IMG/VR virus record: IMGVR_UViG_3300048918_000090
Coordinates: 1 to 26,387 of that record
Source of the DNA: a virus
DNA length: 26,387 nt
Reading direction: 5' to 3' (one strand)
Part shown: piece after piece, positions 1 to 26,387 of the stretch
Layout: every line of letters starts with the position of its first letter
Position numbering within the stretch: position 1 is the first letter of the stretch
Translations under genes and position numbers: made by a program
Notes under the pieces: model-generated
The model's input: only the letters and a program-made list of their open reading frames with translations
What the model was told of the DNA's origin: nothing
Databases searched by the model: none

Positions 1-1
1 C

Positions 2-214
2 GAGCTTTGGATAGGCCCTATACCGAGGGGCATGAATGTCCTGCATCGATGTGACAACAGGGCATGCTGCAATCCTGATCACTTATTTATCGGGACTCAG
101 GCCGAAAACATGGCTGACATGCACGCAAAGGGACGAGGGCCGAAAGGGTATAGACGAAACCCCGAAGCATGTGCAAGCAACGCAAGGAAAGCAAATGCAA
201 GCCAACAATGCTGA
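2..214 (+). CDS. HNH endonuclease, C-terminal part (cut by window edge)
   Basis: The reading frame is open to the first base, so the gene starts outside the window; about 70 codons are visible. The residues around HRCDN, the following Cys pair and NPDHLFIGT form the second half of an HNH_3 type nuclease fold: a catalytic His region, then Cys/Asn-Pro-Asp-His. The later Asn-Met-Ala-Asp-Met and Lys-Gly-Arg stretch is typical of phage HNH homing-type nucleases. Such enzymes nick or cut double-stranded DNA and are often free-standing mobile genes or packaging helpers in phages. Here it sits far from the terminase and reads with the early genes, so a homing or accessory role is more likely than a packaging role. 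Its last 20 bases overlap the next gene. The family assignment is firm; the biological role is inferred. Confidence 0.8.
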
Positions 215-437
215 CGATGAGTCGATTTTAAGGGACGCCCTGCGGTATCGGTTTTTGCGCGATGGTGCAGAAATCACCGAGGGGTTGCATGTTCCCTGTC
301 ACGTGACATTCCCGGAGTTGCCGGCTGAATCATCGGTACGCGCACGCGTAGGCGCAGAGTTCGACGCCGCCGTTGATTCAGCTGTCGATTTCGCTATCGC
401 CTCTCTTACCAAGACAGCAGATGGAGAGAAGACGTGA
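195..437 (+). CDS. Small phage accessory protein, RYRFLRD-type
   Basis: This 80-aa soluble protein starts at an ATG preceded by AGGAAA and overlaps the end of the HNH gene. Near the N-terminus it has an acidic stretch followed by ALRYRFLRD. That resembles a signature I know from many small early proteins of phages of Pseudomonas and Burkholderia, in which a D-A-x-R-Y-R-W-L-R-like motif is followed by a short helical tail rich in Asp-Ala. The C-terminal third ([16 protein letters not shown]) fits that tail. No enzymatic motif is visible and the function of the family is unknown to me. It ends in a GTGA overlap with the next gene, which implies translational coupling. The same frame is open further upstream, but that part lies on top of the HNH gene and is not used here. 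Confidence 0.7.
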
Positions 438-790
438 GCAACGCAATCGAAAAAGCCATCGCCATACTTGAAGCGGGCCGGTGCGATGCACTTAAGGCGC
501 TGGACGCCCTGTCTGTAAATCGGCTTGAGGCGGCAGTCAAAGAGTTGCGCGCCCTGTCTAGACGGCACTGGAACCCGGTCTATAACACTGACCCTGTGCA
601 GCGCGCATGCGCCGAATTGCCTGAGGGCTGGAATATCGAAATAGGCTTGGAACGCGGCGCCGGCTGGGTCGACTTGCGCGGTCCAGATGGCGAAAAGATC
701 GATCTCGAAAACGACGTGGACTGCTTCGATTGGTCGATCCATGCCGCAATTGACGCTGCGGTCGCCACTAATCAGCGCGGGGGAGATTGA
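434..790 (+). CDS. Hypothetical early-operon protein, 118 aa
   Basis: The gene starts at GTG in a GTGA overlap with the upstream stop, so it is translationally coupled. It encodes a soluble acidic protein. The first 45 residues look helical (EKAIAILEAGRCDALKALD). The middle holds a Trp/Gly-rich segment around GWNIEIGLERGAGWVDL, followed by a helical C-terminus (WSIHAAIDAAV) that resembles the tail of the preceding protein. I do not recognise a named family. It lies in a run of small accessory genes upstream of the integrase, a position where temperate phages carry non-essential or anti-host genes. The stop codon lies inside a GGGAGATTGA element that serves as the RBS region of the next gene. 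Confidence 0.6.
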   Translation: MSNAIEKAIAILEAGRCDALKALDALSVNRLEAAVKELRALSRRHWNPVYNTDPVQRACAELPEGWNIEIGLERGAGWVDLRGPDGEKIDLENDVDCFDWSIHAAIDAAVATNQRGGD

Positions 791-794
791 GAAT

Positions 795-1160
795 ATGGAT
801 CAGCGAGAAAGGTTTGAGGCAAATTACGTGATCGACCTGAACAAGGCTACCGGGAAAGACTATACCGCCGAGCAGATGAAGGATTTGCGCGACGGTGACG
901 GATACGGCGAAGATCGTCACTACCTGAACGGCCGCTGGGATGGCTGGCAAGCCGCAGAAGCTGCCGCGCTGGAACGGGCGGCGCATGTGTGCGCATCCTA
1001 CTCGGTCGACAAATGGAACCTGTACAAGGGCCGCGCGCCGTACAACGGCTCCGAGAGTGGCCGCGCCAATCCGTATGTCGAAGGACAGTCGGACGGCGCC
1101 GAAGAGTGCGCCGCCGACATCCGCAAGTTGGCCGCTCCAGTTGAGCGCGGGGGAGAGTAG
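795..1160 (+). CDS. Hypothetical early-operon protein, 121 aa
   Basis: An ATG lies a few bases after GGGAGATTGAGA, the RBS region shared with the end of the preceding gene. The protein is hydrophilic. It has an N-terminal EANY..DLNKATGKDY segment, a central G-RWDGWQAAEAAALERAAHVCASY helix and a C-terminal region with several Gly and Asp residues ending in an acidic helix with a Cys. The WDGWQAAxAA...AA..C pattern is common in small phage proteins of the RYRWLR neighbourhood (general recollection, not a search). I cannot assign a function. The same frame is open further upstream, but that portion overlaps the preceding gene and lacks an RBS, so the later start is preferred. Confidence 0.65.
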   Translation: MDQRERFEANYVIDLNKATGKDYTAEQMKDLRDGDGYGEDRHYLNGRWDGWQAAEAAALERAAHVCASYSVDKWNLYKGRAPYNGSESGRANPYVEGQSDGAEECAADIRKLAAPVERGGE

Positions 1161-1162
1161 CG

Positions 1163-1339
1163 ATGAACGCCATCTACATCCTGATCGTGATCGTGAGCCT
1201 GGACGGCAGCCCAGCCATGCACGACATGCCGTCGAAAGACGTATGCGAAAAGGCTGCCGCCAAGGTGAATGCGGTCAAGCTGAACGGCTTCGGTGCGCAT
1301 CCGACTGCGCTTTGCGTTCCGGCTTCTGCGGGAGAGTAG
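1163..1339 (+). CDS. Small exported or membrane-anchored protein, 58 aa
   Basis: The gene lies between two copies of the GGGAGAGTAG junction. The protein begins MNAIYILIVIVSLDG, a short hydrophobic segment that could act as a signal or anchor. A mature region of about 45 residues follows, with two cysteines (in VCEKAAAK and ALCVPASAGE) spaced to allow one disulphide. Small phage proteins with this hydrophobic start plus a paired Cys near each end of a short domain are common near integrases, but I know no function for them. A periplasmic disulphide-bonded peptide is a reasonable inference. Spacing is tight: the previous stop is 2 bases upstream and the next start is 2 bases downstream. Confidence 0.6.
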   Translation: MNAIYILIVIVSLDGSPAMHDMPSKDVCEKAAAKVNAVKLNGFGAHPTALCVPASAGE

Positions 1340-1341
1340 AG

Positions 1342-1479
1342 ATGAAGACACTCGCGATCGGCTTTACGGTTTGCATTCTGCTCGCAGCGCTTCTGAGTCG
1401 GTGCGATGGCGTCGACTCCGACAGTGTCGCGCTCGGCTTCGTCGCTGGGCAGTTGGGCGCCGCAGCCGCGCGCCGTTGA
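1342..1479 (+). CDS. Small hydrophobic-N-terminus protein, 45 aa
   Basis: This short gene follows another GGGAGAGTAG junction, with ATG 2 bases after the previous stop. Residues 4-19 (LAIGFTVCILLAALLS) form one hydrophobic helix. A short hydrophilic loop with Arg-Cys-Asp and Asp-Ser-Asp follows, and then an Ala/Gly-rich second segment ending in Arg-Arg. It could be a signal-anchored peptide. The Cys at about residue 21 is preceded by Arg, so it is not a good lipoprotein site. No family recognised. Its context (consistent RBS, in the same cassette series) supports real coding despite its size. Confidence 0.5.
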   Translation: MKTLAIGFTVCILLAALLSRCDGVDSDSVALGFVAGQLGAAAARR

Positions 1480-1497
1480 GGGAGAGTAGCGACTATG
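1480..1497 (+). promoter_or_regulatory. Strong RBS/junction element before the DUF4224 gene
   Basis: GGGAGAGTAG followed by CGACT and the ATG is the third exact copy of this 10-mer; the others are at 1151-1160 and 1330-1339. Here the TAG is not used as a stop, because the preceding gene already ended at TGA just upstream. The GGGAGA is an adequate Shine-Dalgarno sequence and supports the chosen start. Confidence 0.6.
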
Positions 1498-1734
1498 AAC
1501 GAACGCCTAATGACCGCCGAAGACCTGACGCGGGTGACCGGAAAGAAGCGCTACGGCAAGCAGGTAGAATGGTTCCGTGAGCAATTCGGCATCAACGTGG
1601 TTCGTTGCGGCGACGGCAGTCCTGTCGTCACCTGGGCAACGTTTGAAGCCTTGCAGGCAAAGAAAGCCGGGCTCGTAAGCGCCCCGATAAAAGAACAACG
1701 CAAACCACTCATTCCGCTTCGATCCGTCAAATGA
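1495..1734 (+). CDS. DUF4224-family protein, upstream partner of integrase
   Basis: This 79-aa basic protein matches the short DUF4224 domain: an N-terminal LMTAEDLTRVTGKKRY segment, then KQVEWFREQFGINVVR, then a small beta portion around GSPVVTWATFEAL. The arrangement looks like a helix-turn-helix/MerR-like wing typical of excisionase-sized DNA-binding proteins. DUF4224 genes are known to sit directly upstream of phage tyrosine integrases, as here, where the stop overlaps the integrase ATG by four bases (ATGA). The family and neighbourhood are recognised. A role as a recombination directionality factor (Xis-like), or as a regulator of int, is inferred and not proven. Confidence 0.75.
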   Translation: MNERLMTAEDLTRVTGKKRYGKQVEWFREQFGINVVRCGDGSPVVTWATFEALQAKKAGLVSAPIKEQRKPLIPLRSVK

Positions 1735-2795
1735 ATCCGCGCCGAAGAACCGTTACTGACCCGGTATTGCCGGGCCGCGTCTATCCCAAAAGCGGTAGCT
1801 GGTACTGGTTTCCCAAGGGTGGCAGTTGGATCAAGCTGTGCCGCATCGACGAAGGCGAAGCGAAGATGCTCGAGCGGCTTGCCGCCGAGAAGCGCAAGCA
1901 CGCTTCCATGACTGGCACCGGAAATGTACCACCGCTGGTGACCGAGTACGTGAAGCAAAAGCAGGCTGAGCATCGCGAGCGTGGCTGGCATTTGTTTGGC
2001 AACTACGTGAAGAAATGCTTCGCGAACATCGATATCGAGGAGGTAGATACCGCCTACGTGGCCGACTTCCTGCGCTCCAACTACAGCGACAAGCTGCACA
2101 TGCAGCGGCGCATGCGGTCGTTCCTGACCGGTTTCTTCCAGTGGTGCCGCGAGAACCGGCACTACACGGGCGAGAATCCGTGCAATGGCATCCGCCTGAA
2201 GCAGCCGAAGCCACGGGACGTGTACATCATCGACGAGCATTTCGCCATGATCCGCGAGGATTTGGCCCAGTCCTCGCCGATGATCCTGTGCTTGGTCGAC
2301 CTCTGCTATCTGACGGTGCAGCGCTCAACCGAGATCCGCTCCCTGCGCTGGAAGAAGGAAGACGAGAACAGCAGCTGGGTTGACCGCGAGAACGGTGTCA
2401 TCCACTTCCGGCCATCCAAGACACGTGACTCAAGCGGCATTGCTGTGGACTGGCCCATCACGCCCGAGATAGACGCGGTGCTGACGATGGCAAAGAGCAT
2501 CGGCAAGGTCAAGGGTCCGCTGGTGATCCACACGAAATCCGGCGGCTTCTGGCGTGACACGATAGCGCTGCGCGTGTGGCGCGAGGCGTGCAACCGGCTG
2601 GAACTGCAGCAGTATGCCTACACCATCAAGGATATCCGAGCGAAGGCTCTGACCGATGCACGCCGGGCCGGCTACGAAACCGACGCACTGATGGTCGCTG
2701 CGGCACATGCAAACAAGGCGACAACCGAGATTTATTTCAAGGATCGCACCGTGCCGCTGAGCAATGTTAGACTCGCGCTCCCGAAGTCTGCCTGA
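1731..2795 (+). CDS. int: Phage tyrosine integrase
   Basis: This 354-aa site-specific recombinase inserts and excises the phage at attP/attB. The N-terminal 60 residues resemble an arm-binding domain, residues about 65-155 a SAM-like core-binding domain, and residues about 165-345 the catalytic domain. Visible active-site residues are Arg198 (VQRSTEIRSLRW), Lys230 (FRPSKT), Lys300-x-x-Arg303 (IKDIRAKA, with Lys where most members have His), His326 (AAHANKATTEIY) and the nucleophile Tyr335. The Lys form of box II is tolerated in the family (H/K-x-x-R). It overlaps the DUF4224 gene by ATGA and ends only 6 bases before the first of a series of repeats that look like its own arm-type binding sites. 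Full length, no damage seen. Confidence 0.95.
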   Translation: MNPRRRTVTDPVLPGRVYPKSGSWYWFPKGGSWIKLCRIDEGEAKMLERLAAEKRKHASMTGTGNVPPLVTEYVKQKQAEHRERGWHLFGNYVKKCFANIDIEEVDTAYVADFLRSNYSDKLHMQRRMRSFLTGFFQWCRENRHYTGENPCNGIRLKQPKPRDVYIIDEHFAMIREDLAQSSPMILCLVDLCYLTVQRSTEIRSLRWKKEDENSSWVDRENGVIHFRPSKTRDSSGIAVDWPITPEIDAVLTMAKSIGKVKGPLVIHTKSGGFWRDTIALRVWREACNRLELQQYAYTIKDIRAKALTDARRAGYETDALMVAAAHANKATTEIYFKDRTVPLSNVRLALPKSA

Positions 2796-2801
2796 CGCAG
2801 A

Positions 2802-3004
2802 ATATTAGAAACGTTCTTCGCCATATTAGAAAGCCCATGCTGGGCGGTCGATGCAGCCAGATTATGCTGTTCGAAAAGCAGGACTGGAAAACCAGTCTCT
2901 AGACCGTCCGGTAAGGCGAAGGCCACTTCTGCTTCTAATACATTGCTCAAAGAATGTGCAAGCACTGGTGCGGCTTTGCGGGGAGTCTCGGGAAAATATT
3001 AGAA
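2802..3004. repeat. ATATTAGAA repeat set (3 direct, 1 inverted)
   Basis: There are exact copies at 2802-2810, 2823-2831 and 2996-3004 and an inverted TATTAGAA at 2933-2940. The second and third direct copies share the following GCCC with a one-base offset (GAAAGCCC versus GAAGCCC), extending their similarity. AT-rich 9-mers are rare in this GC-rich DNA, so four within about 200 bases are unlikely to be chance. Likely role: integrase arm-type binding sites. Confidence 0.7.
2882..2897. other. Inverted repeat, candidate integrase core
   Basis: GACTGG-AAAA-CCAGTC is a perfect 6-base dyad around a 4-base centre, located between the flanking ATATTAGAA copies. Tyrosine recombinase crossover sites are usually two inverted half-sites around 6-8 bases, so the geometry is close but the spacer is slightly short. 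An alternative is a small RNA hairpin. It has no T-run, so it is not an intrinsic terminator. Confidence 0.35.
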
Positions 3005-3071
3005 GCCCGTGAGGCTGCGCATTCTGGGTGCGCGCGACCGGGTGCGATGACGATCTACTCAAATTGACAGG

Positions 3072-3101
3072 TAGAAAAACACCAATCTCCTGATGTATCA
3101 T
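3072..3101 (+). promoter_or_regulatory. Possible sigma-70 promoter for the 31-aa peptide and glycosyltransferase
   Basis: TATCAT (3096-3101) matches the -10 consensus at 5 of 6 positions, with TAGAAA (3072-3077, 4 of 6) 18 bases upstream. A perfect TTGACA is present at 3064-3069, but its spacing (26) is too long for this -10. The site is 27 bases before the GTG of the small gene. If real, it would allow the conversion genes to be expressed independently of the early operon, as expected for lysogenic expression. Confidence 0.4.
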
Positions 3102-3128
3102 CCGGGCGCTAACACGAAAGGAATAAAC

Positions 3129-3224
3129 GTGAAAAATAACTTGCTAGATGCGGCCTACATAATCGGAATGTTCACGCTCGTGATCTGGATGATCGATGAA
3201 ATGGGGCGTTTCGCGGCGTTCTAG
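3129..3224 (+). CDS. 31-aa membrane peptide
   Basis: A GTG start is preceded by AAAGGA at good spacing. The 31 residues begin MKNNLLDAAYIIG and continue with a hydrophobic helix (MFTLVIWMI) flanked by acidic residues (DE), then a short FAAF tail. A single membrane-spanning or surface-lying amphipathic helix is likely. I do not know a family. It sits between the attP-like region and the membrane glycosyltransferase gene, so it belongs to the region expected to be expressed from a prophage. It could be a small lysogenic-conversion or exclusion peptide, or a leader peptide for the downstream gene. The coding evidence is the RBS, the composition and the gap it fills; there is no homology evidence. 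Confidence 0.45.
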   Translation: MKNNLLDAAYIIGMFTLVIWMIDEMGRFAAF

Positions 3225-3270
3225 GCATGCTGTATTATTGCGGGCCTGAAAATAATCAATCATTCAAGCC

Positions 3271-4650
3271 ATGCAATCGAAGCGCGGACCACTTGCCCTC
3301 ACCTTTGCTGTTCTGATCCTGCTGCTCGTCTACAAAGGCCGCTTCTACCAGTGCGGAAGCTTTGATTTCGTCCAGCATCTACTACTCGTCGACGAGATCA
3401 TGCGACACGGGTACATCCGGCCGTCGCCGCTTCCCATTGGCGTCATGGCCTCATATCCGCCGCTCTCACACTGGATGGCTGCGGCGGTCGGGTGGATCGG
3501 TGGATCAGGTGTCGTCGGCATCGTACTCGTAACGATTGCCGCCACGTTTGCCTGCTACCTACTGATCACGACTGCGCTTTCGTCGACTGCGGCTATCGTC
3601 CTGTTCGTCGCGGCCTTCTATTTTCTGATTCCCTCCCAGTCCCTGATCGGTTGGGAAATCGAGTCAAACTACTTCTACCCGCAACTGGTCTCGACCGTGG
3701 TATTTCTGGCTGCGATCATCGTCGCACCAAAGATGCCCCCGGTGCGCCGCTCGATCGCGCTCGTCGCCGCCGGCATCGTGACCATGTGGATACAGCCTGT
3801 CGGCGCGATCCATATCTTCGCGCTGGCCTGCATGATGTGCGCGGTTGAGGTTATCTCGGCCCGCGCGGATCGGCGCGCTTTCCTGCATGCCTGCGGGTTG
3901 CTACTGCTCACTGCATGCGCTTCTGCCGCTGGCGTGCTGCTGCACCCATCCTTCGAGGTCATGGTGATGATCGCCGCGAACAACGGTGATCTATGGCTCG
4001 GCTACAAACACATCATGCTGGTTGCTGTCATCTGCGGAGCCATCGGCGCCGCGAACCTGATCCGGAATCGGTCGCGCATCGACATGGCGCTAGGCTGTGC
4101 GGCCATGGCAAGCCTGGGCGTGATGCTGCTTCAGTTCGCAGCTCTGAAGCTGCATGGCGACGGATCAGTCTACGCAGTCAAGAAGCACGTGTTCATCGTG
4201 TTCACGCTCGGCGTAATGAACGGTGTCCGGATCGTCGCGTCATTCTTCGGCGAGCGTGCGCAAGCGCTGCGTCCCTGGTTGTCACCCATTGCAGCCGGCA
4301 TCATGACGCTGTTTGCCATGCACAATTTCGATAAACCGGTAATGCCGTTGCTTCACGCGATCGAGTTTGCGGATGGTGCGGTGACCAGTGCACTCCCCGG
4401 CTTCGCGCCTGGAAACACGGTCGACGATGATGCCAACAAACCTTTGATGGAGCGTTTCATTGTTACGCTCATCTCATTTCAGCATGGGTTTGATGGCGAG
4501 GCTGTCAGCTGGCTAAAACTGGAAAACCCGATCAGCAAGGGCGCGACCTACATAATGAGAAGCCGCGGATCAGTGCCGGCATGCGCCGACGCCGAAGTCC
4601 GCGGCGATCAGTTCGAAATCGTCAGGGCTTCCTGCGTAGCTCAACGCTGA
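3271..4650 (+). CDS. Polytopic membrane protein, GT-C glycosyltransferase-like (candidate O-antigen conversion enzyme)
   Basis: This 459-aa protein has about ten hydrophobic segments between residues 8 and 360 and a hydrophilic C-terminal domain of about 90 residues. After the first membrane helix comes a loop with FDFVQHLLLVDEI and then SYPPLSHWMAA. The acidic residue in the first outer loop, followed by a YPP..H pattern, is characteristic of GT-C glycosyltransferases, which take sugar from a polyprenyl carrier and transfer it at the outer face of the inner membrane. Position agrees: P22 keeps its serotype-converting gtr genes between attP and the tailspike region. No GtrA flippase or GtrB transferase is adjacent, so the sugar carrier would have to come from the host. 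The RBS is weak. The 3' end overlaps the convergent gene by 10 bases. Membrane topology is clear; the exact activity is inferred. Confidence 0.6.
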   Translation: MQSKRGPLALTFAVLILLLVYKGRFYQCGSFDFVQHLLLVDEIMRHGYIRPSPLPIGVMASYPPLSHWMAAAVGWIGGSGVVGIVLVTIAATFACYLLITTALSSTAAIVLFVAAFYFLIPSQSLIGWEIESNYFYPQLVSTVVFLAAIIVAPKMPPVRRSIALVAAGIVTMWIQPVGAIHIFALACMMCAVEVISARADRRAFLHACGLLLLTACASAAGVLLHPSFEVMVMIAANNGDLWLGYKHIMLVAVICGAIGAANLIRNRSRIDMALGCAAMASLGVMLLQFAALKLHGDGSVYAVKKHVFIVFTLGVMNGVRIVASFFGERAQALRPWLSPIAAGIMTLFAMHNFDKPVMPLLHAIEFADGAVTSALPGFAPGNTVDDDANKPLMERFIVTLISFQHGFDGEAVSWLKLENPISKGATYIMRSRGSVPACADAEVRGDQFEIVRASCVAQR

Positions 4651-5426
4651 CGGCACGCCGTGATCGTGCCGGCGCCTGTGTTCGTGCCCGACGAGGATAA
4701 CCCGGCCGCAATCAGAAACGCGGTCGTCGAGGAAGATACGTTGATGCGTACGACTGGTGTTGGCTGAACCGCTACGGTTATATTCCCGGCGATTGCGATC
4801 TGCGAATAAGTGCCCAACGCACCCAGAGTCGCTGATGTCGTGCTGATGCCGACAAGTGCGTTCGACATCGTGCTGTTGCTGCTGCTGACCTGGGCAAATC
4901 CGGTCACGCGCCAGTCGCCTGCGGTCAGCGCGATGGACGTGATATTGGTCGTGGTACCTGCAATCGGAAGGGAAACACTCGAGCCGGAACCGGTGATGCA
5001 TTCACCGACTGTACCAGCCGTCGCATTGGATGCATTCGTGACACCGGGAAGTGAAACGGGCGTCGTAAGGCCACTCAAACCAGTGATGTTCGAGTTTGCG
5101 CCAGAGGTAGCGATTGCGGAGTTACATCCGAACCCTGTCCCGTTCGTCCATTGGAGAGCCTGTGCAGCGCCGTTGCAGCCGGTCACGGCAACAGCAGTCG
5201 GGATTGCGCTCGCGTTCGTTGCGTTGGCAATCACCGAGTTGGCAGCGATTGCCGCCAAACCGCCTACGGGCACACGGCCCCAAGTCGGCGGTGTCGTCGG
5301 GCCGGTAGATACAGGCGCCATTCCAGCCGCAGAGCCCGCGGGATTGAACAGCGACACGGGAACAGTCGTCGCGCCGAATGCGAAGGTGGAAAGCGCAAGG
5401 AGCGCGCATGCAATGAGTCGTTTCAT
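4641..5426 (-). CDS. Secreted tail-fibre-like protein with signal peptide, 261 aa
   Basis: The N-terminus is a textbook Sec signal: MKR, a hydrophobic stretch (LIACALLALSTFAFG), then a probable cleavage near Gly-Ala. The rest is Ala/Thr/Ser/Gly-rich beta-type sequence with Asn-Ala-Thr-Asn repeats (IANATNASAIPTAV), a pair of Cys bracketing a QWTNGTGFGC segment, and a C-terminal half resembling the receptor-binding domains of phage fibres, ending TITACRQR. Fibre proteins normally lack a signal peptide, so export to the periplasm or cell surface is the striking point. It is the last gene of the late operon, 1 base after the preceding stop, with GGGAAA as RBS. Possible roles: a receptor decoy, an exclusion factor, or a fibre whose hydrophobic N-terminus anchors it. 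Function unproven. Confidence 0.65.
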   Translation of the reverse strand: MKRLIACALLALSTFAFGATTVPVSLFNPAGSAAGMAPVSTGPTTPPTWGRVPVGGLAAIAANSVIANATNASAIPTAVAVTGCNGAAQALQWTNGTGFGCNSAIATSGANSNITGLSGLTTPVSLPGVTNASNATAGTVGECITGSGSSVSLPIAGTTTNITSIALTAGDWRVTGFAQVSSSNSTMSNALVGISTTSATLGALGTYSQIAIAGNITVAVQPTPVVRINVSSSTTAFLIAAGLSSSGTNTGAGTITACRQR

Positions 5427-5427
5427 G

Positions 5428-5667
5428 TTATTTCCCGTCAGGAATCACGGCGTCATCGCCGATGGTTGAAGTGAGAGCGGTATCGCAGTGGCCGGGATTG
5501 ATCCAGCCGAGAAACTTGCACAGCACGCATCCCCACGTGCGGCCGGCATTGCGGGCCTTCGCTGCGCGCTCGCTGATGGTCTCGTTCGGTGAGCCTCCGG
5601 CAAGCGTGTTGCCGGCCTGATCGAGCAGGATCAGCCAGTTCATCAGGTAACGACCGATCTTGCTCAT
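5428..5667 (-). CDS. Small conserved lysis-module protein, 79 aa
   Basis: It starts at the ATG in an ATGA overlap with the holin-like gene; a longer open frame upstream lacks an RBS. The N-terminus (YLMNWLILLDQAGNTLAGG) is amphipathic, followed by a SPNETISERAAKARN segment and a Cys-rich C-terminus (WGCVLCKFLGWINPGHC) with three Cys and one His. I recall small proteins of this kind, with a D-Q-x-x-N-T-L-x-G-G core and an S-x-R-A motif, beside phage lysis genes, but no established function. The Cys/His cluster could bind metal or form a disulphide. It is not a recognisable spanin: there is no lipobox and no long coiled coil. Confidence 0.65.
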   Translation of the reverse strand: MSKIGRYLMNWLILLDQAGNTLAGGSPNETISERAAKARNAGRTWGCVLCKFLGWINPGHCDTALTSTIGDDAVIPDGK

Positions 5668-6071
5668 TTGCTGACTCCCTTCACACGCTCGAATGAATGG
5701 AGACCACCAAGCCCCAGCATGCCGAGTAGCACCGGCATCATTTCGGAGAGGTCGGCCGGGCTCATGTTGACCGGATGCCCTGCGATCGACAGCGCGAACT
5801 TTGCCGCGGGCAGGCCGATCCAGTTCCACGCGCAGCCGGCGCCGCACACCCAGCCAATGAACGGGCGCCAGCCCGCGACGAAGCTGCTTTCGTTGCCCGC
5901 TTCTGCCTTGTTGATGTCGAGCTGGCCGGTGATCTGCGCGAGCTCGCCGGTTTGCTGGAGCTGGAGCAATTGAAGCTTTGCCTGAGCTGCCTGCGCCGGG
6001 TCAGGCCAGATACGGTCGATGACACTGCCTACGACATTGGATACTGCGGTGATCGGATCGAGTGCGGCCAT
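5664..6071 (-). CDS. Holin of the 3TM family
   Basis: This 135-aa protein fits the Holin_3TMs family. It has an N-terminal helical segment with DPAQAAQAKLQLLQLQQ, an Ile-Asn-Lys-Ala-Glu-Ala motif, then FVAGWRPFIGWVCG leading into hydrophobic segments (residues about 70-90 and 110-125), with a short charged C-terminus. The FVAGWRPFIGW stretch is the hallmark of these proteins, which are common in phages and gene transfer agents. They collect in the inner membrane and release endolysin. It sits directly downstream of the endolysin gene with a one-base gap. A second, one-helix candidate holin lies upstream of the endolysin, so the two may act as holin and antiholin. Confidence 0.75.
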   Translation of the reverse strand: MAALDPITAVSNVVGSVIDRIWPDPAQAAQAKLQLLQLQQTGELAQITGQLDINKAEAGNESSFVAGWRPFIGWVCGAGCAWNWIGLPAAKFALSIAGHPVNMSPADLSEMMPVLLGMLGLGGLHSFERVKGVSK

Positions 6072-6072
6072 G

Positions 6073-6519
6073 TCATTCCCCTGTGCGCATCATCTGCGCG
6101 AGTCGTTGAGCGCGCGCGCCGACTTGCGACGCCCATGCTGAATTGAGCATCTCCGCCGCGGCGTCTGCGTACGCGCCCTGCCGCATCGAGACGAGCGTGT
6201 TTTTGAATCCTGCGAGCTTGCTCATGCCGAGGTTGAAGCACATGTTGCAGATCACGCGCTGACGCACATCGTTCAGATCAGTCCACCACGGGAGATCCCG
6301 ATTCAGGTCGCTGAAGACGTTCAATAGATCGCGCTCGAGCAACGTGTTGACCTGATCGTCGGAGAGCGGATATGACCAGCCATTGGGGAGCGAACACGCT
6401 TGCAGGTTGTGCCCTACACCGACTGTCGGGATGCCCTTCGTATCGGCATACGGCGTGTACCGTACGCCCTCATCACGCCGCAGCTCTTCGACAAGCCGCG
6501 CTATGTTGTCCGGGTTCAT
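6073..6519 (-). CDS. Endolysin, GH24 lysozyme
   Basis: This 148-aa T4-lysozyme-type muramidase hydrolyses the MurNAc-GlcNAc bond of peptidoglycan. The catalytic triad is visible: Glu17 in RRDEGVRY, Asp26 in YADTKG and Thr32 in IPTVGVGHN. The C-terminal half contains the typical helical lobe (VICNMCFNLGMSKLAGFKNT and GARAQRL). No signal peptide or signal-anchor helix is present at the N-terminus, so release depends on a holin. It is embedded between two membrane proteins: the holin-like gene upstream overlaps by ATGA and the 3TM holin follows after one base. The length is close to that of short GH24 endolysins. Confidence 0.93.
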   Translation of the reverse strand: MNPDNIARLVEELRRDEGVRYTPYADTKGIPTVGVGHNLQACSLPNGWSYPLSDDQVNTLLERDLLNVFSDLNRDLPWWTDLNDVRQRVICNMCFNLGMSKLAGFKNTLVSMRQGAYADAAAEMLNSAWASQVGARAQRLAQMMRTGE

Positions 6520-6713
6520 TCGATCACCTTCTTGCCGTTGTTGCGGATCAGGTAAAAGGACTGCAGGCCGATATAGAACAGCGTTGCTACCGACACGAGC
6601 GCCGCGAGGTACCAGTTCAGGTCATGCCCCGCGAACCAGTTCCACCATTGCCACCCTGTAACCCCAACAGGGGGAGCAACCTGTACCGCGCTCTTTGCGA
6701 TTTCGTTTTTCAT
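6516..6713 (-). CDS. Holin-like protein, 65 aa, one TM helix
   Basis: The protein has a 20-residue N-terminus with Pro-Pro-Val and a WQWWNWF aromatic patch. A single clear transmembrane helix follows (NWYLAALVSVATLFYIGLQ), and the tail is basic (RNNGKKVIE). The sequence style AxSAVxVAPPVxVxG, then a Trp-rich patch, one hydrophobic helix and a basic C-terminus, is common among small proteobacterial phage holins placed immediately before the endolysin. Its stop overlaps the endolysin start by ATGA. It may be the main holin, or the antiholin of the downstream 3TM protein. Its ATG directly abuts the tailspike stop (TAAATG). Confidence 0.7.
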   Translation of the reverse strand: MKNEIAKSAVQVAPPVGVTGWQWWNWFAGHDLNWYLAALVSVATLFYIGLQSFYLIRNNGKKVIE

Positions 6714-8807
6714 TTAGTTGCCCCACGACGCGATATACGAAAGCGCTACTGCGGAATTGGCGACTGGACTCCCGCTTAGGTTCAGCACCTTCAAATTGAT
6801 GAGGCCAGCGCCGTATGAAACAACTGGGCAGAATTGAGGGAGCCCCGAACCGTTGTCGGTGACGATAGCGTTCGTTGGCGGGAGGCCAGTAGTCTGCGTA
6901 ATGATCGAAATCTGACCCGATGCATCCGTTGTCCCGATGAAAACACCACCTTCCTTGGGAAGGAAAAACGTTCCCGCACCTCCATACATGGCGCCGCCGT
7001 TGTTCGAATCGATTTCTGGTCTCGAATCCATGAACAGCGAACTGCCGGTGCCAACGAAAATTGCTGTGTTTCCGCCGATCGTGTTCGTGAAACCGGATCG
7101 ATATCCGGAGACGTGCAGGAAATTACTGGCACCCGAAACGTTAAGCCCACTGGTTCGGAAGTTCGTGATGTCAAGGTTCGAGAATGTCAGGTTGCAGCCT
7201 GTTCCCTGAACCAATACCCCGCTGATATTCGAGGTGCCATCTCCTTTCCCCTGCATCGTCGTATTGACGAACTGCGCAGTCGCTCCCGGATTGCCGATTC
7301 CAACGGTGTTGTCGATGAGAATTCCAATGCTTCCGTTATCGAAATCAAGGTTTGTGCAGTGCAGTTTGTTAACGGAGCCAATCGCATTTGACGTGATGAA
7401 AAGACCGGTCGAGCAGAAGATCGAGAACAGATTTAACAGGTTCGCGCCATCGCAACGGGCAAACTGATAAGCATTGCATGTGTTAGAAGTGAAATCTGTC
7501 ACCCCACTCGCTAGCGACCACATCGGCCAGAAGTGACAGTTCTCGATAATGTTGGTGTCGAGCGATGTCTCGATGAAAAGCCCCGTTTTCATCGGCTGGC
7601 CTTTCAGGCCCCGCACGTTGAAGCGGCCGCCGTTGCCGTTATCTCCGGTTTGGATGACGCCTTGAAACGGATTCAGAATAACGACATCATCGAGGCCGCA
7701 GTCGGTCGAGTTGTGAAAGAAAAAATCCCAGTCGCTAACTGTGGGTGACCACGCGGACGCTCCGTTCGGCGTGGGATGATCACGGACTGTCCCGACTCCG
7801 CTGAACGTGACGCCGTTGATCCCGATGGAGTCGCCGCTATCGACTACGAACCCCTTACCCGTGTGTGCGAGATGGAACCACGAACCGGGGCCGCGCGTGC
7901 TCGCAACAGTCGTGCTGTTTGCGATAGTTGGAACACATCCGTCGCCATAGACCGCGACCGGAAGGTTGATGTTGATCGGCGCGGTGAGTTTGTATGCGAC
8001 CTTTGCCGTTGGGAAATAGACAGCACGTTTCCCCGATGTCATCGCATAGTTGATGGCGTTCTGTACTGCAACAGTGTCATCGGCCACGTCGTCACCAACT
8101 GCACCAAAGTCAGTTACGCAGATGATGTCCTGCAGTTTCGACAGTACCGTCCGGCGCACCGCACCAGCGCCGTTCTGGAGGAACGACAGTTTGGATGCGT
8201 TGATTGCTGCAGTTGTCGCGACTGTGGCGTCCGTCACGCTCCCTGTTGGGGGGATCCCGATTGCAACCGTCGTACCGATCTTCACCTCTACCTGTTGGAT
8301 TCCGTTAGGCACCGGCGATGCAAATACCAGCGCGGTTCCAGTCAGCGACGCAATCTGATCGTCCATTTGGAAGCCAGCATCGAAGAACGGCCAGATGTTG
8401 TTGATCGAACCGGGAGCAACGGGGAGATTGAATGTCGTCGTAGTGCCCGGAACAAAGGTACCAGGCGTGCTGCCGACCGGATCAGTGTAGGAGGCACCCG
8501 CGATCCAGCGAGCGTTCGTCATGTCCCCGGTGAGCCCCGCGTTTGGATCTTCGGTAATCTGATCCCAGATCGTCACACCCGAAGCGTCTTTCACGATCTG
8601 CCGATAGACTCCCGAGCCCCAGATGAGCGCCTGCCCGCGGCTATCGAGCAGCACCGGATTCGTGTTGGTGATCGTGCCGGCCGCATCCTGAAAGGTCGGC
8701 TTCGGGTTTAGCGTGCCCGGGAAGTAGAAGCCGACGGTGCCGCTGGCAAGCGGGAGGCCGTTCTGGTCTATGAACTGCGCCTTCGCATTTGGAATTAGCT
8801 GCTGCAT
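6714..8807 (-). CDS. Tailspike with beta-helix (pectate-lyase-like) domain
   Basis: This 697-aa receptor-binding protein has an N-terminal particle-attachment region at residues about 1-90 (KAQFIDQNGLPLASG, TLNPKPTFQDAAGTI, VLLDSRGQALIWGSG), a form shared by tailspikes of many proteobacterial podophages. A linker follows. At about residue 230, VTDFGAVGDDVADDTVAVQNAIN is the start signature of a right-handed beta-helix (Pectate_lyase_3 type). The next roughly 350 residues are Gly/Asn/Ser-rich rungs, and a C-terminal domain ends near SYIASWGN. It probably trimerises and binds or cleaves host O-antigen or capsule; the catalytic residues cannot be picked by eye. Two tandem terminators lie just upstream, so it may be expressed separately from the ejection genes or only under antitermination. 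Confidence 0.88.
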   Translation of the reverse strand: MQQLIPNAKAQFIDQNGLPLASGTVGFYFPGTLNPKPTFQDAAGTITNTNPVLLDSRGQALIWGSGVYRQIVKDASGVTIWDQITEDPNAGLTGDMTNARWIAGASYTDPVGSTPGTFVPGTTTTFNLPVAPGSINNIWPFFDAGFQMDDQIASLTGTALVFASPVPNGIQQVEVKIGTTVAIGIPPTGSVTDATVATTAAINASKLSFLQNGAGAVRRTVLSKLQDIICVTDFGAVGDDVADDTVAVQNAINYAMTSGKRAVYFPTAKVAYKLTAPININLPVAVYGDGCVPTIANSTTVASTRGPGSWFHLAHTGKGFVVDSGDSIGINGVTFSGVGTVRDHPTPNGASAWSPTVSDWDFFFHNSTDCGLDDVVILNPFQGVIQTGDNGNGGRFNVRGLKGQPMKTGLFIETSLDTNIIENCHFWPMWSLASGVTDFTSNTCNAYQFARCDGANLLNLFSIFCSTGLFITSNAIGSVNKLHCTNLDFDNGSIGILIDNTVGIGNPGATAQFVNTTMQGKGDGTSNISGVLVQGTGCNLTFSNLDITNFRTSGLNVSGASNFLHVSGYRSGFTNTIGGNTAIFVGTGSSLFMDSRPEIDSNNGGAMYGGAGTFFLPKEGGVFIGTTDASGQISIITQTTGLPPTNAIVTDNGSGLPQFCPVVSYGAGLINLKVLNLSGSPVANSAVALSYIASWGN

Positions 8808-8824
8808 GTGGTCAGCCTCAAAGC

Positions 8825-8850
8825 AAAAAGGCCACCTCTGCGGGTGGCCT
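8825..8850 (-). terminator. Intrinsic terminator upstream of tailspike (second of tandem pair)
   Basis: On the minus strand an 8-base stem (8843-8850 with 8829-8836) around a 6-base loop is followed by TTTT. It lies 18 bases before the tailspike start and would stop transcription coming from the ejection protein genes. Confidence 0.75.
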
Positions 8851-8856
8851 ATAATG

Positions 8857-8878
8857 AAAAAGCCCTCACAGGGAGGGC
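8857..8878 (-). terminator. Intrinsic terminator downstream of ejection protein gene (first of tandem pair)
   Basis: On the minus strand GCCCTC pairs with GAGGGC (8873-8878 with 8862-8867) around a 5-base loop and is followed by TTTTT. Together with the next hairpin it makes a tandem terminator in the middle of the late operon. Confidence 0.75.
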
Positions 8879-8890
8879 CAAGGAAACTAC

Positions 8891-9091
8891 ATGTTTGAAG
8901 TGCTAGACAAACTCGGCAACGTCATAGCCGTTTTCGGAACCCGAAAGCGCGGTGCAGCGTTCGTGATCGATGAGGCAAAACTGAAAACTGCGCCGGTCTA
9001 CCAGCGCAAGCACAGATCGCACTGGCTGATCCGGTTTGTCTTTCCCCTACTTGTCCCAGTCGACGCGTGGATTGCTGAACGATTCCGATAG
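8891..9091 (+). CDS. Small plus-strand protein inside the late region, 66 aa
   Basis: This is the only plausible gene against the direction of late transcription between 4.7 and 25.3 kb. It starts at ATG with AGGA six bases upstream, and its last 45 bases run antisense to the end of the large ejection protein gene. The N-terminal half is FEVLDKLGNVIAVFGTRKRGAAFVID; the C-terminal half is basic then hydrophobic (HWLIRFVFPLLVPVDAW). It could be membrane-associated. A perfect TATAAT lies at 8850-8855, but no acceptable -35 is seen. The location behind a double terminator is typical of a moron (independently expressed prophage gene). No family recognised; function unknown. Confidence 0.5.
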   Translation: MFEVLDKLGNVIAVFGTRKRGAAFVIDEAKLKTAPVYQRKHRSHWLIRFVFPLLVPVDAWIAERFR

Positions 9092-11953
9092 CTTGTTCGC
9101 CGCGCGACGGTTGACGAACTCAGTAGCCTTGCGCGTGAGCGCCGCGCCCGCCGGGCCAGCTACAGCCGCGCCGAGCGGCCCGAACAGCGCAGAGGCAGCG
9201 CCGGTCGTTGCAGCAGTCGGCGCCCATATCACGGCTTTCTGGAGCAGGTTGTGCCCCTGCACCGCGGCGCCAGGGTATGCGGTCGGCTTCTGCAGCACGT
9301 GCCCGGCATCGTTGAGCGTGCGAAAGCGGCTCATTTCTGCATCATCAAACAGCAGGCCCATGCGCGTGCGCTGGTCGTTTAGCTGCTTCGTCACCTTGGC
9401 AGCGTTCCACTCCGCACCCTGGCCGGCCTTGTTCACGGAATCAGCGAATACGCCCTTCATCTCCGCAAGCGCCTGCTGAGCAGCCGGCTGGAGCGGCTCC
9501 GGGACACCCTTCAGCGTCTCGACGATATGCCGCAGTTGGCCTACTGGCATAGAAGTGATCTTCTGGCCGACCTTCTCGTCCGGCACCATCTGATTGATCC
9601 CGTTCGGGCCTTCCTCGTTTAGCAGCGACGCAATGCCTTTCGGGTTGTCCAGCACGTTCTTGCGCTCGGCATGCAGCGCGCGAGCTTGTGCATAAATATC
9701 GTCGCCTGCCGACTTTGCGACGTCGGTATCGAGCATCTCCTTGATCTTGCCGATGAGTCCGGAGTTCTGCGGCGACCACTGACCGTTGATGTACTGGCGC
9801 ACACCTTCGGCCTGCGTCGCCGTCATCGGGTTGAACGTTCCATCGGCATTGCGGATGCCCTGCTCTTTCAGATAGGCATTGATGCCGCGACCAAGAGCAC
9901 CGTTTTCCGACTTGCCGGCGAAGTTCGACCGGGTGTCCATCATCGTCTTGAACGCATCCGCATCGATACCGGCGACGCCGGCCGCGCGCTGGTCGGCCGC
10001 CTGGTAGATGCTCTTCACCGCGTTGTCGTAGTAATCGTTCAAGCCCTGCAATGGCTGACGGATGATCTGGCCAACCTCTTCAGGCGACGCACCGACCGCG
10101 CCCGTGTCCTGCGCAATCTGCTGAGAGTATCCATGGAGCGCAGTCCGCTCCTTGTCGAACTGAGCGCGCAGCACTTCGCCTTGGGGCGTGTCCGATTTCG
10201 ATAGCTGGTACTCGTTGCCGGCCTCGAATTTGTCGCCGGAGATCGCGCTCGGACGCGTTTGATCAAGACCGACCTCGCGCATCAGGTCGAGGTTCTTCTG
10301 CTGCTGATCAGGCGCGAGCTGCGATTTGACGGTGGTCGGCGTCGAGTCATCGAAGCGCGGCACTTCGACAGGTGCCGGCGGAGGCGCAACCGGCACCGCA
10401 GTGCTCGCATCATTCGCTGCCGCGCCGCCACCAACAACCTGCGTCTGAGGCGCTTGCGGAAGGTCGGGCCGGCCGCCAGATGCATCATTGACCGCTGCCC
10501 GGTTAATGCCGACAGCATCGTTCGCCACCGGCGCGCGTGCAATATCAGCGGCCGGCATAGGAGCGACCTTCGGCTGATCGGGTTTGAGAATCGCCGACAG
10601 GTCATTGGCGGCAGGCGATACCGGCAACTGAGCGATGCCCGATTGAGGCAGCCCCTGTGGCACCGGGCCAACGCCGCGATTCGCAAGTTCAACGCTGCCC
10701 GGCGTGGGTGCGGGAACGTCAGGTTTGCCGATGGCCTTGATGAGCCCATTGGCGCGGCCCGCGAGTTCGGGCGCGATGATCTGTGCGGTGGCGCCCGGAG
10801 CCACATCATTGATCGTCGCCATCAGCGGCGACTGGCCTTGCACGAAGTTCTGCTGGTAGGCGTTCGTCAGCGTCTTGACAGGGGCGCTGTTCGTGATCGC
10901 GTCCAATGCGTTGCTCGCCACGCGGCCGACAGACGCGTTGACCTGCTGGCCACTGGCCGTCTGCGGGTGATACGTCAGCGCGTTCTGGACGCTCTGGCCG
11001 ATCTGCTGCGCGCGGTCGAACGAAACACCGGGCAATGCAGCGGCGCCGACTCGCGCAATCGTGCCGATTGGCGCAGCGATAGCTCCTGTGGCGAGCGTGG
11101 CGATAGGTTCGAGCGCAGCGAGAGGATCGATCGTTGATCCGAATTCGTTGGCAAGCTGCACGCGGGCCGCGTCCGCCGGTGCCGGGCTCGCCGGTTGTGC
11201 TGCCTTCGCTGGCTGTGCCGGCTGCGTCCCCGTCTTCGGCGCATCCTTTGCCGACAAAACACTATTCGCCATCGCGAGCAGCGGGTCTTCAGCGGCCTGC
11301 GCGGGTTGCGCCGATACCGCAGGAGCGGCGGGCGTCGTCGAAGCAGCTGTAGAGCCTGCCATGACGCCATGCGCCATATCCAGCAATGGATCGCCGGTCG
11401 ACGCAGCCGGTGCTGCCGTGGGCGCCGACTGCGGTTTTGCTTGCGGCATGATCTGTTGTCCTGTGGCCGAGATAACGGGCGCGCCCATCTGCTGCGGGCT
11501 GAGTTCGGCGGCGTTCGCGCTGCCCGAGAGAACTGACGCAATCGCGTCCCCGAACTTCCTCACCATTCCGACCGCGCTCGACAGCTTGTTGGCATAGCCG
11601 GAGTCTTCGGCATAGCCACCCTTGGCAAGTGCATTGCCGTACGCAGAGGCATCAGAGCCAGCGCCGACCGCGCCCTGATACCGGCGCGCGATCAGGCTCG
11701 CAAAGTCGTTGCCGAAGTCTTGCGGAGACGCATATGCGCGGTACTGGTCATTCGATCCCGTCTGGTTGTCCGTCGCGGCCACGCCCGGCCCCTTGATGTT
11801 GCCGAGGTTGTTCGTGCCCGGCACGACCGACTTGCCCCAGCCAGTCTCGAGCCCCCACTGCCCGAGCAGGACGTCAGGCGCGACGCCGATCTGCTGGCCG
11901 ACGCTTGCCGCGACCGGCGCGTACTGGGCGATGAACCCCTGAACGTTCGGCAT
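9047..11953 (-). CDS. DNA ejection protein with N-terminal glucosaminidase domain (gp16 position)
   Basis: This 968-aa protein starts at the ATG in a TGATG overlap with the upstream stop; a longer frame upstream overlaps the previous gene. Residues about 10-140 form a FlgJ-type glucosaminidase domain, with APDVLLGQWGLETGWG containing the probable catalytic Glu36, then NNLGNIKG and a KGGYAEDSGYANK segment. Residues about 145-300 are Ala/Pro/Gln-rich low complexity. The remainder has long helical regions and a Gly/Ala-rich hydrophobic patch near the C-terminus (TGAASALFGPLGAAVAGPAG), as expected for a protein expelled into the cell envelope. It occupies the place of P22 gp16, which lacks this enzyme domain. 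It likely digests peptidoglycan locally so that DNA can cross the periplasm. Confidence 0.8.
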   Translation of the reverse strand: MPNVQGFIAQYAPVAASVGQQIGVAPDVLLGQWGLETGWGKSVVPGTNNLGNIKGPGVAATDNQTGSNDQYRAYASPQDFGNDFASLIARRYQGAVGAGSDASAYGNALAKGGYAEDSGYANKLSSAVGMVRKFGDAIASVLSGSANAAELSPQQMGAPVISATGQQIMPQAKPQSAPTAAPAASTGDPLLDMAHGVMAGSTAASTTPAAPAVSAQPAQAAEDPLLAMANSVLSAKDAPKTGTQPAQPAKAAQPASPAPADAARVQLANEFGSTIDPLAALEPIATLATGAIAAPIGTIARVGAAALPGVSFDRAQQIGQSVQNALTYHPQTASGQQVNASVGRVASNALDAITNSAPVKTLTNAYQQNFVQGQSPLMATINDVAPGATAQIIAPELAGRANGLIKAIGKPDVPAPTPGSVELANRGVGPVPQGLPQSGIAQLPVSPAANDLSAILKPDQPKVAPMPAADIARAPVANDAVGINRAAVNDASGGRPDLPQAPQTQVVGGGAAANDASTAVPVAPPPAPVEVPRFDDSTPTTVKSQLAPDQQQKNLDLMREVGLDQTRPSAISGDKFEAGNEYQLSKSDTPQGEVLRAQFDKERTALHGYSQQIAQDTGAVGASPEEVGQIIRQPLQGLNDYYDNAVKSIYQAADQRAAGVAGIDADAFKTMMDTRSNFAGKSENGALGRGINAYLKEQGIRNADGTFNPMTATQAEGVRQYINGQWSPQNSGLIGKIKEMLDTDVAKSAGDDIYAQARALHAERKNVLDNPKGIASLLNEEGPNGINQMVPDEKVGQKITSMPVGQLRHIVETLKGVPEPLQPAAQQALAEMKGVFADSVNKAGQGAEWNAAKVTKQLNDQRTRMGLLFDDAEMSRFRTLNDAGHVLQKPTAYPGAAVQGHNLLQKAVIWAPTAATTGAASALFGPLGAAVAGPAGAALTRKATEFVNRRAANKLSESFSNPRVDWDK

Positions 11954-13422
11954 CAGAATGCCCCGAGCGCCTTCATGGCCTGATAGTCCTTCGTCCACTG
12001 CTGAAGCTTGCCTTCAGCCTTCAGTTTCTGCATGGCGGCCTGTTGCGCGGCCGGATCGCCGAGCGAACGGACATATGACACGTCGGGGTTAAACGACTGG
12101 TTCCATTTGTTCTCGAACTGCGGCAGTGCACTCGTGTTATTGCCGTTCTGCGCGAGGAAGTTCGTTGTCGCATTTGCGCGGTCGAGCACAGCCTGCTGCA
12201 AGCCCTTCACGTGCTGGATCGATTCGAGCAGCGCCGGCGCGTTCATGTTCGCCGGATCGGGCTGCCCAGCCTTTGCCGCGGCAAGCCGTGAATCGCTGCC
12301 CGACAGGCCGAGCGACGAAGCGGCCTGGTCGGCAGCACTGTTCAGGTAGTTGGTGAGCAGCTGATTGTTCTTGACCGCATCCGAGCCAGCCTGAATACCG
12401 AACGTGTTGAGCAGCGCGGGAACGTTGAGCGCCGCGCCTGCGCCCTTGCCCGCGATCGTGCTTTTCAGGTTGTCGGCCGCAAGGTCATAGGTCTGCATGA
12501 GCGGTTTTGCTTGGCTCGCGGCCTGCTGAAGGTTGCTGTAACGCGTGCCGGCCGCATCCGCGACGCCCTGTGCACCGACCGGCGGAGCAGCAGAGAACCC
12601 GCCGCCCGGAAGCTGGCCGGGAATCGATGGCGCAGTAGGCTGGCCGGTGGCAGGTTGTGCGCTCTGAGCGCCGGCAAACTGGCCCTTCGTTATCATCGTC
12701 GGCTGACCGTTCGCGTTGACCGTGACCGGACTCGCCGCGTCGGATGGCGACAGGCCGTTCTGCACCGTGTAGCCGACCGTGCCGACGCCGCCGCCGGCCG
12801 CCATCGGGTTCTGATTGACCGCGACCGTGGCCGGCCCCGTGTTGATCTGGGCGTATTGCGGCAGCATCGCGTGCAATTGCGTCTCGCCGCTCAGCGCCGA
12901 CATATAGTGCTGCGACACCCACTGGCGAAGCTGCTGCGGATCCTGAGGCATCGATTGCAGTTCAGCCTGGTACACCTGCGGCGTGATCGCGCCAGCCTGC
13001 AATTGCGTCGTGGCAAATGACTGCACATCTTGCGGCGACAGGTCGGGCTTTGTCAGCAGGCTCCCGAGCCCTTGACGAAGACCACTTTGCGCCTTGATCG
13101 ACTGGTCGAGTTGGCCGGTCTGCAACGTCTGTTGCTGCTGCTTCTGCGTATTAATGCCTTGAATCACCTGAGGCAGGTTATATGCGGCAGCCGGATCCTG
13201 GCTGAGAATGCCTACCAGCTTGTTGTTATCGACCTGGCCGGTTGTCGGGTCGGTCGCTTGCTGATAAGCGGCAGACGTCGCGCGGTTTGCGTCGAGCTGC
13301 TGTTGCTGCGCGAGGCCGCTCGCATTGAGGGCGCGGAACTGAGCAATAGACAGGGCCTGCTGCAATGGATTGAAGGGCTTCGGGGCGTTCGCATTGAGAG
13401 CGATTGACGGGTCGATGGGCAT
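11953..13422 (-). CDS. DNA ejection protein, gp20 position, 489 aa
   Basis: This Gln/Ala-rich, mostly helical protein has an N-terminal stretch NAPKPFNPLQQALSIAQFRALNAS followed by Gln-rich coils. A low-complexity middle is rich in Gly, Pro, Ala and Gln (about residues 200-290), and a helical C-terminal third ends KDYQAMKALGAF. The three-gene series (gp7-like, this gene, the large muralytic protein) matches the P22 order 7-20-16 of proteins carried in the head and ejected with DNA. Sequence similarity to P22 gp20 cannot be judged by eye, so the name rests on position, composition and size (P22 gp20 is of similar length). It starts at ATG after AGGGGAAAG and overlaps the next gene by TGATG. 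Confidence 0.65.
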   Translation of the reverse strand: MPIDPSIALNANAPKPFNPLQQALSIAQFRALNASGLAQQQQLDANRATSAAYQQATDPTTGQVDNNKLVGILSQDPAAAYNLPQVIQGINTQKQQQQTLQTGQLDQSIKAQSGLRQGLGSLLTKPDLSPQDVQSFATTQLQAGAITPQVYQAELQSMPQDPQQLRQWVSQHYMSALSGETQLHAMLPQYAQINTGPATVAVNQNPMAAGGGVGTVGYTVQNGLSPSDAASPVTVNANGQPTMITKGQFAGAQSAQPATGQPTAPSIPGQLPGGGFSAAPPVGAQGVADAAGTRYSNLQQAASQAKPLMQTYDLAADNLKSTIAGKGAGAALNVPALLNTFGIQAGSDAVKNNQLLTNYLNSAADQAASSLGLSGSDSRLAAAKAGQPDPANMNAPALLESIQHVKGLQQAVLDRANATTNFLAQNGNNTSALPQFENKWNQSFNPDVSYVRSLGDPAAQQAAMQKLKAEGKLQQWTKDYQAMKALGAF

Positions 13423-13435
13423 TTACTTTCCCCTA

Positions 13436-14200
13436 TTACACTGCAAAGCCATTGGTGCCTTGGCCGGTAGAGTTTGCAAATGGGTCAACTACCCCACCGC
13501 CACCGCCTGCCGCATTGTTAGTTAGCAAGCCGGCGGTCAAAGCATTGCTGCCGATGCCATTCAAGCCATTGCTGATTGCGTTTGCCGAGCCGATTGTTCC
13601 AGCTGCTGAAGCATTCGCGCCGCTCGTCAAGGTATTCGCAATATTCCCCGCGGTCTGCGCGCCAAGCGCGCCAAGCCCAGAAGCCGCATTCTGTCCGCTT
13701 CCAACGATGCCGGCGAGGCGATTCACGTTGCTCGACGCATTGCCGTAATTCGTATTGAAGGTGGACAGCGCGCGATTGAATACGTCGTTGTAGGTCGAAT
13801 CGGCAAGTCCCGTCGCATACGATGATGCGCCTTTGAGCGCGGCACCGGAGCTACCCAGACCGCGCGCGGCCGCGCTGTTCTGAACCGATTTCAAGCCCTG
13901 ATTGAGCGTGAACTGATAGCCGGGCGTGGCCTGCGCCTGCGCTTCGGTTGGCGCACCGAACTGCTGATTGAAAATCGGGTTGTTCAAAGCGCTCTGCAGC
14001 GCGTTGATGTTGTTCGAACCCAACTGCATGAAGGGCGCCAGATTGGCCTGCGTCTGGTTGAACTGGTCATTCTGCAGATGCGCTGCGTCTTCGGCGGCCT
14101 GCGCCTGCGTGTTGGCAGCACTCTTCGACGCGCTCGAACTGATGGTGCTCGATGCCACCCCACCGACGATTGCTGCGCCTGCTACTGCTGCTGCGACCAT
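13436..14200 (-). CDS. DNA ejection protein, gp7 / p32 type, 254 aa
   Basis: It begins with a hydrophobic Ala/Gly segment (VAAAVAGAAIVGGVAS) and a helical Ser/Ala/Gln part. It then carries FMQLGSNNINAL and ATPGYQFTLNQGLKSVQNSAAARGLGSSGAAL, the recognisable core of the phage DNA transfer protein family (p32/gp7-like), followed by Asn/Ser/Gly-rich repeats. The hydrophobic start resembles membrane-inserting ejection proteins. It is first in the three-gene ejection block. Its RBS (GGGGAGG) lies across the end of the acetyltransferase gene. Confidence 0.75.
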   Translation of the reverse strand: MVAAAVAGAAIVGGVASSTISSSASKSAANTQAQAAEDAAHLQNDQFNQTQANLAPFMQLGSNNINALQSALNNPIFNQQFGAPTEAQAQATPGYQFTLNQGLKSVQNSAAARGLGSSGAALKGASSYATGLADSTYNDVFNRALSTFNTNYGNASSNVNRLAGIVGSGQNAASGLGALGAQTAGNIANTLTSGANASAAGTIGSANAISNGLNGIGSNALTAGLLTNNAAGGGGGVVDPFANSTGQGTNGFAV

Positions 14201-14203
14201 GAT

Positions 14204-14665
14204 TTAATCCTCCCCGAGCCAACGTTCATACGTGGTCTCGACGGGCGAAAAGCCGAGAAATTTGAATAGCGCCGAGGCATCGTGAGCAACCTTGCTGCCG
14301 ACAGCCCATCGACGTACACCGCGGCGTTTCAGTTCTTTCTCAACGAACCGAAACATGCGAATGCCCGTCATGCCGGTGCGGCGGTCAGGTTTCACGAAGA
14401 AAATGTCAGGTGAACAGGTGAGACACGACCGGTAATGCAGGCCTGGTGCGATGAAACATACGAAGTAGGCGACGATTTCGCCCTGCTCGCGACCGATCAC
14501 CATCATGAGCGAGCCATCTGCCTCGCGAGCGCGGTACGCCTCGACGACAGGATCTAGCGGCACACCGTGATCCTTGTGGGTCGAGATTTCGCCGTAATGC
14601 GCGCACAGAAGTGGAAGCAGTTCGTCATATACGGACGAGAACGGCTCAATCGTGAAAGTGATCAT
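14204..14665 (-). CDS. GNAT-family N-acetyltransferase
   Basis: This 153-aa protein has the GNAT fold pattern. It starts with a beta-alpha segment (FSSVYDELLPLLCAHYGEI), then a strand pair (LMMVIGREQGEIVAYFVCFI). The acetyl-CoA loop motif A follows (PDRRTGMTGIRMFRFVEKELKRRGV, the R/Q-x-x-G-x-G/A region), and motif B is near ALFKFLGFSPVETTY. It transfers an acetyl group from acetyl-CoA to an unknown amine. It overlaps the hydroxylase gene by ATGA, making a two-gene modification cassette between the tail-completion and ejection genes. Small GNAT genes recur at this site in related phages by my recollection, and the substrate could be a virion protein or a host protein. The fold is confident; the substrate is unknown. 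Confidence 0.8.
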   Translation of the reverse strand: MITFTIEPFSSVYDELLPLLCAHYGEISTHKDHGVPLDPVVEAYRAREADGSLMMVIGREQGEIVAYFVCFIAPGLHYRSCLTCSPDIFFVKPDRRTGMTGIRMFRFVEKELKRRGVRRWAVGSKVAHDASALFKFLGFSPVETTYERWLGED

Positions 14666-15243
14666 CGCGAAGTCCTGATATCGACGACCATCGACACGCG
14701 CTCGTCTGCGCTGTTGTTGATGACCTCATGAACCTGGCTGTTGTCGAACCAGAAGCATTCGCCGGTCAGCATGTTGATCTGCTCATCCCCGGCCTTCAGA
14801 ATGGCGCCGGGCAGGCCATGCAGCACGATGTGAAAGCGCGTGTAGTAGCGCGTCTGCTCGGGTGTGTCGGAATGCGCAAAGATACGGCCGCCGGACACCA
14901 CCTTGTTGATCAACACGCGCCCAAGACGCTCGCCGCCGACGCGCGCCATCAGGTTCATAACGAGTGGACGCGCCTCGTGCAGCACCCTGTACGCCGGATA
15001 GTCGATTGCCTCGTATTGGTCATACCCGGCAAGCTGGTTTGCCTTGTAGGCCTCGATCTGAGCCTCGGTCAGGCCTTCGACCTTCTCCGGGAAACGGAGC
15101 ATGATCGTTTCCGTCTCACCAAACGGGCCTTGCGGGTAGTGGCGCAGGAACGTGTCCTCTTTCCAAAGATCAGGCCGGCGTCGGATTGCCAGCATCAGCG
15201 GATTGACATCGACGCCGTTGGCGAGGAAATGGAAATTCTTCAT
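14662..15243 (-). CDS. Aspartyl/asparaginyl beta-hydroxylase-like 2-oxoglutarate dioxygenase
   Basis: This 193-aa protein has the full Fe(II)/2-oxoglutarate signature: His124-x-Asp126 (FAHSDTPE) as the first two iron ligands, YYTRFHIVLHGLPG as the core strand, CFWFDNSQVHEV with the second His162, and then N-x5-R with Arg172 to hold 2-oxoglutarate. The spacing H-x3-N-x5-R-x5-D matches the Asp_Arg_Hydrox family. Enzymes of the family hydroxylate Asp/Asn (or Pro/Arg) side chains, using O2 and 2-oxoglutarate. The first 70 residues (PDLWKEDTFLRHYPQGPFGETETIML) are typical of phage-borne members. It is coupled to the GNAT gene. All key residues are present, so it should be active; the target is unknown. 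Confidence 0.82.
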   Translation of the reverse strand: MKNFHFLANGVDVNPLMLAIRRRPDLWKEDTFLRHYPQGPFGETETIMLRFPEKVEGLTEAQIEAYKANQLAGYDQYEAIDYPAYRVLHEARPLVMNLMARVGGERLGRVLINKVVSGGRIFAHSDTPEQTRYYTRFHIVLHGLPGAILKAGDEQINMLTGECFWFDNSQVHEVINNSADERVSMVVDIRTSR

Positions 15244-15585
15244 TTAGCTCCCGCTCGTCTCGTACGCGCCGCCAGCGATAGTCACTGCGGCACCGGTCGC
15301 CGCGAGAGCCTGAAGCGTCATGCCCTGCGACAGTTGCAGGCCAATTGCCTGAGGCGGCACATACGTCTGCCCGGCGGCCAGCGAGAAAGCAGACAGGATC
15401 GCGTTTGCTGCACCAGCGGTGCCGCCGCTCGGTACGCGGTACAGCGTGACCGCCACGGGGCTCGCAGACGTGTTGGTCAGCGACAGATTGTTGATGGTCG
15501 ACGTCGTTCCGTTGGGCGCCGTGTAATAGGTCGCCGCACCGGTGGTGAGTTGAGCCGATGGAATGACAACCGGAATTCGCTGCAT
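15244..15585 (-). CDS. Small beta-rich structural protein, 113 aa
   Basis: The protein is Thr/Ala/Ser/Gly-rich with repeated strand-turn pattern (TGAATYYTAPNGTTSTINNLSLTNTSASPVAVTLYRVPSG) and no charged helices. It looks like an immunoglobulin-like or jelly-roll small structural protein, as found in head decorations and fibre tips. Its neighbour (15590-15889) has a similar character, so the two may be paired virion proteins. The RBS GAGG is visible before the ATG, and the stop abuts the hydroxylase start (TAAATG). Position among tail-completion genes agrees with a virion role. No named family can be assigned. Confidence 0.6.
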   Translation of the reverse strand: MQRIPVVIPSAQLTTGAATYYTAPNGTTSTINNLSLTNTSASPVAVTLYRVPSGGTAGAANAILSAFSLAAGQTYVPPQAIGLQLSQGMTLQALAATGAAVTIAGGAYETSGS

Positions 15586-15589
15586 CGCG

Positions 15590-15889
15590 TTACCTCGGGA
15601 TCACGGTAATAGTTGGGGTGGTCAGATACGTCAGCGTCAACGTATCCCCGGCATTCAGTTCAAACATCTGCCCACCGGAAAGAAGTCCGAGCGCCAGCGA
15701 AGTGGGGCCACGTCCATATGCCGCAGCGGTGACCGTTCCGCCCGTCACATACAGCGCAACACGAGCGGTCGCACGATAAACAAACGGGGATCCGGTAGGC
15801 GTTACGCTGTATGGCGCCTGAGCCGCACCACTGGTCTGCCCTGTTTGTGGGAAAACCATTTCGCTTAGCACATCGTTTGACGTCGCCAT
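15590..15889 (-). CDS. Small beta-rich structural protein, 99 aa
   Basis: It starts MATSNDVLSEMVFPQTG and continues with short strands separated by Gly/Pro (SPFVYRATARVALYVTGGTVTAAAYGRG), then GQMFELNAGDTLTLTYLTTPTITVIPR. The last part reads like a beta-sandwich edge ('N-A-G-D-T-L-T-L-T-Y'), common in phage fibre or decoration proteins. It lies between the 100-aa and 113-aa genes, all three tightly packed, where P22 encodes its tail needle and gp14. No coiled-coil needle region is seen, so it is not gp26-like. Function unknown, probably virion-associated. Confidence 0.55.
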   Translation of the reverse strand: MATSNDVLSEMVFPQTGQTSGAAQAPYSVTPTGSPFVYRATARVALYVTGGTVTAAAYGRGPTSLALGLLSGGQMFELNAGDTLTLTYLTTPTITVIPR

Positions 15890-16192
15890 TTACACCCCTG
15901 CGAAAGTCATCTCTGTCATGCTGCCGCGCTGGCCTTGCGCAGCAACAAGAGTCATCAGTTGTTCCAGGGCGATCAGGATCGACTGCGCATCCACGGGCGT
16001 GATCTGGGGCGAAACCGTCTCGATCGCGAATACATCGTCCAGCGTCAATGACGGAGCGGGACCGCTGCCACTTCTGCCCGTGCGCTGGAACAGCGATAGC
16101 AGGAACGCCCACCAAACCTGCGTAATTCGCCCCGATGCGTCCAGAAACGGCACGCCGGGGTTGGGCATGTTCGCGTTTGTTGCGTCGCTCAT
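15890..16192 (-). CDS. Conserved podophage protein of unknown function, 100 aa
   Basis: The N-terminus NPGVPFLDASGRITQVWWAFLLSLFQRTG is a pattern I recall from many tailed phages: a short P-F-x-D/N-x-x-G-R motif, then an aromatic helix WWAFLLSLF, and R-T-G. A Gly/Ser linker and an acidic helical C-terminal half with hydrophobic repeats (QSILIALEQLMTLVAAQ) follow. It might sit at the head-tail neck or on a fibre. It overlaps the gp10-like gene by ATGA and abuts the next gene by TAAATG. The role is unknown; association with tail assembly is inferred from neighbours. Confidence 0.6.
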   Translation of the reverse strand: MSDATNANMPNPGVPFLDASGRITQVWWAFLLSLFQRTGRSGSGPAPSLTLDDVFAIETVSPQITPVDAQSILIALEQLMTLVAAQGQRGSMTEMTFAGV

Positions 16193-17613
16193 GTGCGTGC
16201 CCTCGAAACATCAACCCATGCGCCGTTCAGCGCGGTCTTGACCGGTGCCGACCATGACAGCTCGAACACGCGGTCGCGCGCGTAACCGAGCCGCTGGAAC
16301 TGGATCGACGTCAGGTATTCGCCGACCTTGCCAAGTGAGCCCTGAACCCAGTTGCCCCAACTTCGGCCGCGGTCGTCGCTCCAGCGCAGGCGAATTTCAG
16401 GCGCAGCCGAATCGTCCGGATATCCGTCGCCGACTTCCATGTCTGCGATGAACTGGCGGAACATCACGCGGTTGCCATCGGCGCCAAGGATGTGCGGGAA
16501 GCCGCGGACATACTCGATCGTCACGCCGTTATCGGTGAACGCGTTCAGGTCGAGTTGATAGACCTGCCCGGTTTCCCAGTCGCCGACCAGGCAACGCCCC
16601 TGATTGAACGAATAGCAGTTGGCGCGGTGCCGGCTGAACGATCCGTCTGCCTCGAGATACGCGCGCTGATGCCATTGCGACGTGACGACATCGAAGCACC
16701 ACGTTGCATTCGCAGTCGGAAACGTCAGGAAATAGAATGCATGCCCGTTTTGCAGGTATGAGAAGCCGATCGCATCGTCGATGCGCTCATACGTGGCAAT
16801 TTCCTGCTCGATGGCGTGCGTCGAGATGCGCTCGGCCGAATAGTTGCGGCCGGCAAACACAACGCCCTGCCCCTGCAGATCGCGCCCGAGCCAGAACAGC
16901 GCGAGATCGATCTTGGCGACCGAATGCTTTGCCGCGCAGCCGTGCTCGATGAATACGCCGGGCATGCGACCGAACGTGAAATCCGAGGCGCCTGTGTTGT
17001 ACCAGACCTCGGTAGTCAGCGCGCCGAACAGCCAGATTTCCCGGTGCATCACCGCGAGCGTGACCAGCTTGTCCGGATAGGTCGATTTCGACGCGATGTC
17101 GAGCGGATCAAAGCCCGTGCTGTTCGACAGTCCGATGTAAAACTGCTGCGTGTCGGGCCGGTTGAAGATGAAGAACGTATCGACGAAATCGACCTTATCG
17201 GCACCGAGAAAAGACGGATCAGTGACCGCTGACAGCACATTCGTGGTCAGATTGACCGTGAAACCCGACACGCTGCCATCTACGATGAACATGTCGAGGC
17301 CGTTATCGACCATCGACACCGGGCCGGAATCCGTCGTCAGCGAGCCGAGCTGCGTGTATGTCTCGTCATCCGCGACCGCATAAATCGCATCGCCCACGAC
17401 CTCATACCGGTTGCCATTGCTCGCCGTGTAGATGCCGCGGCTTTCGCCCGGAACAGGCGGCGTCGAGACAAGCGTCAGGCCCGGCGTCGGGTAATACGTG
17501 AACGGACACGGGGCATCCTGCGGGTTCTGCTCGCCGTACAGGTTCACGCTGCGCTGGGCGTTCGCAATGACGCTCTGCGCCTGATACGCGCCGCTTGTGA
17601 GTGGGACACGCAT
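16189..17613 (-). CDS. P22 gp10-like packaged-DNA stabilisation / tail hub protein
   Basis: The 474-aa length is nearly that of P22 gp10 (472 aa), and it directly follows a gp4-like gene as in P22. It starts RVPLTSGAYQAQSVIANAQRSVNLYGEQNPQ, a recognisable opening for this family (small basic start, R-x-x-N-L-Y-x-E). The rest is a beta-rich propeller-like sequence with many Trp/Tyr/Gly turns (LVTLAVMHREIWLFGALTTEVWYNTG, AFYFLTFPTANATWCFD). gp10 forms the hexameric hub between gp4 and the needle and spikes and prevents DNA loss. It is coupled to both neighbours: TGATG upstream, ATGA downstream. The assignment is strong from opening sequence, length and order. Confidence 0.82.
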   Translation of the reverse strand: MRVPLTSGAYQAQSVIANAQRSVNLYGEQNPQDAPCPFTYYPTPGLTLVSTPPVPGESRGIYTASNGNRYEVVGDAIYAVADDETYTQLGSLTTDSGPVSMVDNGLDMFIVDGSVSGFTVNLTTNVLSAVTDPSFLGADKVDFVDTFFIFNRPDTQQFYIGLSNSTGFDPLDIASKSTYPDKLVTLAVMHREIWLFGALTTEVWYNTGASDFTFGRMPGVFIEHGCAAKHSVAKIDLALFWLGRDLQGQGVVFAGRNYSAERISTHAIEQEIATYERIDDAIGFSYLQNGHAFYFLTFPTANATWCFDVVTSQWHQRAYLEADGSFSRHRANCYSFNQGRCLVGDWETGQVYQLDLNAFTDNGVTIEYVRGFPHILGADGNRVMFRQFIADMEVGDGYPDDSAAPEIRLRWSDDRGRSWGNWVQGSLGKVGEYLTSIQFQRLGYARDRVFELSWSAPVKTALNGAWVDVSRART

Positions 17614-18326
17614 CAGTACGGCCTATCCGAGTAGATATTCCAGCGCTGCTTCGTGCCGAGCCCGCGCGGCATGCTCATCGTCTGCAGCTGCGAATTCATC
17701 CGCTTGACGACGCGCTTGGCGTTCATCGCCAATGCCTTCAGATCGCTGCTGATCGGCAGCGTATAGGACGGCGCCAGGTAGCACGCGAGGTTGTATCGGA
17801 TCGCCGCGGTGTATTCCGGCGGAAGCGTCACCACAGTGGCAGCCGTGGCGAACTGCGGCAGAACGTCCATCGTCACGATGTGCAACTCGAACGAGCTGTT
17901 CGGCACCGGGTACATGAACAGCGTGCCAAGGGGGTATGACGGGTCGTAGAACGCGAAATCCGGGAACGACACGAGCGCCTTGAGCGCGATGCGCGAATAG
18001 TCCTCGCGCGCTTCGATCATGCGCACCGGATAGTCGATAGGCGTTGCGCTGCCAGCATTCAGGCGCGCGTATGCCGCATTGATCTTGATCGGACGCGGGA
18101 TGTTGAAATTGCCACCGGGTCCAACGGTGTACGACTGCGCACCGGTCGACGTGATCCCCGTGTCGATCAGGTGAAACACGCTCAGCCGCTCGCCCTGCCA
18201 CTGGCCCATCATCATGTTGAGCGTGGCGAGCGCGTCGGCCGTATCCTCAGCCGAGATAGCCTGACCGATGCCGAGCGCGCCGATGTCCTTCAGCGCGAGC
18301 GTGATCAGGTCAACGGCGGTCGTCAC
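17613..18326 (-). CDS. P22 gp4-like head-tail joining (tail accessory) protein
   Basis: This 237-aa protein has an N-terminal helical part (DLITLALKDIGALGIGQAISAEDTADALATLNMMMGQWQ), characteristic of gp4/gp6-like connector proteins that bind under the portal. It continues with a beta part (YTVGPGGNFNIPRPIKINAAYAR, typical of these adaptor proteins), and helices near the C-terminus (AAIRYNLACYLAPSY, AKRVVKRMNSQL). P22 gp4 is smaller (166 aa), so this is an extended member like those of other podophages. It starts by overlapping the 110-aa gene by ATGA and is followed by the gp10-like gene with TGATG. P22 gp4 was reported to have muramidase activity; no such motif is obvious here. Confidence 0.78.
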   Translation of the reverse strand: MTTAVDLITLALKDIGALGIGQAISAEDTADALATLNMMMGQWQGERLSVFHLIDTGITSTGAQSYTVGPGGNFNIPRPIKINAAYARLNAGSATPIDYPVRMIEAREDYSRIALKALVSFPDFAFYDPSYPLGTLFMYPVPNSSFELHIVTMDVLPQFATAATVVTLPPEYTAAIRYNLACYLAPSYTLPISSDLKALAMNAKRVVKRMNSQLQTMSMPRGLGTKQRWNIYSDRPY

Positions 18327-18655
18327 GCTGCCTCCAGCGCCGTGCGGATCTTGTCAGCCGACCAGCGCTTGTCGACCTTCACGCCCTTTTCTTCGGCGAT
18401 CTGGATCAGCATCTTGCGATCGTCGGATTCTGGCTCGACAGGCGCCAGTGCGGCCTCTTCCTCTGCACTGTTCACGAGCACGCTGCCGACCCACTTCGGG
18501 TAGTGCTGGAATTCGGGCTTCTGATCGGCCGGCACCGGAACGACACGCTCCGGGCGAATCCATCCACCACCGAGCGCAGCAAGTTGCTCTTCGCTCTCGA
18601 CAACACGCTGCTCGCCGTTTTCGTGCTTGACCCACATCGGGAATTCTTTGAACAC
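18323..18655 (-). CDS. Small head-module protein with duplicated motif, 110 aa
   Basis: The chosen start is GTG five bases after GGAGG, giving MFKEFPMWVKH. An ATG further upstream would read through a terminator hairpin and has no RBS. The protein contains the same motif twice: FPMWV...RVVESEEQLAALG (residues about 5-30) and YPKWVGSVLVNSAEEEAALA (about 51-70). The C-terminal 35 residues look like a helix-extended-loop-helix (RKMLIQIAEEKGVKVDKRW..DKIRTALE), which resembles SAP/Rho-N-like nucleic acid binding ends of other small phage head proteins. It lies between coat and gp4-like genes, downstream of a strong terminator. Possible head completion or connector role; unproven. Confidence 0.65.
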   Translation of the reverse strand: MFKEFPMWVKHENGEQRVVESEEQLAALGGGWIRPERVVPVPADQKPEFQHYPKWVGSVLVNSAEEEAALAPVEPESDDRKMLIQIAEEKGVKVDKRWSADKIRTALEAA

Positions 18656-18670
18656 GTTGCCTCCAGAAAC

Positions 18671-18693
18671 AAAAACCCCCTCCGAAGAGGGGG
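18671..18693 (-). terminator. Intrinsic terminator after the coat protein gene
   Basis: On the minus strand CCCCCTC-TTCG-GAGGGGG (18687-18693 with 18676-18682) has a 7-base stem closed by a UUCG tetraloop, an exceptionally stable hairpin, and is followed by TTTTT. It lies between the coat gene and the 110-aa gene and would reduce downstream expression relative to coat. Confidence 0.85.
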
Positions 18694-18712
18694 CCGATTG
18701 TTGCAGCAGCAT

Positions 18713-19918
18713 TTAGCGGACGATCCGGCAGGCGAGTTCGTTGTAGATCGGAGCCCATCCGTACAGGACGTCGATACGGCACGGGACCGTATCGGTGCCA
18801 ATCGCGTACTGGCGGCTGATACGCATCGAGATGCCCTTGTGGTTACGACGTGCGCCCCACGCGCCGTACTGGCTGACGTCTTCCAGGTCGGCGGTCGCCA
18901 GCGTGAACGCGTTCTTGTGGTACGCGAGGTTGGCGGTGTACTGCGTCGATGCAACGATGTCCCACGTCACGACAGCCGCGTTCGCCGGGCCAGCCGATAC
19001 CGTCTGGTACTGCTGGTTCGACGCCGCGGTGTTGATCGCCGGGAAGATCGACAGCGTTGCATTGCCCGAGCCGTCGGCGGTCGCCGCAGTCAGCACGGTG
19101 AACTGGCGAAGCTGGCCGGTCGACTGGCGGTTCTGCGGGTTCACCGCAAAGACGCCCGCGATCGTGAACGTGTCGCCCTTCGCAACCGTTGCGGCAGCGC
19201 CCAGACCCGTGACGAGCAGCGACGAGCCGGTCTGGCCTGCGCCCGATACCGTGCCGTTCGTGCGCGTGCCGGTCGTGAACGTGTTCACGTTCTGGTCCAT
19301 GCCGATGTCGAAGCCCAGCGCCGGCACGAAGATGCCGCTTTCGTACTGGTCGCTGATCTTCTGGGGCGCGTTGAACAGGCCGGCTGCACCCTTGACCATC
19401 TTGCCGTTCGTCAGCGGGTCCCACACGACGGTGCGCTGGCCGTCGCGCGGCGTCGCTTCCAGATCGAGCTTGGCGCCCGCGTCGAGCAGCACCTGGATGT
19501 CGCTCGGCGTGGTGCCGACGGTGCCGACGTTGTTCGCGACAGTCGAAGCCAGCGCGAGGCCGTCGAAGTCGAGCTTGTTGGCGATCGTCGCCATGGCCGG
19601 CTTGATGTAGCGGTCGGCGAACTCATCGACGATCAACGTCAGTTCCTGCGACGAGAACGTGAAGTCCACGTGGAACTGCGTGGTCAGCGTGACCGGCACC
19701 GACGTTTCGTTGATGTTCTCGATGTTCAGGTTCGGGCCAGTCGTACCGACGAAGCGGTTCGGCTTGCGCGCGTTGACCGTGGCACCGATCTTGGCGCCCG
19801 ATACCGCGAACTCTTTCGAGTACTCGCGATTCGCGCGGCCGGTGAACGCCAGGTTGTTTTCGAGGATCATCAACGATTCGTCGAGGATCTTGACCGGGGT
19901 AAGAAGGGTATTTGCCAT
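18713..19918 (-). CDS. Major capsid (coat) protein, P22 gp5-like
   Basis: This 401-aa protein belongs to the P22 coat family. Family features include the start NTLLTPVKILDESLMILENNLAFTG, the early R-x-x-x-E (REYSKEF) helix, SSQELTLIVDEFADRYIKPAM, and near the end RRNHKGISMRISRQYAI...DVLYGWAPIYNELACRI, the conserved C-terminal signature of gp5-type HK97-fold coats. A Gly/Thr/Ala-rich region (residues about 220-330) corresponds to the inserted domain of gp5. Length is close to P22 gp5 (430 aa). The RBS TGAGG lies at the end of the scaffold gene. A strong terminator follows, suggesting coat is meant to be the most abundant product. Confidence 0.93.
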   Translation of the reverse strand: MANTLLTPVKILDESLMILENNLAFTGRANREYSKEFAVSGAKIGATVNARKPNRFVGTTGPNLNIENINETSVPVTLTTQFHVDFTFSSQELTLIVDEFADRYIKPAMATIANKLDFDGLALASTVANNVGTVGTTPSDIQVLLDAGAKLDLEATPRDGQRTVVWDPLTNGKMVKGAAGLFNAPQKISDQYESGIFVPALGFDIGMDQNVNTFTTGTRTNGTVSGAGQTGSSLLVTGLGAAATVAKGDTFTIAGVFAVNPQNRQSTGQLRQFTVLTAATADGSGNATLSIFPAINTAASNQQYQTVSAGPANAAVVTWDIVASTQYTANLAYHKNAFTLATADLEDVSQYGAWGARRNHKGISMRISRQYAIGTDTVPCRIDVLYGWAPIYNELACRIVR

Positions 19919-19926
19919 TTACAACC

Positions 19927-20652
19927 TCATTTGCGGTTGCGCTTCTTCCACGCGATGTAGTCCGCCGTCGACGCGAATTCCTCGGGTTCGACAGGTGCGG
20001 ATTTGCCACCCACAGGGGTGATCGGGGCAGGAGCGCTGGATACAGGGGGAGGCGTCGATTTGCCGACCGTCGCTTCAAGACGGGCCAGTTCGATCGCCAT
20101 ACGCAACGGAGGAAGGGACAGCAGACGTTCGGCGGCCTCCGGGTTCTGGCCGAGGTGATGCAACACCTTGTGGCCGGCATCCATCGCCGTGACGGCTTCC
20201 AGGAAGTCAGGCGATGCGCCGCCGAGCATCTGGAACGTCTTGAGCGACGAATCCCAATCCGGGAATTCCGTCTTGCCTGCATCGAACACCTTGTTGCAGG
20301 CCGCATCGAAATCGCGCTGCTTCAGAAGCTGCTCAGCGGCCTTCACGACATCGGTCTGCGCGGCCGGTTGCTGCGCCGGCTGTTGCTGACCCTGTGCGGG
20401 CTGCTGGTAGGTCCGTAGCTGCGCTTCGAGCGCTTCACGCTGCCGCTTTTCCTCGTGTTTCTCCCGCGTGAGCTGGTCGATGCGCCGTTGCACCCAGTCG
20501 TTCTTGGGCTTTTCGGTCGGCTCGACTGCTACCTCGGTTTGCTCGGCGCCCGGTTCCGTGCTGACTTCCGATGCGGGCTGTTGCGCCTGTTCCGTGGAGG
20601 CCGTAGGCGTTACGTTCTCGACTGCTGCGTTCTCTTCGGTTTGCATGGACAT
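19927..20652 (-). CDS. Scaffolding protein, P22 gp8-like
   Basis: This is an acidic, helical, Gln/Pro/Ala-rich protein, about 241 aa depending on the start, directly upstream of coat as in P22. A central coiled-coil (RRIDQLTREKHEEKRQREALEAQLR) and a basic C-terminus (DYIAWKKRNRK) are the classical scaffold features; the basic end binds coat. Start choice: ATG at 20652. A TTG at 20658 and an ATG at 20646 are in the same frame, and none has a strong RBS. The start region contains the palindrome GGACATGTCC. Scaffold translation in P22 is autoregulated, so a weak RBS would be expected, but this is inference. Confidence 0.85.
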   Translation of the reverse strand: MSMQTEENAAVENVTPTASTEQAQQPASEVSTEPGAEQTEVAVEPTEKPKNDWVQRRIDQLTREKHEEKRQREALEAQLRTYQQPAQGQQQPAQQPAAQTDVVKAAEQLLKQRDFDAACNKVFDAGKTEFPDWDSSLKTFQMLGGASPDFLEAVTAMDAGHKVLHHLGQNPEAAERLLSLPPLRMAIELARLEATVGKSTPPPVSSAPAPITPVGGKSAPVEPEEFASTADYIAWKKRNRK

Positions 20653-20690
20653 GTCCAAGGATTGAGCCCCGGATGCCGCCGGGTACGGAC

Positions 20691-20728
20691 AAACAAAAAG
20701 GCCCGCTCCATTGCTGGAAACGGGCCTT
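20691..20728 (-). terminator. Intrinsic terminator before the scaffold gene
   Basis: On the minus strand AAGGCCCG pairs with CGGGCCTT (20721-20728 with 20698-20705), an inner TGGA/TCCA extends the stem, and a TTTTT run follows. It lies between the 70-aa gene and scaffold and faces late transcription. Confidence 0.8.
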
Positions 20729-20747
20729 CTGGAAAGCTGTGTTGCTG

Positions 20748-20960
20748 TTACTTACGACGCTCTTTTGCCAGATCGTCGTATGCCTTAGCCAACTCGAATG
20801 CGGTAAATGCGACAACTGTCGCCGACCATTCGAGCGCCTTAGGATTGGCAGCCAGAGAAACCATCAGCTCTCGCGCGATCTCTTCGACGCGCATGCTGCG
20901 CAGGCGATCTTCCGGCATAGCACCAATCGCATCAACGATCGCTTCACCGATGCCGAACAT
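20748..20960 (-). CDS. Hypothetical head-module protein, 70 aa
   Basis: This short helical protein starts MFGIGEAIVDAIGAMPEDRL, followed by VEEIARELMVSLAANPKALEW and a helix AFTAFELAKAYDDLAKERRK with a basic end. No membrane segment or catalytic motif is seen. It overlaps the 102-aa gene by TGATG. Placed between portal and scaffold, it may be a minor head protein or a chaperone-like factor. No family recognised. A terminator follows it. Confidence 0.5.
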   Translation of the reverse strand: MFGIGEAIVDAIGAMPEDRLRSMRVEEIARELMVSLAANPKALEWSATVVAFTAFELAKAYDDLAKERRK

Positions 20961-21268
20961 CAGCGCTGACCGCCGATGATGTACTGCTCGGTGGCCGGCA
21001 CAATCGCGCCGCCGCTCGAATTCACGAACTGGATAGCCAGCGTGTTCGCCGCGGAGACACGCACGTTGCCGATCGACAGACCGACCTGGTGCGATGCCTT
21101 GTTGACGTCGATCGAGTCGCCAACCTGCAGGCCGGGCACGGTGAACGTCTGTTCGGCGGTCGTGTTTGCGCCCACCGATGCGGGTGCGAGCGTCTGGCGG
21201 ATGATGAACAGCGTCGACACGGGCGTCGGGCTCGACGCGTCCTGAAGAATTCCGATGTAACCGGGCAT
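20960..21268 (-). CDS. Small beta-rich head protein, 102 aa
   Basis: The protein is mostly short strands: GYIGILQDASSPTPV, FIIRQTLAPASVGANTTAEQTFTV, DSIDVNKASHQVGLSIGNVRVSAANTLAIQF. The pattern (a strand with T-V-P-G-L-Q-V-G-D, then N-V-R-V-S-A-A-N-T-L-A-I-Q-F) is a repetitive small sandwich, frequently seen in phage virion or minor capsid proteins. It directly abuts portal (TAAATG), which in related phages is a location of decoration or portal-associated proteins. No certain name. Its sequence style resembles the two small proteins at 15.2-15.9 kb, though no clear homology can be claimed by eye. Confidence 0.6.
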   Translation of the reverse strand: MPGYIGILQDASSPTPVSTLFIIRQTLAPASVGANTTAEQTFTVPGLQVGDSIDVNKASHQVGLSIGNVRVSAANTLAIQFVNSSGGAIVPATEQYIIGGQR

Positions 21269-23374
21269 TTAGGCCACCTGTGGAGGTTGAGCGGGCGTTA
21301 AAAAGCCCGCGCTCGGCGGGCTGGCTGGTTGCTGCTGTTGCTGGGTTGGATCCGGCCCACCTTCGGGCGCACCGGTCTGCATCATCTGCATCACGACCTG
21401 GGTCGCGACGTGCGCGACGACCTGAGGGTCAAGCGGTTGGCCGAGAGCCTGCAGGCGCTTCGTCTCGGCGTCGTACGCCTTGATGTTCGTGTCCTGCTGC
21501 TCGCGGCCAGTGCGTGCGTCCTGCAGCGCGGCGGACAGATGGTTGATCATCTGCTCCATCTGCTGCATCTTCTGCTCCATGTCCTGCTCTTGCGGGCTCG
21601 GACCTTCACCAAGGATCTGCGGCGGAATCGTCCTGTGCAGGCGTTCTGCGACTTCTTCAGCCATCGGGAAGTCCGCGGCCTTGAACAGCAGGTCGCCGGC
21701 CACCTTCATCAGTTCCTGATCCTGCGACATGATCTGCGTCAGCGCGTTGAATGCCTCCTGCCGGCGCGTCTCATAGTTCGGGCCGACTTCGACCGTCACG
21801 TCATAACGCCCGATGCCCGGATTGAAGATCAGCTGCACTTCATCTGCAATCGTCGGGTGAGGCTGCTTCTGCAACGGCTGCTCCTGGTCCGGATCGATCG
21901 TCGCGAACGTCTCTTCGCCGTCCTCGCCAATGATGCGAATCACGCGCTTCGTGTCGTAAATCTTCGGGATCAGGTCGATGAGCACACGGCCGGTATAGCG
22001 GATCGCGCGCGCAACATTGTCGATGAAGTGATACGTAGCCCGGTCACCCTGCCGTTGGCGCGCCTGAATCGCCACGCCGGCCTGTGCGTTCGACTGCTGG
22101 CCGAACTGCTCCTGGTATTGGCCAGAGGACATCATCAGCTCTTGCTGCGCCGTCGACATGCCCTGAATGTACGCAGAAGCGCCTACAGGAGGCTGCTCGC
22201 GCTGCGGACGCTCAATAGGCGATCCGTCTTCGCGCAGGCTGTTGTATGGAAGGACAGGGAGATTGTCCTTATTCGCGTTGGCCCACTCGTTCTCATACCC
22301 CTCGATCGCCTCGCGCGGCGCAATGTACGGCGTCTTCGTCTGCAGCGCGATGTACTCAACCTGCGCCGACGACATGTAGTTGTACATGCGCTGCGAATCT
22401 TTCAGGTTACGCGTGTGTCCCTTGCGCTCGATCTTGCCGTTGATGACTATTTCTTCGCCCACCACGCGCACGATCGGGATGTAGCGGCCCGCCCACGGCT
22501 TTTCGTCGATGATCTTGTCGCCGGCGATCAGATACCAGGTGATTTCCGGCATCGAAACGGTGCGCTTCTGCACGCTCTGGTCTTTCTCGAGCAGCATGCG
22601 CTCCTTCTCGTCTTCGACGTCCGACAGCATCATCGGGCCGTTGACCGGGTGATTGACCAGCGTGTCGGTCTTTTCCGACTTGCGGAAGTACTCGCACACG
22701 CGGATCTTGTCCTTGCTGATCCACGCATCGCCGGTCGCGCCATCGCCAAACACGACGCTCTGCGCCTTTTCGCCCGGGTAGGTCACCTCGAACTCGGTCT
22801 TCGACATTTCTTCGAACACGAACGCATACTTGGCGTCCGAGCCGTCGGCTGCCTGGATGTCGCAGTCCAGATACACGGTCAGCGGGTCTTTCACCCGGCG
22901 CAGAAGGATTTCCTGATCGAACGAGCCGTCATGCGCGTACTCGCACACCACGCGCCAGTAGCCAAGTCCGCCCTGCACCGCGAACTCAGTCGCCGTGTCG
23001 TAGACGATTTCGGCGTGCGAGTTGTACTCGATGTGCCGCACGATGCCGTCGAGGATCTTGGCAATCTCGATATCAGCCTCGCCGTCGACCGGCAGCGTCT
23101 TGACGCTCGGCTTGTTCTGCTTCGCGTCGTTGATGATCTGCAGGTTGTGCTGGCGCGTCTTGTTGATCGTCAGGCACGGCCGGTCATCGCCCTCGCGCGA
23201 GTTGCGGATCGTGTCTGGCCACTGCCAGTTGTTATCCGAATCGCCATTGGCAAAGCGCATGTCGGCGACGAACCGCTGGCGGAATTCGCTTTCCGCTTCC
23301 TCGCATCGCTCAAAACGTTCCTTCGCCTCATTGACGATCTTGTCTTCGCCCGATTCCTTGCGTTTGCGAGCCAT
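21269..23374 (-). CDS. Portal protein, P22 gp1-like
   Basis: This 701-aa protein is close to the 725 aa of P22 gp1. It contains a stretch typical of the P22_portal family (IQGMSTAQQELMMSSGQYQEQFGQQSNAQAGVAIQARQRQGD, then YHFIDNVARAIRYTGRVLIDLIPKIYD). The N-terminal part has a helix-rich clip/wing (ERFERCEEAESEFRQRFVADMRFANGDSDNNWQWPD), and the C-terminus has a long coiled segment (QDMEQKMQQMEQMINHLSAALQDAR) equivalent to the barrel, ending in a Gln/Pro-rich tail (PTQQQQQPASPP). The dodecameric portal is the DNA entry and exit vertex and binds terminase and gp4. A terminator-like hairpin lies inside the last 55 bases of the gene. Confidence 0.93.
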   Translation of the reverse strand: MARKRKESGEDKIVNEAKERFERCEEAESEFRQRFVADMRFANGDSDNNWQWPDTIRNSREGDDRPCLTINKTRQHNLQIINDAKQNKPSVKTLPVDGEADIEIAKILDGIVRHIEYNSHAEIVYDTATEFAVQGGLGYWRVVCEYAHDGSFDQEILLRRVKDPLTVYLDCDIQAADGSDAKYAFVFEEMSKTEFEVTYPGEKAQSVVFGDGATGDAWISKDKIRVCEYFRKSEKTDTLVNHPVNGPMMLSDVEDEKERMLLEKDQSVQKRTVSMPEITWYLIAGDKIIDEKPWAGRYIPIVRVVGEEIVINGKIERKGHTRNLKDSQRMYNYMSSAQVEYIALQTKTPYIAPREAIEGYENEWANANKDNLPVLPYNSLREDGSPIERPQREQPPVGASAYIQGMSTAQQELMMSSGQYQEQFGQQSNAQAGVAIQARQRQGDRATYHFIDNVARAIRYTGRVLIDLIPKIYDTKRVIRIIGEDGEETFATIDPDQEQPLQKQPHPTIADEVQLIFNPGIGRYDVTVEVGPNYETRRQEAFNALTQIMSQDQELMKVAGDLLFKAADFPMAEEVAERLHRTIPPQILGEGPSPQEQDMEQKMQQMEQMINHLSAALQDARTGREQQDTNIKAYDAETKRLQALGQPLDPQVVAHVATQVVMQMMQTGAPEGGPDPTQQQQQPASPPSAGFLTPAQPPQVA
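21300..21322 (-). terminator. Terminator-like hairpin inside the 3' end of the portal gene
   Basis: On the minus strand AGCCCGC pairs with GCGGGCT (21316-21322 with 21304-21310) around a 5-base loop and is followed by TTTT. It lies inside the portal coding sequence, about 30 bases before the stop. The sequence fits an intrinsic terminator; translation of the region would counteract it, so it may only act on untranslated RNA. Confidence 0.55.
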
Positions 23375-24610
23375 TTAGCGCATCCATCCAGCAGAACCAT
23401 GCACGACGCGGCGCACCACTGGTTTCTGCGGCTTCGGCGCCTTACCGGCACGTCGGGCACCCTCGCAGGCATAGCGCAGCGCGTCAATCACGTGGTTGTC
23501 CTTGTCTTCGAGAATGGGAAGGATCGCCCCAGTCAGCGGGTCTTCCTTGTACTTGTAGAGCGTCAGCTCGTCGATCAGATGCTTGCAGCGCGGGTGCACG
23601 ATGATGTCGAACGACTTCAGGAACTCAACGCCTTCCTCAAGCGATTTCGCACCCTTGATGGCGGGGCGAATCTTCGGAAAGCCGTTCTTCTGCATGTGGC
23701 TAATCGTTTCGGGCCGGGCCGAATCTGCGGTGATCGGCCACTTCTCTGCATCGGGCACGCCCATGAACAGCTCGGGCAGGTTCACGATCTCGCATCCCAC
23801 CATGTACGCCTCGTAATCGACGTACAGTCGGTTGCCTTCGATGTCGCAGCGGATCAGCACGCTGGGGTCGACAGAGAAGCCCCAGTCAGCGCCAAGGCGG
23901 TGCACAGTGCCCGCCGGCCGCTCGAACTCTTCGACGATCCAGTTGCGGAACACGCGCGCTTCGCTGTTCTGGCGGTACTTGCCCAGCCATACCCACGCGT
24001 ATTTGTCAGGGTCGCGACGCTTGTCGAACTCCATTTCCTTGCGCAGCTCATCTGGCAGCCACGGGTTATCCATGTAGTTCGCTTCGACCACGATCGCATC
24101 AGGCGGCAACTCATCGCCACGCAGCAGCATGTCTATCGGGTCGGTAGGATCGTTAGGGTTCCAGTCAGCCCAGATCTGGGAACCAGGCTTGCGGATCGTC
24201 GGGCGCAGGATCGTGAGGCTCTTGTCCGTCGCGTTCTGTGCTTCCGTGAACCACGCTCGATCAAAGCCTTCCAGCGACTTGATCGACTCCGCCGTGTGGT
24301 TCTGCATCCCCTCGAAGATCGTCACGCCGCCAAGTCGCGACATGATCCGGCGATCCTGCACGTCGAAATAGCTGCCTGCGTTGAAGCGCTCGATCTTCGA
24401 CTCAAGCAGCTTCTTGACGGAGAACTCAAGCGACTTGAGCGTTTCCCGCACGCAGACGAAATCGAGCTTCTCCGCGATGTTCTCTTCGAGCCACAATTCG
24501 CCGAAGAAGTGCGATTTGCCAGACCCGCGACCACCGTGTGCGCCCTTGTACCGGGCCGGACGCAGAAGCGGTTCATAGACCGCCGCGGTGTCAATCCTGA
24601 GAACGGACAA
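23375..24610 (-). CDS. Terminase large subunit (Terminase_3 type)
   Basis: This 411-aa packaging motor has both domains. Walker A is GGRGSGKS at residues 26-33. Walker B with the catalytic Glu123 is FDRAWFTEAQN. The nuclease domain has Asp242 (LGADWGFSVDPS), Asp296 (TADSARPE) and Asp376 (NHVIDALRY), the three metal-binding acids. Family features point to PBSX/Terminase_3 rather than the P22 gp2 type, although the head proteins are P22-like, so the module is mosaic. The first available start is TTG at 24610, immediately after an in-frame TGA and inside the end of the small subunit gene (20-base overlap); no later ATG keeps the Walker A. Translation should depend on the upstream gene. Confidence 0.93.
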   Translation of the reverse strand: MSVLRIDTAAVYEPLLRPARYKGAHGGRGSGKSHFFGELWLEENIAEKLDFVCVRETLKSLEFSVKKLLESKIERFNAGSYFDVQDRRIMSRLGGVTIFEGMQNHTAESIKSLEGFDRAWFTEAQNATDKSLTILRPTIRKPGSQIWADWNPNDPTDPIDMLLRGDELPPDAIVVEANYMDNPWLPDELRKEMEFDKRRDPDKYAWVWLGKYRQNSEARVFRNWIVEEFERPAGTVHRLGADWGFSVDPSVLIRCDIEGNRLYVDYEAYMVGCEIVNLPELFMGVPDAEKWPITADSARPETISHMQKNGFPKIRPAIKGAKSLEEGVEFLKSFDIIVHPRCKHLIDELTLYKYKEDPLTGAILPILEDKDNHVIDALRYACEGARRAGKAPKPQKPVVRRVVHGSAGWMR

Positions 24611-24872
24611 TCACGCGCTCGATCTGCTTGAACTCGACCGGCTGACCATCCTTGCCAGTGAGCTCGACGCCTTGCAACGCCTTGCCGTATCCGCGGTCGA
24701 GCAATTCCTTCGCCGCAGCGATACTGGCCGTGTGGCTCTCAGACGTCGTCATGATCAATACGAGCTTTGCAATAGCTGCGGGACCGTGAGCCTGCGCCAA
24801 CGCCTTGATGTCGGCGGTGACCTTGTTCGGTGTGCCCTTAGTGCGGCCACCCGTTTTCACGCCCTTAGCCAT
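24591..24872 (-). CDS. Terminase small subunit
   Basis: This 93-aa protein starts MAKGVKTGGRTKGTPNK, the recognisable basic N-terminus of a small DNA-recognition family found next to phage large terminases. A helical part follows (ADIKALAQAHGPAAIAKLVLIM and SIAAAKELLDRGYGK), ending with a strand pair. The K-x-G-G-R-x-K-G-T-P-N-K start resembles nucleic acid-binding tails, and A-A-K-E-L-L-D-R-x-Y-G-K is the conserved core. It binds the packaging site (pac) and directs the large subunit. It overlaps the large subunit gene by 20 bases, a tight coupling. Confidence 0.8.
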   Translation of the reverse strand: MAKGVKTGGRTKGTPNKVTADIKALAQAHGPAAIAKLVLIMTTSESHTASIAAAKELLDRGYGKALQGVELTGKDGQPVEFKQIERVIVRSQD

Positions 24873-24898
24873 GATCTATCCGTTTCTAACTTAGATAG

Positions 24899-25294
24899 CT
24901 ACAGCACAGCCTTGATATGCCCGAGGATCTGCTCGAACTCGTCGATCACGATGCGCTCGCCGGTCTTGAACTTGGCGTGCATCGCGGCGAGTTTGTGCTC
25001 GAGCAGCAGCAGGTGCGATTCGCGCGGGAGTTCAGCGCTTTCCCCAACTGCTGCAGCGCTGGCAGAGTCGGTTGCCGGCGGCTGCTCGACCGAGGCACCA
25101 CCAGCAGCGTTTGGGCTATCAGGCGCCGAAGATGCGCTCGAGGTCGGCGTCGTCTGCTGGGCATCCGTAGCCGGCGACGGATTCGACGTACCGGTCGAAG
25201 AGTTCTCCTGCGGCTTTCCCACTTCACTCGCCGCTTGCTGCGCGTCCTGTGACTGGTTCAGTGCCGCTGCTGCCTGTTCGATTGCGTCGGTCAT
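24899..25294 (-). CDS. Hypothetical protein preceding the terminase, 131 aa
   Basis: The start is ATG at 25294, which has GGAG six bases upstream; ATGs further out (25306, 25408) lack an RBS. The first 85 residues are a disordered Ala/Ser/Pro/Gln/Thr linker (QQTTPTSSASSAPDSPN and similar). The last 45 form an ordered helical part: SHLLLLEHKLAAMHAKFKTGERIVIDEFEQILGHIKAVL. Disordered N-terminus plus short helical C-terminus suggests an adaptor or DNA-binding accessory of packaging. No family recognised. It is the first gene of the late block, after a strong terminator, so its promoter should lie in the preceding 260 bases. Confidence 0.6.
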   Translation of the reverse strand: MTDAIEQAAAALNQSQDAQQAASEVGKPQENSSTGTSNPSPATDAQQTTPTSSASSAPDSPNAAGGASVEQPPATDSASAAAVGESAELPRESHLLLLEHKLAAMHAKFKTGERIVIDEFEQILGHIKAVL

Positions 25295-25555
25295 GATCTG
25301 CTCCATGGAGTTGAGGGTTTGCTTCAGCCCGCGTCGGATAGAGTTCCGGCGAGCCGGCGGAGATCCGACTTCCAGAACGTCTGAAGCTGCCGCGGTTAGC
25401 GCACTCACGGCTTGCGGAAGATATGCCAGCCCGGTTGTGATCTGCGTAGCCGTCCTACGCGTGACTGGCGGAAATGAAAAGCCCCGCTCGGACGTTTAAT
25501 CCGGCGGGGCTTCAGTTTTCTTTGGGCGTGACTCTGCCCACTTCAGGCGCGAATC
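25295..25555 (-). promoter_or_regulatory. Intergenic region before the late block (late control region candidate)
   Basis: This non-coding gap of 261 bases holds a strong bidirectional terminator (25480-25511) and a small hairpin GCGTAG/CTACGC (25444-25460). No convincing sigma-70 promoter was found on the minus strand. Because it lies between a possible antiterminator gene and the late operon, it is where a late promoter and antitermination site would be expected. Confidence 0.4.
25477..25514. terminator. Strong bidirectional intrinsic terminator
   Basis: AGCCCCGC pairs with GCGGGGCT (25480-25487 with 25504-25511), and an inner CGGA/TCCG (25489-25492 with 25500-25503) extends the stem. A-runs and T-runs flank both sides (AAAA at 25477-25480; a TTCAGTTTTC stretch downstream). 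It is placed 45 bases after the stop of the putative antiterminator gene on the minus strand. Confidence 0.85.
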
Positions 25556-25954
25556 TTACACCACCGTTTTCGGGTTTACAACCCCTTTGATGATGAGTTT
25601 CGGCAGCATCAGGCGTTTCGCGTCCCTGTAATCCTGTCCCTGCGTGTCTGGATGGCGCCCGCTTTTCCACACCGAGTAGCCGACCTGCATGTTGCGCATG
25701 GCGATGTTGACGGCCATCCGGTGCTGCAAGCCGAGCGTCGAAATGATCGGGTCGATCAGTTCACCCTTATGCTTGCGCAACTGGTATTCGACCAGGTCAT
25801 TCAGGTCATCGTAGTCCATCCACTGTCGGCTCACCCTGAAGTCACGGCACGTTGCGTCGGAATTGGCGTGCTCGTGCACCTCCTGGTATCCACTGCTCCA
25901 GCGATACCACTCGTAGAGCGCCTCGTCGACTTCATCGTAGGTCTGAATGTCCAT
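25556..25954 (-). CDS. Possible late-gene antiterminator (Q-like), 132 aa
   Basis: It starts at ATG (MDIQTYDE) after GGGG; a longer open frame upstream overlaps the previous genes. The protein has an early Trp/Tyr-rich helix (EALYEWYRWSSGYQEV), a TCRDFRVSRQWMDYDDLNDLVEYQL segment, then IDPIISTLGLQHRMAVNIAMRNMQVGYSVWKSGRHPDTQ and a C-terminal LMLPKLIIKGVV. This resembles a protein set I know from Burkholderia phages immediately upstream of the late genes, with an R-x-W and N-x-x-x-G-x-x-V-W-x-S-x-R pattern. Position matches lambda/P22 Q, the late antiterminator. No DNA-binding motif can be confirmed, so the name rests on location. Confidence 0.45.
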   Translation of the reverse strand: MDIQTYDEVDEALYEWYRWSSGYQEVHEHANSDATCRDFRVSRQWMDYDDLNDLVEYQLRKHKGELIDPIISTLGLQHRMAVNIAMRNMQVGYSVWKSGRHPDTQGQDYRDAKRLMLPKLIIKGVVNPKTVV

Positions 25955-26126
25955 CTGTACCCCGCCAGATGCTGAAGGATTTGATTTCCGACCCGCGCAA
26001 TCGGCGGTCGCGTAGCACAATGAATTTCCCGGTGCGTTCGACGAAGCGATCAACAACGATTTCTCCCGTTCTAAGTACGACGCGCACACGGCAGCCGCGT
26101 GGGCAGCTCGTGTGCGGCGATTTCAT
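25932..26126 (-). CDS. Small beta-rich conserved protein, 64 aa
   Basis: It starts at ATG in ATGA overlap with the 47-aa gene. The core reads CRVRVVLRTGEIVVDRFVERTGKFIVLRDRRLRGSEIKSFSIWRG: a short R-V-x-V-x-L-x-x-G-x-x-x-x-x-x-F-V-E-R-T-G-K-F strand series followed by I-K-S-F-S-I. This is a small Sm-fold-like beta barrel pattern seen in many phage proteins of this neighbourhood (general recollection). Its function is unknown; RNA binding is conceivable. It overlaps the Q-like gene start by 23 bases. Confidence 0.6.
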   Translation of the reverse strand: MKSPHTSCPRGCRVRVVLRTGEIVVDRFVERTGKFIVLRDRRLRGSEIKSFSIWRGTDGHSDLR

Positions 26127-26266
26127 ACGAACCACTCTTTGATGCGCGTCCATATGCCAGGCGGGAAACGATGCTTGATCCACCGCATGCCGTCTTTGTT
26201 GCGACGCTGAGGCTCGTATACCTTGGCGTTCAGAACGTCGACTAACACGTCATTTATCTTGTCCAT
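26123..26266 (-). CDS. Small basic protein, 47 aa
   Basis: The start (MDKINDVLVDVLNAKV) lies inside the end of the preceding gene, whose TGA overlaps it by 17 bases. The body is basic and Trp-rich (RWIKHRFPPGIWTRIKEW). It may bind nucleic acid, but no motif is recognised. Tight coupling on both sides (ATGA downstream) supports that it is translated. A longer open frame further upstream overlaps the preceding partial gene and is not preferred. Confidence 0.5.
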   Translation of the reverse strand: MDKINDVLVDVLNAKVYEPQRRNKDGMRWIKHRFPPGIWTRIKEWFV

Positions 26267-26387
26267 GCGTTCCCCGAAAGAGCTTTTGCAGTTCCGCATG
26301 CGTGAATCCCCAGCGGTTTTCAAGAATCGCCATACCCGTGATCCATCCGCGACAGCCGCGGCATTGCATCGCATCGACGTTCACATC
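26250..26387 (-). CDS. Small Cys-containing protein, partial (cut by window edge)
   Basis: The frame is open to the last base, giving 45 codons, with a CRGC (Cys-x-x-Cys) near the visible start, then WITGMAILENRWGFTHAELQKLFRGT. An internal ATG just before the CRGC could be the start, but the frame continues outside, so the gene is treated as partial. A Cys pair and a basic helix suggest zinc- or DNA-binding. It is the first visible gene of the minus-strand small-gene cluster. Too short to be part of the larger gene list but consistent with coupling to the 47-aa gene (17-base overlap). Confidence 0.5.
   Translation of the reverse strand, partial: DVNVDAMQCRGCRGWITGMAILENRWGFTHAELQKLFRGTHGQDK

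Follow-up and report, generated by a model that had tools for sequence, protein, structure and literature searches.

The stretch of DNA analysed here (the window) comprises positions 1 to 26,387 (26,387 nt) of the IMG/VR virus record IMGVR_UViG_3300048918_000090. Its minus strand encodes a P22-like virion block, in which genes for terminase, portal, scaffold, major head protein, a gp4-like adaptor and the gp10-like protein Hc3 are followed by three small ORFs, a putative hydroxylase, a putative GNAT, a gp7-like protein and proteins of 489 and 983 amino acids. The part of the block around the two predicted enzymes is organised as follows.

17613-18326, minus strand: tail accessory protein or head-tail adaptor, P22 gp4-like (phrog_637 E=2e-12, phrog_12985 E=1.8e-42; PF11650 below cut-off)
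16189-17613, minus strand: head closure Hc3, P22 gp10-like (phrog_578 E=2e-115)
15890-16192, minus strand: small virion-block ORF, 100 aa; no significant family match in Pfam or PHROG; kept in many relatives
15590-15889, minus strand: small virion-block ORF, 99 aa; no family match in Pfam or PHROG; patchy in relatives
15244-15585, minus strand: small virion-block ORF, 113 aa (phrog_20100 E=4.7e-6); kept in most relatives
14662-15243, minus strand: predicted 2-oxoglutarate/Fe(II)-dependent hydroxylase, Asp_Arg_Hydrox, 193 aa (PF05118 E=1.3e-12)
14662-14665, minus strand: ATGA stop/start overlap of the hydroxylase and GNAT genes, read from the sequence
14204-14665, minus strand: GNAT-fold acetyltransferase-like protein, 153 aa (phrog_1249 'acetyltransferase' E=8.5e-12)
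13436-14200, minus strand: P22 gp7-like DNA-ejection protein, 254 aa (phrog_598 E=2.3e-35)
11953-13422, minus strand: second presumed ejection protein, gp20 position, 489 aa; placed by position and kept in relatives
9047-11998, minus strand: third presumed ejection protein, gp16 position, with an N-terminal glucosaminidase, 983 aa (PF01832 E=7e-20, phrog_3513)

The initial annotation had placed two ORFs, overlapping by ATGA, between tail-completion and ejection proteins. Both ORFs were confirmed on the minus strand at 14204-15243, the junction reading ...CGATGATCACT with an overlap of four bases, and the site was confirmed by the neighbours, Hc3 (phrog_578) on one side and the gp7-like protein (phrog_598) on the other. 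The interval between Hc3 and the hydroxylase gene is made up of the three small ORFs (113, 99 and 100 aa). Further downstream, the 489-aa protein (11953-13422) had no family match in Pfam and PHROG profile searches, and the glucosaminidase domain (PF01832) at the start of the 983-aa protein (9047-11998) probably serves the passage through peptidoglycan during injection. A search for a promoter or terminator belonging to the hydroxylase-GNAT pair gave no such sites above chance, and the possibility of a moron-style unit with its own promoter or terminator was rejected for this reason. From this result, together with the common strand and the close packing of the genes, we infer that the pair is co-expressed with the virion genes. 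An integrase-like gene at 1731-2795 of the window suggests that the source phage may be temperate.

The hydroxylase scored 48.2 bits against PF05118, for which the curated cut-off is 22.6 (E=1.3e-12). Its metal triad and 2-oxoglutarate-binding residue are H124, D126, H172 and R182, invariant in 75/75 relatives; His124 and Asp126 had been named correctly before, whereas the positions first given for the other two (His162 and Arg172) were ten too low, residue 162 being a glutamate and residue 172 the distal histidine. The AlphaFold model (pLDDT 91.7) has the double-stranded beta-helix fold, and its best PDB match in Foldseek was L-proline cis-4-hydroxylase (4p7w, E 1.6e-9), followed by 7v4f and human AspH; a nucleoside-antibiotic hydroxylase was also among the fold matches. 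Comparison of the family profile with solved structures gave a similar picture (L-proline cis-4-hydroxylase 4e-9; proline 3-hydroxylase and human AspH approximately 1e-5). By profile, residues and fold the protein belongs to the Asp_Arg_Hydrox 2OG/Fe(II) oxygenases, and hydroxylation is the predicted reaction. Because the PF05118-type family spans protein as well as small-molecule hydroxylases, the substrate is not fixed by family membership.

The product of the second gene scored 17.3 bits against the Pfam GNAT profile, below the cut-off of 20.7, which a relative (L051) passes at 35.1 bits; an NCBIfam search returned nothing for either protein. Its AlphaFold model (pLDDT 95.3) has the GNAT fold, with PDB matches that include the RimI-annotated 7n1l and AAC(3) at TM 0.73-0.77. 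The protein, weak in Pfam and clear in PHROG, is unambiguously a GNAT by the fold of the model, and acetyl transfer is predicted for it. D87, which we take to be the general-base position on beta-4, and K125 are invariant (73/73). In the acetyl-CoA loop, R/Q-x-x-G-x-G/A, R96 and G/A101 are each found in 72/73 sequences and the first glycine (position 99) in just 9/73, and since this glycine is missing in most members, catalysis by the GNAT is not certain. In one relative (L162:4524-5055) the GNAT match is broken across two frames in a frameshift-like manner, with the hydroxylase frame intact.

The structural likenesses of the two proteins could be read in favour of a small-molecule substrate, be it an amino acid, a polyamine, a nucleoside or an antibiotic, that is modified for an auxiliary or protective purpose: in fold and profile the hydroxylase is nearest to L-proline cis-4-hydroxylase and to the nucleoside-antibiotic hydroxylase, and aminoglycoside and polyamine acetyltransferases are among the fold matches of the GNAT. 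We consider this distinctly unlikely, taking into account that adjacency to an ejection gene is kept across divergent lineages, that SET-domain proteins, which are modifiers of proteins, share the slot (see below), and that the neighbourhood contains no transporter or pathway gene.

When the window hydroxylase served as query, the GNAT gene came next in 44/44 of the relatives obtained, and among the GNAT relatives the hydroxylase gene lay directly upstream in 70/71, the remaining one being cut by a contig end. The pair persists down to approximately 46% hydroxylase identity and was found in contigs of Achromobacter, Massilia, Paraburkholderia, Cupriavidus, Janthinobacterium and Sphingopyxis; in the relatives, too, the GNAT gene lies directly 5' of the gp7-like ejection gene. 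Pseudomonas phage PfAn1 likewise has the pair at this position. In a freshwater lineage unrelated to this one, that of Limnohabitans phage DC33 and its kin, an overlapping pair was also present in 32/33 loci; it lies there between terL and portal and is followed by a small protein whose N-terminus is hydrophobic and which contains a Q/A-rich stretch. The -4 spacing was seen in 49/68 dereplicated pairs and in nearly all DC33-like loci; a class of pairs that appeared to be far apart was an artefact of stop-to-stop ORFs, the genes being adjacent in nearly all by stop-to-stop spacing. Both genes are under purifying selection, with a median dN/dS of 0.069 for the hydroxylase and of 0.094 for the GNAT (values up to 1.4 in a few GNAT comparisons probably reflect ungapped pairing of unequal lengths, and the median alone was used). 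Judged by the 44/44 relatives and by dN/dS medians of 0.07 and 0.09, the pairing is more than local chance. All close relatives, the six genera named above and the DC33-like lineage beside terL thus support the earlier proposal that the enzymes form a conserved pair linked to virion genes. In a Hyphomicrobiales MAG contig (L237:5468-6988) a prophage remnant next to a GGDEF/EAL-like gene of the host consists of a gp7-like fragment followed by an intact-reading pair.

The position directly upstream of the ejection gene (the slot) was surveyed with the phrog_598 gene as anchor. In 398 genomes of Burkholderiaceae, the family of Paraburkholderia rhynchosiae, 22 loci were obtained, and their slots held the pair (5), a second GNAT family (5), a cupin-like protein (5), a cupin-SET fusion (2), a protein judged DUF2824/GNAT-like by eye (1), a structural-looking protein (3) and an occupant that was left unassigned (1). 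The second GNAT family is homologous to the window GNAT (hhalign E 9.5e-16), and the fusion consists of the same cupin joined to a SET domain (PF00856, E 2e-9). A second survey, of 299 genomes from the Sphingopyxis family, yielded 16 distinct loci: the pair in three (two of them duplicate-like), a short GNAT-like family in six and by eye in one more, a DUF2824 match in one, an occupant without assignment in one and none in four. The assignment of the short family as GNAT is weak, its Pfam acetyltransferase matches being below cut-off. In a scan of viral contigs the cupin-SET fusion lay directly upstream of an ejection-type gene in 7/8 cases, the eighth being a cupin alone. Fusions in prophages and viral contigs (L306:2223-3074, minus strand; L312:2256-3188, minus strand; L338-L344) carry the SET motifs NHS and VDY. 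The slot occupant of prophage L315 has a DUF2824 match (4.8e-5) together with a weak Acetyltransf_4 match. On this evidence the slot repeatedly holds predicted enzymes of modifying type, namely other GNATs, cupins and SET methyltransferase fusions.

In P22 the slot directly before gene 7 is occupied by gene 14 (DUF2824, 'head morphogenesis'), and in T7 the corresponding slot, between gp12 and the ejection protein gp14, is occupied by gene 13. Comparison with the window GNAT gave an hhalign probability of 0.1% for T7 gp13, which was not among the best 50 fold matches listed, and of 0.08% for P22 gp14, and the window GNAT had no DUF2824 match. As the profile comparison does not show homology, the likeness is positional, and identification of the GNAT with T7 gp13 or with P22 gp14 by homology was rejected. 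The shared slot nevertheless allows the GNAT to be seen as a mainly non-catalytic assembly or chaperone factor for the ejection proteins, standing in the place of T7 gp13 and P22 gp14, with the hydroxylase as a separate addition. The annotations of P22 gene 14 (head morphogenesis) and T7 gene 13 (probable scaffold in Pfam), a T7-like record stating that gp13 is required for gp6.7 incorporation, and the degenerate acetyl-CoA loop would all fit such a role. Against it, D87 and K125 are invariant and R96 and G/A101 nearly so, as would fit an active site that has been kept; the profile comparison gives no support for homology to either factor; and the catalytic hydroxylase and the SET fusions would be left unexplained. 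A mainly non-catalytic role therefore seems rather unlikely to us.

At larger distances the two genes also occur separately, something not seen among the near relatives. GNAT without hydroxylase is common in Vibrio and oyster-associated Zobellviridae and their relatives, where it sits always between the tail/closure genes and the next internal protein. At least three lineages have the hydroxylase but no GNAT, and in the L172-like, L003/L281 and L331 loci it still neighbours ejection genes. In MW202665/L281 the lone hydroxylase gene is directly upstream of a phrog_21132 ejection gene, and in L331 it lies between Hc3 and the ejection gene. In the L172/L180/L181/L186-L188 group a cupin replaces the GNAT before the phrog_598 ejection gene, which follows immediately in L172, L180, L181 and L188 and after an interval in L186 and L187. 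The cupin of L172 (4552-4902), L180, L181 and L188 has 115-116 aa, and its gene either overlaps the stop of the hydroxylase or directly adjoins it.

Identity matrices over 73 genomes gave a correlation of r=0.87 between Hc3 and gp7, as opposed to r=0.42 between hydroxylase and GNAT. The lower value, compared with that of the structural neighbours, indicates that partners were swapped between lineages. Thus L118 and L008 share 89% in the hydroxylase and 43% in the GNAT, and in L118, L119 and L045 the hydroxylase is 83-89% identical to window-type copies and the GNAT just 41-51%, a clear case of partner exchange by recombination. Tight co-evolution of the two proteins as a complex was rejected on the value of r=0.42 (73 genomes). 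Independent swapping speaks against an obligate complex; more in keeping with it are two enzymes that share a reason to sit at this place. A joint pathway, as raised by the initial annotation, is weakened both by these correlations and by the occurrence of each gene alone. Since slot contents are exchanged between lineages, the pair might be thought a dispensable passenger hitchhiking in a recombination hot spot; with the low dN/dS, the invariant catalytic residues and the retention of the pair even in the degraded prophage remnant L237, this is very improbable.

Independent exchange of the hydroxylase and the GNAT would also fit separate targets, and these could be sought in the host, where the enzymes would act on a protein late in infection. 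A precedent is Rac of phiKMV-like phages, a predicted GNAT that acts indirectly on RNA polymerase, cleavage of the host RNA polymerase alpha subunit being dependent on residues of its binding pocket (PMC7552054); the position of the pair would then give just late expression. Rac adjoins the phage RNA polymerase gene, however, and not the ejection slot, and a host target would need no constant ejection-gene adjacency, yet several GNAT families, SET and cupin proteins show it. We regard action on a host protein as unlikely.

When unrelated families of acetyl-, hydroxyl- and methyl-type recur beside the same gene, the product of that gene is most simply read as their target, and in view of the slot pattern modification of virion proteins appears more likely. 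The reading that we prefer, with a probability of roughly 40 per cent, is that the predicted hydroxylase and GNAT form a late enzyme module that acts on the phage's own ejection proteins and tunes them. In this scheme the two genes, lying immediately before those for the ejection proteins in P22-like short-tailed phages, would constitute a late-expressed module; they would be translated together, and their targets would be the newly made ejection proteins encoded just downstream, with the gp7-like protein as a proposed substrate. The hydroxylase would hydroxylate one or more side chains and the GNAT would acetylate an amine of these proteins, the two acting independently rather than as an obligate complex. 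Such modification could tune the solubility, packaging or release of the membrane-active, coiled-coil ejection proteins. Late co-expression, catalytic activity and an ejection protein as the substrate are points that we infer. Other observations run against the ejection protein as target: the DC33-like pair lies between terL and portal with no annotated ejection gene adjoining, the best structural matches of the hydroxylase include hydroxylases of free amino acids and nucleosides, and the divergence of the hydroxylase correlates weakly with that of the ejection protein (r=0.37), where closely matched enzyme and substrate might be expected to diverge together.

A more specific form of the acetylation step was considered and abandoned. 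The gp7-like ejection protein of the window starts with MVAAAVAGAA, and MVAAA-like starts were found in nearly all GNAT-bearing phages, in contrast to the M-P-F or M-P-W starts of hydroxylase-only phages (M-P-W or M-P-F downstream of the lone hydroxylase in L003, L281, L331 and L172-type loci). This contrast at first suggested N-terminal acetylation. The control failed, as MVAAA or MVVAA starts occur without GNAT in L307, L308 and L310, and Met-Pro starts occur with GNAT-like neighbours in L321, L323, L325 and L328; a role of the GNAT as N-alpha-acetyltransferase of the MVAAA start was rejected.

The annotations of P22 gp14 and T7 gp13 speak of morphogenesis or scaffolding, and the presence of catalytic families (2OG hydroxylase, GNAT, SET methyltransferase) in the same slot raises the testable idea of post-translational modification of ejection proteins before packaging. 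In a wider and more tentative form, short-tailed phages may carry upstream of their ejection genes an interchangeable module for acetyl, hydroxyl or methyl transfer dedicated to modifying the DNA-injection proteins; the pair described here would be one edition of it, and P22 gp14 and T7 gp13 may be members. If true, virion maturation would have a new layer, and protein hydroxylation would, in a rare instance, be dedicated to phage particles. GNATs beside ejection genes were known already. For the pairing with a hydroxylase and for the range of enzymes in the slot we found no report in open-licence papers, a literature whose silence is not proof of absence.

The hydroxylase shares with the PF05118 Asp/Asn beta-hydroxylases (human AspH, proline cis-4- and 3-hydroxylases) the family match, the DSBH fold, the HxD...H motif and the arginine; it differs from human AspH and its family in being without a TPR domain and in its place in a phage late operon. 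Asparaginyl beta-hydroxylases are known in cyanomyoviruses (PMC3037559). Earlier mentions of GNAT genes concern RCA phages and Alteromonas phage ZP6, and in cobaviruses a GNAT beside the internal virion proteins was proposed to correspond to T7 gp13 (PMC6775973). The phrog_1249 GNATs of cobaviruses, Zobellviridae and related short-tailed phages are of similar length and lie, as in the window, between tail/closure genes and the ejection gene; unlike the window, phages of the cobavirus/Zobellviridae type are without the hydroxylase partner. With T7 gp13 (PF11090, 'probable scaffold protein') and P22 gp14 (DUF2824) the window GNAT shares only its position: the gene for the former immediately precedes that of the first ejection protein, and the gene for the latter immediately precedes the gp7-type ejection gene. 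The closest counterpart of the pair is in phage DC33, where the aspartyl/asparaginyl beta-hydroxylase ORF8 (PMC12195039) is homologous to the window hydroxylase and is followed, as in the window, by a homologous, overlapping GNAT; unlike the window pair, ORF8 lies between terL and portal. That paper annotates the hydroxylase and counts it as an auxiliary gene, and the passages located there make no mention of the adjoining GNAT (PMC12195039). The DC33 record (L002, PQ492659.1) says Inoviridae, yet the 39-kb genome has terL and a T7-type portal/connector, and the taxonomy looks wrong. Rac of the phiKMV-like phages is a phage GNAT with evidence of an active-site-dependent effect (PMC7552054); compared by location, it adjoins the RNA polymerase gene and acts on host transcription, whereas the pair of the window occupies the ejection slot.
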